Assembly (NCBI GenBank): GCA_031262885.1 | Contig: JAISGV010000002.1 | Location: 1-64,000 of the forward strand | DNA: 64,000 nt | DNA from: Endomicrobium sp. | GTDB lineage: Bacteria; Elusimicrobiota; Endomicrobiia; Endomicrobiales; Endomicrobiaceae | Direction of reading: 5' to 3' | Shown: positions 1 through 64,000 of the stretch, in pieces | Position numbering within the stretch: the stretch's first letter is position 1 | Layout of the letters: the number at the start of each line of letters is the position of its first letter | Notes under the pieces: generated by a model | What the model saw: the letters and a program-made list of their open reading frames with translations, nothing else | Database searches by the model: none | What the model was told of the DNA's origin: nothing | Made by a program: the position numbers and the translations under genes

Positions 1-977
<977 letters not shown>

Positions 978-1067
978 TAAATATTTATGTAAAAGTAAAA
1001 AAACAATATACTGACTCTTGAATCATATACTAAAAATATTTTGCGAGGTGTTCATATATAATTATCT

Positions 1068-1082
1068 AGTTTTCAAAGAACC
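1068..1082 (-). promoter_or_regulatory. rrn leader boxA-like antitermination element
   Basis: The minus strand reads GGTTCTTTGAAAACT in the 16S leader. This matches the 'ctttgaaaac' block common in bacterial rRNA leaders, where boxA recruits the Nus antitermination complex. Position between promoter and 16S supports the call; function is inferred from similarity only. Confidence 0.5.
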
Positions 1083-1107
1083 ATTAAAAATCCAATTAAC
1101 TATAATT

Positions 1108-1136
1108 ATGATATATTAATTACAAATTTTTGTCAA
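1108..1136 (-). promoter_or_regulatory. Probable rRNA promoter
   Basis: On the minus strand a perfect TTGACA (complement of 1131-1136) is followed after 17 bases by TATCAT (complement of 1108-1113). It lies about 130 nt upstream of the 16S 5' end, with an antitermination-like element in between. This is a near-consensus vegetative sigma promoter in the right place for an rrn operon. The stop codon of the upstream nucleotidyltransferase gene is only 13 bases away. Confidence 0.7.
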
Positions 1137-1149
1137 TATTATAATAATA

Positions 1150-2610
1150 TCATTCTTTTGAAAGTTTAAGATTTTTAAACTTTAATTTTAATGCTATAAT
1201 CGCTTCTTCTGTGTTATTAATTTTTTTATTTATTTGCTTTTCATTAATAAACTTTAAGAGTTTTCCAATATATGGACTTGGAGTAAGTCCAAATTTTTTC
1301 ATAATTATATTTCCATCAATTATTCTTATAATAGGTTTTTCTTTTTTTGTTTCATAGAAAAAATACATTAACTCTCCAAGAATGTTTTCTTGAGATTTCA
1401 ACATTTTTATAGGAAATTTATTTAATTCTCTATAAGAATGCCAATCAGACATTGATAAAATGATTAATGCAGGTATATTATCTTTAATATCTCTTATAAG
1501 TTTATATTTTGCTTTTAATGTAATATCAGAATTTCTGGTTAAATTTGATAAACGCATATGATTATTTATTAAACATTTTACTTCTTCAATATCTTTTCTA
1601 CTATTTTTTAGCAGTAACATAATTTTACTAATATTTTCTGCTCCTAATTTTTCATGATTTAAAAAATGAATCTTATTATTTTTTTCTATTTTTACTGTTT
1701 CAGGTTTAGCATTATCATGAAAAAATGCCGCAAATTTTAATATTCCAGATTTAGTTACATTTTCTGAAAATACACTATTATTTTTATTAAAATAATCTTT
1801 TAAATCATAAAAATTTTTAGGAAAATATTTTTCTAAATTATTTATTATTTCTTCTGCTGCTACCATGGTTTCAAATGAATGCTGAAATAATCCATTAGGA
1901 TGATAGTAAAAAATCTTATCTGACATCTTCATTTTCTTTATTATAGGAAATATATTTTCTAACAAACCAGATTTAAACATATTTTTTATTGCTGAAGAAG
2001 CATTATTTAATGATAATATTCTAAAAAATTCATTCTTTATCCTTTCATAAGATATTACTTGAATTAATTCTGAATTTGCATTTATTTGTTCTAACAAATT
2101 CTTAGAAATCATAAAATTTAACTCCGATGCAATACGGAATGCTCTAATCATTCTTAAAGGATCTAAAAGAAATGATTTTGTAGAAACACTATTAATTATT
2201 TTAAATTTAAAATCTTTAAATACATTAATATTTTTAGGTGAAATAATGTTTTGCCTAATTTTATTTAAATTTCTCAGATTAACAGCCATAGCATTAATGG
2301 TAAAATCTCTGTTTAATAAATCTTCTTTTATATTTTTTCCATTTAATGGAGATATATCAATGTTTGTAACTATATCATTATTTAAGACTATTCTATAAGT
2401 TTCATTGTTTTTACCTAATTTTATTAATTTTGTATTAAAAAAATTAGCTACTTTTTTTGTAAAAGATTCTATAAATTTTTTATTCGTAACCAAATCAATA
2501 TCTTTACACTGTTTTTTTAAGATTAAATCTCTTAAAAATCCTCCAACTATATAAACATTGATTTTTTTTGATAAATAATTTATTTTTCTTAAAAGGCAAG
2601 TATAACTCAT
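1150..2610 (-). CDS. tRNA nucleotidyltransferase / poly(A) polymerase family protein with HD domain
   Basis: 486 residues. The N-terminal class II nucleotidyltransferase head has GGFLRD at 23-28 and the metal-binding D37-x-D39, followed by NRDFTINAM, DPLRMIRAFR and SYERIKNE. A C-terminal HD domain follows, with HPNGLFQHS, an HD pair in FFHDNAKPE and a later NNHMR. The family adds CC, A or CCA to tRNA 3' ends, or polyadenylates RNA. None of the tRNA genes seen here encodes CCA, so such activity is needed. It is transcribed toward the 16S gene. A second family member lies divergently at 2982, so the two may split the work. Which nucleotides this one adds cannot be read from sequence alone. Confidence 0.9.
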   Translation of the reverse strand: MSYTCLLRKINYLSKKINVYIVGGFLRDLILKKQCKDIDLVTNKKFIESFTKKVANFFNTKLIKLGKNNETYRIVLNNDIVTNIDISPLNGKNIKEDLLNRDFTINAMAVNLRNLNKIRQNIISPKNINVFKDFKFKIINSVSTKSFLLDPLRMIRAFRIASELNFMISKNLLEQINANSELIQVISYERIKNEFFRILSLNNASSAIKNMFKSGLLENIFPIIKKMKMSDKIFYYHPNGLFQHSFETMVAAEEIINNLEKYFPKNFYDLKDYFNKNNSVFSENVTKSGILKFAAFFHDNAKPETVKIEKNNKIHFLNHEKLGAENISKIMLLLKNSRKDIEEVKCLINNHMRLSNLTRNSDITLKAKYKLIRDIKDNIPALIILSMSDWHSYRELNKFPIKMLKSQENILGELMYFFYETKKEKPIIRIIDGNIIMKKFGLTPSPYIGKLLKFINEKQINKKINNTEEAIIALKLKFKNLKLSKE

Positions 2611-2813
2611 ATCTAAATTAATAAAAGTTTTATTTATTAACTCCTTTTATAAAAAAATATTCTTCAGATATTTAAATATCAAATATATAATACAAATATT
2701 ATTGTAATACTTGTAAAGTTTTACCAAAAAATATTATAAATAATCACGTATGTTTAAAAATGCAAATAAAAAAAACAAAACTTATTGTGTAACATCAATT
2801 AAAATATATTAAT

Positions 2814-2842
2814 TTTTATTATTTGCATGACAAATAATAAAA
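2814..2842. repeat. 12-bp inverted repeat in the 371-bp spacer between the two nucleotidyltransferase genes
   Basis: TTTTATTATTTG (2814-2825) and CAAATAATAAAA (2831-2842) form a perfect 12-bp dyad with a 5-nt loop. The spacer 2611-2981 separates divergently transcribed genes, so a terminator is not expected; an operator-like site is possible. The rest of the spacer is plain AT-rich DNA in which I see no gene. A second copy of the motif ATGCAAATAA in inverted orientation (2760-2769 against 2818-2828) adds some symmetry. In DNA this AT-rich such dyads can arise by chance. Confidence 0.35.
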
Positions 2843-2981
2843 TCTGTTATATGTTTGCTATACGAATATTTATGATGTTTACATATTTCTAAATAAATTA
2901 TTCTAGTATAATTAGATCTTTTATTTATAGACTATTACAATATTATGCTAAATATATTAATAGTATTCTTAATTATAAAAA

Positions 2982-4067
2982 ATGAAAAAAATTATTATTC
3001 CAAAAAGATTTTACGAAATTATTGATAAAATTTTAATTACTTCTATCGAGTATTATTTTGATTCTTATATTGTTGGAGGTTTTATAAGAGATTTAATAAT
3101 TGGTAGAGATACTAATGATTTAGATATATTAATTTGTAGTAAAAAAAGAAATATACTAGATGCTATAAATTTTACAAATATTTTTGTAAAAAAATATAGA
3201 ATAAAAAAATTTGTAAGTTTTTATAATTTTGGAACATCTAAAATATATATTAATGAACATGAAGTAGAATTTATAGCTCCTAGGAAAGAAAAATATAATA
3301 ATGTTAATTCTAGAAATCCTATAGTTAGTTCGGCGTCTTTAAAAGAAGACACATTTAGAAGAGATTTTACTATAAATAGTTTATTTTTGAGACTACAAGA
3401 CATGAAAATATTTGATTTAACTAGATACGGACTCAAAGATATTAATAATAAAATTATAAGATTAATTTCTTGCACTAATTTAGAAAAGAAATTTACTCAA
3501 GATCCTTTAAGAATATTAAGAGCTATAAGACAAAGTGTACAACTTGGATTTTATATAGAGCAAAGAACTTATAATGCAATGAAAATTGCAGTAAAGCGTA
3601 TAAAAATTGTTCCAATAAATCACATAAGAGATGAATTAAATAAAATATTAATTGAAAATACAACTATAAAAGCCATAAAAATAATGGGTAATATCAAACT
3701 ATTATCTCAGATATTTCCAGAATTTGAAGACTTTGATAATAGCACTAAAATTCTTGTGTATAGAAATATTAACGGTTCTTTTAAATATCTTCCAAAAACA
3801 AAAAATAAAAACATTAATAAAAAAAACATTATTCTTAAAATAGCTATTCTACAATACTTTTTAAAAAAAATTAATAACAATTATAAATTAATAACAGTTT
3901 TAAAAAGATTCAAGTATTCAAGAAAAACTATTAATAAAATAACTTTAGTTGAATCGAATTTTAATAGAATATCTAGCTACATGGCTAATATTAAATTACA
4001 AACCTCTATAAATAAAAATAACAAATTTCATTTAATAGTTCAAATTCTAAAAAAATTTTTATTTTAA
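2982..4067 (+). CDS. Second tRNA nucleotidyltransferase / poly(A) polymerase family protein, no HD domain
   Basis: 361 residues. The class II nucleotidyltransferase head shows GGFIRDLI at 32-39 and the catalytic D46-x-D48, then FRRDFTINSLF and DPLRILRAIR. This is followed by the RNA-binding helical region with INHIRDELNKIL. Unlike the 486-residue paralogue at 1150-2610 it has no HD domain and is basic and short. In Aquifex, Deinococcus and others two related enzymes add CC and A separately; elsewhere one is a poly(A) polymerase. Either division of labour fits. It reads toward the antisense side of tRNA-Asn, with a hairpin terminator beyond at 4199-4232. Confidence 0.85.
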   Translation: MKKIIIPKRFYEIIDKILITSIEYYFDSYIVGGFIRDLIIGRDTNDLDILICSKKRNILDAINFTNIFVKKYRIKKFVSFYNFGTSKIYINEHEVEFIAPRKEKYNNVNSRNPIVSSASLKEDTFRRDFTINSLFLRLQDMKIFDLTRYGLKDINNKIIRLISCTNLEKKFTQDPLRILRAIRQSVQLGFYIEQRTYNAMKIAVKRIKIVPINHIRDELNKILIENTTIKAIKIMGNIKLLSQIFPEFEDFDNSTKILVYRNINGSFKYLPKTKNKNINKKNIILKIAILQYFLKKINNNYKLITVLKRFKYSRKTINKITLVESNFNRISSYMANIKLQTSINKNNKFHLIVQILKKFLF

Positions 4068-4074
4068 TCAAGAA

Positions 4075-4146
4075 CTCCGACGGCTGGACTCGAACCAGCA
4101 ACCAACCGGTTAACAGCCGATGGCTCTACCATTGAGCTACGTCGGA
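4075..4146 (-). tRNA. tRNA-Asn (anticodon GUU)
   Basis: A complete 72-nt cloverleaf. The acceptor stem is TCCGACG/CGTCGGA, the D-arm GCTC/GAGC, and the anticodon arm ATCGG-CTGTTAA-CCGGT gives anticodon GTT with T33 present. The T-arm is CTGG-TTCGAGT-CCAG. The discriminator is G and CCA is not encoded. It lies 7 bp downstream of the convergent nucleotidyltransferase gene. Confidence 0.97.
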
Positions 4147-4198
4147 ATAATTGCCAAACTTACAAATATATATACTTCTTATTTATATTAAGTGTACA

Positions 4199-4232
4199 TT
4201 TTTTAATCTTCTTATGCAAGAAGATTAAAAAA
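4199..4232 (+). terminator. Bidirectional hairpin terminator before rpmH
   Basis: A 15-bp stem (4199-4213 with 4218-4232) has an ATGC loop. One arm begins with T-rich DNA and the other ends in an A run, so it could work in both orientations. It sits between the upstream nucleotidyltransferase/tRNA-Asn region and the rpmH promoter, isolating the two units. Confidence 0.6.
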
Positions 4233-4238
4233 AATTAA

Positions 4239-4268
4239 TTGACACTAAATTAAGATTTTAAATATAAT
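4239..4268 (+). promoter_or_regulatory. rpmH operon promoter
   Basis: Perfect TTGACA (4239-4244) and perfect TATAAT (4263-4268) are separated by 18 bp, 33 bp upstream of the rpmH start. This is one of the clearest consensus promoters in the window and fits a strongly expressed ribosomal protein operon. Confidence 0.75.
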
Positions 4269-4301
4269 TCATATATAAATAAACCTCATGGAGTTTTTAA
4301 A

Positions 4302-4436
4302 ATGAAAAGAACGTTTCAACCAAATAGACGTAAAAGAAAAAGAAAAATAGGGTTTAGAGCAAGAATGTCGACTTATAGTGGTAGAAGAATTCTAAATATG
4401 CGCAGAAAAAAAGGCCGTAAAATTATTAGTGCGTGA
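4302..4436 (+). CDS. rpmH: 50S ribosomal protein L34
   Basis: 44 residues, beginning [20 protein letters not shown]. The full family pattern is present: KRTFQP, then R-rich helix, then GFRARM, S.GRRIL and RRKKGRK. It is a small basic protein of the large ribosomal subunit. GGAG eight bases before the ATG is a good ribosome-binding site. It heads the classic rpmH-rnpA-yidD-yidC order, with its end a few codons from the rnpA start. The usual neighbour dnaA is not beside it. Confidence 0.98.
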
Positions 4437-4461
4437 TTTAAATTATACTTTATATATTCAT

Positions 4462-4812
4462 ATGACAAAAAATAAGAAATTTTCTCTTAATTTTTATGAG
4501 AGATTGCATACTCTTAAAGATTTTAATACAGTTTTTAACAATGGCTATGTGTTAAAAAATGAAGTTATAAAAATTTTGGTTTACATAAAAAAAAATCCTT
4601 CTTTTACTAGAAGGATGGGAATAATTACTTCAAGAAGAATTGGAACTGCTGTTCTAAGAAACAAAATAAAAAGAAGAATAAGAGAAATTTTTAGAATTAA
4701 TAAGTACTTATTAATACCTAAGGTTGATTTAATTTTTATTCCTAATAAATATACAACACAAGTATCATATAATGTGTTAAAAAAAAATATTATAAAGTTA
4801 TTACTTACATGA
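4462..4812 (+). CDS. rnpA: Ribonuclease P protein component
   Basis: 116 residues from the ATG at 4462. A GTG at 4429 in the same frame would overlap rpmH and give an atypical N-terminus, so I prefer the ATG. The protein is very basic. It shows the RNase P protein signature, the RNR motif in AVLRNKIKRRIREIFR, after the central strand RRMGIITSRRIG. It works with the RNase P RNA (not found in this window) to mature tRNA 5' ends. It follows rpmH and precedes yidD, the usual order. Confidence 0.93.
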   Translation: MTKNKKFSLNFYERLHTLKDFNTVFNNGYVLKNEVIKILVYIKKNPSFTRRMGIITSRRIGTAVLRNKIKRRIREIFRINKYLLIPKVDLIFIPNKYTTQVSYNVLKKNIIKLLLT

Positions 4813-4833
4813 GTGTATTTTTTATAGAGAATT

Positions 4834-5076
4834 ATGAAATATATTGTACTTAATTTTATCAAATGTTATAGATTTTTTTCAAAACATATATTTACTAACA
4901 GATGTAGATTTCAACCAACTTGTTCTTTGTATGCATGTAAAGTTATAAGATTATATGGTTGTTTTCTTGGCGTTTTTCTTATTTTAATAAGAATTCTACG
5001 TTGTAATAGATTACATCCTGGAGGTTATGATCCTGTTCCTATTCGATTTACATTTAAAGATATTTTAAGGAAATAA
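4834..5076 (+). CDS. yidD: Membrane protein insertion efficiency factor YidD
   Basis: 80 residues with the compact YidD signature: RCRFQPTCSLYA near residue 25 and RCNRLHPGGYDPVP near the C-terminus. An amphipathic/hydrophobic stretch GCFLGVFLILIRIL lies between. The protein associates with the inner membrane and assists YidC-dependent insertion. It ends 6 bp before yidC, so the two are surely co-transcribed. Confidence 0.95.
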   Translation: MKYIVLNFIKCYRFFSKHIFTNRCRFQPTCSLYACKVIRLYGCFLGVFLILIRILRCNRLHPGGYDPVPIRFTFKDILRK

Positions 5077-5082
5077 AATTTA

Positions 5083-6627
5083 ATGAAGAAAAATTACTTG
5101 ATTTTTTTAATATTGTCTGTTTTAACTATTTTCATTTGGAATTCTGTGACATATTTTAATAAAAAACATTTTGAAAAAAATAAAAACAATTCATCAAGTG
5201 TTATTAAAGGAGAATCTATTTTATTGAATGATTATTCAAATGAATTAAATAATACAACTAAAGCAAAGTTAATTACATTAACTAATGACTATTATAAAAT
5301 TACATTTACAAATAAGGGAGCTGCAATATTAAATTGTAATGTTAAAGAAAAAAACAAAACATGGATTGATTTAATTCCATATAGTAATAAACCTATTTTA
5401 TCTACTTTTTCAAATGTTTATTACAATATAATACCAATATCAAATAAAAAAATAATTTTTTATCATAAAAATTTAAAAGATGGTTGGATTATTACAAAAA
5501 CATATAATTTATCCAACAATCATATGCATAATGTTAATGTCTCGATAAAAAAAATAGTAGGGAAAAACGTTGTTCTACCAAAAATAAATTTTTCGTGGAA
5601 TATAAATTCAAAAAATGATGCTAATAATAACTTTAACTCAAGTAAATTATTAGTGTGTGAAGATTCTACTGCAAACAAAATTAAAAAAATTAAAAATGAT
5701 GCTGAAATAATAGCTTCATTATATAAGTGGATAGCAATAGATAGTAAATATTTTCTTATAGCTTTTATTCCAAAAGAGGTTATTAAATTTGATAAGATTT
5801 TTGTTTCAAAAATAACTAAAAATGGGCCATATTCTATATTATTAAATCCAAAACAAATTAATAAGAATGATACTTCTTTAAATTATTCTATCAGATTTTT
5901 TATTGGTCCAAAGAAATATGATAATTTACGAAATTTTAATTTGGGTTTAGAAAAAACTATAGATTTTGGATTTTTTGGGTTTTTAGGTAAATTAGCTTTT
6001 AATGTTTTAAAGATCATTCACAATATAACTAATAATTATGGCTGGGCAATTGTATTGCTTACAATAATAGTTCAAATTTTGCTTTTGCCGTTAACAGTAA
6101 CTAGTTTTAAATCTATTTCTACTATAAGGAAATTGCATCCAATAATAAAAAATATTCAGGAAAAATATAAAGATGATCCTAAAAGATTACAATTGGAAAT
6201 ATTAAATGTTTATAGATTACAAGGCGTAAACCCTCTTGGAGGTTGTTTACCAATGCTTTTACAATTACCAGTTTTTTGGGCTTTTTTTACTATGTTGAGA
6301 AATATTTATGAATTAAGAAATGAGAATTGGATTTTTTGGATTAAAGATCTTTCTTCTCCAGATAACTTGTTTAATATAGGACAATTTAAATTTAATTTGT
6401 TGCCATTAATTATGGGATTAAGTATGTTTTTTCAACAAAAGATTACTAATACAGTAACAACAGATGCAAATCAGAAAAAAATGTTATACATTATTCCAAT
6501 AATGTTCACTTTTATGTTTTGGACATTTCCATCAGGTCTTGTAATATACTGGACTATAAATAATATTGTTTCAATAATTGAACAATCTTTTATTTTATGG
6601 AGAGAGAGGGATTCGAACCCTCGATAA
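5083..6627 (+). CDS. yidC: Membrane protein insertase YidC
   Basis: 514 residues. An N-terminal transmembrane segment (about 4-20) is followed by a large periplasmic domain (about 45-290), as in Gram-negative YidC, then the conserved insertase domain. Diagnostic stretches are RKLHPIIKNIQEKYKDDPKR and NPLGGCLPMLLQLPVFWAFF, followed by further membrane helices. The natural end would be about QSFILWR. The frame then runs 30 bp into the oppositely oriented tRNA-Ser gene, adding residues ERDSNPR encoded by tRNA antisense sequence. The tail is short and probably harmless. jag/khpB and mnmE, often next, are absent here. Confidence 0.96.
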   Translation: MKKNYLIFLILSVLTIFIWNSVTYFNKKHFEKNKNNSSSVIKGESILLNDYSNELNNTTKAKLITLTNDYYKITFTNKGAAILNCNVKEKNKTWIDLIPYSNKPILSTFSNVYYNIIPISNKKIIFYHKNLKDGWIITKTYNLSNNHMHNVNVSIKKIVGKNVVLPKINFSWNINSKNDANNNFNSSKLLVCEDSTANKIKKIKNDAEIIASLYKWIAIDSKYFLIAFIPKEVIKFDKIFVSKITKNGPYSILLNPKQINKNDTSLNYSIRFFIGPKKYDNLRNFNLGLEKTIDFGFFGFLGKLAFNVLKIIHNITNNYGWAIVLLTIIVQILLLPLTVTSFKSISTIRKLHPIIKNIQEKYKDDPKRLQLEILNVYRLQGVNPLGGCLPMLLQLPVFWAFFTMLRNIYELRNENWIFWIKDLSSPDNLFNIGQFKFNLLPLIMGLSMFFQQKITNTVTTDANQKKMLYIIPIMFTFMFWTFPSGLVIYWTINNIVSIIEQSFILWRERDSNPR

Positions 6628-6688
6628 AGCTTATAAACTCTATAATAGTTTTCAAGACTATCGCCTTAAACCACTCGGCCATCTCTCC
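6598..6688 (-). tRNA. tRNA-Ser (anticodon UGA)
   Basis: A 91-nt class II tRNA with a long variable arm. The acceptor is GGAGAGA/TCTCTCC with A73. The anticodon loop CTTGAAA gives TGA with T33 present, and the T-loop is TTCGAAT. CCA is not encoded. The 3' end overlaps the last 30 bp of yidC on the other strand. A second tRNA-Ser lies divergently 105 bp away. Confidence 0.96.
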
Positions 6689-6793
6689 TATAAATATACA
6701 AAACATATATAATATACAAAATATTATTAATTTAATTATAAATTTAAAAATTTATTATAATATAAATGAGTATCTTTTTATATTAAAAGTACA

Positions 6794-6880
6794 GGAGAGA
6801 TGGCCGAGTGGTTTAAGGCGCAGTCCTGGAAAGACTGTTTATTAGAAATAGTAACTAGGGTTCGAATCCCTATCTCTCCA
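6794..6880 (+). tRNA. tRNA-Ser (anticodon GGA)
   Basis: An 87-nt class II tRNA. The acceptor is GGAGAGA/TCTCTCC with A73, the anticodon loop CTGGAAA gives GGA, and there is a long variable arm and a TTCGAAT T-loop. CCA is not encoded; the gene runs straight into a T-run. A TATAAT at 6756-6761 lies about 30 bp upstream. Acceptor and D-arm sequence are almost the same as the neighbouring tRNA-Ser(UGA), suggesting duplication. Confidence 0.96.
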
Positions 6881-6885
6881 GTTTT

Positions 6886-7227
6886 TCATTTTATTAACAA
6901 TAGCAAAATACTTTCTAATTCTTTTTCAATATATTTTATTAGTTCATTGTTAATCGTCATCTTTGTAACAGTATTTTTATTGTTCTTATTTAAGAATTTA
7001 CTATAATGATTCTTAACTCCTTCAATTCTATAATGTTTGTTATATAATAAATCTTTAATATCTAGAATAAGTTTAATATCTTCTTCACTATAGTTTCTTA
7101 TTCTTGATTTTTTTCTAATAGGATGCAAAAAACTAAATTCATGTTCCCAATATCTTAAAGTATGTTTTGGGATGGAAGTTATCTTAGAAACTTCACTAAT
7201 AGTAAAATATTTTTTGGTAGATAACAT
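6886..7227 (-). CDS. MerR-family transcriptional regulator
   Basis: 113 residues. The N-terminal winged-helix of the MerR type is clear: FTISEVSKITSIPKHTLRYW, then EHEF, then RNYSEEDIKLILDIKDLLY. It is followed by a short charged helix. It lacks a metal-binding Cys cluster or a large effector domain, so no inducer can be named. It lies 22 bp downstream of the HU/IHF gene. A MerR-type gene next to an IHF/HU gene is a recurrent bacterial arrangement, so a housekeeping role is likelier than metal resistance. It is last in the der-plsY-hup-merR unit. Confidence 0.85.
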   Translation of the reverse strand: MLSTKKYFTISEVSKITSIPKHTLRYWEHEFSFLHPIRKKSRIRNYSEEDIKLILDIKDLLYNKHYRIEGVKNHYSKFLNKNNKNTVTKMTINNELIKYIEKELESILLLLIK

Positions 7228-7249
7228 ATTAATTTATTTATAATGTAGA

Positions 7250-7510
7250 TTACTTGAAAAAAAATTTAGATTGTTTAAATTTAATTCTTTTATAAGGTGA
7301 AATATAAATTTTTTTTCCTGTTTTAAAATCTAAGCCAATTCTAGCTTTCATTTCTAATATACTAAAATTACCAAATCTGCATATTGAAACTTTTTCACCT
7401 GTTTTTAAAGCTTTTGAAATTATTTCAAAAGTTTTATCCACTATTAATTTAGTTTCAAGTTTGGAACCAATTAAATTATATAAAGAATTTACTATATCAC
7501 CTTTTGTCAC
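7250..7510 (-). CDS. HU/IHF-family DNA-binding protein with altered arm tip
   Basis: 86 residues. The histone-like fold is clear: MTKGDIVNSLYN helix start, GEKVSICRFGNFSILE, then the beta arm ARIGLDFKTGKKIYISPYKRIKF split by the KTG turn. In HU and IHF the arm tip normally reads RNPxTG, and the proline intercalates to kink DNA. Here the aligned tip is LDFKTG, so the proline is phenylalanine. The protein probably still binds and compacts DNA; its bending mode may differ. It is translated in the same direction as plsY and merR. Confidence 0.93.
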   Translation of the reverse strand: MTKGDIVNSLYNLIGSKLETKLIVDKTFEIISKALKTGEKVSICRFGNFSILEMKARIGLDFKTGKKIYISPYKRIKFKQSKFFFK

Positions 7511-7549
7511 TTTTATATTACCACCTTTTTAATTTAATAATAAATTTTA

Positions 7550-8131
7550 CTAAAATTTATACTCAGAATTTTTAAATAATCTTTTTATGTTGTCCTTATG
7601 TTTTAAAATTATAAAAACACAAACTAATATAGCTAACAATACTAGTTTAATATTATAATTCATTAACCATAAAATTATAGGTAAACTAATAGATGCAATT
7701 ATAGAAGCTAATGAAACATATCTAAAAATAATAAATATAATTATAAATATTAGTACGGATACTACTGTAGGAATAAAAGTTAAAACAATAAATACACCTA
7801 GAGTTGTCGCAACTCCTTTACCTCCATTAAAATTAATAAAAATTGAATACATATGTCCTAATATAACAAATATTGTAACTAGACTTATAAAAATTAAAGA
7901 ACTATTTATAAACCTTGCAAAATAAATAGCTATAACACCTTTCGAAACGTCTAAAATTAAAGTTAAAATTCCAGAATAAATTCCAGAAGTTCTAATAACA
8001 TTAGTGGTTCCAACATTACCAGAATTAACATTACGAATATCAACGTTTTTTATTAATTTAGTAATTATATATGCAAAAGGAATCGCTCCTAGCAAATAAG
8101 ATAAGATAATATAAATTATTTTATTTACCAT
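7550..8131 (-). CDS. plsY: Acyl-phosphate:glycerol-3-phosphate acyltransferase
   Basis: 193 residues, almost entirely hydrophobic with about five membrane helices. PlsY signatures present are YLLGAIPFAYIITK, then VNSGNVGTTNVIRTSG (the family's GSGNxGaTN block) and FNGGKGVATTLG. It transfers acyl from acyl-phosphate to glycerol-3-phosphate, the first step of phospholipid synthesis, in the inner membrane. Its start overlaps the end of der by 11 bp, indicating coupling. Confidence 0.95.
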   Translation of the reverse strand: MVNKIIYIILSYLLGAIPFAYIITKLIKNVDIRNVNSGNVGTTNVIRTSGIYSGILTLILDVSKGVIAIYFARFINSSLIFISLVTIFVILGHMYSIFINFNGGKGVATTLGVFIVLTFIPTVVSVLIFIIIFIIFRYVSLASIIASISLPIILWLMNYNIKLVLLAILVCVFIILKHKDNIKRLFKNSEYKF

Positions 8132-9410
8132 AATATCTCTTAAATTTTAAAATTATAGGAGTATTGTAAAATTTAAATGTATATCTGATTGAATTTTCTA
8201 AAAATCTTTTATAAGAAAAATGAATTAATTTTACATCATTCACAAAGAAAATAAAAATTGGAGGTTTAGTAGTTTTTTGAATACATGATATAATCTTTAA
8301 AAATTTACCATTTTTATGATAAGGATTTTTAGATATAAAATCAGTCATAGCTATATTTAATTCTTTTTGTGATAGCTTTCTAGAATATTGTAAAAAAGCA
8401 TTATCGGCTTCCATAAATATTTTTCGTAGTCCATACTTAGTTTTTGAAGATATAAATATCATCTTAATCCAATTTATGAATTTCAGTTTATTATTTATCT
8501 GTTTTTTAAAATCATTAGCAACATCTTTTTTTTTAATAATTAAATCCCATTTATTAATAGCAAGAATTACAGGTTTGATTTTATATAATAACTCTATTAT
8601 TTTAACATCAGTCTCTGATATATGATATTTACTAGCATCTATAATTAATATAGCTATATCTGAATCTTTGATAGCATGGATCGTACTTATAATTGATAAA
8701 TACTTTATTTTATTTTTTACCTTTTTCTTACCGATTAAACCAGCTGTATCTATTAATTTGTAAGTTTTTTTATTATTACAAGCTAAAACCTCAATAGCAT
8801 CTCTAGTAGTATCTGGAATATTACTTACTTTACAATATGGTGACGATAATATTGCATTTATGCAAGATGATTTTCCTACATTAGTTTGTCCTACAAACAC
8901 AATTTTTAAAAAAGGTTTAACATTTGTAATTTTATCATGAATATTATTTATTATTTTATCAAGTAAAGTATTTATATTTTTACCATGTTCAGCAGATATA
9001 AAAACAATATCTTTAAAACCTAATGAATAAAATTCATAATTTTTAAATTTATCTTCTTGTTTATCAGTTTTATTAATAACTAAAATTATTTTTTTATTAA
9101 AAATCTTTCTTATTTGTTTAACAATTTTAAGTTCAATATAACTAATTTCATTTTTAGCATCCATTACTAATAATAATAAATCAAATTCTTTAATAAATGA
9201 TGTTAAATTATTTATTGTGATATCACTAATATCAATTAAACCTGCTGTATCTACTATTGTAAAATTTTTATCTTTCCATAATACATTATGCTCAATTCTA
9301 TCTATTGTAGTTCCAGAAGTTTTATGAACAATAATTTTTCTTTCCCCAATAATTCTATTAAACAGGGTAGATTTGCCTACATTAGTTTTTCCTATTATTC
9401 CTACTTTCAC
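8121..9410 (-). CDS. der: Ribosome-associated GTPase Der (EngA)
   Basis: 429 residues with two tandem GTPase domains, which is unique to Der. Walker A of the first is GKTNVGKST at 7-15 and of the second is GQTNVGKSS near residue 175. NKTD and NKWD give base specificity, and DTAGLI occurs twice. A C-terminal KH-like domain ends the protein. It acts in 50S subunit maturation. It is first in a minus-strand unit with plsY, the HU-like gene and the MerR gene. Confidence 0.96.
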   Translation of the reverse strand: MKVGIIGKTNVGKSTLFNRIIGERKIIVHKTSGTTIDRIEHNVLWKDKNFTIVDTAGLIDISDITINNLTSFIKEFDLLLLVMDAKNEISYIELKIVKQIRKIFNKKIILVINKTDKQEDKFKNYEFYSLGFKDIVFISAEHGKNINTLLDKIINNIHDKITNVKPFLKIVFVGQTNVGKSSCINAILSSPYCKVSNIPDTTRDAIEVLACNNKKTYKLIDTAGLIGKKKVKNKIKYLSIISTIHAIKDSDIAILIIDASKYHISETDVKIIELLYKIKPVILAINKWDLIIKKKDVANDFKKQINNKLKFINWIKMIFISSKTKYGLRKIFMEADNAFLQYSRKLSQKELNIAMTDFISKNPYHKNGKFLKIISCIQKTTKPPIFIFFVNDVKLIHFSYKRFLENSIRYTFKFYNTPIILKFKRYYGK

Positions 9411-9425
9411 CTTTATTCTCCATAA

Positions 9426-9455
9426 TTGTCTTTAATTGCTAATGAATGTTATAAT
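9426..9455 (+). promoter_or_regulatory. Promoter of the glmU-prs operon
   Basis: TTGTCT (9426-9431) and a perfect TATAAT (9450-9455) are spaced 18 bp apart, in the spacer between der (minus) and glmU-prs (plus), 54 bp before the start codon. It is the only good vegetative promoter I see ahead of the eight-function plus-strand run 9510-17081. Confidence 0.65.
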
Positions 9456-9509
9456 ACAATAATAAATAGCAACAGTAAATTATAAATAAAATAATGAATA
9501 AGGTAAGTT

Positions 9510-11822
9510 ATGAAAAACCTTAAAAACAAGTTTTCTGCAATAATACTATCAGCAGGATTAGGTACTAGAATGAATTCTAATTTGCCTAAAGTTATGCATA
9601 AATTATCTGGAAAACCATTATTAGGTTGGATTTTAGATTCTGTTATTACATTGGATCCAGAATATATAGTTTTAGTAATAGGAAAACATCATAAGTACCA
9701 ATTAATAAAAGAATATGCACTTAGTAAAAAGAGCAATATTAAAATTGTATACCAAGAAACACAATTAGGTTCTGCGCATGCCGTTTTACAAGCAAAAAAA
9801 ATATTTAAGGAATATAAAAACGATATTTTAATTTTAAGTGCAGATGTTCCACTAATTACAACAAAAACTCTAATGCAATTAGTACACAATAATGTTACAA
9901 CTAATTCTTCCGTTACAGTTCTGGCTGCAAAAATTAAAAATCCATATGGTTATGGAAGAATTATAAAAAAAAATGGATTCTTAGAAAAAATAACGGAAGA
10001 AAATGAGGCTTTATCTTATGAAAAAAAAATCAAAACAATAAATTCCGGAATTTATTGTTTTGATAAAAGTTTATGGCAATATATTTCAAAGATACAATGC
10101 AATAATACAAAAAAAGAATATTATTTAACTGATTTAATCAGTATATTAAGATTAGAAAATAAAAGGGTTTCTCTTATTACATTAAAAAATTCTGACGAAA
10201 TTAAAGGAATAAATAATAGAACTGAACTTCTAGAAGCCGAAAATATTCTGAAAAAGAAAAAAATTAATGAATTATTAAATAATGGTGTTACTATATTAGA
10301 TAGCAACAATAATTATATATCTTATGATGCTAAAATAGGTTTAGATACTATTATTTATCCAAATAATTTTATAGATAGTGGAGTTTCAATAGGTAAAAAT
10401 TGTATACTGTACAACAGTTATATATCCAAATCCAAGATTGGAGATAATTGTACAATATTACAAACTTATATAGAAAATGCTATTTTAAAAAAAAATGTTA
10501 AAATTGGACCTTTTTCTCACATAAGGTATGGCTCTGTTTTAAATGAATATACAAGAATAGGAAATTTTTCAGAAATAAAAAACTCTATAATAAATGAAAA
10601 ATCTAAAATTAATCATCTGTCTTACATAGGAGATTCCGAAATAGGTAATAAAGTCAATATAGGTGCAGGAGTAATAACATGCAATTATGATGGTGTTAGA
10701 AAATATAGAACAATTATAGGATCTATGTCTTTTATCGGTTCAAACGTTAATCTTGTTGCTCCAGTAAAGATTGGAGAAAAAGTAACTGTAGCAGCAGGTT
10801 CAACCATAACAGATGATGTTAATTCTGAAAAATTAGTAATAGCTAGAAGTAAACAAAATGAAATAAACTATTCAAAAAGAGGTTTTATGAATTTTAAAAT
10901 TTTATCTGGAAATGCAAATACTAACCTAGCAAACCAAATTGCTAAAAATTTAAAAACAAAATTAAGCGAAGCTAAAATAGGAAGATTTAGTGATGGTGAA
11001 ATACAAGTAAAAATAGTAGACAATGTTAGGGGTGCAGATTGTTACGTTGTTCAACCAACTTGTTTTCCAGTTAATGATAACTTAATGGAACTATTAATTA
11101 TTACAGATGCTTTAAAAAGAGCCTCTGCTAAAAGAATAACCGCAATAATTCCTTATTTTGGATATGGTAGACAAGATAGAAAATCAGAACCAAGAGTACC
11201 TATTACAGCAAGGCTTGTTGCAAATCTTATAGCAATTTCAGGAATTACAAGAGTAATAACAATGGACTTACACGCTGGTCAAATTCAAGGTTTTTTTGAT
11301 ATACCTGTAGATCATTTACATGGGAAATATGTTCTATTGAGATATTTCAAAGAAAAAAATCTTGATAATTTAGTTGTGGTATCCCCAGATGTTGGAGGAG
11401 CAGAAAGAGCTAGATCTTTTGCTAAAAGTCTTAATTCTGAACTTGTAATAATTGATAAAAGAAGACCTTTTCCAAATGAAGCAACAATAATGAATGTAAT
11501 AGGAGAAGTTAACGGAAAAAATTGTGTAATTTTCGATGATTTAATTGATACTGCAGGAACTTTAACTAAAGTAGCTAATACAATAAATAAAAAAGGTGCC
11601 ACTAGAATTTTTGCTGCAGCAACCCATGGAATTTTATCTGGAAATGCAAAACAAAAAATTCAAGATTCTTGTATAGAAAAATTAGTTATAACAGATTCAG
11701 TTCCTTTATCTAGTAATAATGGGCCAACAAATAAAATAAAAATACTTAGTATAGCTCCTATATTAGCAGAAGCTATAACCAGAATTTTAAAAAATAAATC
11801 AATAAGTATATTGTTTTCATAA
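9510..11822 (+). CDS. glmU-prs: In-frame fusion: bifunctional GlmU + ribose-phosphate pyrophosphokinase
   Basis: 770 residues. Residues 1-459 are a full GlmU: uridylyltransferase with LSAGLGTRMNSNLPKVMHK, then a left-handed beta-helix acetyltransferase with the catalytic-His segment INHLSYIGDSEIG and GAGVITCNYDGV. It makes UDP-GlcNAc for peptidoglycan and LPS. Residues 460-770 are a full PRPP synthetase: RFSDGEIQVKI, DLHAGQIQGFF, SPDVGGAERA and the PRPP loop DDLIDTAGTL. No stop separates them. An ATG at 10887 opens the Prs part and is preceded by AGAGG four bases away, so internal initiation could also give free Prs. In many bacteria glmU, prs, rplY and pth are separate adjacent genes. Confidence 0.93.
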   Translation: MKNLKNKFSAIILSAGLGTRMNSNLPKVMHKLSGKPLLGWILDSVITLDPEYIVLVIGKHHKYQLIKEYALSKKSNIKIVYQETQLGSAHAVLQAKKIFKEYKNDILILSADVPLITTKTLMQLVHNNVTTNSSVTVLAAKIKNPYGYGRIIKKNGFLEKITEENEALSYEKKIKTINSGIYCFDKSLWQYISKIQCNNTKKEYYLTDLISILRLENKRVSLITLKNSDEIKGINNRTELLEAENILKKKKINELLNNGVTILDSNNNYISYDAKIGLDTIIYPNNFIDSGVSIGKNCILYNSYISKSKIGDNCTILQTYIENAILKKNVKIGPFSHIRYGSVLNEYTRIGNFSEIKNSIINEKSKINHLSYIGDSEIGNKVNIGAGVITCNYDGVRKYRTIIGSMSFIGSNVNLVAPVKIGEKVTVAAGSTITDDVNSEKLVIARSKQNEINYSKRGFMNFKILSGNANTNLANQIAKNLKTKLSEAKIGRFSDGEIQVKIVDNVRGADCYVVQPTCFPVNDNLMELLIITDALKRASAKRITAIIPYFGYGRQDRKSEPRVPITARLVANLIAISGITRVITMDLHAGQIQGFFDIPVDHLHGKYVLLRYFKEKNLDNLVVVSPDVGGAERARSFAKSLNSELVIIDKRRPFPNEATIMNVIGEVNGKNCVIFDDLIDTAGTLTKVANTINKKGATRIFAAATHGILSGNAKQKIQDSCIEKLVITDSVPLSSNNGPTNKIKILSIAPILAEAITRILKNKSISILFS

Positions 11823-11853
11823 TTTTTTAGAAAAAAGAGGCAAATTAATAATA

Positions 11854-12522
11854 ATGGATAAAATAGTTTTAAACGTAGAACATAGACTAATAGGAACAAA
11901 AGGATATCTTAATTCTTTAAGAAAAAATGGTAAAATTCCAGCAATACTTTATGGTAAAAATATTAAATCTACACCAGTATTTGTTTATTTGAAAGAATTC
12001 AACTCCGTATTTAAAGAAAATGACGATAATACAATATTAAATTTAAATCTTTCAGCAAAAGAAAATAAACAAGTTATAGTCAGAGACATTCAAAAAGATG
12101 TAATAACTCAAAAAATAATACATATAGACTTTCAAGTGATCTCTTTGGATGATAAAATAGAAATGATGGTTCCTATACATATAGAAGGAATAGCTAAAGG
12201 AGTTAAGGATTTTGGCGGAGTAATGGAATTTATTATAAGAGAAATTAAAGTAAAGTCGTTATTGAAATACATTCCAAAAAGAATAAATATAAATGTAAGT
12301 TCTTTAAAAATAGGAGAAGGGATAAAAGTTATAGATTTACCAAAGATAGAAAATGTAGAGTATATTCATGACAAATCATCTCTTATTGTTCATGTTATAA
12401 ATGTTATTAAAGAGGATGTAAAAAATGAAGAACAAGAAAATAGCGCTATGCAACAACCAGAAATAATAAATAAAGGTAAAAAAGATAAAAACAACGAGAA
12501 AACTTCAGAAGAAAAAAAATGA
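11854..12522 (+). CDS. rplY: 50S ribosomal protein L25/general stress protein Ctc
   Basis: 222 residues, the long CTC form. An N-terminal L25 domain that binds 5S rRNA (RLIGTKGYLNSLRKNGKIPA, then a VIVRDIQKDVI-type strand) is followed by the C-terminal TL5/CTC beta domain (MVPIHIEGIAKGVKDFGGVM). The tail is charged and low in complexity (Lys/Glu/Asn rich). It lies between glmU-prs and pth, the standard order, and overlaps pth by 4 bp (ATGA), so translation is coupled. Confidence 0.94.
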   Translation: MDKIVLNVEHRLIGTKGYLNSLRKNGKIPAILYGKNIKSTPVFVYLKEFNSVFKENDDNTILNLNLSAKENKQVIVRDIQKDVITQKIIHIDFQVISLDDKIEMMVPIHIEGIAKGVKDFGGVMEFIIREIKVKSLLKYIPKRININVSSLKIGEGIKVIDLPKIENVEYIHDKSSLIVHVINVIKEDVKNEEQENSAMQQPEIINKGKKDKNNEKTSEEKK

Positions 12523-13088
12523 TAGAAAAAAAAATATATGAAAAAATTAAACTTTTTGTTGGTTTAGGAAATTTTAAAGATTGTTTCAAAAAAACAAGAC
12601 ATAATTTTGGATTTATTGCAATTGATGAAATTGCTAAAGTTAAAAATATAAATTTTACTAATTGGAAAAATATTGCTTATGTCACATCTTACACAAGCAA
12701 TGGTATAAAAAAATGGTTACTTAAACCAAAAACATTTATGAATAATTCTGGCTATGCTGTAAAATTCTTTATCGATTATTATAAAATAAAACCAGAAGAA
12801 ATCATTGTTCTATATGATGATGTATCCATACCTTTTGGTAAATATAAATTAAAAACAAAAATAAAACATAAAACCAATAGTTTTGGCAGACATAATGGTA
12901 TAATGTCGTTAATTAAAAATATACATAGTCATTCCTTTTTGAGAATGAAATTAGGAATAGGCCCTCTTCCAAAAGATTTTGAATTAGCTAATTTCGTATT
13001 ATCAAAATTTTCAGAAAATGAGAATCGCCAATTAATTCTTATAAGAAAAATAATTATTGATATTTTTAATAAAATCAATACAATATAA
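12519..13088 (+). CDS. pth: Peptidyl-tRNA hydrolase
   Basis: 189 residues. Family residues are present: GLGN near the N-terminus, the catalytic His in KTRHNFGF, MNNSGYAV, LYDDVSIPFG with the key Asp, and the Asn in RHNGIMSLI. It releases peptides from prematurely dropped peptidyl-tRNA so the tRNA is recycled. The start overlaps the rplY stop (ATGA). The usual GG pair before the conserved RHNG is partly replaced (NSFGRHNG); the catalytic set is intact. Confidence 0.95.
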   Translation: MIEKKIYEKIKLFVGLGNFKDCFKKTRHNFGFIAIDEIAKVKNINFTNWKNIAYVTSYTSNGIKKWLLKPKTFMNNSGYAVKFFIDYYKIKPEEIIVLYDDVSIPFGKYKLKTKIKHKTNSFGRHNGIMSLIKNIHSHSFLRMKLGIGPLPKDFELANFVLSKFSENENRQLILIRKIIIDIFNKINTI

Positions 13089-13157
13089 TTAATAAAAATA
13101 AGAAATATTAATATTTAAATAAGGAGCCTATAAATTAAAGAAAAAAATAATAAAGAA

Positions 13158-13346
13158 ATGAAAGTATGTCCAAAAGGTTTTTTAAATGGTCCATGTGGCG
13201 GATTTATTAATGGAAAATGTGAAACAAATAATAATAAATATTGTTTTTGGATCAAAATATTTAAAAAATTAAAAGATAATAATATGTTAACTACATTTAT
13301 TAGTAAATATGTTGAACCAAAAAATAACTTAAAACAGGAAGATTAA
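13158..13346 (+). CDS. metV: Methylenetetrahydrofolate reductase partner subunit, MetV-like (short)
   Basis: 62 residues from the ATG, with the MTHFR C-terminal-domain Cys pattern CPKGFLNGPCGGFINGKCE followed by YCFWIKIFKKLK. In acetogens and many anaerobes MetV pairs with MetF; here it ends 4 bp before metF. The only good Shine-Dalgarno (AAGGAG, 13121-13126) is too far from this ATG. It is 7 nt from an in-frame ATT at 13134, so a rare AUU start adding eight residues is possible. The protein is shorter than typical MetV forms known to me; the cysteine core is retained. Confidence 0.8.
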   Translation: MKVCPKGFLNGPCGGFINGKCETNNNKYCFWIKIFKKLKDNNMLTTFISKYVEPKNNLKQED

Positions 13347-13350
13347 AATT

Positions 13351-14214
13351 TTGAAATTTAAAGAAAAATTAAAATCTAAAAAGTTTTTAATAACTGTAGA
13401 ACTAATTCCACCTAAAGGAATAGATATATCTACTGTATTAGAAAAAATTAAATACCTATCTAAATCTAATATAGATGCTATAAATGTAACTGATAATCAA
13501 AGAGCTTCACTTAGAGCTAGTTCAATTTCTATAAGTAAAATAATTCTTGAACATGGTTTAGAACCAATCTTACAAATTGTTTCTAGAGATAGAAATAGAA
13601 TAGCAATACAATCTGACTTACTAGGAGCAAATATTTTAGGAATAGAAAATATATTGCTTTTAAGTGGAGATTACACAAGCACCAGTGAATATTCAAATGC
13701 TAAGGCAGTTTATGATTTAGATACTATTCAACTTATAAAAACAGTAAAGTTATTAGAAAGCGGTGTAGATTTAGCTGGTAAAAAATTAAAAGGATGTCCT
13801 AATTTTTGCATAGGAGCAGTTGTAAATCCAACTGCAAAGCCAAATGATTTACAAATTTTGATGTTAAAGAAAAAAATAAAGACAGGCGTAAATTTTTTTC
13901 AAACACAAGCTATTTTCGATATAACAGCATATAAGATTTTTTTTAATAAAATAAAACATCTCAAAATTAAAATAATACCTGGTATAATTTTAATTAAATC
14001 ATTAAAATTTATGAATTTTATTCAATCTTTGCCAGGAATGAATATTCCTGAAAACATTATAAATAGAATTAGTTATTCTCCTAACCCATTATTGGAGAGT
14101 ATAAAAATCTGTTCTGAAACTATTCGAGAATTACGGACATTCGCTGATGGAGTTCATATAATGGCAATAGGAACAGAAAAATATATTCCAGAAATATTAG
14201 AAAATAGTGTATAA
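13351..14214 (+). CDS. metF: 5,10-methylenetetrahydrofolate reductase
   Basis: 287 residues starting at a TTG four bases after metV. The FAD-binding TIM-barrel fold is recognisable: TVELIPPKGID (catalytic Glu), INVTDNQRASLR, NILLLSGDYTS and KKIKTGVNFFQTQAIFD. It reduces methylene-THF to methyl-THF. With FolD (42538) and the glycine cleavage genes (54852-58060) it forms a folate one-carbon branch. The adjacent MetV-like subunit suggests the anaerobe-type MetFV complex rather than the E. coli single-subunit enzyme. Confidence 0.92.
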   Translation: MKFKEKLKSKKFLITVELIPPKGIDISTVLEKIKYLSKSNIDAINVTDNQRASLRASSISISKIILEHGLEPILQIVSRDRNRIAIQSDLLGANILGIENILLLSGDYTSTSEYSNAKAVYDLDTIQLIKTVKLLESGVDLAGKKLKGCPNFCIGAVVNPTAKPNDLQILMLKKKIKTGVNFFQTQAIFDITAYKIFFNKIKHLKIKIIPGIILIKSLKFMNFIQSLPGMNIPENIINRISYSPNPLLESIKICSETIRELRTFADGVHIMAIGTEKYIPEILENSV

Positions 14215-14259
14215 TCTCTTAAAGATAAGAGCATTAAATTAAGGCTTGAATAATTATAT

Positions 14260-14673
14260 ATGAAAACTTATTTAAAGGAATTTAACAAATTATTGGCTAT
14301 AACTTCTATTTTAAGATCTAAAAAAGGTTGTCTATGGGATATGCAACAAACTCATTTTTCCATATTAAAAAATTTATTTTCTGAAGCAAATGAAGTTAAA
14401 CAAGCTATTGAAAAAAATGACATGAATAATTTACAAGAAGAATTAGGAGATATTTTATTTCAAGTCGTGTTTCATTGTCAAATAGCAAAAGAAAATAATG
14501 ATTTTGATATTACTAAAGTAATAAAAATATTAAATAATAAACTAATTTTTAGGCATCCTCATGTTTTCAGTGATCGTAAAGCTAATAATATTAACGACGT
14601 AGAAAAAATATGGATAAAACATAAAAATATGGAAAAAAAAATAAAAAAGAAGGAGAAAAAAATTTTAATATGA
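14260..14673 (+). CDS. mazG: MazG-family nucleoside triphosphate pyrophosphohydrolase, single domain
   Basis: 137 residues. One MazG domain is visible: the LRSKKGCLWDMQQTH start, the metal-binding helix EANEVKQAIEKND, then LQEELGDILFQVVFH and FRHPHVFSD. E. coli MazG has two such domains; this is a one-domain form ending in a Lys-rich tail. It removes aberrant or excess NTPs by cutting to NMP plus pyrophosphate. The stop overlaps the hppA start (ATGA), placing a PPi-producing enzyme directly before a PPi-consuming pump. Confidence 0.88.
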   Translation: MKTYLKEFNKLLAITSILRSKKGCLWDMQQTHFSILKNLFSEANEVKQAIEKNDMNNLQEELGDILFQVVFHCQIAKENNDFDITKVIKILNNKLIFRHPHVFSDRKANNINDVEKIWIKHKNMEKKIKKKEKKILI

Positions 14674-17081
14674 TAGAAAAGATATCTTCTGTACTAAAAA
14701 AAAGTTGGTTATTTGTTTTATCAATAATATTAATTAATGTAAAATTTACATTTGCTAGTGAAGTTAACTTATCAATGCCAAAATTAAATTCTGTTAAATT
14801 TTTTAATAATTTAATCGCAGGAAATCAACTTCTGATGCTAGGATTTCCAATATGTTTATTCGGAATATTTTTTGGAATTTATCTTTTTATAAAGATAAAA
14901 AAATTACCTTTACATATTTCTATGAGATCAATTTCTGAACTAATATATGAAACTTGCAAAACATATTTTATAAACCAATGTAAATTAGTATTCATTTTAG
15001 AAATATTATTGTCTATTATAATATTTATTTATTTTAGATTATTACAGCATCTAGAAATAATGAAAACATTTTTAATTATATTTTGTAGCTTTATAGGTGT
15101 ATTAGGTAGTTATGCTGTTTCTTGGTTCGGTATAAGAGTTAATACATATGCCAATGCTAAAACAGCTTTTACCAGTCTAAAAAATGATCCAGTTGAATTA
15201 TATGAAATTCCTTTGAATTCAGGAATAAGTATAGGCATGGTTTTAGTGAGTATAGAGTTACTAATAATGCTCATTATTATTTTATTTATACCTATAGACT
15301 TAGCTGGAGCTTGTTTTATAGGGTTCGCTATAGGAGAATCCTTAGGAGCCTCTGTACTTAGAATTGCTGGGGGTATATTTACTAAAATAGCAGATATAGG
15401 ATCAGATTTAATGAAAATAGCTTTTAATATAAAGGAAGATGATGCAAGAAATCCAGGCGTTATTGCCGATTGTGTCGGTGACAATGCAGGAGATTCTATA
15501 GGACCTACTGCAGATGGCTTTGAAACTTATGGAGTTACAGGAGTAGCATTAATAGTTTTTATAACATTGGCTGTAAATAATTATGCAATACAAGCAAAAT
15601 TATTAATTTGGATTTTTATAATGCGTTTAATGATGATTATTACAAGTGCTATTGCATATAAAATTAATACATGGGTAGTAAAATTAAAATATAGTAAAAA
15701 TAGTGAAGAATTCAATTTCGAATTCCCATTAACATCCATTATATGGCTTACAGCAATAACTTCCATAAGTACAATTTTTTTAGTTTCTAAATTCATTTTG
15801 GGTGATCTCCCTGATAATACATTTTGGTGGAAATTATCAAGTATTATAAGTTGTGGGGTATTAGCTAGTACTTTTATTCCTGAAATGGTTAAATGTTTTA
15901 CTTCTATTAAGAGTTCCTTTGTTCAAAATATAGTAGATTTTTCTAAACGTGGAGGTGCTTCTTTAAACATTATTTCTGGTCTTACATCAGGAAATTTTAG
16001 TGCATATTTCATGGGTTTGACAATAATTTTATTAATGAGTACAGCTTATTTTATTAGTTCTCTTAATTTAGCTGCACTTACAACGGCTCCGACTATTTTA
16101 GCTTTTGGTTTAGTGGCTTTCGGATTTTTAAGTATGGGACCAGTTACTATAGCCGTTGATTCTTATGGCCCTGTTGTAGATAATGCTCAATCTATTTATG
16201 AGTTATCTTTAATAGAAAAAATAAAAAATATAGAGTATGATATTAAAGATAAATTTGGATTCAATCCTATTTTTAAAAGCTCTAAATTATTATTAGAAAA
16301 AAATGACAGTGCAGGTAACACATTTAAAGCAACAGCAAAGCCTGTCTTAATAGGAACAGCTGTAACAGGTGCTACAACTATGATATTTTCAACAATAGTT
16401 ATGTTGACTAACAATTTACAAAATAATCTTTGTAATTTGTCTATTCTGTATCCACCTTTTTTATTTGGATTAATAGCAGGAGGATCTATAATTTATTGGT
16501 TTACAGGAGCAGCCAATCATGCTGTTGCTAGTGGTAGTTATAAAGCAATAGAATTTATAAAAAACACTTTAAATATTAAAAAAACAAATTTGAATAGAGC
16601 TTCACTTGATGACTCAAAAAAAGTAGTAAAAATATGTACCAAATATGCTCAAAAAGGAATGTTAAATTTATTTTTAGTTATTTTATTTTCTACTTTGTCT
16701 TATGCTTTTATCGAACCTTATTTTTTTATAGGCTATCTTATTAGTATAACTTTATTTGGTTTGTTTCAAGCTACATTTATGGCTAATGCAGGAGGGGCAT
16801 GGGACAATGCAAAAAAATTTGTGGAAGTTAATTTACAAGAAAATGGTACAGACTTACATAAAGCGACTGTAATAGGTGATACTGTTGGAGATCCATTTAA
16901 GGATACATCTTCTGTATCTATAAACCCTGTAATAAAATTTGCCACTCTTTTTGGACTTTTAGCAATAGAAATAGCTATAAAAACAGCCTATGTAAGATTT
17001 CTGAATATTTTTTTAGCATTTATTTTCTTTATTCTTAGTATTATTTTTATAGTAAAATCATTTTTTAGTATGAAAAAATAA
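14670..17081 (+). CDS. hppA: Membrane-bound proton-translocating pyrophosphatase, divergent clade
   Basis: 803 residues with about 15 or more membrane helices. PPi-binding loops are clear: EDDARNPGVIADCVGDNAGD, TADGFETYGVTG, and near the C-terminus NAGGAWDNAKKF and GDTVGDPFKDTS. The first loop reads DIGSDLMKIAFN where classic enzymes have DVGADLVGKVE, and is one residue shorter before EDD. From memory this pattern belongs to a divergent clade that includes Na+-regulated H+-pumps (Chlorobium type) rather than to the classic K+-dependent ones. The N-terminus looks like a signal anchor. It couples PPi hydrolysis to ion export, an energy-saving device in anaerobes. Confidence 0.92.
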   Translation: MIEKISSVLKKSWLFVLSIILINVKFTFASEVNLSMPKLNSVKFFNNLIAGNQLLMLGFPICLFGIFFGIYLFIKIKKLPLHISMRSISELIYETCKTYFINQCKLVFILEILLSIIIFIYFRLLQHLEIMKTFLIIFCSFIGVLGSYAVSWFGIRVNTYANAKTAFTSLKNDPVELYEIPLNSGISIGMVLVSIELLIMLIIILFIPIDLAGACFIGFAIGESLGASVLRIAGGIFTKIADIGSDLMKIAFNIKEDDARNPGVIADCVGDNAGDSIGPTADGFETYGVTGVALIVFITLAVNNYAIQAKLLIWIFIMRLMMIITSAIAYKINTWVVKLKYSKNSEEFNFEFPLTSIIWLTAITSISTIFLVSKFILGDLPDNTFWWKLSSIISCGVLASTFIPEMVKCFTSIKSSFVQNIVDFSKRGGASLNIISGLTSGNFSAYFMGLTIILLMSTAYFISSLNLAALTTAPTILAFGLVAFGFLSMGPVTIAVDSYGPVVDNAQSIYELSLIEKIKNIEYDIKDKFGFNPIFKSSKLLLEKNDSAGNTFKATAKPVLIGTAVTGATTMIFSTIVMLTNNLQNNLCNLSILYPPFLFGLIAGGSIIYWFTGAANHAVASGSYKAIEFIKNTLNIKKTNLNRASLDDSKKVVKICTKYAQKGMLNLFLVILFSTLSYAFIEPYFFIGYLISITLFGLFQATFMANAGGAWDNAKKFVEVNLQENGTDLHKATVIGDTVGDPFKDTSSVSINPVIKFATLFGLLAIEIAIKTAYVRFLNIFLAFIFFILSIIFIVKSFFSMKK

Positions 17082-17089
17082 AAAATCTC

Positions 17090-17136
17090 TTCTTCATCAT
17101 AAAATTATTTTGTTAAAATAATTTTATGATGAAGAA
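17090..17136. terminator. Shared 22-bp palindromic terminator between hppA and the ZIP gene
   Basis: A near-perfect 22-bp stem has a 3-nt loop (left arm 17090-17111, right arm 17115-17136). An A-run follows on the plus side and an A/T-rich flank on the other, so it can act in both directions. hppA ends 9 bp before it. The ZIP stop codon (complement of 17113-17115) lies in the loop and start of the right arm, so the last codons of the ZIP gene form half of the hairpin. Confidence 0.75.
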
Positions 17137-17820
17137 AAAAAACATTGAAAAACTTAAAAACATAATGAAAGATTTTTTTATATTATAGTTATTAATTTCT
17201 GGAATAAATTCCACTGTTGATAAAAAGATAAATATACCTGATACTAATCCTAATAAAGATCCTAAAATTTTATTAGAAATATTCTTAAGTATAAAAAAAC
17301 TAAAAACACTTGCAAAAGGAGTTAACAAAGCAGAAAATATAGAATATATATATATTTTTTTATAAAAAACTTTGTTATACAATAAAATACTTGAAATTGT
17401 TATACCATCAGGAATTTTATGTAACAAAATAGAAAATGCAGTGAATATTCCAATATTAATTCTGGTTTTAAATCCTATAGCTATTATAATTCCATCCACA
17501 ATAGAATGTATATATAATCCTAACAAAGTAGCCACTACTTTACTATTTTTTCTATCAATATTAGAGGTTTTATAAACATGAGAATAATAATGTAAAAAAA
17601 ACATAAGTAAAAATCCCAAAAAAACATAATGCATTACTTTATCATTTAAAAAAAAACCTTCAGGTATCAAATGAATAAAAGAAAAACAAAGCATCATACT
17701 TGCTGTAAGGTTTAACATAAAAAGTGAATATTGTTTGGACAAATTTCTAAAAAAAAGGACTAATACAGTTCCAAATATTGAGGCCAAAGTAGCAATAAGT
17801 AAACAAATTACTTCTTTCAA
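17113..17820 (-). CDS. ZIP-family divalent metal transporter
   Basis: 235 residues, eight predicted membrane helices. The ZIP signature metal-site helices are present: LYIHSIVDGIIIAIGF (HSIxDG) and SILLHKIPDGITIS (HxxPDG). ZIP proteins bring zinc, iron or other divalent cations into the cytoplasm; the exact metal cannot be told. The His-rich loop common in larger ZIPs is nearly absent. It is downstream of pyk in the same direction (17-bp gap) and ends inside the terminator shared with hppA. Confidence 0.88.
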   Translation of the reverse strand: MKEVICLLIATLASIFGTVLVLFFRNLSKQYSLFMLNLTASMMLCFSFIHLIPEGFFLNDKVMHYVFLGFLLMFFLHYYSHVYKTSNIDRKNSKVVATLLGLYIHSIVDGIIIAIGFKTRINIGIFTAFSILLHKIPDGITISSILLYNKVFYKKIYIYSIFSALLTPFASVFSFFILKNISNKILGSLLGLVSGIFIFLSTVEFIPEINNYNIKKSFIMFLSFSMFFFFIIKLF

Positions 17821-17837
17821 ATTTTCTCCTATATATA

Positions 17838-18872
17838 TTATATATGCATGCTGTTTTTTTCTGTAAAACTTATAATATTATTGATTATTTTAACAACTTT
17901 ATCAGGATGTTTTCCTATAGCAGTTTCTGCTGATAACATAACATAATTAGCACCATCAATAACAGCATTTGCCACATCACTTATTTCTGCTCTAGTAGGA
18001 ATATGATTTTTAATCATACTTTCAATCATTTGAGTAGCAATTATTACAAATTTATTATATATTTTACACTGTTTAATTATACGCTTCTGTTCTATAGGTA
18101 ATGTCCACATAGGAATAGATATTCCTAAATCGCCTCTTGCTATCATAATACCATCAGAAACTTTAATAATCTCTTCTAAATTATCAATACCTAATCTATC
18201 TTCAATTTTAGCTACTAATTTACATGTTGTGTTACCTTCATTATTTAAAATATTTAATAACGGAGTCATATCCTCTGCATATCTAACAAAAGAATTAGCT
18301 ATAATATCCACTCCATGTTTTAAAGCAAAAATCATACCGTCAATATCTTTCTGTTCTATTTTAGGAAATTTAAGCTTTGCTTTAGGAATATTTATTCCTT
18401 TATATGATTTAAGAATATAATCGTTTTTTATTTCAGTCACAATCTCATGATTTTTAGAAGATAATACTTTCAAAACTAAATTCCCATCATCAATAAATAT
18501 TTCACATCCAGAAGTAATATCAGTTAATGAATTTTTATAATCAATATAAATTTTTTTATTATCACCAATTATATTATCATCTGTTAAAATAAGTTTTTCA
18601 CCATTTGTTAATTTTATTTTATTGTTCTTAAGAGCCCCTATTCTAATCCTATGGCCTTCTAAGTCAACTAATATTTTTAATTTTTCTCCATTAGATTTAT
18701 AATAGCTATTATTTAAAGTTCTAATTAATTCAAAATCTTTCTCATATTCAGCAAAAGTTCCATGTGAAAAATTAAATCTTATCATTGTCATTCCAGATTT
18801 TAACATTTTAGTTAAGACTTCTTTAGAACGAGTAGCTGGGCCCATAGTACATATAATTCCAGTATTATTCAC
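17838..18872 (-). CDS. pyk: Pyruvate kinase lacking the C-terminal domain
   Basis: 344 residues from a GTG preceded by AAGGAG. The catalytic A domain and B lid are complete: CTMGPATRS, MIRFNFSHGT, KLVAKIEDRLGIDNL, IMIARGDLGISIP, VIIATQMIESMI and the end piece SAETAIGKHP. Usual bacterial enzymes continue for about 125 more residues as the C domain, which binds effectors and helps tetramer contacts. Here the protein ends shortly after the A domain with FTEKNSMHI. It should still convert PEP and ADP to pyruvate and ATP but probably without allosteric control. The stop is clean. Confidence 0.93.
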   Translation of the reverse strand: MNNTGIICTMGPATRSKEVLTKMLKSGMTMIRFNFSHGTFAEYEKDFELIRTLNNSYYKSNGEKLKILVDLEGHRIRIGALKNNKIKLTNGEKLILTDDNIIGDNKKIYIDYKNSLTDITSGCEIFIDDGNLVLKVLSSKNHEIVTEIKNDYILKSYKGINIPKAKLKFPKIEQKDIDGMIFALKHGVDIIANSFVRYAEDMTPLLNILNNEGNTTCKLVAKIEDRLGIDNLEEIIKVSDGIMIARGDLGISIPMWTLPIEQKRIIKQCKIYNKFVIIATQMIESMIKNHIPTRAEISDVANAVIDGANYVMLSAETAIGKHPDKVVKIINNIISFTEKNSMHI

Positions 18873-18987
18873 TTAAATAACTCCTTTTTTTTTCATATCT
18901 AAAAATAAAAATCTAATACTATTTAAATTCTCATTCAGGTATTATATGTATTTTTAAAGTTTATTTCCAACCATTACAATTCAGACA

Positions 18988-19017
18988 TTGACAGTTATAA
19001 TCTAAAAAAAATATAAT
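18988..19017 (+). promoter_or_regulatory. Promoter-like element upstream of tRNA-Gly
   Basis: Perfect TTGACA (18988-18993) and TATAAT (19012-19017) with an 18-bp spacer, 75 bp upstream of tRNA-Gly and the permease. The region 18873-19092 holds no gene. Confidence 0.6.
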
Positions 19018-19092
19018 AATAATTATCATATATATTAACATAAATATACAAAATAAAGAATTATCTTTTTATTTATATTTAATAAATATGTT

Positions 19093-19163
19093 GCGGATGT
19101 AATCCAATGGTAAGATACAAGCTTCCCAAGCTTGAATTGTGGGTTCGATTCCCATCATCCGCT
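19093..19163 (+). tRNA. tRNA-Gly (anticodon CCC)
   Basis: A 71-nt cloverleaf. The acceptor is GCGGATG/CATCCGC with T73, the anticodon arm CAAGC-TTCCCAA-GCTTG gives anticodon CCC with T33, and the T-loop is TTCGATT. CCA is not encoded. A CCC glycine tRNA reads only GGG, normally dispensable in so AT-rich a genome because the UCC tRNA covers it. The permease gene starts 24 bp downstream. Confidence 0.92.
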
Positions 19164-19187
19164 ATTTTTTCAGAAATTGTGAGCATT

Positions 19188-20579
19188 ATGACAAATAAAA
19201 ATAATAATAGTAAAACTAAATTAAAACGAGAACTTACAAATCGACACATAAAATTTATATCTCTTGGAGGAACAATAGGAACAGGTTTGTTTTTAGGAGC
19301 AAATTCCGCAATTATGATGGCAGGTCCTTCTATAATATTAGCTTATATATTAGTTGGTATTATTGTTTTTTTCTTTATGCGTCAATTAGGAGAAATGAGT
19401 ACGAATGAACCAAAATCAGGTTCTTCTAGTTATTTTGCTAGCAAATATTGGGGAAACTTTCCTGGATTTTTAGCTGGTTGGAATTATTGGTTAGAATATA
19501 TATTATCTGGTATGGTACAATTAACAGCTGTTGCTGCATATGTACAATATTGGGCTCCGAATTTGGAATCTTGGAAAATTATTTTATTTTTTTTTATATT
19601 AATTAATTTAATCAATATAATAACTGTAAAAGCTTTTGGTGAAATAGAATTTTGGCTTTCTTCTATTAAAATTTTAACTATATTAATAGTGATATTAATA
19701 GGATTATATATTATTATTTTCAAACAAAATTTAATAGCAGGAGCATCTATTAAAAATTTATGGATGCCAGCGGTTGGAGTTGTAAATCATAACCTTGTTA
19801 ATTGTTTATTTCCAAATAATATATTAGGATTTATAATCTCCTTGCCAATAATAATATTTTCTTTTGATGGTATAGAATCTATAGGTATAACTGCTGCTGA
19901 AACAAAACAACCTGAAAAAACCATTCCAAAAGCAGTAAATCAAACAATGTTATGGACTTTAGTATTATATATTGGTTCATTTATTATATTATTATCGTTA
20001 TGTCATTGGAGTAACTTGAATATGATGAAAAGTCCATTTGTATTCATTTTTGATAGAATAGGAATTAAATATGCTGCATGGATTTTAAATTTTGTAATAT
20101 TAACTGCAGCTTTATCAGTATATAATAGTTGTATATATTCTAATAGCCGTATGTTATATAGTTTAGCATTACACAATAATGCTCCAAAAATATTTGCTAA
20201 AATTAATAAAAATGGAATCCCTATATTAGCAACACTGACTTCTGCTACTCTAACATTTTTAATAATACCATTAAATTATCTAATCCCTAATTGGCAATAC
20301 GTTTTAAAAATAACGATTGATTTTTCTGTAATAGGAACTATTATCAATTGGGGGATTATATCTATAACACACTTAAAATTCAGACGTAACCTTTCCAATA
20401 AAAATATTTTGTTTAAAAGTCCTTTTTATCCTTATTCAAATTATATAACAATTGGGTTTTTAGTATTATTAATAGTAATAATGTTAACAATAAAGCAACT
20501 TAACATGTTTAGATTAATTATCATGGCTCCTATATGGATAGTAATTGTTTATATATGGTATAAAATTCAAAAAAAATAG
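19188..20579 (+). CDS. Amino-acid permease, APC superfamily
   Basis: 463 residues from the ATG at 19188, chosen because earlier in-frame starts lie inside tRNA-Gly. The start of the amino acid transporter (AAT) subfamily is clear: LKRELTNRHIKFISLGGTIG, then GTGLFLGANSAI. MRQLGEM and about 12 membrane helices follow, with SFDGIESIGITAAE in the middle. Relatives include LysP, ProY, GabP and AnsP; the substrate cannot be assigned. It probably imports an amino acid from the host or gut. It converges on gyrA with a 5-bp gap. Confidence 0.9.
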   Translation: MTNKNNNSKTKLKRELTNRHIKFISLGGTIGTGLFLGANSAIMMAGPSIILAYILVGIIVFFFMRQLGEMSTNEPKSGSSSYFASKYWGNFPGFLAGWNYWLEYILSGMVQLTAVAAYVQYWAPNLESWKIILFFFILINLINIITVKAFGEIEFWLSSIKILTILIVILIGLYIIIFKQNLIAGASIKNLWMPAVGVVNHNLVNCLFPNNILGFIISLPIIIFSFDGIESIGITAAETKQPEKTIPKAVNQTMLWTLVLYIGSFIILLSLCHWSNLNMMKSPFVFIFDRIGIKYAAWILNFVILTAALSVYNSCIYSNSRMLYSLALHNNAPKIFAKINKNGIPILATLTSATLTFLIIPLNYLIPNWQYVLKITIDFSVIGTIINWGIISITHLKFRRNLSNKNILFKSPFYPYSNYITIGFLVLLIVIMLTIKQLNMFRLIIMAPIWIVIVYIWYKIQKK

Positions 20580-20584
20580 TTTAC

Positions 20585-23053
20585 TTAATTTCTATGAATA
20601 TTAGCTATTGCGACAACTTTGTCTCCAACATCCAACCTTACTAATCTTACACCTTGGGTTATTCTTCCTATAATAGGTATATTGTTTGTTTTTAATCTAA
20701 TCATAACACCATTTTTAGTAATTAACATAATTTCCTCATTACCATTCGTCTTTCTTATACTAACAATTTTTCCATTTCTTTTAGTTGTTTGCATATTTAT
20801 AATACCGCTTCCGCCTCTTTTTTGTATGCGATATTTATTTATCATAGTTCTTTTGCCATATCCGTTTTCTGATACTGATAAAAACGTGTCAAACGCTGAT
20901 AAAACTTCCATACCTATGACTTCATCATTATCTTTGAGTAAAATACCTTTTACACCAATTCCTGAACGTTTTATTACGCGCAAATCTTTATCATTAAATC
21001 TAATCGCCATTCCATTTTTACTAGCTATTAAAATACTAAAATTGTTATCAACTATTTTGACTGCCGTTAATACATCACCATTTTTAAGTTTAATAGCATT
21101 AACTCCATTTTTTCTGGGTTTAGAAAAATCTTTAAGAATAACTTGTTTTATTATTCCATTCTTAGTACACATTATTAAATGTTTACCTTCTATATCACTG
21201 TGCTTAAAGGATTTAATCGGTATTGCTGCTGTTATTTTTTCTTTTTTATTCTTTAAATTTAGAAAATTCATTATAGCTTTTCCTTTAGAGATTCTAGATC
21301 CTATAGGTATATCATAAGTTTTTATCCAATATAATTTACCATTAGTAGTAAAAAATAACATATATGAATGAGTATTTGTTATAAACAAATTTTCAATGAA
21401 ATCTTCAGCTTTGGTACTCATCGCAGTTACACCATGTCCTCCCCTATTTTGAGCTCTATAAGTACTTATTGGTATACGCTTAATATAACCTGAATGAGAC
21501 ATTGTTATTACAACTTCTTCATCTTGAATTAAATCTTCTAAATTAAAATTTATTTCTGAAGATTTAATTTGTGTTCTTCTTCTATCACCATATTTTTTTT
21601 TAATTTCCACAATTTCACTTTTTATTATAGATAAAATTTCCTTAGGATTTTCTAATATAGTATTCAAATTTTTAATAAGTTCTATCAAAATCATATATTC
21701 ATTATTAATTTCTTGTCTTTTTAAATTAGTTAAATGTCTAATTTTCATTTCAAGAATAGCTGAAGTTTGCAGATCTGTTAAATGAAATTTTAATATTAAA
21801 TTTTTATTAGCATCAATCTCACTTTTAGAAATTTTTATTATATTTATAACAACGTCTATATTATCTATAGCTACTTTTAAACCTTCCAAAATATGCGCTC
21901 TTGTTTCAGCTTTTTGCAATTCATATTTTGTTCTTCTTATAATAATACTTTTTCTATGTTCAATATGATGAAATAACATTTCTTTAATGTTTACAATTTT
22001 AGGCTTGTTATTTATAAGAGCTAACATTATAACACCAAAAGAAGTTTGCATTTGAGTTCGTTTATATAGTTGATTTAATACAATATTTGCATCTGTTTCT
22101 TTTTTTATCTCGATAACTATTCTTGTTCCATTACGATCAGATTCATCTCTTAAACCTGAAATACCTTCAATTTTTTTTTCTTTAGATAAATTTATGATAG
22201 AAGCAATTAAATTAGACTTATTAACTTGATAAGGAATTTCTGTAACTATAATTATTTCTTTAGAATTATTTATTGTTTCCATTTTAACTTTAGCCCTTAT
22301 TTTCACAGAACCTCTACCAGTTTCCATATAGTTAGTAATACCTTTTTTCCCATAAATTATAGCACCTGTTGGAAAATCCGGACCTTTAATATATTTCATT
22401 ATTTGTGAAATTGATAAATTTTCTTCAAAATCTATAAAACCTAATAAAGCATCACAAATCTCTGATACGTTATGTGGGGGAATGTTAGTTGCCATTCCTA
22501 CAGCTATACCAGAAGAACCATTAATTAAAAGAGTTGGCAACCTGGTAGGTAATATTGACGGTTCTTTTAATGAACCATCATAATTCGAAATAAAATCAAC
22601 AGTATCTTTGTCCAAATCAATAAGCATTTCATCTGTTATTGAACACATTTTTACTTCAGTATATCTCATCGCTGCTGCTGAATCTCCGTCTATACTTCCA
22701 AAGTTCCCTTGTCCATTAATAATGGGATATCGTAAAGAAAAATCTTGAACCATTCTAACCATAGCTTCATATACAGCAGAATCTCCATGAGGGTGATATT
22801 TCCCTAATACATCGCCTACAACTCTTGCTGATTTTTTATATGAAGTATTATGTTTAAGTCCCATTTCTTTCATTGCATACAAAATTTTTCTATGAACCGG
22901 TTTTAATCCATCTCGTATATCAGGTAAGGCTCTACCTATAATAACACTCATAGCATAATCAATATAAGATTCTTTCATCTCAATTTCAATATCACGTGAT
23001 AAAATTTTATCAACTTTTGTGTTTATATTTTTTTTATCTTTTACTTTTTTCAT
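20585..23053 (-). CDS. gyrA: DNA gyrase subunit A
   Basis: 822 residues. Breakage-reunion domain: [20 protein letters not shown], then AMRYTEVKM with the catalytic tyrosine. Coiled-coil tower and six-bladed C-terminal DNA-wrapping domain follow. The GyrA-box, usually QRRGGRG, is here QNRGGHG (near residue 533). A second similar QKRGGSG lies in a later blade. The enzyme supercoils DNA together with GyrB, encoded 46 bp upstream. A weakened box could reduce wrapping, but overall length and domains are normal. Confidence 0.97.
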
Positions 23054-23099
23054 TTTTTATTAATATCCTTAATTCTATATTTTAAGATATTTTGAATGT

Positions 23100-25538
<2,439 letters not shown>

Positions 25539-25559
25539 CTACATTACATATGAATATAA

Positions 25560-25828
25560 TTATTTAATTTTTATCTTAATATTATTTATTTCATAATTTA
25601 TGAAATATTGTTTTATTTTTTTTAATAATTCTTCTTTTCTAATAGTTAATTCATAATTTTCAATAGGATTAGAAACATAAATACAAATCATTCTATTTTT
25701 ATATTCGATTATTTTAGCATTATATATATTAAATTCTTGTAATATTTGTTCAATTTTAGATTTTTTTTTTCAAATTTGAACTTTTTAATTATATTATCTA
25801 TTATTAAATTAACTTTTACCCAAGACAA
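25560..25828 (-). pseudogene. dciA: DUF721/DciA-like gene interrupted at an A10 tract
   Basis: Between dnaN and gyrB the minus strand encodes two pieces in different frames joined at an A10 run (complement of 25761-25770). The first reads SWVKVNLIIDNIIKKFKFEK; the second begins KIEQILQEFNIYNAKII and includes NRMICIYVSNPIENYELTI, like the DUF721/DciA pattern. DciA loads the replicative helicase, and DUF721 genes commonly sit between recF/dnaN and gyrB. A -1 slip on A_AAA_AAA, or one extra A in the transcript, restores an 89-residue protein. The start is uncertain: the SD at 25843-25848 is far from the TTG at 25828, and ATA or ATT codons lie nearer. The protein may be rescued or dead. Confidence 0.6.
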
Positions 25829-25852
25829 AATGTATATAAACACTCCTTAGAT

Positions 25853-26992
25853 TTATATTTTTAATGGCATCACAACATAAATATGTTGTAAATCTATTCT
25901 TATAGGTTGCGGTTGTATAACTACAGGATGAATAGAATTAAAAAACTTAAACGTTATAAATTTACTATCGATATTTTGTAATATTTCTATTATAAAAACA
26001 GGATTAAAATTAAGCTCTATTAACTCGCCTGTATAATCTGTTTTAACTAAACTTTCTCCATAGCCTATTCCAGAGATATAAGTTGAAATTTTCAAGTTAT
26101 TAAGTGAAAAAGAAAATTTAACTGAAATGGCTTCATTGATCGCAATTGTTCTTTTACTTAAAGAAATCATTTGTTTAATAGCTAAAAAAATTTTTTTTGT
26201 TTCAACATTTACTTTTGTGTGTAATTTTTTAACTTTTAAAATTATTTGTTCATAATCAGGAAAGATGCCATCAATAGTAGTTAAAAAAATATTTATATTA
26301 TGATCTAACACAAACATTTGTTTATTTAAAATCCCAATTTTAATATTTATATTATCCATTAAAGGAATTAATCTTATTAATTCAAAAGCAGTTTTTAATG
26401 AAATTATAATCTTAAAATCAAATATATCATTATTATTTATATTATTTAGTTTAACATAAGATAACCTTTTACCATCTGTAGAAACTACATCTAATCTACC
26501 GTTTTTTAACATCAAAAATACACTATTTATAATATATTCTTGTTGATCTTTAGATGCAGAAAAAATTGTTTTTTTTAGTACAGAAATAAAAAGATTCCTA
26601 TTGATTAAAAAATTTTTATTTGTTTCCAGAATTGGTATTTTAGGATATTCAAATTCGGAAAATCCAAAAATCTTAAACTTTGATTGTTCAGATTTTATAA
26701 TTATTTGTTTTGTATCATTGGTAAATATTTCTATATTACACAAATCTCGAAAATTTTTAATAATATCTAAAAATTTCTTAGCTGGTATTACAATACTTCC
26801 TTCTTCTATTATTTCCCCATTAATTAACCAACGCACTGTTATTTCTAAATTAGTAGCAGAAAGTTCTATAACATTATTCTTTGCTTTAAATAAAAAATTC
26901 AACAATATAGGTATTGTCCCTTTTTTAGGCAACATATTAACTATACTTCGTAGAACTTTTATTATTTTATTTTTATTAAGTATTACATTCAT
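25853..26992 (-). CDS. dnaN: DNA polymerase III sliding clamp (beta subunit)
   Basis: 379 residues, the normal length. Three tandem clamp domains are present. Marks are LPKKGTIPILLNFLFKAKNN in domain 1, STDGKRLSYVKL at the hinge of domain 2, and the C-terminal HPVVIQPQPIRIDLQHIYVV followed by MPLK. The ring tethers polymerase and other factors to DNA. It lies 7 bp after rsmA and directly before the DciA-like gene. dnaA, its usual upstream neighbour, is not in this window. Confidence 0.96.
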   Translation of the reverse strand: MNVILNKNKIIKVLRSIVNMLPKKGTIPILLNFLFKAKNNVIELSATNLEITVRWLINGEIIEEGSIVIPAKKFLDIIKNFRDLCNIEIFTNDTKQIIIKSEQSKFKIFGFSEFEYPKIPILETNKNFLINRNLFISVLKKTIFSASKDQQEYIINSVFLMLKNGRLDVVSTDGKRLSYVKLNNINNNDIFDFKIIISLKTAFELIRLIPLMDNINIKIGILNKQMFVLDHNINIFLTTIDGIFPDYEQIILKVKKLHTKVNVETKKIFLAIKQMISLSKRTIAINEAISVKFSFSLNNLKISTYISGIGYGESLVKTDYTGELIELNFNPVFIIEILQNIDSKFITFKFFNSIHPVVIQPQPIRIDLQHIYVVMPLKI

Positions 26993-26999
26993 AATCTAA

Positions 27000-27797
27000 T
27001 TATTTAAATTTACCCATAAATTTTATTTTTTTTGTTATATTAATATAATCTTGCATAGTTAAATTATTAGGTCTTAAGAACAAGTTGAGATAACATTCTT
27101 TAATAATTTTTGTAGCTCTGATTTTACCTAAATTTTTAAATGTACTTAAACAATTTAAAATTGTTTTTCTACGAGTATTAAAAAAATGTTTTATTATTTC
27201 AAAAAAAAATGGATCCATATATTTAGAATGTTTATTCATTAATCTAATCACAGAAGATGTAACTTTAGGTATAGGTTGAAAGCACGTAGGTTTTACATTA
27301 AATAATACTTTCGTATTCGTATAATACAAAATTAATATTGAAATATAACCATATTTCTCATTTCCTGGTTCTGCTACAAGTTTATATGCAACTTCTTTTT
27401 GAAGCATAAAGATAGCAATATTCCAATTTTCTATTGGTAAAATTTTTCTTATTATTGCTGTCCCAATACTATATGGCAAATTAGAAATTATTTTAAACGC
27501 ATTATTTTTTAATATGTTATTTACCTTAAAATTAAATTTCATAAAATCATAATTAATAACCTCAACATTATTTATATTATGCAACAAAAAATATTTAGAT
27601 AATCGTTCGCAAAGTTTCTTATCTATTTCTACAACAATTAAATGTTTCACTAATGGTTGAATAATCTTTGTTAAAATTCCTATACCAGAACCAATTTCTA
27701 ATACATTATCTTGTTTTTCCAATTTAGCTTCTCTTATAATTTTATGTGCTACATTTTTATCTATAAGAAAATTTTGACTCAACTTATTTTTTTTCAT
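27000..27797 (-). CDS. rsmA: 16S rRNA (adenine1518-N6/adenine1519-N6) dimethyltransferase
   Basis: 265 residues from MKKNKLSQNFLID; a longer in-frame start would run back into mnmE and add an unrelated hydrophobic leader. The Rossmann methyltransferase has the SAM loop VLEIGSGIGIL and the catalytic NLPY in ISNLPYSIG. RsmA (KsgA) dimethylates two adenines in helix 45 late in 30S assembly. It is placed between mnmE (16-bp gap) and dnaN. Confidence 0.95.
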   Translation of the reverse strand: MKKNKLSQNFLIDKNVAHKIIREAKLEKQDNVLEIGSGIGILTKIIQPLVKHLIVVEIDKKLCERLSKYFLLHNINNVEVINYDFMKFNFKVNNILKNNAFKIISNLPYSIGTAIIRKILPIENWNIAIFMLQKEVAYKLVAEPGNEKYGYISILILYYTNTKVLFNVKPTCFQPIPKVTSSVIRLMNKHSKYMDPFFFEIIKHFFNTRRKTILNCLSTFKNLGKIRATKIIKECYLNLFLRPNNLTMQDYINITKKIKFMGKFK

Positions 27798-27813
27798 ATC
27801 TATAATTAAGATC

Positions 27814-29202
27814 TCATTTACCAACACAAAATTTAGAAAAAATAACATCTAAAATATCTTTAGGAATATTTATTCCTAATATTTCATTTAGAATAAACTG
27901 TGCTCTATTAATTTCGAAACATGCTATTTCATATAAATTTTTAGTTAAATTTTGTTTGGCTGACACTAAATGTTTTAACGTTACGTTTAACAAATAAAAA
28001 TGCCTAGAATTAATCATAAATTCAACATTTTTTAAACTATCTGATATTTTTAAAACTTGATATATTTCTTTTAACAAAACATTTATACCTAATTTTGTTT
28101 TAGCAGAAATAGAAATTATATTTTTAATAGATAGATTCTTTAAATTATATATATATTGTTTTAAAATAGGACTAAAGTTTTCTTTTTGTTCTAGATCAAT
28201 TTTATTAAGGACTACAATAATAGGAATTTTTAAATCAGATATAAATTCAGTTATCAACATATCGTTTTTTACTAAATTCGAAGTAGAATCAAATACCCAA
28301 ATTAATATATCTGCTTTTTTTAGACTTTCCTTCATTTTCTTTTGTCCTAAAATTTCTATTATATTTTTTGAACAAATATTGAAACCTGCAGTATCATATA
28401 TAATAAACGGAATTCCTTTATAATCAATTATTTCTTTTATAACGTCAGTAGTAGTACCCGGAATATTAGTTATAATTGCTCTATTTTTATTTAATAATGC
28501 ATTAAATAGTGAAGATTTCCCTGCATTTGGTTTACCAATAATTACAATTTTAACTCCCTGTTGTATAAATTTATTAATTTCAAAATATTGTAAAATTTTT
28601 TGTATATTATTTATACAATAATCAAAATTTATAAAATCTATATGCGATAAATTTGTATCTTCGTAATCTGGATATTCTAAATTAGCTTCTATAGAAGCTA
28701 AGAAATCTGTTAACAAATTATTTATCTTATTTATTCTAGTATTAAAAGCACCTGTAATATTATTCATTGCGATCTTTACAGACATTTCACTTTTACTAGA
28801 TATTAATTCACTAACAGCTTCAGCTTTTGTTAAATCTATTTTCCCATTCATAAATGCTCTATAAGTAAACTCCCCTGGACTTGCAGGTCTAGCTCCGTTT
28901 TTATAAATAAGATTTAAAATCATGTTTATTATTATAGGATTTCCATGTACTGAAATTTCAACTAAATCATCTCCAGTATATGTATTAGGTGCTTTAAAAA
29001 AAGAACATAGTACTTCATCCTTTTTATTGTTTCCTTCAATAATATATCCATATTTAATTTGTTTTGTTTGATTAGAATTACTCCTAAATATTTTATTTAT
29101 AATTTTATATGTATTTTTTCCAGATAAACGAATAATTGCAATAGCAGATCTTCCTAAGCCAGTTGATAATGCAGCTATAGTATCATTACTAGAATATAAC
29201 AT
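27814..29202 (-). CDS. mnmE: tRNA uridine-5-carboxymethylaminomethyl modification GTPase MnmE
   Basis: 462 residues. The N-terminal folate-binding domain begins DTIAALSTGLGRSAIAIIRL and carries PGEFTYRAFMNGKIDL. An inserted GTPase domain follows with GKPNAGKSSLFN, TTTDV, DTAGFN and NKID. The C-terminal FCVGK tail holds the catalytic cysteine. With MnmG it modifies the wobble uridine of several tRNAs and uses a folate one-carbon unit, linking it to FolD and the glycine system. It is first in the minus-strand run to gyrA. Confidence 0.96.
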   Translation of the reverse strand: MLYSSNDTIAALSTGLGRSAIAIIRLSGKNTYKIINKIFRSNSNQTKQIKYGYIIEGNNKKDEVLCSFFKAPNTYTGDDLVEISVHGNPIIINMILNLIYKNGARPASPGEFTYRAFMNGKIDLTKAEAVSELISSKSEMSVKIAMNNITGAFNTRINKINNLLTDFLASIEANLEYPDYEDTNLSHIDFINFDYCINNIQKILQYFEINKFIQQGVKIVIIGKPNAGKSSLFNALLNKNRAIITNIPGTTTDVIKEIIDYKGIPFIIYDTAGFNICSKNIIEILGQKKMKESLKKADILIWVFDSTSNLVKNDMLITEFISDLKIPIIVVLNKIDLEQKENFSPILKQYIYNLKNLSIKNIISISAKTKLGINVLLKEIYQVLKISDSLKNVEFMINSRHFYLLNVTLKHLVSAKQNLTKNLYEIACFEINRAQFILNEILGINIPKDILDVIFSKFCVGK

Positions 29203-29310
29203 TTACTTTATCCTAATCCTTATTTTTTTTATTATAATTATATGTATAATATACTATAAAATATAGGAACATAGTATTACCCTGTTAAGTAAATGGAGTA
29301 TTTTATTTTT

Positions 29311-31998
29311 ATGAGAAAACAATCATTAGATATTAGAAATGAATTTTTAAGTTTTTTTCATAGTAATGGATGTGATGTTATTCAATCTAGTAATTTGGTT
29401 CCTAAAGATGATGATTCGTTATTATTTACAGCCGCAGGAATGGTTCAATTTAAAGATTTCTTTTTAAGTAAAAGAAATGAAAATTTACCTTTTACTAAAG
29501 CCACAAGTTGTCAAAAATGTTTTCGAATGTCAGATATTGAACAAATAGGAGAAACTGCAAGACATCTTACTTTTTTTGAAATGTTAGGTAACTTCTCTTT
29601 CGGTGATTATTTTAAAGATGAAGCTATTAAATGGGCTTGGGAATTTTTAACAAAAATAATGCATTTAAGTGAAGAAAATTTTTTTATAACTGTTTATGAA
29701 AATGATAATGAAACCATTAAAATATGGACTAAAATATTAAAAAATGAAAACAAAATAATAAGAATGGGGAAAGATACTAACTTTTGGGTTATGGGTAACA
29801 AAGGACCTTGTGGACCATGTTCTGAAATATTAATAGATTTAGGCGAAAAAGTCGGATGTAGAAAATCTTATTGTAATATAAATTGTAATTGCGGAAGATA
29901 TCTTGAAATATGGAATTTGGTTTTTACTCAATTCAACAAACATAACGATAATTTAATGACGAATTTGCCAAAAAAAAATATAGATACAGGAATGGGACTT
30001 GAAAGAATTGTTGCAATAATGAACGGTAAGAATAATGTTTTTGATACAGACTTATTCGAACCAATTATTGCTAAAACTAAAGAAATCTTAAATATTAAAA
30101 TAACGGAAAAACACAAATATATAAAACAGCTGAGAATAATTGCCGATCACATAAGAGCTATAGTCTTTTTAATTTCTGATGGGATACTACCTTCTAATGA
30201 AGGTAGAGGATATATACTTAGAAAGATTTTAAGAAGAGCTTTAAGACAAGGTCAAATTTGTGGACATAAGACTTCTTTCTTAAGTAAACTTGTTGACGTT
30301 GTTATAAATATAATGACAGTAGCATATCCTGATATTTCTTTAAAGAGAAATTATATACAGTCTATTGTAGAAACCGAGGAAGAGAATTTTATTGAGACTT
30401 TAATTAAAGGTTCTAAAACAGTAGAAAATATTATTAGTTATTGCAAAACAAGAAATTTAAATATAATTCCAGGTAAAGAAATATTTAAACTTTATGATAC
30501 TTATGGAGTACCATATGATTTAGTATCTGAAATTGCAAATGATAATGGAATTATTTTGGATAAAAAAGGTTTTGAATATGAAAAACAAATTGCTAAATCG
30601 AAAATTGGTTCTTTTAATTTAGTAAATAGTAATAATAAATTTTATTCTAAAATAAAATTTAATAAACAATTAGATAAAACCATTTTTGATGGTTATAATA
30701 AACATGTAAGCAAAGGAAAAGTATTACTTATACTAAGAAATGGTATTAAAGTTAATGAATTGAAAATGGGAGATTATGGTAATATAATTCTTTCTAAAAC
30801 TACTTTTTATGCTCAGTCTGGAGGTCAAAATTCTGATATAGGCAAATTATTAAATGATACTTTTGAATGCGTTGTTAGTGATGTAGAATTCTTTGAGGAG
30901 TGGTTTATACATAAAGTAAAAGTTATAAAAGGTAAAATAAAAATTCAAGATAATGTATCTACAATAATAAATACTGAACATAGAATGCAATGTTCTAGAC
31001 ATCATACTGCAACCCACATTTTAAATAAAGTTTTACGAAATATTTTAGGGAATTCTGTAACACAAATGGGATCTTTAATAACAGATAAATATTTTAGATT
31101 TGATTTCACAAGTCTAAAAAAAATAAATTATGTAGATTTAATAAAAATAGAAAAAGAAATAAATTTTAAAATAAAAGAAAATTTAGAAATTCGTACAAAA
31201 ATTATGAAATTAAATGAAGCTAAAAATATAAATGCAATATCTTTATCTAACAAAGAATATAATAATACAGTAAGAATAGTTACTATAATTAATAATTCAA
31301 ACAATAAAGTATATTCTACAGAATTTTGTATAGGAACACATGTTAACAAAACAGGTAATATAGGAATTTTTAAAATATTATCGTATTCATCCATTTCTTC
31401 TGGGGTAAAACGTATAGAAGCAGTCGCAGGAGTATCTGCAGAAAATCATATATTAAAAGAAGAATTGGATATATTAGAGGCTAGTAAATTATTAAAATGT
31501 TCTAAAAATAATTTTTTTATTGGTTTAAAAGGGTTTTTTATAAAGCATGAAAATATTAAAAATGAACTTGCTATTATGAAAAAAAATTTAATACAAAGTA
31601 AACTAGATTCAAGTATTTTAAGAATGAAAAAAATAAATAATATTAATTTTTTAGTTACTTTAGTTAATAAATTTGATATGGAAATGTTAAAAGAAATGTC
31701 TTATAAATTAATAAAAAAATTAAAATCTATAGTTTTATTATTAGTTTCAAAAAATGTTAATAAAATAATTTTTGTTACATCTATCTCAGAAGATTATAAA
31801 AATTTAGGAATTGATGCAAGAACAGTTGCTAATGACTTTGCAAAACAAATAAATGGATCTAGTGGTGGTAAAATTAACTTTGCACAAGGTGGAGCTAAAA
31901 ATTTCCAGAATGATATTATTGAAATTACTAATAATGTTAAACCGTTAATTATAAAAAACAATAAAAAAATTAATATCGCATTAGTAATGCGCTCGTAG
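29311..31998 (+). CDS. alaS: Alanyl-tRNA synthetase
   Basis: 895 residues from ATG 29311, where MRKQSLDIRNEFLSFFHSNG matches the family N-terminus. An ATG 18 bases earlier adds six odd residues, and its GGAG serves as the ribosome-binding site. Class II catalytic core with FTAAGMVQFKDF, then the editing domain with HHTATHILNKVL and the zinc-site CIGTH, then the C-terminal C-Ala domain (GSSGGKINFAQGG). The last codons (MRS then TAG) are formed by the first ten bases of the following tRNA-Arg gene. Confidence 0.97.
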   Translation: MRKQSLDIRNEFLSFFHSNGCDVIQSSNLVPKDDDSLLFTAAGMVQFKDFFLSKRNENLPFTKATSCQKCFRMSDIEQIGETARHLTFFEMLGNFSFGDYFKDEAIKWAWEFLTKIMHLSEENFFITVYENDNETIKIWTKILKNENKIIRMGKDTNFWVMGNKGPCGPCSEILIDLGEKVGCRKSYCNINCNCGRYLEIWNLVFTQFNKHNDNLMTNLPKKNIDTGMGLERIVAIMNGKNNVFDTDLFEPIIAKTKEILNIKITEKHKYIKQLRIIADHIRAIVFLISDGILPSNEGRGYILRKILRRALRQGQICGHKTSFLSKLVDVVINIMTVAYPDISLKRNYIQSIVETEEENFIETLIKGSKTVENIISYCKTRNLNIIPGKEIFKLYDTYGVPYDLVSEIANDNGIILDKKGFEYEKQIAKSKIGSFNLVNSNNKFYSKIKFNKQLDKTIFDGYNKHVSKGKVLLILRNGIKVNELKMGDYGNIILSKTTFYAQSGGQNSDIGKLLNDTFECVVSDVEFFEEWFIHKVKVIKGKIKIQDNVSTIINTEHRMQCSRHHTATHILNKVLRNILGNSVTQMGSLITDKYFRFDFTSLKKINYVDLIKIEKEINFKIKENLEIRTKIMKLNEAKNINAISLSNKEYNNTVRIVTIINNSNNKVYSTEFCIGTHVNKTGNIGIFKILSYSSISSGVKRIEAVAGVSAENHILKEELDILEASKLLKCSKNNFFIGLKGFFIKHENIKNELAIMKKNLIQSKLDSSILRMKKINNINFLVTLVNKFDMEMLKEMSYKLIKKLKSIVLLLVSKNVNKIIFVTSISEDYKNLGIDARTVANDFAKQINGSSGGKINFAQGGAKNFQNDIIEITNNVKPLIIKNNKKINIALVMRS

Positions 31999-32062
31999 CT
32001 TAATTTGGATAAAGTCCTAGCCACCGAAGCTTGAGATTACGGTTCAAATCCGTACGAGCGCA
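31989..32062 (+). tRNA. tRNA-Arg (anticodon CCG), aberrant anticodon loop
   Basis: A 74-nt cloverleaf. The acceptor is GCGCTCG/CGAGCGC with A73, the D-arm has GG, the T-loop is TTCAAAT, and CCA is not encoded. The anticodon arm is CTAGC-CACCGAA-GCTTG. Reading the loop gives anticodon CCG (Arg, CGG codons). Position 33, almost always U, is A, and the stem has a T-T mismatch at 28-42. The gene overlaps the alaS stop by 10 bp. CGG should be very rare in this AT-rich genome, so the tRNA may be decaying or non-functional. Confidence 0.8.
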
Positions 32063-32151
32063 TAAGTAAAAGTTGTTAATTAAAAAAATATTTAAAAATT
32101 TCTATATAAAGTGTTGTATTTTTTTAATTTTAATTCCAAAAAATAATAAAA

Positions 32152-32922
32152 ATGCATATTCAGTATAAATTGATACTTTTAGTATTTTTAATATTGTTCA
32201 TAAATCCTAGTTCTATATATTCTGATTTATTATATACAAAAGAAAAACTTGTAGTTATTGATGCAGGACATGGAGGAAGGGATCCTGGAGCTATAGGAAA
32301 TAATAATACTAAAGAAAAAGATATTACACTTGATATAGCTAAAAAACTTAAAAATCTTTTCGAAACAAAAAAAGGATATAAAGTAATTCTTACTAGAAAT
32401 AATGATATTTTTATAAAATTAAACAAAAGAACTGAAATAGCAAATATGCTTAAGGCCAATTTATTTATGTCTATACATTGTAATTCTAGTTATAATAAAA
32501 ATGCAAATGGATTTGAGGTTTATTTTTTATCTAAAAAAGATATAATTCCTAATATTTTAATTGAAATTATTGTTGAAAATTTTATGTTTAAATTTAATAA
32601 AAATCATTCAATTTTTAATATATCAAGTTCTATAAATATAAATAAATATGAAAATACTTCTTTTAAAATATGTAATTCTATAATTGATGAAATTGCAGAT
32701 AAAATAAAAATTAAGATTAGGGGTATAAAACAAGCTAATTTTTGCATTTTAAGTTGTGCAAAAGTTCCTGCAATACTTATAGAAACAGCTTTTTTAAGTA
32801 ATGAAACACAAGAAATAATATTAAATTCAGAAAAATTTCGTAATGAGTTAGCTAAAGCTATATATAATGGAGTTATAAAATATTTTACTTATGCAAGTAA
32901 GAGTAAAAAACAAATTAAATAA
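32152..32922 (+). CDS. N-acetylmuramoyl-L-alanine amidase (Amidase_3)
   Basis: 256 residues with an N-terminal signal peptide (basic MHIQYK, hydrophobic core, cleavage probably after about residue 24). The zinc amidase domain has VVIDAGHGGRDPGAIG (zinc His), then SIHCN (zinc His) and IETAFLSN (catalytic Glu). It cleaves the peptide stem from muramic acid in the periplasm during cell separation. No AMIN domain or LysM repeats are attached. Its 3' end overlaps murI by 32 bp. Confidence 0.93.
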   Translation: MHIQYKLILLVFLILFINPSSIYSDLLYTKEKLVVIDAGHGGRDPGAIGNNNTKEKDITLDIAKKLKNLFETKKGYKVILTRNNDIFIKLNKRTEIANMLKANLFMSIHCNSSYNKNANGFEVYFLSKKDIIPNILIEIIVENFMFKFNKNHSIFNISSSININKYENTSFKICNSIIDEIADKIKIKIRGIKQANFCILSCAKVPAILIETAFLSNETQEIILNSEKFRNELAKAIYNGVIKYFTYASKSKKQIK

Positions 32923-33733
32923 TAATCAACAGCAAGCAATAGGTATTTTTGATTCAGGTTTTGGAGGTCTTGGTGCCGTTCTCACAATAAATCAAATTTT
33001 ACCTTATGAAAATATTATTTATTTAGGAGATACTGCGAATGTTCCATATGGTTCAAAATCAAAAGAAACCATTATAAAATATGCTAAAAAAAATTCTTTA
33101 TTTTTAATGAATCATAAAGTTAAAATAATAATTATAGCCTGTAATACAGTTTCAGCTTTTGCTCTCTCTATTTTAAGAAAAATCATAAATATTCCTATAA
33201 TAGATATAATAACACCAGGAATAAAACTTGCATTGTCTGTATCAAAAAATAAAAGAATAGGTGTTGTTGGCACAAGAGGAACTATATCAACTAAAATTTA
33301 TCCAAAAAAGATAAAAAAAGAATTTACTTTAGCCAAAGTATATCAAAAATCCTGTCCGTTATTAGTCCCTTTAATTGAAGAATACTACAATAATAATAAA
33401 GTTATCAATATAATAATTAAAGATTATTTTAAATCAATTTTAAAACATAATATTGATACTTTAATTTTAGGATGTACTCATTATTCAATCTTAAAAAAAA
33501 AAATTAGAAAAAATCTTAATAACAATGTTATAATTGTTGATCCTATAGAAGCTTCTGTAATGGAAGTTGCCAATAATTTAAAATTTAAACAAATACATAA
33601 AAATACTAAAGAAAAAATTGGGCAACTAACATTTTATGTAACAGATAATCCAAAAAAATTTCAATCCATAGGTAATAAAATTTTTAAAGGAAAAATTAAA
33701 TTAGATAATGTGATAAAAACTAGCATCATTTAA
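32891..33733 (+). CDS. murI: Glutamate racemase
   Basis: 280 residues. GIFDSGFGGLGAVLTI is the family start. The two catalytic cysteines are in IACNTVSAFAL and LGCTHYSIL. It makes D-glutamate for peptidoglycan. The ORF starts inside the amidase gene (32-bp overlap), so the two wall genes are translationally linked. An A11 run at 33493-33503 lies within the gene in frame (KKK), showing that long A-tracts are tolerated in intact genes here. Confidence 0.94.
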   Translation: MQVRVKNKLNNNQQQAIGIFDSGFGGLGAVLTINQILPYENIIYLGDTANVPYGSKSKETIIKYAKKNSLFLMNHKVKIIIIACNTVSAFALSILRKIINIPIIDIITPGIKLALSVSKNKRIGVVGTRGTISTKIYPKKIKKEFTLAKVYQKSCPLLVPLIEEYYNNNKVINIIIKDYFKSILKHNIDTLILGCTHYSILKKKIRKNLNNNVIIVDPIEASVMEVANNLKFKQIHKNTKEKIGQLTFYVTDNPKKFQSIGNKIFKGKIKLDNVIKTSII

Positions 33734-33764
33734 CTAATTTTATAAGTAAAGTTATATATTTATT

Positions 33765-33773
33765 TGCTATAAT
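33765..33773 (+). promoter_or_regulatory. Extended -10 promoter before the NifU-like gene
   Basis: TGCTATAAT (33765-33773) is an extended -10 element, about 50 bp before the NifU-like start. No strong -35 is visible, as is usual for extended -10 promoters. Confidence 0.5.
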
Positions 33774-33823
33774 GAATTCATTAAAATGTTATTAATATAA
33801 TTATTCAAGGAGATTTATAAACA

Positions 33824-34537
33824 ATGAAGAATTGTTGTGCAAATGTATTATGTACTGACAAAGTAAATTCTATGGAATTTATAAAAAAAGGAACTAAGCA
33901 TGGCCCTTCTCCTATCCCCGAAGAGGGAAGATGGATTAAAGTTACTCAAATAAATGACATAAGTGGTTTAACACACGGAATTGGTAGATGTGCTCCGCAA
34001 CAAGGAGCTTGTAAACTAACATTAAATATAAAAAATGGATACATTCTTGAAGCTTTGATTGAAACAATTGGTTGTAGTGGTATGACACATTCAGCTGCCA
34101 TGGCAGCTGAAATATTGGTTGGAAAAACAATTTTAGAAGCTTTAAATTCAGATTTAGTTTGCGATGCTATAAATACTGCAATACGAGAATTGTTTCTACA
34201 AATAGTTTATGGTAGAACACAAACTGCTTTTTCAGACAAAGGATTACCTATAGGAGCAAGTTTAGAAGATTTAGGAAAAAATTTGCGTTCACAAATAGGA
34301 ACAATGTATAGCACAAAAATGAAAGGAGTTAGGTACTTAGAAATTACAGAAGGGTATGTACTTGAGCTTGGTTTAGACAATAACAATGAAATTATAGGAT
34401 ACAAATTTATAAATATTGGAAAAATGTTAGATGATATAAAAAAAGGAATACCTCATAAAGAAGCTTATGAAAAAAATATTAATTTTTATGGAAGATTCAA
34501 TGAAGCAATAAAGAAAATTGATCCAAGAAAAGAATAA
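33824..34537 (+). CDS. NifU/IscU-like iron-sulfur scaffold homologue paired with GGGtGRT protein
   Basis: 237 residues, longer than IscU. The NifU-like core is marked by IGRCAPQQGACKLTL and then ALIETIGCSGMTHSAAMAAE-ILVGKTILEAL, which aligns with the Cys and helix after it in IscU. An additional N-terminal CC pair and Cys (MKNCCANVLC) and a C-terminal extension (DDIKKGIPHKEAYEKN) are family-specific. The canonical Asp after the first IscU Cys is not evident. It lies 20 bp before the GGGtGRT gene, and such pairs recur in anaerobes, so a joint function in metal or Fe-S handling is likely but unproven. Confidence 0.8.
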   Translation: MKNCCANVLCTDKVNSMEFIKKGTKHGPSPIPEEGRWIKVTQINDISGLTHGIGRCAPQQGACKLTLNIKNGYILEALIETIGCSGMTHSAAMAAEILVGKTILEALNSDLVCDAINTAIRELFLQIVYGRTQTAFSDKGLPIGASLEDLGKNLRSQIGTMYSTKMKGVRYLEITEGYVLELGLDNNNEIIGYKFINIGKMLDDIKKGIPHKEAYEKNINFYGRFNEAIKKIDPRKE

Positions 34538-34557
34538 TAGGAGATTGTAGTCAAATT

Positions 34558-35568
34558 ATGATAACTAAATTTGAAAATTATAATATACGGATAAAACAAA
34601 TAGAAAAAGTTTTAGTACAGAATGGAATAAAAAATTTAGATGAAGCATTAGAAATCTGTAAAGGTAAAAATATAAATGTAGATAAGATAATTCGAAATAT
34701 TCAACCTATTGTTTTTGAAGATACTATTTGGGCTTATATTACAGGAGCGGCAATAGCTATTAAAAAAAATGTTAAATTAGCATCAGATATAGCTAACATA
34801 ATTGGTATAGGATTACAATCATTTTGTATTCCAGGATCAGTTGCTGCTCAAAGATTAGTTGGTATAGGACATGGAAATTTAGCCTCAATGTTATTGAAAG
34901 ACCAAAGTAGGTGTTTTTGCTTCTTAGCTGGTCATGAAAGTTTTGCTGCTGCTGAAGGAGCAATTAGTATAGTTAATGCTGCTAATAAAATTCGAAATAA
35001 ACCTCTAAAAGTAATACTTAATGGATTAGGTAAAGATGCAGCTTATATAATAAGTCGTATTAATGGTTTTAAATATATAGAAACAAAATTTGATTATTTT
35101 TCAAACAAATTAAATATTCTAAATGAGATTTCGTTTTCAACAAAAAATTTAACAAATAAAAATGATATTAAAGTATATGGAGCTGACGATGTTAATGAAG
35201 GAGTTGCTATTATGATTATGGAAAATGTAGATATATCTATTACTGGCAATTCTACTAATCCAACTCGTTTTCAACATCCTGTGGCAGGAACATATAAAAA
35301 ATGGGCGATTGAAAATAAAAAAAAATTTTTTTCTGTAGCTTCTGGAGGAGGAACAGGTAGAACATTGCACCCAGATAATATAGCTGCAGGACCAGCTTCA
35401 TATGGTATGACTGATACTATGGGACGCATGCATAGTGATGTTCAATTTGCAGGTTCTTCGTCAGTTCCAGCTCATGTTGAAATGATGGGATTTATTGGAA
35501 TAGGTAATAACCCAATGGTTGGGGCTACGGTAGCAATCGCTGTCGCTATAGAAGAAGCTCTGAAATAA
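34558..35568 (+). CDS. GGGtGRT-family protein of unknown function
   Basis: 336 residues. The family motif occurs as SGGGTGRTLHPDNIAAGP, followed by ASYGMTDTMGRMHSDVQFA, GSSSVPAHVEMMGFIGIGNN and a hydrophobic helical end. Other marks are QPIVFEDTIWAYITGAAIA and CFCFLAGHESFAAAEGA. It is soluble and glycine rich, with alternating strands that suggest a nucleotide- or cofactor-binding fold. AGGAG lies 14 bases before the ATG, rather far. It is always, to my knowledge, encoded beside a NifU-like protein, as here. The biochemical role is unknown; retention in a trimmed genome argues it matters. Confidence 0.85.
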   Translation: MITKFENYNIRIKQIEKVLVQNGIKNLDEALEICKGKNINVDKIIRNIQPIVFEDTIWAYITGAAIAIKKNVKLASDIANIIGIGLQSFCIPGSVAAQRLVGIGHGNLASMLLKDQSRCFCFLAGHESFAAAEGAISIVNAANKIRNKPLKVILNGLGKDAAYIISRINGFKYIETKFDYFSNKLNILNEISFSTKNLTNKNDIKVYGADDVNEGVAIMIMENVDISITGNSTNPTRFQHPVAGTYKKWAIENKKKFFSVASGGGTGRTLHPDNIAAGPASYGMTDTMGRMHSDVQFAGSSSVPAHVEMMGFIGIGNNPMVGATVAIAVAIEEALK

Positions 35569-35575
35569 TATATTT

Positions 35576-35605
35576 TTGACAAATTAGTATACATTTATAT
35601 AGAAT
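35576..35605 (+). promoter_or_regulatory. rpsP operon promoter
   Basis: Perfect TTGACA (35576-35581), then TATAGAAT (35598-35605) at a 16-18 bp spacing depending on register. It lies between the GGGtGRT gene and rpsP and should drive rpsP-khpA-rimM-trmD-rplS. Confidence 0.6.
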
Positions 35606-35651
35606 CTCTTAGTACGAACAAGTTAAAATTATGAGGGGGTATGAATTAGTA

Positions 35652-35900
35652 ATGGGAGTAAGATTACGATTACAAAGAGTAGGTAAACCTAAAAAACCTC
35701 AGTATAGAATAGTTGCTATTGATTGTAGAAAAAAGCGCGATGGTAAAGCTTTAGAAATAATAGGAAGGTATGATCCATTTTTAAAAGATCAAAAGGAAAT
35801 AAATATTAATAGAGAGAGAATTATTTATTGGCTTAAGGTTGGGGCTAAACCATCTAGAATTGTAAATTTTTTACTAAAAAAACACAAGGTTTTAATATAA
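35652..35900 (+). CDS. rpsP: 30S ribosomal protein S16
   Basis: 82 residues from the ATG at 35652, which gives the family N-terminus MGVRLRLQRVGKPKKPQYRI. An in-frame ATG at 35631 would add seven residues and overlaps the G-rich Shine-Dalgarno GAGGGGG, so it is rejected. YDPF and the INRERIIYWLKVGAKPS end are typical. It heads the rpsP-khpA-rimM-trmD-rplS unit. Confidence 0.95.
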   Translation: MGVRLRLQRVGKPKKPQYRIVAIDCRKKRDGKALEIIGRYDPFLKDQKEININRERIIYWLKVGAKPSRIVNFLLKKHKVLI

Positions 35901-35919
35901 AAAAATGGGAGAATTTTAT

Positions 35920-36150
35920 ATGAAAGAGTTAGTTCTTACAATAGCTAAAGCATTAGTAGATAATCCAGATAAAGTTGAAGTACAAGAAGTTAATGGAGAA
36001 AGAACTACAGTATTAGAATTGAAAGTTGATGATGCCGATAAAGGCAAAATTATAGGAAAAGAAGGAAGAATCATAAAAGCAATCAGAGTTATAGTTAATT
36101 CAGCTTCTGCTAAACTTGATAAAAGAGCTACTATAGAAGTTGTAGAATGA
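35920..36150 (+). CDS. khpA: KH-domain RNA-binding protein KhpA
   Basis: 76 residues from the ATG at 35920 (GGAG eight bases upstream; an earlier in-frame ATG at 35905 lies before that site). One KH domain has the GKIIGKEGRIIKAIR loop (GxxG = GKEG). KhpA binds RNA, sometimes as a pair with KhpB, and is the standard neighbour of rpsP and rimM. Complete length for the family. Confidence 0.93.
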   Translation: MKELVLTIAKALVDNPDKVEVQEVNGERTTVLELKVDDADKGKIIGKEGRIIKAIRVIVNSASAKLDKRATIEVVE

Positions 36151-36175
36151 AAATTTAATATAGTTTTTTAATATT

Positions 36176-36475
36176 ATGATTACATTAAAAAATTTAGCTA
36201 ATAATTTTATATTAGGTTTTGAAGTTTTTAGTAAAATTGAGTATATAGGAATAGTTGAAAATTTCGAATCTAATGGTAAAGTTAGCACTTTAGTTATAAA
36301 GTGTAATAATAGAAAAATTTTTGTTCCTGTGTTGATCAGTACTATAAATAGTGTTAATTTGACTAGAAAAAAGATTTTTATAAATTTACCGAAGCAATTT
36401 TTGTATATTTATAAAAATATAAATTGTTTGGAAGAGTTTATTATTTATGATAAATCTTGGGTATTATACGTATGA
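36176..36475 (+). CDS. rimM: RimM reduced to its C-terminal PRC-barrel domain
   Basis: 99 residues, against about 170 in ordinary RimM. The sequence matches only the PRC-barrel half: NFILGFEVFSKIEYIGIVEN, then a variable strand, KIFVPVLISTINSVNL, KKIFINLPKQFL. The N-terminal RimM domain is absent and cannot be hidden upstream, since only 25 bp separate it from khpA. RimM helps 16S processing of the 30S head and binds S19. Position in the operon supports the identity. The stop overlaps the trmD start (ATGA). It may be functional in part or decaying. Confidence 0.72.
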   Translation: MITLKNLANNFILGFEVFSKIEYIGIVENFESNGKVSTLVIKCNNRKIFVPVLISTINSVNLTRKKIFINLPKQFLYIYKNINCLEEFIIYDKSWVLYV

Positions 36476-37184
36476 AAATAGATATTATTACAGCTTTTCC
36501 TTTTATGTTTATTGGTCCTTTATCAGATCATTTAATATGTAAAGCTAAAAAAAAAATCTTAGCATAAATTTGATTAATATACGATCTTTTGCATCTGATA
36601 AACGCAAGAAAATTGATGATAAACCATTCGGTGGTGGTTGTGGCATGGTAATGAAAATAGAACCTTTATACTTTGCTATAAAAAGCATTCTGATAAAAAG
36701 AAAGAGTTATAGTTATAAAAATATTTATGAAAAACCATATGTTATATACATGTCGCCACAAGGAAAAACTTTAAAAAATTCAATTATTAAGAAACTAATA
36801 AGATTTAAACATATCGTAATTTTGTGCGGTCATTATGAAGGTGTTGATGAACGTATTATGAATTATGTTGATGAGGAAATATCAATAGGTGATTATGTTT
36901 TAAGTGGAGGGGAAATACCGGCAATGGTGCTTATAAATACTTTATCTAGAATGTTACCAGGAGTTATTGAGAAGTATAAATGTATAATAAATGATTCATT
37001 TTATAAGGATAATCTAGATTATCCTTGTTATACTAGACCTGCCATTTTTAAAAATTTAAAAGTTCCTGAGGTTTTATTGTCTGGTAATCATAAAGAAATT
37101 GAAAAATGGAAAAAAAAAATAGCCTATGAAAGAACTAAAAAACGTCGCCCTGATTTATTAAAAAAAAGTAAAAAGGATTTTTAA
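36472..37184 (+). CDS. trmD: tRNA (guanine37-N1)-methyltransferase, interrupted by an A10 frameshift
   Basis: The start MKIDIITAFPFMFIGPLSDH lies at 36472 and overlaps the rimM stop. The frame ends at a TAA (36565) just after an A10 run at 36547-36556. The rest continues one frame back, from KNLSINLINIRSFASDKRKK through the knotted SAM site LCGHYEGVDERI and SIGDYVLSGGEIPAM to RRPDLL. A -1 slip on A_AAA_AAA, or a transcript with A11, joins both into a 237-residue TrmD of normal length. TrmD's m1G37 prevents frameshifting and is usually essential, so I expect productive slippage or a sequencing error rather than loss. A second A10 (37110-37119) is in frame. Confidence 0.8.
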
Positions 37185-37186
37185 AA

Positions 37187-37558
37187 ATGTCATTTTTAAA
37201 TAATGTTATAGATGAGTTTAAAGAAGTGAAAAATAATAAATATTATTTTAAAGTTGGTGATCAAGTAAAAGTTCATTTCAAAATAATTGAAGGAAAGAAT
37301 GAAAAAGTACAATTATTTGAAGGAATAATAATTAAAATAAAAGGTTCAAAAATCTCTAAAACTTTTACAATTAGAAAAATATCTTACGGAATAGCTATAG
37401 AAAGAATTTTCCCAATATTTTCTCCCAATATATTAAAAGTAGAAATTACTAGATATGGGTTAGTAAGAAGATCGAAACTTTATTATTTAAGAAAACTTTT
37501 TGGTAAAGCTGCAAAGATTAAACCAAGTTTAAATAAAAGAAGAATTCTGATACAGTAA
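37187..37558 (+). CDS. rplS: 50S ribosomal protein L19
   Basis: 123 residues. Family marks: FKVGDQVKVHFKIIEGKNEK, VQLFEGIIIKIKGS, FTIRKISYGIAIERIFPIFS and KLYYLRKLFGKAAKI. It sits at the 30S-50S interface. Gene spacing to trmD is 2 bp, so expression likely depends on translation of the interrupted trmD. The Lys/Arg tail is slightly longer than in E. coli. Confidence 0.97.
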   Translation: MSFLNNVIDEFKEVKNNKYYFKVGDQVKVHFKIIEGKNEKVQLFEGIIIKIKGSKISKTFTIRKISYGIAIERIFPIFSPNILKVEITRYGLVRRSKLYYLRKLFGKAAKIKPSLNKRRILIQ

Positions 37559-37572
37559 ATTTTTATAAGAAA

Positions 37573-39708
37573 TCATACAATGTTACAGAATCTTGCTATA
37601 ATTTTTTTTCTTATATTAGTTAAAAATAAAATTTCTAATATTTGATTGTCATTGCAGTTAATTATTTTTGTTATTGTACCTATACCAAAATTTGGATGTG
37701 ATATTGTCATACCTATTTTATATTCATTATTATTTAGATTTTTATTTACCTTAAGAATATTATGTTCTATACCCGTTTCATTTATAAAAATAGATGGAAT
37801 GTTTTTTCTTTTTATTCCTTGTAAAGTCCTATTCATAGCCCATAATAGATATAAATTATTTTTAGCTCTAGTCATTCCAACATACATAAGTCTTCTTTCT
37901 TCTTCTAATGTATTAGAATAATTTACTATTGGAAATAAATTTTTTTCAAGACCACATATAAAAACATTTTTAAATTCTAAACCTTTTGATAGATGCAAAG
38001 TCATTAAAGTAACGTTATTTTCATTAAATTTACTATCAGAATCATTATTATTTTCTAACAATGATAATGAAATAAGATATTTTCTTACAGATTTATCACT
38101 AGAATTGTTTTCAAAATTTTTCACACTAGAAACAAATTCTTTTATATTATTGATATCTATTTTAAATTTATTATCGTTATTTAACTTAAAAGATTTGACG
38201 TAATTTAAATTTATATATTTAATAATAATATTGATCATTTGCATTACAGAACTGTTATTTTTAATAATAATTAATTTTTTTATTAATATATAAAAATGTT
38301 TTAATGCAAATATTATTTTAACAGATAATCCTTTTATTTTGTCAGAATAGTTAATAGTATTCCACATAGATAAATTATTTTTTATTGCAAATCTTTTTAA
38401 TTTTTCTATTGATAATTTACCTATTCCTCTTTTTGGAATATTTATAATTCTTTGTAAACTTAAGTCATCATTCTGATTTTCAATAAATCTAAGATAAGAT
38501 AAAATACTTTTTATTTCAGTTTTGTTAAAAACTTTAGCTTTACCAATAATATTATAAGGTATTTTAGTTTTCATGAATTCTTCTTCGAAAATTTTAGATT
38601 GATTATTTGTTCTATAAAGAATAGCAAAATCTGAAAAATTAGACTCTTTTTTTAAAATACTTTCACGTATTAAGTTTATTACTATTTTTACTTCATCATT
38701 TTCATCTTTTGCAGCTAAAACTTTTACATGCCCATTATCTTTCCTATTAGTCCATAATTTTTTATTCTTTCTTAAATAGTTGTTATTTATGATTTTATAA
38801 GCTGCTGATAAAATTTTTGAAGTGGATCTATAATTTTGTTCTAATTTTACAGATTTTACATTTAAATAGTCTCTTTCAAAATTCAAAATATTAGTTATAT
38901 CAGCTCCTCTCCAAGAGTAAATTGCTTGATCATCATCTCCACACACACATATATTATTATGCTTACTAGACAACAATTTTATTAATTCATATTGAGCATA
39001 ATTTGTATCTTGATATTCATCAACCATAATATATTTAAATTTATTAGAATAATATTCTAACAAATTTAAATTATCTCTTAAGGCTATTACTGTTTTCATT
39101 ATCAAATCACCAAAATCCAAAAAATGCATATTACTTAATTTTTGTTGATAACAAGTATATATTTCAATTAAATTTTTATAAAAACAACTATCTATATTTT
39201 TAGTTTTTAAATTTTCAGGATAGTTTAAATTATCTTTTGCTAAATTTATTGCATTTATTATATTAGAAAGTTTACTATTTATTTTTAATTCTTTCATACA
39301 ATCTTTTATTATTCTTTTTTGTTCAGTTGAATTACATATTAAAAAGTCTGGTTCTAGACCTATTTTTTTTGCTTCTATTCTTAAAAAGAATGTACAAAAT
39401 GAATGGAATGTGAATACTTTTACTTGGTTTATTTTATTATTAGAGAATAATAGTTTATCTATTAAATTTTTAACTCTTTCTTTCATTTCTATTGCAGCTT
39501 TATTTGTAAACGTTATTGCAAGTATGTAATAAGTAGAAGAAACATCTTTAAAAAGCAAATAAACTATTCTATGTGTAATAACTTTAGTTTTCCCTGTTCC
39601 TGCACCAGCAAAAATTATTAACGGACCCTTTATAGAAAGTACAGCTTCTATTTGCTGTGGATTTAAATTATTTATTAAGAGTTCTTTTTTTTTATGTTCT
39701 TTTAACAT
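37573..39708 (-). CDS. UvrD/PcrA-type superfamily 1 DNA helicase
   Basis: 711 residues with all SF1 motifs: Walker A FAGAGTGKTKVITHRI, ILAITFTNKAA, MVDEYQDTNYAQYEL (Walker B), GDDDQAIYSWRGADI, LEQNYRSTSKIL, MTLHLSKGLEF and RRLMYVGMTRA. It unwinds 3' to 5' in repair and clears proteins from DNA. PcrA, UvrD and Rep cannot be told apart here. It converges on rplS with 14 bp between stops. Confidence 0.95.
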   Translation of the reverse strand: MLKEHKKKELLINNLNPQQIEAVLSIKGPLIIFAGAGTGKTKVITHRIVYLLFKDVSSTYYILAITFTNKAAIEMKERVKNLIDKLLFSNNKINQVKVFTFHSFCTFFLRIEAKKIGLEPDFLICNSTEQKRIIKDCMKELKINSKLSNIINAINLAKDNLNYPENLKTKNIDSCFYKNLIEIYTCYQQKLSNMHFLDFGDLIMKTVIALRDNLNLLEYYSNKFKYIMVDEYQDTNYAQYELIKLLSSKHNNICVCGDDDQAIYSWRGADITNILNFERDYLNVKSVKLEQNYRSTSKILSAAYKIINNNYLRKNKKLWTNRKDNGHVKVLAAKDENDEVKIVINLIRESILKKESNFSDFAILYRTNNQSKIFEEEFMKTKIPYNIIGKAKVFNKTEIKSILSYLRFIENQNDDLSLQRIINIPKRGIGKLSIEKLKRFAIKNNLSMWNTINYSDKIKGLSVKIIFALKHFYILIKKLIIIKNNSSVMQMINIIIKYINLNYVKSFKLNNDNKFKIDINNIKEFVSSVKNFENNSSDKSVRKYLISLSLLENNNDSDSKFNENNVTLMTLHLSKGLEFKNVFICGLEKNLFPIVNYSNTLEEERRLMYVGMTRAKNNLYLLWAMNRTLQGIKRKNIPSIFINETGIEHNILKVNKNLNNNEYKIGMTISHPNFGIGTITKIINCNDNQILEILFLTNIRKKIIARFCNIV

Positions 39709-39768
39709 TCTTATATAAAAATTTAATAATAAAACTACTTAAAACTATTAGTAAGAATATATTTTTTA

Positions 39769-39777
39769 TGCTATAAT
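39769..39777 (+). promoter_or_regulatory. Extended -10 promoter before the nitroreductase gene
   Basis: TGCTATAAT (39769-39777) lies about 45 bp before the nitroreductase start, in the spacer divergent from the helicase. The same nine bases precede the NifU-like gene at 33765. Confidence 0.5.
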
Positions 39778-39822
39778 TCCTAATAATTACTATTGTACTA
39801 AAAAGGAGATCAAAAAAATACG

Positions 39823-40326
39823 ATGTCAGATATATTATTAGAAAGAAGAAGTATAAGAAAATATACTAATGAAGAAGTTAATGAAAAAGATTTGAATTAT
39901 ATCCTACATGCAGCTATGTCTGCACCAACAGCTAAAAATACAAGATGTTATTATTTTATGATTATAAAAAACAAAAATACTTATAAAAAAATAGCTAAAG
40001 TACATTCTGGAGCACAAATGATTTTAAATGCGCCATTAGCTATCTTAGTTTTAGGAGATACAAACCTAGCTTTTGAAAACTATTTACCACAAGATTGTGC
40101 GGCTGCAACTCAAAATATACTGCTTGCCTCTAAATATAAAGGTTATGGTTCTGTATGGTGTGGAATATATTCAAATTGTAAAAGATCAAAAGCTATAGAA
40201 AATATATTTAAATTACCTAGTAATATTAAACCTTTTTCTCTTGTTATTATAGGAAAATCTGCAGAAAATAAACAAGTTAAGAACAATTGGCAACCTGAAA
40301 AAATAAAATACGAATTTTGGAAATGA
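39823..40326 (+). CDS. Nitroreductase-family flavoprotein
   Basis: 167 residues. The FMN-binding start ERRSIRKYTNEEVNEKDLNY, then AAMSAPTAKNTRCYYFMI and the central NAPLAILVLGDT region are typical. The dimer helix DCAAATQNILLASKYKGYGS follows. These enzymes reduce nitro compounds, quinones or flavins with NAD(P)H; the natural substrate is unknown. The stop codon overlaps the argS start (ATGA at 40323), an unexpected coupling with a tRNA synthetase. Confidence 0.9.
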   Translation: MSDILLERRSIRKYTNEEVNEKDLNYILHAAMSAPTAKNTRCYYFMIIKNKNTYKKIAKVHSGAQMILNAPLAILVLGDTNLAFENYLPQDCAAATQNILLASKYKGYGSVWCGIYSNCKRSKAIENIFKLPSNIKPFSLVIIGKSAENKQVKNNWQPEKIKYEFWK

Positions 40327-41987
40327 TAAAACAATATATAAGAAATGAACTTAGCATCGTAATAAAAAAATATTTAAGTAAAATAAATAGTCTTAACAAT
40401 GATGTCATTTATTTTACAGTCGAGATTTCTCCAAAAAATACTGAATTTGATTTTTCTACAAACGCTGCAATCATCATATCGAAAAAACTAAATATTAAAC
40501 CAAAAGAAGTAGCTTTAGATATTATTAGTATAATTAATGAAAACAACTTATCATTTATAAATAAAGCTAAAATGGATGTAAATGGTATAGGATTTATAAA
40601 TATAAAGATAAATAAGGAAATCTTATACAAGGAATTGCAAAATATTCTAAATCAAAAAAATAAATATGGTAGTAATATAATAAAAAATCATAATATAGAA
40701 AATATTTTAATTGAATTTGTTTCTGCAAATCCAACTGGGCCCTTACATATTGGACATGGTCGAGGTGCAGCCTTAGGTAATGCGTTAACAAAAATATTAA
40801 AACATTTAGGTCATAAAGTAACAAAAGAATATTATTTAAATGATGTAGGAAATCAAATGACGATTTTAGCAAAATCTACAGAACTTAGATATAGAGAATT
40901 AAAAGGTGAAAAAATTATATTCCCCAATGATTACTATCAAGGACAATATATTATCGACATAGCAAATAAATTAATACTTAGTGGGAAAAAAATTTATGAA
41001 ATAGATTTTAAATATGAAACAATAAAATATATATTAAATAACATAAAAAATGATCTTAGAAAACTTAATATTCAATTTGATAATTGGTTCTATGAAAGCT
41101 CATTAATTAATAAAAAAAATGAAGTTAATAAAGTTATTACATTTTTATACAATTCTGGTTTTATTTATATAAAAAATAAAGCATTATGGTTGTCTACTAA
41201 AAAATTTGGAGACGACAAGGACAGGGTTTTAAAAAAAAGTAATAAAGAATATACATATTTTGCTACAGATATAGCATATCATAAAAATAAGTTTGATAGA
41301 GGTTTTACAAAAGTTATAAACATTTGGGGTGCAGACCATAGCGGTTATATAGCAAGATTAAAAAGCGCAATACAAATGTTAGGTTTTAAAAAAACATCGT
41401 TAAAGATTATACTATATCAATTGGTTTCTTTGATCAAAAATAAACAACAAATTACAATGTCTACTAGATCAGGTAAATTTATTACACTAAATCAAATTAT
41501 AAATGATGTAGGAGAAAACGTTACTAAATTCTTTTTTTTATTACGTAATCCAATGTCTCAATTTGAATTTAATTTAGAATTAGCAAAAAAACAATCTAAA
41601 GAAAATCCTGTTTTTTATATTCAATATGTTAATGCAAGATGCAAATCTATAATCAACAATAGTATAAATATGCATAATATAATTAAAGATATTAACAAAA
41701 TAAATTTTAAACTATTAATAACTAAAGAAGAAATAAATTTATTAAAACAATTAAGTTTATTTTGTGATATATTAAAAATATGTGAAATAACAATGAATCC
41801 TAATCATTTATCATTGTACCTTATTAAATTATCAGACAAATATCATAAATTTTATGAAACTTGTAAAGTATTATTAAATAATAACGTACCATTAACATCT
41901 GCAAGATTAAAGCTTGTAGAAGGAGTTTCTATAATAATTAAAATAGGGTTAGACTTATTAGGCATAGAAATACCTAATAAGATGTAA
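40323..41987 (+). CDS. argS: Arginyl-tRNA synthetase
   Basis: 554 residues from the ATG overlapping the preceding stop; an ATG six bases earlier is also in frame. Class I signature ANPTGPLHIGHGRGAALGN (HIGH form), the KMSKS-equivalent ITMSTRSGKF, and the DALR anticodon-binding C-terminus. The N-terminal Add1 domain that reads the tRNA D-loop is present. It is the enzyme for tRNA-Arg, one of which (31989) is malformed. Confidence 0.97.
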   Translation: MIKQYIRNELSIVIKKYLSKINSLNNDVIYFTVEISPKNTEFDFSTNAAIIISKKLNIKPKEVALDIISIINENNLSFINKAKMDVNGIGFINIKINKEILYKELQNILNQKNKYGSNIIKNHNIENILIEFVSANPTGPLHIGHGRGAALGNALTKILKHLGHKVTKEYYLNDVGNQMTILAKSTELRYRELKGEKIIFPNDYYQGQYIIDIANKLILSGKKIYEIDFKYETIKYILNNIKNDLRKLNIQFDNWFYESSLINKKNEVNKVITFLYNSGFIYIKNKALWLSTKKFGDDKDRVLKKSNKEYTYFATDIAYHKNKFDRGFTKVINIWGADHSGYIARLKSAIQMLGFKKTSLKIILYQLVSLIKNKQQITMSTRSGKFITLNQIINDVGENVTKFFFLLRNPMSQFEFNLELAKKQSKENPVFYIQYVNARCKSIINNSINMHNIIKDINKINFKLLITKEEINLLKQLSLFCDILKICEITMNPNHLSLYLIKLSDKYHKFYETCKVLLNNNVPLTSARLKLVEGVSIIIKIGLDLLGIEIPNKM

Positions 41988-42021
41988 TAAATAAAGTTAT
42001 AGAAAGAGAGAGGAGGATATA

Positions 42022-42258
42022 ATGTCAGAAAAAATAGCAAAAATTGGTATAAAAAGAGAAATAGGTTATTTATATTTTGTAGATAAACAAGGAGATGTAT
42101 CAAGATCAATAATGGCAAGAGGTATTAAAAGAAATAGTGTAATAGAAAAAATAGCAAAAATTGGTATAAAAAAAGAAACAGGTTATTTATATTTTGTAGA
42201 TAAACAAGGAGATGTATCAAGATCAATAATGGCAAGAGGCATTAAGAAAAAAAAATAA
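42022..42258 (+). CDS. Small basic protein made of two tandem near-identical 39-residue units
   Basis: 78 residues; I do not recognise the family. Each unit reads EKIAKIGIK, then a Lys/Arg-Glu stretch, then GYLYFVDKQGDVSRSIMARG and a basic end. The second unit (from 42145) differs from the first at very few positions: AGA/AAA, ATA/ACA, GGT/GGC and the tail. A strong Shine-Dalgarno (AGGAGG, six bases before the ATG) argues that it is translated. The predicted fold is a small beta sheet with many basic residues; RNA or ribosome binding is only a guess. It follows argS by 34 bp. A single 39-residue unit looks self-contained, so an ancestral 40-residue gene was probably duplicated in frame. Confidence 0.75.
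   Translation: MSEKIAKIGIKREIGYLYFVDKQGDVSRSIMARGIKRNSVIEKIAKIGIKKETGYLYFVDKQGDVSRSIMARGIKKKK
42028..42255 (+). repeat. Direct tandem repeat of 117 bp (39 codons)
   Basis: Unit 1 is 42028-42144 and unit 2 is 42145-42255, with a period of exactly 117 bp. The longest identical stretch runs for more than 60 bases from GGTTATTTATATTTTG. Synonymous sites have hardly diverged, so the duplication is recent or kept uniform by recombination. Confidence 0.95.
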
Positions 42259-42294
42259 TTTATAATTAATTTATGTTTAAAGTACAATCTAGTT

Positions 42295-42388
42295 TGGAGG
42301 GAGAGAGATTCGAACTCTCGGTACAGGATTGTTACCTATACACCGGTTTAGCAAACCAGCGCACTAAGCCAAACTATGCGATCCCTCC
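42295..42388 (-). tRNA. tRNA-Ser (anticodon GCU)
   Basis: A 94-nt class II tRNA. The acceptor is GGAGGGA/TCCCTCC with A73, the anticodon loop TTGCTAA gives GCT with T33, and there is a long variable arm and TTCGAAT T-loop. CCA is not encoded. It lies antisense between the duplicated mini-gene and folD. Confidence 0.96.
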
Positions 42389-42448
42389 ATTAATTACTTA
42401 TATTATCAAAATAACTTTTTAAAGTACAGTACAGTATTATATGTTTAT

Positions 42449-42477
42449 TTGCTTTTTTATAGATTATCTGCTATATT
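42449..42477 (+). promoter_or_regulatory. folD promoter
   Basis: TTGCTT (42449-42454), 17-bp spacer, TATATT (42472-42477) with a TG just upstream (TGC) making an extended -10. It lies 60 bp before the folD start. Confidence 0.5.
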
Positions 42478-42537
42478 AATTGGTACTATAAACATAAGAT
42501 TATGCGATTATCAGTTTTAAAAAGGATAAAGTACGCT

Positions 42538-43428
42538 ATGGATATTATTGAAGGTAAAACAATATCAATTAAGAGAAGAGCTAAACTAAAAGAAGAAATT
42601 ATAAAAATTAAAAATATGACAGGAAAAAATCCAGGTTTAGCAACAGTACTGGTAGGTGATAATCCTGCTAGTAAAGTTTATATCAGTTCCAAAATTAAAG
42701 CTTGTAAAGAAGTTGGAATCGAATCGTTTCACCATGATTTATCTAGTAATTCTTCAGAAAAAACAGTAATTAATTTGATAAATGATTTGAACAAAAATAA
42801 AGAAATTAATGGAATATTAATTCAGTTACCTTTACCTAAACAAGAATTTACAAGGAATTGCATTAATAGTATAGATCCTTTAAAAGATGTTGATGGTATA
42901 CATCCATTTAATATAGGACTTTTAGATTCAACAAAGAATTGGATTGATATTGTAAAACAAAATCTTTTAATACCTTGTACACCTTTAGGAATTATGCATT
43001 TATTAAAGTATTATAATATTAGTATGACAGGGAAAACAGCATTAATTATTGGCAGATCTAATCTTGTCGGGAAACCAATGGCAAATCTTTTATTAGCAAA
43101 TAATGCTACAGTTATTATGGCTCATTCAAAAACTAAAAAATTAAAAGAATTATGTAAAACAGCAGATATTGTTATAGTTTCTATTGGAAAACCTAATTTT
43201 ATAAACAAAGAATTTATAAAAAATAATTCTATTGTTGTTGATGTAGGAATCAATAGAAATTTTAATGGATTATGTGGAGATGTGGATTTTAACTCTGTTA
43301 AAAACATGGATATAAAAATAACTCCTGTTCCAGGAGGTGTAGGCCCTATGACTATAACATCATTATTAGAAAATACATTAAAAGCTTTTATTACTACTAA
43401 TATGATTAAATCCAGTATATTTGCGTAA
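42538..43428 (+). CDS. folD: Bifunctional methylenetetrahydrofolate dehydrogenase/cyclohydrolase
   Basis: 296 residues from the ATG at 42538 ([20 protein letters not shown]); an upstream in-frame ATG would add 12 residues not found in the family. Marks: [17 protein letters not shown] with the catalytic Lys, [28 protein letters not shown] and [11 protein letters not shown]. It interconverts methylene-, methenyl- and formyl-THF. It works with MetF/MetV and the glycine cleavage proteins. The 3' end overlaps the convergent serS by 51 bp. Confidence 0.96.
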
Positions 43429-44664
43429 TACTTTAGGTATCTTTATAGTACCATCTTCTTGTTGATAGTATTCTATAATGGCTGCCATTATTCTTCCAAT
43501 AGCTACTCCAGATCCATTCAATGTATGTATAAAATTATTCTTTTTATTAATATGTTTAATTTTAATATTCATTCTACGTGCTTGAAAATCTTTAAAGTTT
43601 GAACATGACGATACTTCTTTATATTTATTATCTCCAGCAAACCAAATTTCTAAATCATAAGTTTTTGCTGCAGCAAAGCCCATATCTCCTGAAGATAAAA
43701 GTGAAATTCTATAAGGTATATCTAAGGGTTTTAATACATTTTCCACATCTAAAACCAAAGTATCTAATTCATAATTAGAAGTTGTTGGATTCACAAATTT
43801 TACAAGTTCTACTTTACCAAACTGATGGTTTCTAAATAACCCTTTTGTATCTCTTCCATAAGAACCTGATTCTCTTCTAAAACATGCAGAATAAGATACA
43901 AATTTTTTAGGCAATGAATTTTCTAACAATATTTTATTTCTATATACGTTAGTAATGCTAACTTCAGCTGTTGGAATTAAGTATAAATTATCCATAGCAC
44001 ATTTAAATACTTCATCATTAAATTTAGGTAACTGTCCAGTACCTATCATAGACTCTAGATTTACAAGATAAGGAGCTGTTATTTCAGAATAATTATTTTT
44101 TTTATGAGTTTCAATAAAAAATGTTATTAATGCTCTTTCCAATACACAACCTTCATTTTTTAATACTACAAAACGTGAGCCAGAAATTTTTGAAGCTACC
44201 ACAAAATCAAAAATATTTAATTTTTCTCCTATTTCCCAATGATGTTTAGGATGAAACGAAAATTTTTTTGGAGTATTAACTAACTTTACAATCTTATTAG
44301 ATTTTTCGTCTATACCTATAGGAACACTAATATCAGGTATATTTGGGATACACAAAATTAATTTTAATATTTTATCTTCTAGAACAAATAATCTTTTTTT
44401 TTGTTTTTGAATATTATTTTTTAATGTATTGGCTACAGAAATTAATCTAGTTAGATCATAATTTTTTTCTTTATTTTTAATAAATCTAGAAATCTCTTTA
44501 GATTTTTTGTTTCTATAATTATTCAGTTTTTCTATTGATTTCAAAATTTTTTTCTTTTCATCATCTAGGTATAATAATTGTTCTATATCTATATTTTCAT
44601 TTCTACACAATAGAGCTTTTTTCACTAGTTCAATATTTTTCCTAATAAATTTTATATCTAACAT
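43378..44664 (-). CDS. serS: Seryl-tRNA synthetase
   Basis: 428 residues. N-terminal coiled-coil arm (about 30-110, rich in Lys/Glu/Asn), then class II motifs: motif 2 [19 protein letters not shown] and motif 3 [19 protein letters not shown]. SerRS reads the long variable arm of the three tRNA-Ser genes found here. It is the most downstream gene of the minus run after dnaE (32-bp gap) and overlaps folD tail to tail. Confidence 0.97.
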
Positions 44665-44696
44665 TTTTTAATTTCTCTCATTTTTAAATAAATATT

Positions 44697-47600
44697 TTAT
44701 TGTATTCTGATTATATTTTTTTTATCAATTATATTCATAATATTATTAAAAAAATCATTTGAACAATTAATAAAATAATCTGTTTTAATATAAAAATTAC
44801 CATGAATATTATCTACTAAATTTATATAAACTCTAGTTTTACCTTTATATTTCATAAAAATTTTTTTTAATTCAAAACTCACAATCTTTTTATAATCTTT
44901 AACTAAAATTTTTATATGAATTTCTTTAGCATCTAAAAATTTTTTATTTATTTCTTCTATTGATCTAATTTCTTCCACTACCATTTCTACATTTTTTTTA
45001 GTGTTTAATAGCTTGCCTTTCACTACAATAATAGTATTTAATACTAAATATTTTTTCAATTTTTCAAAATTATTTGGAAAAATAATACATTCAATATTTG
45101 TCCAAAAATCTTCTATTCTAAACTTTGCATATAATTTTCTTTTTGTCTTAGAAATATTATTTTTTATTATAGTTAATAAACCATAAGTACAAATTACGCT
45201 TTGAGATAATTTAGATATATTATCATTAATATATTTTATATTATAATCAGAACATAATTCTAAATATTCTTTAACATTATCTAAAGGATATCCTGAAATA
45301 TATAACCCTAAAACTTCTTTTTCAAAATTAAGTAATTCAAGTAATTCAAGTGGTATTATCGTACTATCCAAATATTTTTTATTATCAATATGATCAAATA
45401 GTATCCCTTGCATAAAACCTTTTTTTTTATCTAAAGCTTTTTTAATAAAAAATTTAATATTTTGTAGTAAATTAGCCCTTAAATAAAATTTATTACTTCC
45501 TAAACAATCACAAGCACCTGATTTTATTAAACTTTCTATATTTTTTTTATTAGAAGAATATAAAACAATTTTTTGAAAAAAATCTTCTATATTATTAAAA
45601 CGCTTATTATTACTATTTGCTGATAATTTTTCTATATAGTCAGTAAATGTTTCTCCTATATTTTTAATAGCAAGAAGCCCAAAACGAATACTATTTTTAC
45701 CACATATCTTAAATTTACCATCAGAAAATTGTATATTTGGTGATAATATTTTAATTCCGAAATTCTTGGCATCATTTAAATATATAACGAGTTTAGTTTT
45801 ATTATCCTTATCTTTACTGCCACTCCTTAAAATTTCACTGTTCAATAAAGCAGTAAAATATTCTAAAGGATAATTTGCTTTTAGATATGCTGTTCTATAA
45901 GAAATAATACTATATGCTGCAGCATGTGACTTGTTAAATCCATATCCAGCGAAAGACATAATATTATTAAATATTTTTTCAGAAATATTTTTACTAATTT
46001 TATTTTTTACAAAAGAACCTTTTATAAATTTTTCTCTAAAATTTTCTATAACATCTGGGAGTTTTTTACTTATAGCTTTACGAAAAATATCTGCTTCTAT
46101 CGAAGTAAAATCGGCAAGTAATACTACCATTTGCATTACTTGTTCTTGATATAAAATTACTCCATAAGTATCACTTAAAATTGTTTCTTGTAATGGATGA
46201 TCATAAGTAATCTTTATATTCCCATGTTTTCTATTAACAAAATTTTCTAACATACCAGAACCTATAGGCCCAGGTCTATATAAAGCATTTATAGCAATAA
46301 TATCATTAATACAACTTGGTTTCAATTTAAATAATAAATCTTTTATACCTTTACTCTCAAGTTGAAAAACACCTGTAGTATTTGCTTTACTAAGAAGATC
46401 ATATGTAATTTTATCATTCAAAGAAATTTTTTCTAAATTGAAATTCGGAAATTTAACTTTTATGTAGGATACACAGTCATTAATAACAGTAAGAGTTTTT
46501 AAACCTAAAAAATCTATTTTTAATAATCCTAAATAACTAAGACAAGTTCCATCATATTGAGTAGTAATAACATTATTCCTAGAACTTTTAGATAAAGGAG
46601 AATAATTCGTAATATTCTCATTTGCTATAACCATTCCTGCCGAATGAATTCCTACGTGTCTTTTTAATCCTTCTAATTTTTTTGAAATTTTTATTAGCTT
46701 TTCTATTCTTTTATCACTTTTAATAAAATTCAAAAAACTTTTTGAATTTTTTATGGCATTAGCAATGTTAGTATTATACGGTATAAATTTAGTTATATTA
46801 CTAGCTTCTAAAGCTGTAAAACCCATAACTCTTGCAACATCTTTTATAACTAATCTAGCTTGCATAGAACCAAAGGTTATAATTTGAGCACATTTATCTT
46901 TACCATATTTTTCTATTACATATTTTATAACAGCATCTCTGCCAAAATCAGCAAAATCTATATCTAAGTCTGGCATGGAACTTCTATTTTGATTTAAAAA
47001 TCTCTCAAAAATAAGTCCATATTTTAATGGACAAATATCAGTAATTCCTAAACTATAAGCTACTATTGAACCTGCTCCAGAACCTCTTCCTGGACCTACT
47101 GGAATATTATTATATTTCGCATAATTTACAAAATCTGCAACTATTAAAAAATAAGATGAAAATCCCATTTTTTCAATAGTAACAAGTTCATCCTCTAATC
47201 TTTTTTTATATTCTAATTTTTTATCATAAGAAATATATTTATATCTTTTTTCAAAACCTATATTACAAATAGTTCTTAGATATTCTGTATCAGAATTATA
47301 TTTTCCTGGAATTTTAAATTTTGGTATAAGAGGTTTTCCTTCAGGAATTTTAATATCAACTTTTTCTGCAATACTTAAAGTATTTTTTATGGCTTCTGGA
47401 ATATAAGAAAAAGTAGCACTCATTTCTTCTGGACTGCGATAATAAAAAAGGTCAGATCCAAAACGCAATCTTTTATTGTCAGTTAAAATTTTGTTAGTGC
47501 CTATACATAATAATACATCATGAATTTCATAATCACTTTGCAATAAAAAATGACAATCATTAGTAACTACCATCGGTATATTAGTTTTTTTTGATAATTC

Positions 47601-48194
47601 AATTAATTTTGGTATTATTTTTTTTTGCTCTTTTAAATTATTATCCATAATTTCTATATAAAAGTTATCTTTACCAAAAATATTTCTATATTCTATGGCT
47701 ACATCTTGTGCTTGTTTTACATTATTTTCACTTAAAGCAGTTGCAATTTCCCCTGCAAGACAACCTGATAAAGCTATTAATCCATCATTAAACCTACTTA
47801 AAATTTCTTTATCAATTCTAGGTTTATAATAAAACCCTTCTATAAAACCTATACTTACTATACGCATAAGATTCTGATATCCAATAAAATCTTTAGCTAA
47901 TAAAGTTAAATGATTATAATTCCCTTTTTTATTTCCCAATTTTTTATTAAAACGAGAAGTTGTAATATAAACTTCACATCCAATTATAGGTTTTATACCA
48001 CTAAGTAAAGAAGCATGATAAAATTCCATAGCTCCATACATATTACCATGATCAGTAATAGCAAGAGCTGACATTTTATAATTTGTTATTAGTGTAAATA
48101 ATTCACTAGGCTTTCCATTATTAAGTAATTTACAAGAACCATCTAAAAGTGAATATTCAGTATGATTATGTAAATGAACAAATTCTGCTTTCAA
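44697..48194 (-). CDS. dnaE: DNA polymerase III alpha subunit
   Basis: 1165 residues, the E. coli DnaE length. The N-terminal PHP domain has FVHLHNHTEYSLLDGSCK. The palm catalytic acids are in MPDLDIDFADFGRD. The fingers include the GFNKSHAAAYSIISYRTAYL block, followed by tandem helix-hairpin-helix, OB fold (VICTYGLLTIIKNN, then KTKRKLYAKFRIED) and tau-binding C-terminus. It replicates the chromosome using the DnaN clamp. No frameshift despite many A/T tracts. Confidence 0.97.
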   Translation of the reverse strand: MKAEFVHLHNHTEYSLLDGSCKLLNNGKPSELFTLITNYKMSALAITDHGNMYGAMEFYHASLLSGIKPIIGCEVYITTSRFNKKLGNKKGNYNHLTLLAKDFIGYQNLMRIVSIGFIEGFYYKPRIDKEILSRFNDGLIALSGCLAGEIATALSENNVKQAQDVAIEYRNIFGKDNFYIEIMDNNLKEQKKIIPKLIELSKKTNIPMVVTNDCHFLLQSDYEIHDVLLCIGTNKILTDNKRLRFGSDLFYYRSPEEMSATFSYIPEAIKNTLSIAEKVDIKIPEGKPLIPKFKIPGKYNSDTEYLRTICNIGFEKRYKYISYDKKLEYKKRLEDELVTIEKMGFSSYFLIVADFVNYAKYNNIPVGPGRGSGAGSIVAYSLGITDICPLKYGLIFERFLNQNRSSMPDLDIDFADFGRDAVIKYVIEKYGKDKCAQIITFGSMQARLVIKDVARVMGFTALEASNITKFIPYNTNIANAIKNSKSFLNFIKSDKRIEKLIKISKKLEGLKRHVGIHSAGMVIANENITNYSPLSKSSRNNVITTQYDGTCLSYLGLLKIDFLGLKTLTVINDCVSYIKVKFPNFNLEKISLNDKITYDLLSKANTTGVFQLESKGIKDLLFKLKPSCINDIIAINALYRPGPIGSGMLENFVNRKHGNIKITYDHPLQETILSDTYGVILYQEQVMQMVVLLADFTSIEADIFRKAISKKLPDVIENFREKFIKGSFVKNKISKNISEKIFNNIMSFAGYGFNKSHAAAYSIISYRTAYLKANYPLEYFTALLNSEILRSGSKDKDNKTKLVIYLNDAKNFGIKILSPNIQFSDGKFKICGKNSIRFGLLAIKNIGETFTDYIEKLSANSNNKRFNNIEDFFQKIVLYSSNKKNIESLIKSGACDCLGSNKFYLRANLLQNIKFFIKKALDKKKGFMQGILFDHIDNKKYLDSTIIPLELLELLNFEKEVLGLYISGYPLDNVKEYLELCSDYNIKYINDNISKLSQSVICTYGLLTIIKNNISKTKRKLYAKFRIEDFWTNIECIIFPNNFEKLKKYLVLNTIIVVKGKLLNTKKNVEMVVEEIRSIEEINKKFLDAKEIHIKILVKDYKKIVSFELKKIFMKYKGKTRVYINLVDNIHGNFYIKTDYFINCSNDFFNNIMNIIDKKNIIRIQ

Positions 48195-48222
48195 AATTAA
48201 ACTCTCAATTATAAATTTAAAA

Positions 48223-48909
48223 TTATTTTTTTATTAAAAGAATTTTTTTTGCTAATAAATCAACACTATTATTTCCTATGTTTCCTGAATGACTTTTTAT
48301 ATGTCTCCATTCAATTTTTATTTTTGTATTAATAAGAAAATTTACATATTTCTTAGATATTATGTTTCTAGCTTTCCATGTTCCTGTAGCAAAGTTTTCT
48401 ATACCTAAATAATCATAATTAATTCTGATTCTTTTAACATAATTAACTTCACACCACTTTATTACTTTTGTAACAGATTTTAATTCTCCTATAAATTGTC
48501 TGAATTTTATATACTCTTTATTTTTAATAATTCCAAACAATTTAGCTTTTATCTTATTTCCAAGATATATAATAGCTCCGTAGCTAGCCATTCCTGAAGT
48601 AAAAGAGCCATCTACAAAAGCTTCATAAATACCTGTTTTTGCTGAATAAATCTTACAATCATTCATTAAATTCCATGTAGTATCAATTATTTCTTCTATT
48701 CTTGAATTTTTAAGTTTCTTTTTTAGTAAATATGTATCTTTTGTTGGTTTGTAATAAATATAAATAACTCCATAATTTGGATCAGTTGTTAATTTTACCA
48801 TATAATTTTTAAATGAACTATTATTAAAAATAATATTTAACTTATATTTTTTAAGATAGTTTTGTAATAAAAGAGTTTTACTTAGAAGTTTATATTTACA
48901 TAATATCAA
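48223..48909 (-). CDS. RNase H-fold protein with uncharacterised N-terminal extension
   Basis: 228 residues. Residues about 94-220 form an RNase H type 1 domain with a full DEDD set: D100 (AFVDGS), E142 (GELKSV), D166 (NYDYLGI) and D217 (NSVDLLAK), plus H207 in HIKSHSG. It cuts RNA in RNA-DNA hybrids. The first 90 residues (including GVIYIYYKPTKDTYLLKK) do not look like the usual hybrid-binding domain, and I do not recognise them. It lies 28 bp upstream of dnaE in the same direction, consistent with primer or R-loop removal. Confidence 0.85.
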   Translation of the reverse strand: MILCKYKLLSKTLLLQNYLKKYKLNIIFNNSSFKNYMVKLTTDPNYGVIYIYYKPTKDTYLLKKKLKNSRIEEIIDTTWNLMNDCKIYSAKTGIYEAFVDGSFTSGMASYGAIIYLGNKIKAKLFGIIKNKEYIKFRQFIGELKSVTKVIKWCEVNYVKRIRINYDYLGIENFATGTWKARNIISKKYVNFLINTKIKIEWRHIKSHSGNIGNNSVDLLAKKILLIKK

Positions 48910-48940
48910 TTTATATTAACCTCATATATATATTATCTTA

Positions 48941-50071
48941 TTAAAATTTATTAGAAATATCTTTTTTATTTACTATCCCAAAATCTTTTAATTTCTTTAC
49001 TCTACTTATAATACTGTGTCCATATTTATCAGATAATGATAATTTTTTTAAGGCATCTTGTATTTTATTTTTAGTTTCTAATATTTTCTTGTCTACATCA
49101 ATCAAAGTATCTGCAAAGGATACAAATTTATCATATAGAATTCCACTTTGTTTTATTATTTCTGCAACATTTTTATTCTGATGTTCCTGTCTTCTTACGT
49201 ATTCTATAGTCTTCATAGTTACTAAAATAGTCGATGGTGTTACAATAAATATATTTTTAGAATATGCATAAGATATAATACTCATTTTATTTTCAATTAC
49301 AACAGAGAATGCTCCTTCTATTGGAATAAACATTAGAATATATTCAGTTTGATTAAGGTTATTGATATCAGAATAATCTTTTATATTTAATTCATCTATA
49401 TGTTTTTTTACATTAGCGATATGTTCTCTTAAGTATATTTTCTTATCAGATTCATTATTTGAATTATAGTATTTTTCGTAAGCGCCTAGAGAAGTTTTAG
49501 CATCTATTATGATATGTTTATTGTTTGGTAAATTAACAACATAATCTGGTATTTTTTTTCCAAAACCATTATTAAACTGTTTTTGAGATGAATAATCCAA
49601 GCCTTCTATCATGCCTACATGTTCAAAAATTCTTTTTATAGTTAATTCTCCCCATAATCCTTGTAATTTATGATTACCTTTTAATGCTTGGGTTAAATTG
49701 TTTGCTTCTTCAGTTAATTTATTATTTAAGTTCTTTAAATTGTCTAATTCTTTCAGTAATGAAGAATTTTTTTCAATCTCATATATTTCAAATTTTTCAA
49801 TGTTACTTTTTAGATTATCTACTTTAATACTAAACGGGTTTATTATATTTTCAATAGAATATTTACTGTATCCTACAATTCTTTCAGATTGTTTTTCGAT
49901 TGTATTAAAAATTACATTTTCTAGTTCGGTTTTTAAATTACTAGTAAAAGCATTATTTATGCTATCTAATTTTTTATTCATAGAAAATAAAAAAATCTTA
50001 TATAAAATTATAAGTGTTACACTTAAAATTAAAATCATAAATAAATAAATTAATAATAACAGTTTATTCAT
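48941..50071 (-). CDS. rmuC: DNA recombination protein RmuC homologue
   Basis: 376 residues. N-terminal membrane anchor (about 3-25), then a long coiled coil (about 35-130), then the RmuC nuclease-like domain with GLWGELTIKRIFEHVGM, PDYVVNLPNNKHIIIDAKTS and MFIPIEGAFSVVI. The fold is related to PD-(D/E)XK nucleases (IIDAKTS). RmuC limits inversions and rearrangement at repeats. It lies next to another PD-(D/E)XK gene. Confidence 0.92.
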   Translation of the reverse strand: MNKLLLLIYLFMILILSVTLIILYKIFLFSMNKKLDSINNAFTSNLKTELENVIFNTIEKQSERIVGYSKYSIENIINPFSIKVDNLKSNIEKFEIYEIEKNSSLLKELDNLKNLNNKLTEEANNLTQALKGNHKLQGLWGELTIKRIFEHVGMIEGLDYSSQKQFNNGFGKKIPDYVVNLPNNKHIIIDAKTSLGAYEKYYNSNNESDKKIYLREHIANVKKHIDELNIKDYSDINNLNQTEYILMFIPIEGAFSVVIENKMSIISYAYSKNIFIVTPSTILVTMKTIEYVRRQEHQNKNVAEIIKQSGILYDKFVSFADTLIDVDKKILETKNKIQDALKKLSLSDKYGHSIISRVKKLKDFGIVNKKDISNKF

Positions 50072-50113
50072 AATATAAGTTGTTAATAAAAATTTAAAAC
50101 AGAAAAAATATAA

Positions 50114-50983
50114 CTAACAAATTTCTTTATAATTACAATATTTACATATGTAAACATTATTCGATGTAGGAAATTCTTCTTTATTTTTTGGAATGTTTTT
50201 TTCTATATCAATTAAATATTTATACATGTCTTTAGTTTCTTTTTTTATATTCCTCTTAAATTTATTTATTAATTCAATATTTATCTTAATATTTTTTTCA
50301 AAATAGTACGGATATAAATAACTAATCAACGGTACTATACTTTCAGTATTTACATTAAAATTTTGTATGGCCCATAATGAATAGCTTATAAGCTGTTTCA
50401 AATGATCTTCTTTCTTTGGTTTTCCTGTTTTCCAATCTAAAATATATAGTTTATTTGAAAATGGTACTAAAAAATCAACTTTACAAAAAGCTTTATAATT
50501 ATCAATTCTTGTCTCTCCAAAATCTTCTGGTTCTATAATCCACTTATCTTTATATAAAATCGCTTTTTCAATTATCCATTTAAATTTTGTACTATTTAAA
50601 AAATTTTTTATAATAAATATGCTTTTTTCATAAATATCAGAAAAAATAATATTTTCCGTTTTATAATAATTTTCAAAAAAAAATTTAGAATTATAATAAT
50701 CTTTAACCAAATTAAAAATGTATCTTAAAAATTTATCTTTATTTATAGTTTTACTGCTTTTTTGATATCTTTTTAGAATATCTTTTATAATAATATGCAC
50801 AATATTACCAATTTCTAAGTTTTTAGAAGTTAAATTTTTAAGAAAAAATATTTTTTCTTTTGATATACACACATCGTATTTAGCATAATAATCATAAAAA
50901 TAACGTCGTTTACAAGATATAAAGCGATTATATCTTGACAACGACCAACCTAAAATATTTGTATATTTGTATTTTTTAATCAT
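50114..50983 (-). CDS. PD-(D/E)XK nuclease with Fe-S cysteine cluster (RecB/Cas4-like)
   Basis: 289 residues. Nuclease core: H63, D170 (KVDFLV), D183-W-K185 (ILDWKTGK) and Q197 with a downstream Tyr (QLISYSLW). Four cysteines frame the core as in AddB and Cas4: C24 (SCKRRY) near the N-terminus and C280, C283, C289 at the C-terminus, a C-x2-C-x5-C arrangement. This is a 4Fe-4S clamp pattern. No Cas genes are near, so it is not a CRISPR Cas4; an exonuclease in recombination or repair is likely. It lies 42 bp upstream of rmuC. Confidence 0.85.
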   Translation of the reverse strand: MIKKYKYTNILGWSLSRYNRFISCKRRYFYDYYAKYDVCISKEKIFFLKNLTSKNLEIGNIVHIIIKDILKRYQKSSKTINKDKFLRYIFNLVKDYYNSKFFFENYYKTENIIFSDIYEKSIFIIKNFLNSTKFKWIIEKAILYKDKWIIEPEDFGETRIDNYKAFCKVDFLVPFSNKLYILDWKTGKPKKEDHLKQLISYSLWAIQNFNVNTESIVPLISYLYPYYFEKNIKINIELINKFKRNIKKETKDMYKYLIDIEKNIPKNKEEFPTSNNVYICKYCNYKEIC

Positions 50984-51009
50984 TTCGATTTCTATTTATA
51001 TTATATTTA

Positions 51010-52440
51010 TTAGCCATATGGTGTCAAAAGATGATATGCATTATTTCTAATACGTTTCATAAAAGTTAACTCTCTACATTCTTTTATAGTAATTATTTTT
51101 GATTTTTTTTTCTTTATCATTATAATATTCGTTAGTTTTTTAGCTAAATCTTTACTAAACATTTCCATATTCGCTTCAAAATGAAATTTAAAACTTCTAA
51201 CATCCCAATTAGCAGAACCTACAAAAATCCATTCTTCATCCACTATAAAAATTTTACTATGATCAAATGGTCTAGGAACCTTATATATTTTTACTCCACT
51301 TTCTAATAAAGCTAAAAAATTTGGTTCTGAAGCCCAATCTATGAAAACACAATCACTCTTAAAAGGAATTAATATTTCTACATTTACTCCTCTCATAGCA
51401 GCCATTTTAATAGCGGTTAAAATATTTTCTTCTGGTAAAAAATAAGGAGTTGTAATAATAATTGTTTTTATAGCCATATTAATTGCTCCATGAACAATTA
51501 ATTCTATTATTCTATTTTCATTATCTGGACCACCAGCTACTATCCTTGCAGGAATGTCTCCAAAGAAATTTTTATTTTTTTTTATATTGTAAGTTAAACA
51601 CCGAAATATTTTACCTGTTGCAAATTCCCAATCATTTTTAAATACTTCTATTATTTGTTCTATAATAGGCCCTGTTATTTTAAATGTAATATCCAAAACA
51701 CCTTCGTTAACATTATCAATCATAGTATTTCGTTTGGAAAGATTCATGCCTCCTAAAAATGCTATTTCTTCATCAATAACTATCATTTTTCTATGATTTC
51801 TTAAATTTAATGAAAGCATTTTTATTGGGATATATGGAGATAAAAAAACGCCATATTCTAAACCTTTTATTTCAGCAAGTTTATTTTCTACAGATCGTTT
51901 TAAAAATTTAAAAGTGCCTATACCGTCTATTAAAATTTTTACTTTTACACCTTTTTTGATTATCTCTTTAAAAACATTTAAAAATTTACTTGTTTCACTA
52001 TCATAATCAAAAATATAACTAGTTATTAATACTTCTTTCTTAGCTTCTCGTATAGCTTTTAACATCTCTGGATAAGCTTCTATACCATTTTGTAATGGTA
52101 ATATTACATTGTTAAAAAGGAATGGCTTATGATAAACATTAAATTCAAAAGTTATAAATTTTTTATAATATTCTTTGAAACTAGTAAACATTTTTTTTTG
52201 TTTAACAAGCATGTTATGTACTACATTTTTTTTAAATTTAACTTTATCGTACATTTGTATATCTTTTTTTCTTATTTTATTAATGCCCAAAAAAGCATAT
52301 AAAAATGTACCCATAAAAGGTGATAAAAACACTAAAGTTATCCAATTAATTGCACTTTTTGCATCCTTCTTATTTAATAATATATGAATCACAGTTATAA
52401 TAAATACTGTAATTTTAATCATACTAAAAAATGCTATCAT
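51010..52440 (-). CDS. cls: Cardiolipin synthase
   Basis: 476 residues. Two N-terminal membrane helices (about 3-20 and 33-52), then two phospholipase D HKD motifs, NHRKMIVIDEE followed by GGMN, and DHSKIFIVDEE followed by GSANWD. It joins two phosphatidylglycerols or PG with another lipid to give cardiolipin. It starts the minus-strand run toward serS and is divergent from cysS. Confidence 0.94.
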   Translation of the reverse strand: MIAFFSMIKITVFIITVIHILLNKKDAKSAINWITLVFLSPFMGTFLYAFLGINKIRKKDIQMYDKVKFKKNVVHNMLVKQKKMFTSFKEYYKKFITFEFNVYHKPFLFNNVILPLQNGIEAYPEMLKAIREAKKEVLITSYIFDYDSETSKFLNVFKEIIKKGVKVKILIDGIGTFKFLKRSVENKLAEIKGLEYGVFLSPYIPIKMLSLNLRNHRKMIVIDEEIAFLGGMNLSKRNTMIDNVNEGVLDITFKITGPIIEQIIEVFKNDWEFATGKIFRCLTYNIKKNKNFFGDIPARIVAGGPDNENRIIELIVHGAINMAIKTIIITTPYFLPEENILTAIKMAAMRGVNVEILIPFKSDCVFIDWASEPNFLALLESGVKIYKVPRPFDHSKIFIVDEEWIFVGSANWDVRSFKFHFEANMEMFSKDLAKKLTNIIMIKKKKSKIITIKECRELTFMKRIRNNAYHLLTPYG

Positions 52441-52456
52441 AATTACATATGGTATT

Positions 52457-52485
52457 TTGCAATATTTTTTTAAAGATAATAATAT
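52457..52485 (+). promoter_or_regulatory. Putative cysS promoter
   Basis: TTGCAA (52457-52462), 17-bp spacer and TAATAT (52480-52485), in the 169-bp spacer between divergent cls and cysS. It gives a leader of about 120 nt that holds two hairpins. Confidence 0.45.
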
Positions 52486-52538
52486 ATAACAATACGAAAA
52501 CTAGTTATATATTATACAATTAATAAATGTATATATAA

Positions 52539-52561
52539 AAATGTAGTATGTTACTACATTT
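52539..52561 (+). promoter_or_regulatory. Leader hairpin upstream of cysS
   Basis: Perfect 10-bp inverted repeat AAATGTAGTA / TACTACATTT with loop TGT. The surrounding DNA has no strong T-run and the flanking genes diverge, so an operator or leader RNA hairpin is more likely than a terminator. Confidence 0.4.
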
Positions 52562-52592
52562 CAAATTATAATAATATCTTATAAAAATAAAC

Positions 52593-52605
52593 ACAACGGA
52601 GTTGT
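52593..52605 (+). promoter_or_regulatory. Small hairpin enclosing the cysS Shine-Dalgarno
   Basis: ACAAC-GGA-GTTGT places the GGAG ribosome-binding site in the loop and first stem base, five bases before the ATG at 52610. It could tune initiation. The stem is only 5 bp. Confidence 0.35.
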
Positions 52606-52609
52606 AAAT

Positions 52610-54010
52610 ATGATTAACATATACAATACTTTAACTGGTAAAAAAGAAATTTTTATACCAATTAAAAAAAAATATATGTCAATGTATGTTTGTGGTATTA
52701 CTCCTTACAATGAAGTTCATTTAGGCCATGCAAGAACTTATACCATTTTTGATATTATAAAAAGAAATTTTATTAGGAACGGTTATACTGTAAATCACGT
52801 TCAAAATTTTACTGATATTGACGATAAAATTATAAAAATATCAAAAAACAAAAATATAACTACATATGAACTGACTAAAAATTATATTGAAAAATACTTT
52901 ATACAACTAGATAAACTTAACGTACTAAAAGCAAATAAATATATTTATGTAACTCAAGTAATTTCAGAAATTATTGATTTTATTAAATCTCTTATTAATA
53001 AAAAATTCGCTTATGAGACTAGTGATGCTGTTTATTTTGCTGTTAAAAAATTTAATAAATATGGAGAATTATCAAAAAGGAACAAAAATTTAAATAATTT
53101 ATGTTCAATAATAAATTCTAAAAAATACAATAAAAGAGAAGAATTAGATTTTGCATTGTGGAAAAAAACTGAATCAAATGAAATAAAAACAAATGTATGG
53201 GATAGTCCATGGGGGAAAGGCCGTCCAGGATGGCATATAGAATGTTCTGTTATGGTATATTTAGCTTTTGGTAAAACAATTGATATTCATGGAGGAGGAA
53301 AAGATCTTATATTTCCTCATCATGAAAATGAAATTGCTCAAAGTGAAACTAATAATGAAGCACAATTAGCTAAATATTGGGTACATAGTGGACTTGTTAC
53401 TATGAGTAATGAAAAAATGTCCAAATCTACTGAACGATTCATTTCTTTACAATCAATTCTGGATAAATACGATCCCCAAATAATACGCTATTATTTTTTA
53501 ACACAGCAATATTCAAAACTTTTAAATTTTACAGAAAAATCTTTATCATCTGCAAAAAATGGATTAAAAAGCATTGAATATGCATATAAAAAAATTACTT
53601 CATTTACAAAATTCTCTGCAAATGAAGTAATTGATAAAGATTTAATAAAATTACAAAATAATTTTTTTCATGCTATTGATGATAATTTTAATGTTGTAAA
53701 AGCCTTATCATATCTTCATGTTCTAAAAAATAAATCTTTAAAAGAGATTTTTAGCAATATAAAAAGTAGAGAAAGATTTTCACAATTAAAAAAACTTTTT
53801 GAAGATTTCAGTGATTTAGCTTTAGGTTTGAATTTACCTAATAATGGATTAAAAATAGATTTCGATTTAAAATTGTTATTCTATAAAAGAAATCAGGCTA
53901 GAAAAAATAAAAACTGGAATGAAGCAGATAGATTAAGAAGACTTATAAATGATAAGGGTTACGCAATATCAGACAATAAAAACAATAATTCCATATTATA
54001 CAAAATATAG
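52610..54010 (+). CDS. cysS: Cysteinyl-tRNA synthetase
   Basis: 466 residues. Zinc and ATP sites: MYVCGITPYNEVHLGHARTY (HIGH form), GRPGWHIECSVM with the second zinc Cys, HGGGKDLIFPHHENE, and the KMSKS loop NEKMSKSTERF. Length is standard. It starts a nine-gene plus-strand run that includes rlmB and the glycine cleavage genes. Confidence 0.97.
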   Translation: MINIYNTLTGKKEIFIPIKKKYMSMYVCGITPYNEVHLGHARTYTIFDIIKRNFIRNGYTVNHVQNFTDIDDKIIKISKNKNITTYELTKNYIEKYFIQLDKLNVLKANKYIYVTQVISEIIDFIKSLINKKFAYETSDAVYFAVKKFNKYGELSKRNKNLNNLCSIINSKKYNKREELDFALWKKTESNEIKTNVWDSPWGKGRPGWHIECSVMVYLAFGKTIDIHGGGKDLIFPHHENEIAQSETNNEAQLAKYWVHSGLVTMSNEKMSKSTERFISLQSILDKYDPQIIRYYFLTQQYSKLLNFTEKSLSSAKNGLKSIEYAYKKITSFTKFSANEVIDKDLIKLQNNFFHAIDDNFNVVKALSYLHVLKNKSLKEIFSNIKSRERFSQLKKLFEDFSDLALGLNLPNNGLKIDFDLKLLFYKRNQARKNKNWNEADRLRRLINDKGYAISDNKNNNSILYKI

Positions 54011-54046
54011 AACTTTTTCATGGATATATATTTATGAGAAATAATT

Positions 54047-54778
54047 ATGAATAAAAAGACTGAAATTATTTATGGAAGACATTCTGTCTTAGAACTTTTA
54101 AAAGTAGGTAAAAGACAAATAAATAAATTATTAATTTCTAATACAGTTGAAAAATCTTTTTTTAAAAAAATTCTTTTTTTTGCTAAACAAAAAGGAATAA
54201 CTATAAATAAAGTTCCAATGAATAAATTGAGAAAAATTAGTAAAAATTCACAAGGAATAATTGCAGAAGTTTCTCCAATAAAATTCATACCTATAAAAGA
54301 TTTAATTAATAAACATAGTATTCAAAGATTAGTATTATTAGATAACATAAACGATCCTAATAATTTAGGAGCTATAATAAGAAATTGTGTAGTTTTTGGA
54401 ATCGATGGTGTTATCTTACCTAAAAAACATACAGTTGGAATAAATCAAACCGTAGCTAAAACTTCAGTAGGAGCTATAGAATATATCGCTATTTCTAAAG
54501 TACCTAATATTAATCAAATAATATATTTATTAAAAAAAAAGGGATTTTTAATAGTTGGTATAGAAAATGGATATAATGAACTACCAATTAATAATAATAA
54601 CCTTTCATTACCTATAGCTATAATTTTCGGAAGTGAAAGTAAAGGAATTCATTTTTTAACTAAAAAAAGATGTGATTTAATTATATCTATCCAACAAAAA
54701 AATGATATATCTTCATTAAATGTGTCATGTGCCTCTGCTATTATTTTACATGAATTATTTAAAATATTTCCAACATAA
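54047..54778 (+). CDS. rlmB: 23S rRNA 2'-O-ribose methyltransferase RlmB/TrmH family
   Basis: 243 residues. N-terminal substrate-binding domain (IIYGRHSVLELLKVGKRQIN), then the SPOUT knot with LDNINDPNNLGAIIRNC, IFGSESKGI and SSLNVSCASAIILHE. RlmB methylates G2251 in the 23S peptidyl-transferase region; other TrmH relatives are possible. It is a standard partner of cysS in many bacteria. Confidence 0.9.
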   Translation: MNKKTEIIYGRHSVLELLKVGKRQINKLLISNTVEKSFFKKILFFAKQKGITINKVPMNKLRKISKNSQGIIAEVSPIKFIPIKDLINKHSIQRLVLLDNINDPNNLGAIIRNCVVFGIDGVILPKKHTVGINQTVAKTSVGAIEYIAISKVPNINQIIYLLKKKGFLIVGIENGYNELPINNNNLSLPIAIIFGSESKGIHFLTKKRCDLIISIQQKNDISSLNVSCASAIILHELFKIFPT

Positions 54779-54851
54779 ATATTTATAATTAACATTTATA
54801 TAAAAAAAATATATAATGAGGTAGAAGAGAGAATAATGAGTGGAGGAGTTA

Positions 54852-55229
54852 ATGAATATTCCTGAAAATTTGAAATATACAAAAAGTCATGAATGGTTAG
54901 CGGTCATTAATAAAAATGAAGCAAAAATAGGAATTACAGATTTTGCTCAAAAAGAAATTACAGATATTGTACATGTAGAATTACCTGAAATAAATAAGGT
55001 CGTAAACAAAGGAGATTCAATTGCAATATTAGAATCTGTAAAGTCAGCATTTGATATATATTCTCCTGTCAGTGGAATAATCGTTTCTATAAATGAGAGA
55101 ATTATAAATTTCCCAGAAATTATAAATAAATCACCATATAATGATGGATATTTATTTGTAATTAAATTTATAAAAAACAATGAATTTAATGAGTTGCTTA
55201 CTGCAAAAGACTATAAAGAACTAATATAA
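54852..55229 (+). CDS. gcvH: Glycine cleavage system H protein
   Basis: 125 residues from the ATG at 54852, with GGAGG five bases upstream; a GTG at 54840 overlaps that site. The lipoyl site is ILESVKSAFDIYSP with K64. H shuttles the aminomethyl group between P, T and L proteins. It is followed at 18 bp by gcvPA and then gcvPB. No gcvT is in this operon. Confidence 0.96.
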   Translation: MNIPENLKYTKSHEWLAVINKNEAKIGITDFAQKEITDIVHVELPEINKVVNKGDSIAILESVKSAFDIYSPVSGIIVSINERIINFPEIINKSPYNDGYLFVIKFIKNNEFNELLTAKDYKELI

Positions 55230-55247
55230 AAAACATATAAATAATTT

Positions 55248-56600
55248 ATGGATTATACACAACGTAATAAAAAAAATATTCAAGAAATGCTCAAGACAAT
55301 AAAAGTTAATAAAATTAACGAATTGTTTGATATGATTCCAGAGAAATTAATTTCGAATGTTAGTATTGAAGAAGGTAAAACTGAACAAGAAATTTGTCTA
55401 GAGTTTAAAGACACAGCAAGAAAGAATAAGTTATTAACATGTTTTAGAGGTGCTGGAATATATGATCATTTTATACCTTCATTAGTTAACGAAATAATTG
55501 GTAGATCTGAGTTCTGGACATCATATACTCCTTATCAAGCAGAAGCTAGTCAAGGTACTTTGCAAGCTATTTTTGAATATCAGAGTTTAATTTGTGCTTT
55601 AACCGGTTTAGATGTGTCCAATGCTTCTCTTTATGATGGAGCAACAGCTGTAGTAGAGGCAATATTGCTTGCATTAAAAATTAAAAATATACCTAAAGGT
55701 AAAATTTTAATATCATCAGCATTAAACCCTGAATATATAAGAACAATACTAACTTATCTAGAAAATTTTGATGTAGATATTGTATTTTTAAAAACTCATG
55801 ATGGTAGTATAGATATAAAAGAATTGAACGAATTTTTACTTAATGATATTCAAACAATAATTACAATAGTAATACAATCTCCTAATTTTTTTGGTATTGT
55901 TGAGGATATGAAAACTATATCTTCTATTGTTAAAAAAAGTGATATATTGTTTATTTCTGTAGTAAATCCTTTGTCATTAGGAGTTTTTTGTAGTCCGGGA
56001 GAATATGGTGCTGATATTGCTGTTGGAGAAGGACAAGCTTTAGGATTACCAATGAATTTTGGCGGTAGTACTCTTGGATTTATGGCAATAAAAAAATATT
56101 TAACTTGGAAAATACCAGGAAGACTTGTAGGAAAAACAATTGATAAAAATGGAAATCCAGGGTTTATTTTAACTTTACAATCTAGGGAACAACATATTAG
56201 AAGGGAAAGAGCTACCTCTAATATATGTTCTAATTCTTCTCTTAATGCTATAGCTGCATGTGTTTTTTTATCTGGATGGGGAAAAAACGAATTTGTAAAA
56301 CTTGCAAAAATTAATATTGCTAAAGCTAAATATGCTTTTAATAAAATTAGAGCTATAAAAGGTTTCAGAGCAAAATTTTCAGAGAACAAATTTTTTTTTA
56401 ATGAGTTTGTAATAGAAACTGAAAAAAATATAAATAAAATAAATACTGTTTTACTAAATAATAGAATACTTGGACCTTTAAATTTATCTAATACTTTTTT
56501 AAATAAAAAAGACTTTAGGCAATGTATGTTATTTTGTGTTACAGAACAAAGAACTAAAAAAGAAATTGATACTCTTATAAAAATACTTTCAAGTATATAA
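55248..56600 (+). CDS. gcvPA: Glycine dehydrogenase (decarboxylating) subunit 1
   Basis: 450 residues. Family marks: FRGAGIYDHFIPSLV, FWTSYTPYQAEASQGTLQA, FEYQSLICALTGLDVSNASL and FGGSTLGFMA. In P proteins split into two chains, PA pairs with PB (next gene), which holds the PLP lysine. Together they decarboxylate glycine and load the H-protein lipoyl arm. Confidence 0.95.
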   Translation: MDYTQRNKKNIQEMLKTIKVNKINELFDMIPEKLISNVSIEEGKTEQEICLEFKDTARKNKLLTCFRGAGIYDHFIPSLVNEIIGRSEFWTSYTPYQAEASQGTLQAIFEYQSLICALTGLDVSNASLYDGATAVVEAILLALKIKNIPKGKILISSALNPEYIRTILTYLENFDVDIVFLKTHDGSIDIKELNEFLLNDIQTIITIVIQSPNFFGIVEDMKTISSIVKKSDILFISVVNPLSLGVFCSPGEYGADIAVGEGQALGLPMNFGGSTLGFMAIKKYLTWKIPGRLVGKTIDKNGNPGFILTLQSREQHIRRERATSNICSNSSLNAIAACVFLSGWGKNEFVKLAKINIAKAKYAFNKIRAIKGFRAKFSENKFFFNEFVIETEKNINKINTVLLNNRILGPLNLSNTFLNKKDFRQCMLFCVTEQRTKKEIDTLIKILSSI

Positions 56601-56629
56601 TTAAAAAATTAAGGATAAAATAAGTAAAA

Positions 56630-58060
56630 ATGAGGAAATTATTAAATGAATTATCATCAGATTGCGCTTCTGCATACCATATTAACTCTGATATAAAAAT
56701 TGATAATATAACTGTTCCGGAAAACTTAATTAGGAAATCTAAATTACAACTTCCAACTATTTCAGAAAATGAATTGTTTAGATATTTTACAAATCTTTCA
56801 AGGAAAAATTATGCTTTAAGTACTGTTTTTTATCCACTTGGATCTTGTACAATGAAATACAATCCATTAGTTAATGAATATATTGCTAAATTAGAAAAAT
56901 TTACAATGTTACATCCATTACAAGATTTAATAACCGTACAAGGGTCATTAGAAATAATGTATAATTTAGAAGAAATTTTATGTAAAATATCAGGTATGGA
57001 CGCTTTTTCATTGCAACAAGCGGCTGGCGCTCATGGTGAAATTACGGGATTATTGATTATTGCTAAATATTTCGCTTCAATTAAACAAAAACGAACTAAA
57101 ATAATTATTCCTGACTCTGCGCATGGAACTAATTCAGCATCTGCTACATATGCCGGATTTGAAGTTATTTCTTTAAAATCAGAAAAAAATGGTAACATTT
57201 CTTTACAAAAATTAAAAAATATTTTGAATTCAGAAGTCGCAGCTGTTATGTTAACAGTTCCTAATACTTTAGGTATTTTTGAAAAAAAAATATTAGAAAT
57301 TGCTGAACTGATACACGAAAATGGTAGTTTATTATATTATGATGGAGCTAATCTAAATGCCATTCTTGGAGTAGCCAAACCTGGAGATATGGGTTTCGAT
57401 ATTATGCATATAAATTTACATAAAACTTTTTCTACGCCACATGGAGGAGGGGGGCCAGGTTCAGGCCCTGTTGGTGTCAAAAAGTTTTTAGAACCATTTT
57501 TACCTATTCCTAGAATTATAAAAATTAAGAAACATGAGTTTTGTTTTAACTACTTTAAACCTAACAGTATCGGTAAAGTAAAAGCTTTTTTTGGTAATTT
57601 CCCTGTTATTTTAAAAGCATATGTATATATAAGATCTTTGGGAAAAGAAGGTTTGAAAAATGTTTCTAAATATGCTGTTTTAAATGCTAATTATTTATTA
57701 GCTAAACTGAAACATAAAATTAAAGTTTCATGTGAAGATAAATGTATGCATGAATTTGTTTTGGCTCCGAAAGTTATCTTGAAAAATGGAGTCAAAACAA
57801 TAGATATAGCTAAAAGACTTTTAGATTATGGTTATTATGCTCCAACAATATATTTTCCAACCATTGTAGAAGAAGCTATAATGATTGAACCCACTGAAAC
57901 AGAATCAAAACAAACATTAGATGAATTTTCAGAAACTTTACTAAAAATAATTGATGAAATTGAATGTAATCCAGAAAAAGTTAAAAATTCTCCATTTAAT
58001 ACTGAGGTTAAAAGATTAAACGAGGTGGTAGCTGCAAGAAAACCTATATTAAAATGGTAA
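56630..58060 (+). CDS. gcvPB: Glycine dehydrogenase (decarboxylating) subunit 2
   Basis: 476 residues. PLP-binding region: MHINLHKTFSTPHGGGGPGS with the Schiff-base Lys. FYPLGSCTMKYNP near the N-terminus and the substrate-side AAGAHGEITGLL are typical. Forms the P protein with the preceding gene. All expected residues are seen. The order H-PA-PB is intact but T is missing here. Confidence 0.96.
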   Translation: MRKLLNELSSDCASAYHINSDIKIDNITVPENLIRKSKLQLPTISENELFRYFTNLSRKNYALSTVFYPLGSCTMKYNPLVNEYIAKLEKFTMLHPLQDLITVQGSLEIMYNLEEILCKISGMDAFSLQQAAGAHGEITGLLIIAKYFASIKQKRTKIIIPDSAHGTNSASATYAGFEVISLKSEKNGNISLQKLKNILNSEVAAVMLTVPNTLGIFEKKILEIAELIHENGSLLYYDGANLNAILGVAKPGDMGFDIMHINLHKTFSTPHGGGGPGSGPVGVKKFLEPFLPIPRIIKIKKHEFCFNYFKPNSIGKVKAFFGNFPVILKAYVYIRSLGKEGLKNVSKYAVLNANYLLAKLKHKIKVSCEDKCMHEFVLAPKVILKNGVKTIDIAKRLLDYGYYAPTIYFPTIVEEAIMIEPTETESKQTLDEFSETLLKIIDEIECNPEKVKNSPFNTEVKRLNEVVAARKPILKW

Positions 58061-58100
58061 ATTACACAAGTATTATTATATTAAAAAGTTAATATATATA

Positions 58101-59189
58101 ATGTCATCATATGGTTTATACATACATATTCCATTTTGTTACAAAAAATGTTTTTATTGCAATTTTTTTTCTAGAAAATACAATTCTATTCTAGCAGATC
58201 AATATGTTGAAGCTTTAAGCATTCATATTAGAAAAATTAAAAATAAAAAAATAAATTCTATATATATTGGAGGCGGGACTCCTTCTTCATTATCATACAA
58301 ACAAATGGAAAAACTTTTATTATTAATAAACAGAACTTTCAATCTAAAAAAAATATTAGAATTTACAGTAGAATTAAATCCAGAAACCGCTTCAAAAGAG
58401 ATACTACATTTATTAAATAATGAAGGTGTAAACAGATTAAGTTTTGGATTACAATCTACAGATGACAGAGCTTTAAAATTATTAGGAAGAACTCATAATT
58501 TTCAAACTTTTTGTAAATGCTATGAAAATGCCAGGAAAGAAGGATTTGATAATATAAATATTGACTTAATTTATGGTTTTCAAAATCAAACAATAAATAA
58601 CTTAAAAGATAGTTTAAACAAAGTTTTCTTATTTAATAGTGAACATTTATCCATTTATCCTATGTCAATAGAAAATAATACTCATTTTCATAATAAAAAA
58701 GTATCTTTAAATACTGAGCTTCAAAAAAACATGTACAATATAATTGTTGACTTATTATCTAAAAAAAAATACATTCAATATGAAATTTCTAATTGGTCAA
58801 AATATAATAAACATTCAATTCACAACATAAATTATTGGTACAATAAAGAATATATAGGAATAGGTGCAGGAGCATCAGGATATTTTAACAGGATAAGATA
58901 TAAAAATATTACTAACATAAAAAAATATATAAAATTAATAAAAAGTTATAAAGAAGTTAAATCTGAAAAAGAATATATTAACAAAAAATTACATAATACA
59001 GAAGCTATTATCTTAGGTTTAAGACTTTTAAAAGAAGGAGTAGATATTAAATGTTTTAATTCATTAAAATATCAGAATATACTTAAGAAATGTTTAAGAT
59101 ATAAATTTCTAGAAAGGAACGGGAATAGAATTAAGCTCAATAAAAAATATGTATTTGTATCTAATCAAATTATTATTAAATTTTTATGA
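58101..59189 (+). CDS. hemW: Radical-SAM heme chaperone HemW (HemN-like)
   Basis: 362 residues. N-terminal IHIPFCYKKCFYCNFF carries the CxxxCxxC cluster motif. IYIGGGTPSSLSYKQMEKLL, ELNPETASKEIL and NRLSFGLQSTDDRALKLLG follow. The short length and lack of HemN's N-terminal extension favour HemW, which inserts heme, over oxygen-independent coproporphyrinogen oxidase. The fourth Cys often seen in HemW after the motif is not evident. Confidence 0.88.
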   Translation: MSSYGLYIHIPFCYKKCFYCNFFSRKYNSILADQYVEALSIHIRKIKNKKINSIYIGGGTPSSLSYKQMEKLLLLINRTFNLKKILEFTVELNPETASKEILHLLNNEGVNRLSFGLQSTDDRALKLLGRTHNFQTFCKCYENARKEGFDNINIDLIYGFQNQTINNLKDSLNKVFLFNSEHLSIYPMSIENNTHFHNKKVSLNTELQKNMYNIIVDLLSKKKYIQYEISNWSKYNKHSIHNINYWYNKEYIGIGAGASGYFNRIRYKNITNIKKYIKLIKSYKEVKSEKEYINKKLHNTEAIILGLRLLKEGVDIKCFNSLKYQNILKKCLRYKFLERNGNRIKLNKKYVFVSNQIIIKFL

Positions 59190-59220
59190 TATTTAATATA
59201 TAAACAAAGGTGTAATAATT

Positions 59221-61653
59221 GTGTTAAAAAAAATTTTAAATAAACTTTTAGAATTTAAAAATAATAAAAATTTTAAAGATTTTAAAAAAATAGCTAATAA
59301 AGTTAACAAATTTGAAGCCAACATAAAAAAATTAACTGATAATGAACTAAAATCAAAAACAATAGAATTTAGAAATCGTATATTTAATGGAGAAACCTTG
59401 GATAGTATTTTACCAGAAGCGTTCGCTTGTGTAAGAGAGGCTTCTATTAGAACTATAGGATTACGACATTTTGATGTCCAAATTATAGGTGGATACGTAT
59501 TACATAAAGGATACATTGCTGAAATGAAAACAGGTGAAGGAAAAACTTTAGTTGCTACATTATCCGCATATTTAAATGCTTTACCTAAGAATGGAGTACA
59601 TATAGTAACTGTGAATGATTATTTAGCTAAAAGAGATAAAGAATGGATGGGAGTTATATATAAAAAATTGGGATTAACAGTAGGTAGTATTGAACACAAT
59701 ACAAGCGCTATAGATAGAAAACATGCATATAATTGTGATATAACATATGTGACTAATAATGAGATAGGATTCGATTATTTAAGAGATAACATGGTTAACA
59801 ATAAAAATGATAGAGTTTTGAGATCTTTAAATTATGCTATCATAGATGAAATTGATTCCATTTTAATAGATGAAGCTAGAACACCACTTATCATATCTGG
59901 GCCATGTGATGAAACAAATAATAAGTATTATATATCTGATAAAATAGCAAAATTGCTCATAGGTAAGAAAGTTACAGAAAATGATATGATAAAAGCAAAA
60001 TATAAAAATTTAGATTTAACAAACGGATATGATTATATTATTGATGAAAAAAATAATTCTGCTATTTTAACTGAACAAGGAATAAAAAAAACAGAAAATT
60101 TTTTAGGAATTGATAATATCTATAATGCCTTTCAGTCAGAATGGGCTCATCATATAATTCAGGCTATAAAAGCTAATAATTTATTTCATAAAGATATTGA
60201 ATATATTATTAAAAATAATGAAATAATAATTGTTGATGAATTTACAGGAAGACTTATGCCTGGTAGAAGATGGTCTGAAGGATTACATCAAGCAATAGAA
60301 GCGAAAGAAAACTTAAAAATTACAAGTGAAAATAAACCTTTTGCAACTATAACATTTCAAAATTTTTTTAAAATTTATAAAAAACTTTCAGGTATGACAG
60401 GCACTGCTTTTAATGAAGCTAAAGAATTTTGGACAATTTATAAATTAAAAGTTATTAAAATACCTACTAATAAACCTATAATAAGAAAAGATTATCCAGA
60501 TGTAATATATAGAACAGAAAAAGAAAAAAATTTAGCAATAGTAAAAGAAATAATTTTTTTTTTAAAAAAAGGACAACCTGTACTTGTAGGTACTAGATCC
60601 ATAAATAAATCTGAACAAATTTCAACAATGCTTAAACAAATAGGAATACCACATAAAGTTTTAAACGCCAAAAATCACAAAAGTGAAGCACAAATAATTG
60701 CACAAGCAGGTACAAAAAATGCAGTTACTATAGCTACTAATATGGCAGGTAGAGGAACTGATATTAAACTTGGGTTAGGCAATGAAAAACTTAGAAATGA
60801 AATTATAAATTATGGAGGACTTCATATAATAGGGACAGAAAGACACGAAGCTAGAAGAATTGACGACCAACTTAGGGGCAGATCCGGTAGACAAGGAGAT
60901 CCTGGGTCTACTAGATTCTTTCTTTCTATGGATGATGAACTAATGAGACTTTTTGGTTCTAGCAAAATATCAATAATTATGAAAAAATTAGGCTTTAAAG
61001 AAAATGAAAATATACAACACTCTTGGATATCAAAAGCAGTTGAAAATGCTCAAAAAAAAATAGAGAATATGAATTTTGATATGAGAAAACAATTAATGGA
61101 ATTTGATAATGTAATTAATAAACAAAGAGAATTAATTTATAAATTAAGAAATGAAGTATTAGATAATAATGACATATCATATATTATAGAAAATATGATA
61201 TGTCAAATGCTTGAAAATAATATTTATATTCATAAAAATAAGAAAATTGATGAAAATTTATTACCTACATTAGAAAATTGGATGTTAAAAAGATTTAATA
61301 TAAATCATAAATTTGTCCTAAATAATGAAAGATATTTAACAAAAGAATTTATACAATTCAATATGAAAGAAATAATAATATCTGCATATAGAAAAAAATT
61401 CATTAAATATTCAAAAGAAACAATATACTCTATACAAAAAAAAATATTATTATCTAATATAGATTTTTTTTGGAGGGAAAATTTGTATGCACTTGAACAA
61501 CTGAAGTATGGAATAGGATTTAGAGCTTATGCTCAGAAAGATCCTCAACTAGAATATCAAAAAGAAGCATATGTTTTATTTAAAACTATGATGAAAAATA
61601 TAAGAGAATGTACTTTACAATATATTTTTAAAACTGATAAAGTAAACTTATAA
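59221..61653 (+). CDS. secA: Preprotein translocase ATPase SecA
   Basis: 810 residues starting at a GTG (AAGGTG nine bases upstream). Walker A MKTGEGKTLVATL, GFDYLRDNM, IDEIDSILIDEARTPLIISG, then NMAGRGTDIKLG and RGRSGRQGDPGSTRFFLSM. Ends at residue 810 without the zinc-binding C-terminal tail of E. coli SecA. It drives proteins through SecYEG. A T10 tract at 60554-60563 is in frame. Confidence 0.97.
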   Translation: MLKKILNKLLEFKNNKNFKDFKKIANKVNKFEANIKKLTDNELKSKTIEFRNRIFNGETLDSILPEAFACVREASIRTIGLRHFDVQIIGGYVLHKGYIAEMKTGEGKTLVATLSAYLNALPKNGVHIVTVNDYLAKRDKEWMGVIYKKLGLTVGSIEHNTSAIDRKHAYNCDITYVTNNEIGFDYLRDNMVNNKNDRVLRSLNYAIIDEIDSILIDEARTPLIISGPCDETNNKYYISDKIAKLLIGKKVTENDMIKAKYKNLDLTNGYDYIIDEKNNSAILTEQGIKKTENFLGIDNIYNAFQSEWAHHIIQAIKANNLFHKDIEYIIKNNEIIIVDEFTGRLMPGRRWSEGLHQAIEAKENLKITSENKPFATITFQNFFKIYKKLSGMTGTAFNEAKEFWTIYKLKVIKIPTNKPIIRKDYPDVIYRTEKEKNLAIVKEIIFFLKKGQPVLVGTRSINKSEQISTMLKQIGIPHKVLNAKNHKSEAQIIAQAGTKNAVTIATNMAGRGTDIKLGLGNEKLRNEIINYGGLHIIGTERHEARRIDDQLRGRSGRQGDPGSTRFFLSMDDELMRLFGSSKISIIMKKLGFKENENIQHSWISKAVENAQKKIENMNFDMRKQLMEFDNVINKQRELIYKLRNEVLDNNDISYIIENMICQMLENNIYIHKNKKIDENLLPTLENWMLKRFNINHKFVLNNERYLTKEFIQFNMKEIIISAYRKKFIKYSKETIYSIQKKILLSNIDFFWRENLYALEQLKYGIGFRAYAQKDPQLEYQKEAYVLFKTMMKNIRECTLQYIFKTDKVNL

Positions 61654-61672
61654 AAAAATTAATTAAGTTTTT

Positions 61673-63286
61673 ATGAATAAAATCATAATGGCGAAGTCTT
61701 ATATTATTGATATATTATTATGTACAGTAACCGGGCTATTAACAGCTTTTGCTTTTCCTAAAATAAATTTTTATCCATTAATATGGATATCTTTCTTACC
61801 AATAATTTCAGTAATTATGTCAAATAATCCTAAAAAAGCTTTTTTTTATGGCTTCTATTCTGGTTTTATTTTTAATATGTTAGAACTTTATTGGATTACA
61901 CTAGTGTTAAAAACACAGCTTGCATATATATATTCAATATTAATGTCTTCTATTTTATGGTCATATTTAGCTTTATATTGGGGAATTTGGAGTATAATAA
62001 TTAGTTTTTTTAAAGAAAAAATAAAATATAAATTATTGTTAATAATTTTTGGATCTTGTGTTTGGATATTATTAGAATATATAAGAACCTATTTTTTGAC
62101 TGGATTCTCTTGGGGATTAATAGGATATTCTCAATTCAAGTTTATATGGTTGATACAATTAGTTGAATTTACAGGAGTGTATGGAATTTCTTTTTTAATA
62201 ATACTTTCAAATTTTATTTTATATTTTTTCTTAAAAAAATATATATATTTTAAATTAGTGTATTATAAGCTTTTTTATTATAATTTTTATACCGAAAATA
62301 ATAACTATGTCTATTTAAATATCATTAATAATAAACTAAAATTCTCATGTTTTGATTTATTACATATTTTTGTCATACTGTTTTTTTTGATTTTAATGTT
62401 TGGAGTGATTAGATATAATAAATTTAATAATCTTTCCATAAATAAACAAAAATATTCTGTTGCTATAATTCAACCAAATATTTCTCAACAAGAAAAATGG
62501 AATAAAAATTATATTAATAATATTTTAAATATATTTAAAAATTATTCTTATAAAATAAACAGAAAATATGATTTAATTCTATGGCCTGAGACAGCTATTC
62601 CCAGATTAATTTTTAGAGAACAAATTTTATTTAATACTATTAAACACATAACTAACATATTTGGAGGTATTAATATTATAGGATCATTATATAAAAACAA
62701 CGATGGTAATTTGTTCAATGTGGTTATAGCATTTGCTAAGAATAAATGTTTAAGAAAACTTCATAAAAAAAATCATTTAGTTATTTTTGGAGAATATGTA
62801 CCATTAAATTTTATTTTTCAAAAGTTTTTTCGTTTGTTTAATATATCAGAAAATTTTACGGCAGGTACTGATAGTAATATTTTTAATTATAATAACCTAA
62901 AAATAGGTTCTATGATATGTTCTGAAAATTTTACACCTATTGTTTGTAGAAAATTTATATTTTCTGGGGCCAAAGTAATTTCGAATCATACTAATGATGC
63001 TTGGTTTTTTAATACTTCTGCTCCATACCAACATTTTATAATGAATATATTTAGAGCAATTGAAATAAGAAAAACTATTTTAATATCAGCAAATTCTGGA
63101 ATTTCAGGAATTATAGATGATAAAGGTAATATTATAAAAAAAAGCAAAGTATTAAATAAATCCTTAATTATTGGACATTTTAAACAAAATAATTTTAATA
63201 CATTTTATGCAAAACATGGGGATTTTTTCATATTTTGTTGTTTTTTATTTATAATAATAGTATCATTTTTTACATTATTTCAATAA
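61673..63286 (+). CDS. lnt: Apolipoprotein N-acyltransferase
   Basis: 537 residues. About six N-terminal membrane helices, then a nitrilase-type periplasmic domain with the E-K-C triad: E in WPETAIPRL, K in RKLHKKNHLVIFGEYVPL and C in SMICSENFTPIV. It adds a third acyl chain to lipoproteins, a diderm trait. The central loop (about 195-245) is Lys/Asn/Tyr-rich and poorly conserved. Confidence 0.93.
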   Translation: MNKIIMAKSYIIDILLCTVTGLLTAFAFPKINFYPLIWISFLPIISVIMSNNPKKAFFYGFYSGFIFNMLELYWITLVLKTQLAYIYSILMSSILWSYLALYWGIWSIIISFFKEKIKYKLLLIIFGSCVWILLEYIRTYFLTGFSWGLIGYSQFKFIWLIQLVEFTGVYGISFLIILSNFILYFFLKKYIYFKLVYYKLFYYNFYTENNNYVYLNIINNKLKFSCFDLLHIFVILFFLILMFGVIRYNKFNNLSINKQKYSVAIIQPNISQQEKWNKNYINNILNIFKNYSYKINRKYDLILWPETAIPRLIFREQILFNTIKHITNIFGGINIIGSLYKNNDGNLFNVVIAFAKNKCLRKLHKKNHLVIFGEYVPLNFIFQKFFRLFNISENFTAGTDSNIFNYNNLKIGSMICSENFTPIVCRKFIFSGAKVISNHTNDAWFFNTSAPYQHFIMNIFRAIEIRKTILISANSGISGIIDDKGNIIKKSKVLNKSLIIGHFKQNNFNTFYAKHGDFFIFCCFLFIIIVSFFTLFQ

Positions 63287-63308
63287 TAAATATAAAACAG
63301 GTTTAGAA

Positions 63309-64000
63309 ATGTTAGAACATATTATTCAATCTTATAAAAAAAGGATAAATATTTTAAGTAATCTTTTTGAAATAAATATTAAAAAGAAACAAATTCAAGA
63401 ACTTGAATGCAAAATATCTAATTTATCATTTTGGAATAACAAAAATACAGTAGAAAAAACCGTAGTAAAACTTAATAATCTAAAAAATATATATAAATCT
63501 TGGTATAACATTAATAATAAAATAAAAGATTTAATAGAATTTGCAAAATTAATTACATTAGAAAATGCTGATGAGCAGTTAGTTACAAAAGAAATAAAAG
63601 ATATAAATGAAGAATTATCAAAATTAGAAATCAAATTAAAATTTACAGGACAAAATGATGAAAATAATGCATTTATATCTATAAATGCAGGCGCTGGAGG
63701 TAAAGAATCTTGTGATTGGGCTCAAATATTAAGTAGAATGTATTTAAGATGGGCAGAAAATCATAATTTTAAAACAAAAATAGTTTACATTTTAAGTGGC
63801 GAGGAAGTTGGTATAAAAAAAATAACAATGCTAATAAGAGGTCAATATTCTTATGGAATGTTGCAATCAGAAATAGGAATACATAGATTAATTAGAGTTT
63901 CTCCATTCGATTCAAATAAAAGAAGACATACTTCTTTCTGTTCTGTTGATGTCATTCCAGAAGTAAACGATAAAATTGATATTATTATTAATAATAAAGA
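63309..64000 (+). CDS. prfB: Peptide chain release factor 2, N-terminal part (runs off the window)
   Basis: The frame is open to the window edge (230 codons). The start MLEHIIQSYKKRINILSNLF aligns with RF2. NAGAGGKESCDWAQILSRMY begins the core, and the stop-codon-reading motif SPF occurs in RVSPFDSNKRRHTSF. The GGQ motif should follow outside. The programmed +1 frameshift found in many RF2 genes (CTT TGA near codon 25) is absent; here the same site reads ctt ttt gaa without a stop. The ATG at 63309 follows lnt by 22 bp. Confidence 0.93.
   Translation, partial: MLEHIIQSYKKRINILSNLFEINIKKKQIQELECKISNLSFWNNKNTVEKTVVKLNNLKNIYKSWYNINNKIKDLIEFAKLITLENADEQLVTKEIKDINEELSKLEIKLKFTGQNDENNAFISINAGAGGKESCDWAQILSRMYLRWAENHNFKTKIVYILSGEEVGIKKITMLIRGQYSYGMLQSEIGIHRLIRVSPFDSNKRRHTSFCSVDVIPEVNDKIDIIINNK

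Follow-up and report, generated by a model that had tools for sequence, protein, structure and literature searches.

Results

The window, meaning the whole stretch of DNA analysed (64,000 nucleotides), carries on its plus strand a fused glmU-prs reading frame at 9510–11822, identified by ORF calling and profile matches, which runs for 770 codons from an ATG to a TAA with no internal stop. Residues 1–450 (9510–10859, plus strand) form the GlmU part, an N-terminal uridylyltransferase followed by a C-terminal left-handed beta-helix acetyltransferase, as delimited by profiles and AF2; the Prs part, a class I PRPP synthetase, occupies 10887–11822 on the same strand and was placed by profiles and by the conserved prs start. 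Residues 9–454 match NCBIfam GlmU equivalogs over their full length (NF010934, 509 bits, cut-off 450; TIGR01173, 503, cut-off 367), and residues 461–770 likewise match PRPP synthetase models (NF002320, 476 bits, cut-off 297; TIGR01251, 395, cut-off 113). The GlmU half contains both the NTP-transferase and the hexapeptide domain, together with the uridylyltransferase motifs GTRMxSxxPK and QLGSAHA, which we take to be active-site motifs; R339, K357, Y372, N383, N392, K398, S411 and R446, the acetyltransferase residues, are invariant across the GlmU parts of the assembly that carries the window (G000) and of two related genomes, G018 and G051. Both enzymes are complete within the one frame. The preliminary description had read the locus in just this way, as a 770-residue frame in which the glmU stop is gone and two whole enzymes meet at residues 459/460, and the profile boundaries and the ATG at residue 460 bear it out.

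Compared with the known bifunctional UDP-GlcNAc diphosphorylase/GlcN-1-P N-acetyltransferase, the GlmU half is likewise full-length, with both domains present and the acetyltransferase residues kept; known enzymes end at a stop, whereas that of G000 continues through a linker into Prs. The Prs half is a full-length class I ribose-phosphate pyrophosphokinase, 50–54% identical to solved bacterial enzymes, with the conserved start and Shine-Dalgarno sequence of its family, and it differs in its in-frame position behind GlmU. The fused frame holds the sole match to the Prs N-terminal domain and the one GlmU-scale match in the G000 assembly (443,994 bases, three contigs, 76% complete).

Downstream on the plus strand lie rplY (bL25/Ctc; 11854–12522), which is a separate gene, and pth (peptidyl-tRNA hydrolase; 12519–13088), which overlaps rplY by 4 bases; upstream, on the minus strand, are plsY (7550–8131) and der (GTPase EngA; 8121–9410). 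This order, plsY-der on the minus strand and then glmU-prs-rplY-pth-metF on the plus strand, is common to G000, G018 and G051. The fuller relative G057 does not have der beside glmU, its der-plsY pair lying ~0.8 Mb away from glmU-prs in contig coordinates, and the placement of plsY-der beside glmU-prs in the three fused genomes is a derived gene order. As had been noted from the outset, glmU-prs-rplY-pth occur elsewhere as separate neighbours: the run in relatives has the same order and direction as in G000, often with glmU and prs in the same frame and one or more stops between them, and differs in that the stop has been lost in the G000/G018/G051 clade only.

The GlmU tail and linker, residues 447–459 (SKQNEINYSKRGF; 10848–10886, plus strand), were defined by alignment and by AF2 confidence below 50 at residues 443–458. 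Within them, comparison of junctions revealed a Shine-Dalgarno-like prs sequence, AAAGAGG, at 10876–10882 on the plus strand; its AGAGG (10878–10882) ends four bases upstream of the ATG at 10887, which encodes residue 460. This ATG is the conserved prs start, and initiation there would yield a free Prs of 311 residues, so that the internal start proposed in the preliminary description is in place and plausible. The junction reads AAAAAGAGGTTTTATG in G000, AAAGAGGTAATAATG in G018 and AAAGAGGAAATAATG in G051, and AAAGAGG followed by 4–5 nucleotides and ATG is found in all three fused frames. The heptamer stands in a different codon phase in G000 than in the other two genomes, so conservation lies in the nucleotide signal and not in a peptide. 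AGAGG, AGGGG or a similar sequence closely precedes the prs start in most relatives. Of the 1,996 internal in-frame ATGs in the 444 kb assembly, only 3, the junction site among them, have an AGAGG upstream at a spacing of 4–6. Within the AAAGAGG of G018 and G051, glutamate is encoded by GAG, a codon that accounts for 9.7% of glutamate codons in G000.

Shine-Dalgarno signals are used sparingly in G000, where a 5-mer precedes the first ATG in 25 of 309 ORFs of 200 or more amino acids as against 1% of internal ATGs; exact 16S 3'-end words, looked for in G000 as a check on the anti-Shine-Dalgarno, were not found. Since AAAGAGG is retained and AGAGG is rare at this spacing before internal ATGs, these sequence data suggest that free Prs is likely made by internal initiation at 10887.

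The segment that joins the two enzymes differs in length among the fused genomes. G018 and G051 have frames of 783 codons, with 25 codons from the GlmU IAR to the prs Met, at which 12 of 25 residues are identical; G000 has 13 codons over the same interval. The usual GlmU tail (KQ.EI.) leads straight into the prs Shine-Dalgarno sequence, and no frameshift is needed to join the frames; in G000 the spacer is gone as well.

A search for the same architecture, as the preliminary description had advised, recovered the fusion in G018 and G051. The stop-free form thus occurs in three species with mutual identities of 61–72%, and a base missed at the junction, which had been raised as a concern, is ruled out by their three stop-free frames. 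A glmU stop is present in 33 of the 36 genus junctions read, the other three being G000, G018 and G051, and in seven outgroup junctions. A maximum-likelihood tree built from the two enzyme parts, GlmU and Prs, with the linker left out, places the three fused genomes in one clade (support 100/99.6) with one change of state. As they form one clade and share their gene order, we conclude that the glmU stop was lost once and that the fusion was inherited through divergence to 61–72% identity. The preliminary description had set stop-separated junctions in relatives against the fusion; such junctions do prevail in the genus, and they do not refute it, because the fused three are one clade with one stop loss.

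Among the matches listed for 341 phylum genomes, we found no further stop-free full-length match besides these three. In many phylum genomes glmU and prs share a frame but are separated by at least one stop, and stops were present in each of five additional loci that we examined. Eight other suspected fusions (G001, G041, G049, G050, G275, G298, G304 and G312) were set aside when reading of their junctions showed stops in each. Outside the phylum, 12 of 12 loci from Bacillota, Atribacterota and Chloroflexota with both genes on one strand had stops; these and the phylum genomes are a sample rather than a census of all bacteria, and the G000, G018 and G051 assemblies are incomplete (63–78%). No PDB chain spans both GlmU and Prs, our literature search on a GlmU-Prs fusion returned nothing relevant, and the words fusion, fused and GlmU do not occur in a 2026 pan-domain survey of PRPS (PMC13252144). 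Judged by the sequence and distribution of the frame, two ordinary essential enzymes have truly become fused, and the fusion is inherited and confined to this clade: a new architecture of two well-known enzymes, with no new mechanism.

Between G018 and G051 the synonymous distance is ~1 (NG86). Over the linker, dN/dS is ~0.5 (NG86, 25 codons only) and frame 0 is conserved no better than frame 2, so that NG86 and the frame comparison reveal no clear protein-level constraint on these 25 codons. Simulated under a simple neutral model, a 25-codon linker of this composition stays open in ~8–13% of lineages at distances of 0.5–1.0 and a 13-codon linker in ~27–34%; this model is rough, and the segment includes some GlmU tail and Shine-Dalgarno sequence, which would be constrained anyway. 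A linker still open at a synonymous distance of ~1 is a weak hint that the two enzymes are kept joined.

Set against 1.04 Mb of G057, the whole of G000 and the largest G018 contig yielded a single case in which two intact, unrelated proteins have been joined, namely GlmU-Prs. A wave of fusions was rejected as an account of these genomes: nearly all other cases in which one frame corresponds to two G057 ORFs proved to be ordinary single proteins that are broken in G057 (FabF, a CCA-adding enzyme, an AMP-binding enzyme, LpxA, LpxB, an ABC transporter, an FtsX/MacB-like protein and an M23 peptidase), and the one that remains is a short ORF without a Pfam match. At 20619–21317 of the window there is a 232-residue frame with no Pfam match, to which a pair of short frames corresponds in each of G057 and G018. 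Genes fragmented in the larger G057 and intact in the smaller G000 or G018 lie, for example, at 510864–512424, 112405–113827 and 797313–798439 of G057:C1, and include those for the AMP-binding enzyme, the CCA-adding enzyme and FabF.

G000 has a GC content of 25%, and the genomes of its genus measure 0.2–1.4 Mb within a family and order of mostly larger genomes. With this range of sizes, this low GC and these relatives, the genomes fit Endomicrobiellum (PMC11257099), the termite-flagellate endosymbionts of Elusimicrobiota, which retain peptidoglycan synthesis, and the fused clade is probably made up of tiny-genome symbionts of termite-gut protists. G000 retains five Mur-ligase-type genes, PurF and PyrE, so that both products of the fused enzymes have users. 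Several related assemblies differ in other ways. G002, G008 and G011 each have five Mur-ligase-type genes but nothing that matches glmU or prs at E<=1e-30, which may reflect incomplete assembly or real loss; three close relatives, G013, G010 and G049 (L014, L015 and L041), have a glmU-prs spacer of ~470–580 bases, possibly a decayed insert; and the G012 assembly, for which 7% contamination is flagged, has another glmU-prs fragment that differs from the first (G012:C66 and G012:C82), probably through a mixture of strains.

Discussion

We consider it probable that the locus is an inherited fusion with two-way translation, giving both GlmU-linker-Prs and free Prs, which began as a tolerated accident of compaction. 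We infer dual translation, co-assembly and enzyme activity along the following lines. In the common ancestor of this small, genome-reduced clade, loss of the glmU stop in a compacting genome would have brought glmU into frame with prs. Ribosomes that begin at the glmU start would produce a single polypeptide that combines PRPP synthetase with uridylyltransferase and acetyltransferase, three activities in all, through a flexible linker, and those that begin at the retained Shine-Dalgarno sequence and ATG 10887 would make free Prs. Each half would work like its parent family, and fused and free Prs chains could co-assemble. Overall, the interpretation offered in the preliminary description is partly supported: its account of the joined frame and of a plausible internal start is borne out, and its coupling of cell-wall sugar to nucleotide supply and its unusual assembly are hypotheses.

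A stricter reading of the same explanation is that the joined chain is made, the tether has no role, and the fusion survives since a drifting endosymbiont, in which free Prs supplies the hexamers, suffers little from it. To us the chances of this are evenly balanced, and our confidence in the two readings overlaps because the one is a narrower form of the other. The fusion arose once, in a clade with strongly reduced genomes of 25% GC, and this fits a neutral fusion, as do the kept internal prs start, a short linker without clear constraint, and a pair of enzymes without a common substrate or product; it fits less well that a 25-codon linker would be open with a probability of ~0.08–0.13 per lineage at ~1 substitution per synonymous site, on a rough model, and that no other fusion of intact genes turned up in the sequence compared (G000 and the largest G018 contig against G057). 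If the tether were instead selected, the fusion might co-localise or balance PRPP and UDP-GlcNAc synthesis by way of PRPP to UMP and UTP, the uridine donor of GlmU. Three diverged species retain the fusion, and with PyrE and PurF retained PRPP can lead to UTP; that route takes several steps, however, which makes a direct channel impossible, and the AF2 model, with its unstructured linker and a pTM of 0.49, predicts no fixed arrangement of the two halves, so that we regard a selected tether as unlikely.

The fused chain might also be made and then cut by a protease within its linker, leaving separate enzymes in the cell; the predicted disorder of the linker (AF2) would allow this, but cleavage explains nothing otherwise unexplained, and we give it little credence. 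An artefact, with the stop absent only because the junction was misassembled or lost a base in sequencing, might be suspected in a metagenome-type assembly with A/T homopolymers close to the junction. The stop-free frames of G000, G018 and G051, however, come from three distinct species of one clade and have different linkers, and the GlmU tail (KQ.EI.) directly meets the prs Shine-Dalgarno sequence with no frameshift required; we therefore reject an artefact as extremely improbable.

GlmU is a trimer (C3) and class I Prs is a D3 hexamer. These symmetries are not incompatible, because C3 and D3 share a three-fold axis, and the fusion need not break either assembly, because two trimers could cap the three-fold axis of one hexamer. 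The AF2 model, which is of a monomer, shows both halves with confidence and residues 443–458 with pLDDT below 50; its overall pTM of 0.49 leaves the relative placement of the halves undefined. The Prs half superposes on solved E. coli and B. subtilis PRS chains with TM scores of 0.91–0.95 (target-normalised). For the GlmU half, too, there are matches among solved chains of GlmU. A selected, stable particle, in which two GlmU trimers share the three-fold axis of one Prs hexamer, with all chains fused or mixed with free Prs in an amount set by the internal start, seems to us improbable; free Prs would dilute any obligatory stoichiometry. Were it real, this GlmU-Prs particle would physically connect the PRPP pathway with that of peptidoglycan precursors, a connection not previously described.

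The locus is a clear-cut example of how two essential enzymes with no relation to each other became a single chain under extreme genome reduction; sister species still show separate genes, and the fused ones keep the old internal start. It opens to experiment how an enzyme that forms homohexamers copes with fusion to a trimer, and whether internal initiation buffers such fusions.

The Prs parts also vary at one position of the PRPP-binding loop: DTAGT is DTANT in G018 and G051 (L009 and L036), and in other genus members the variable position is E in G046, T in G009 and K in G022.
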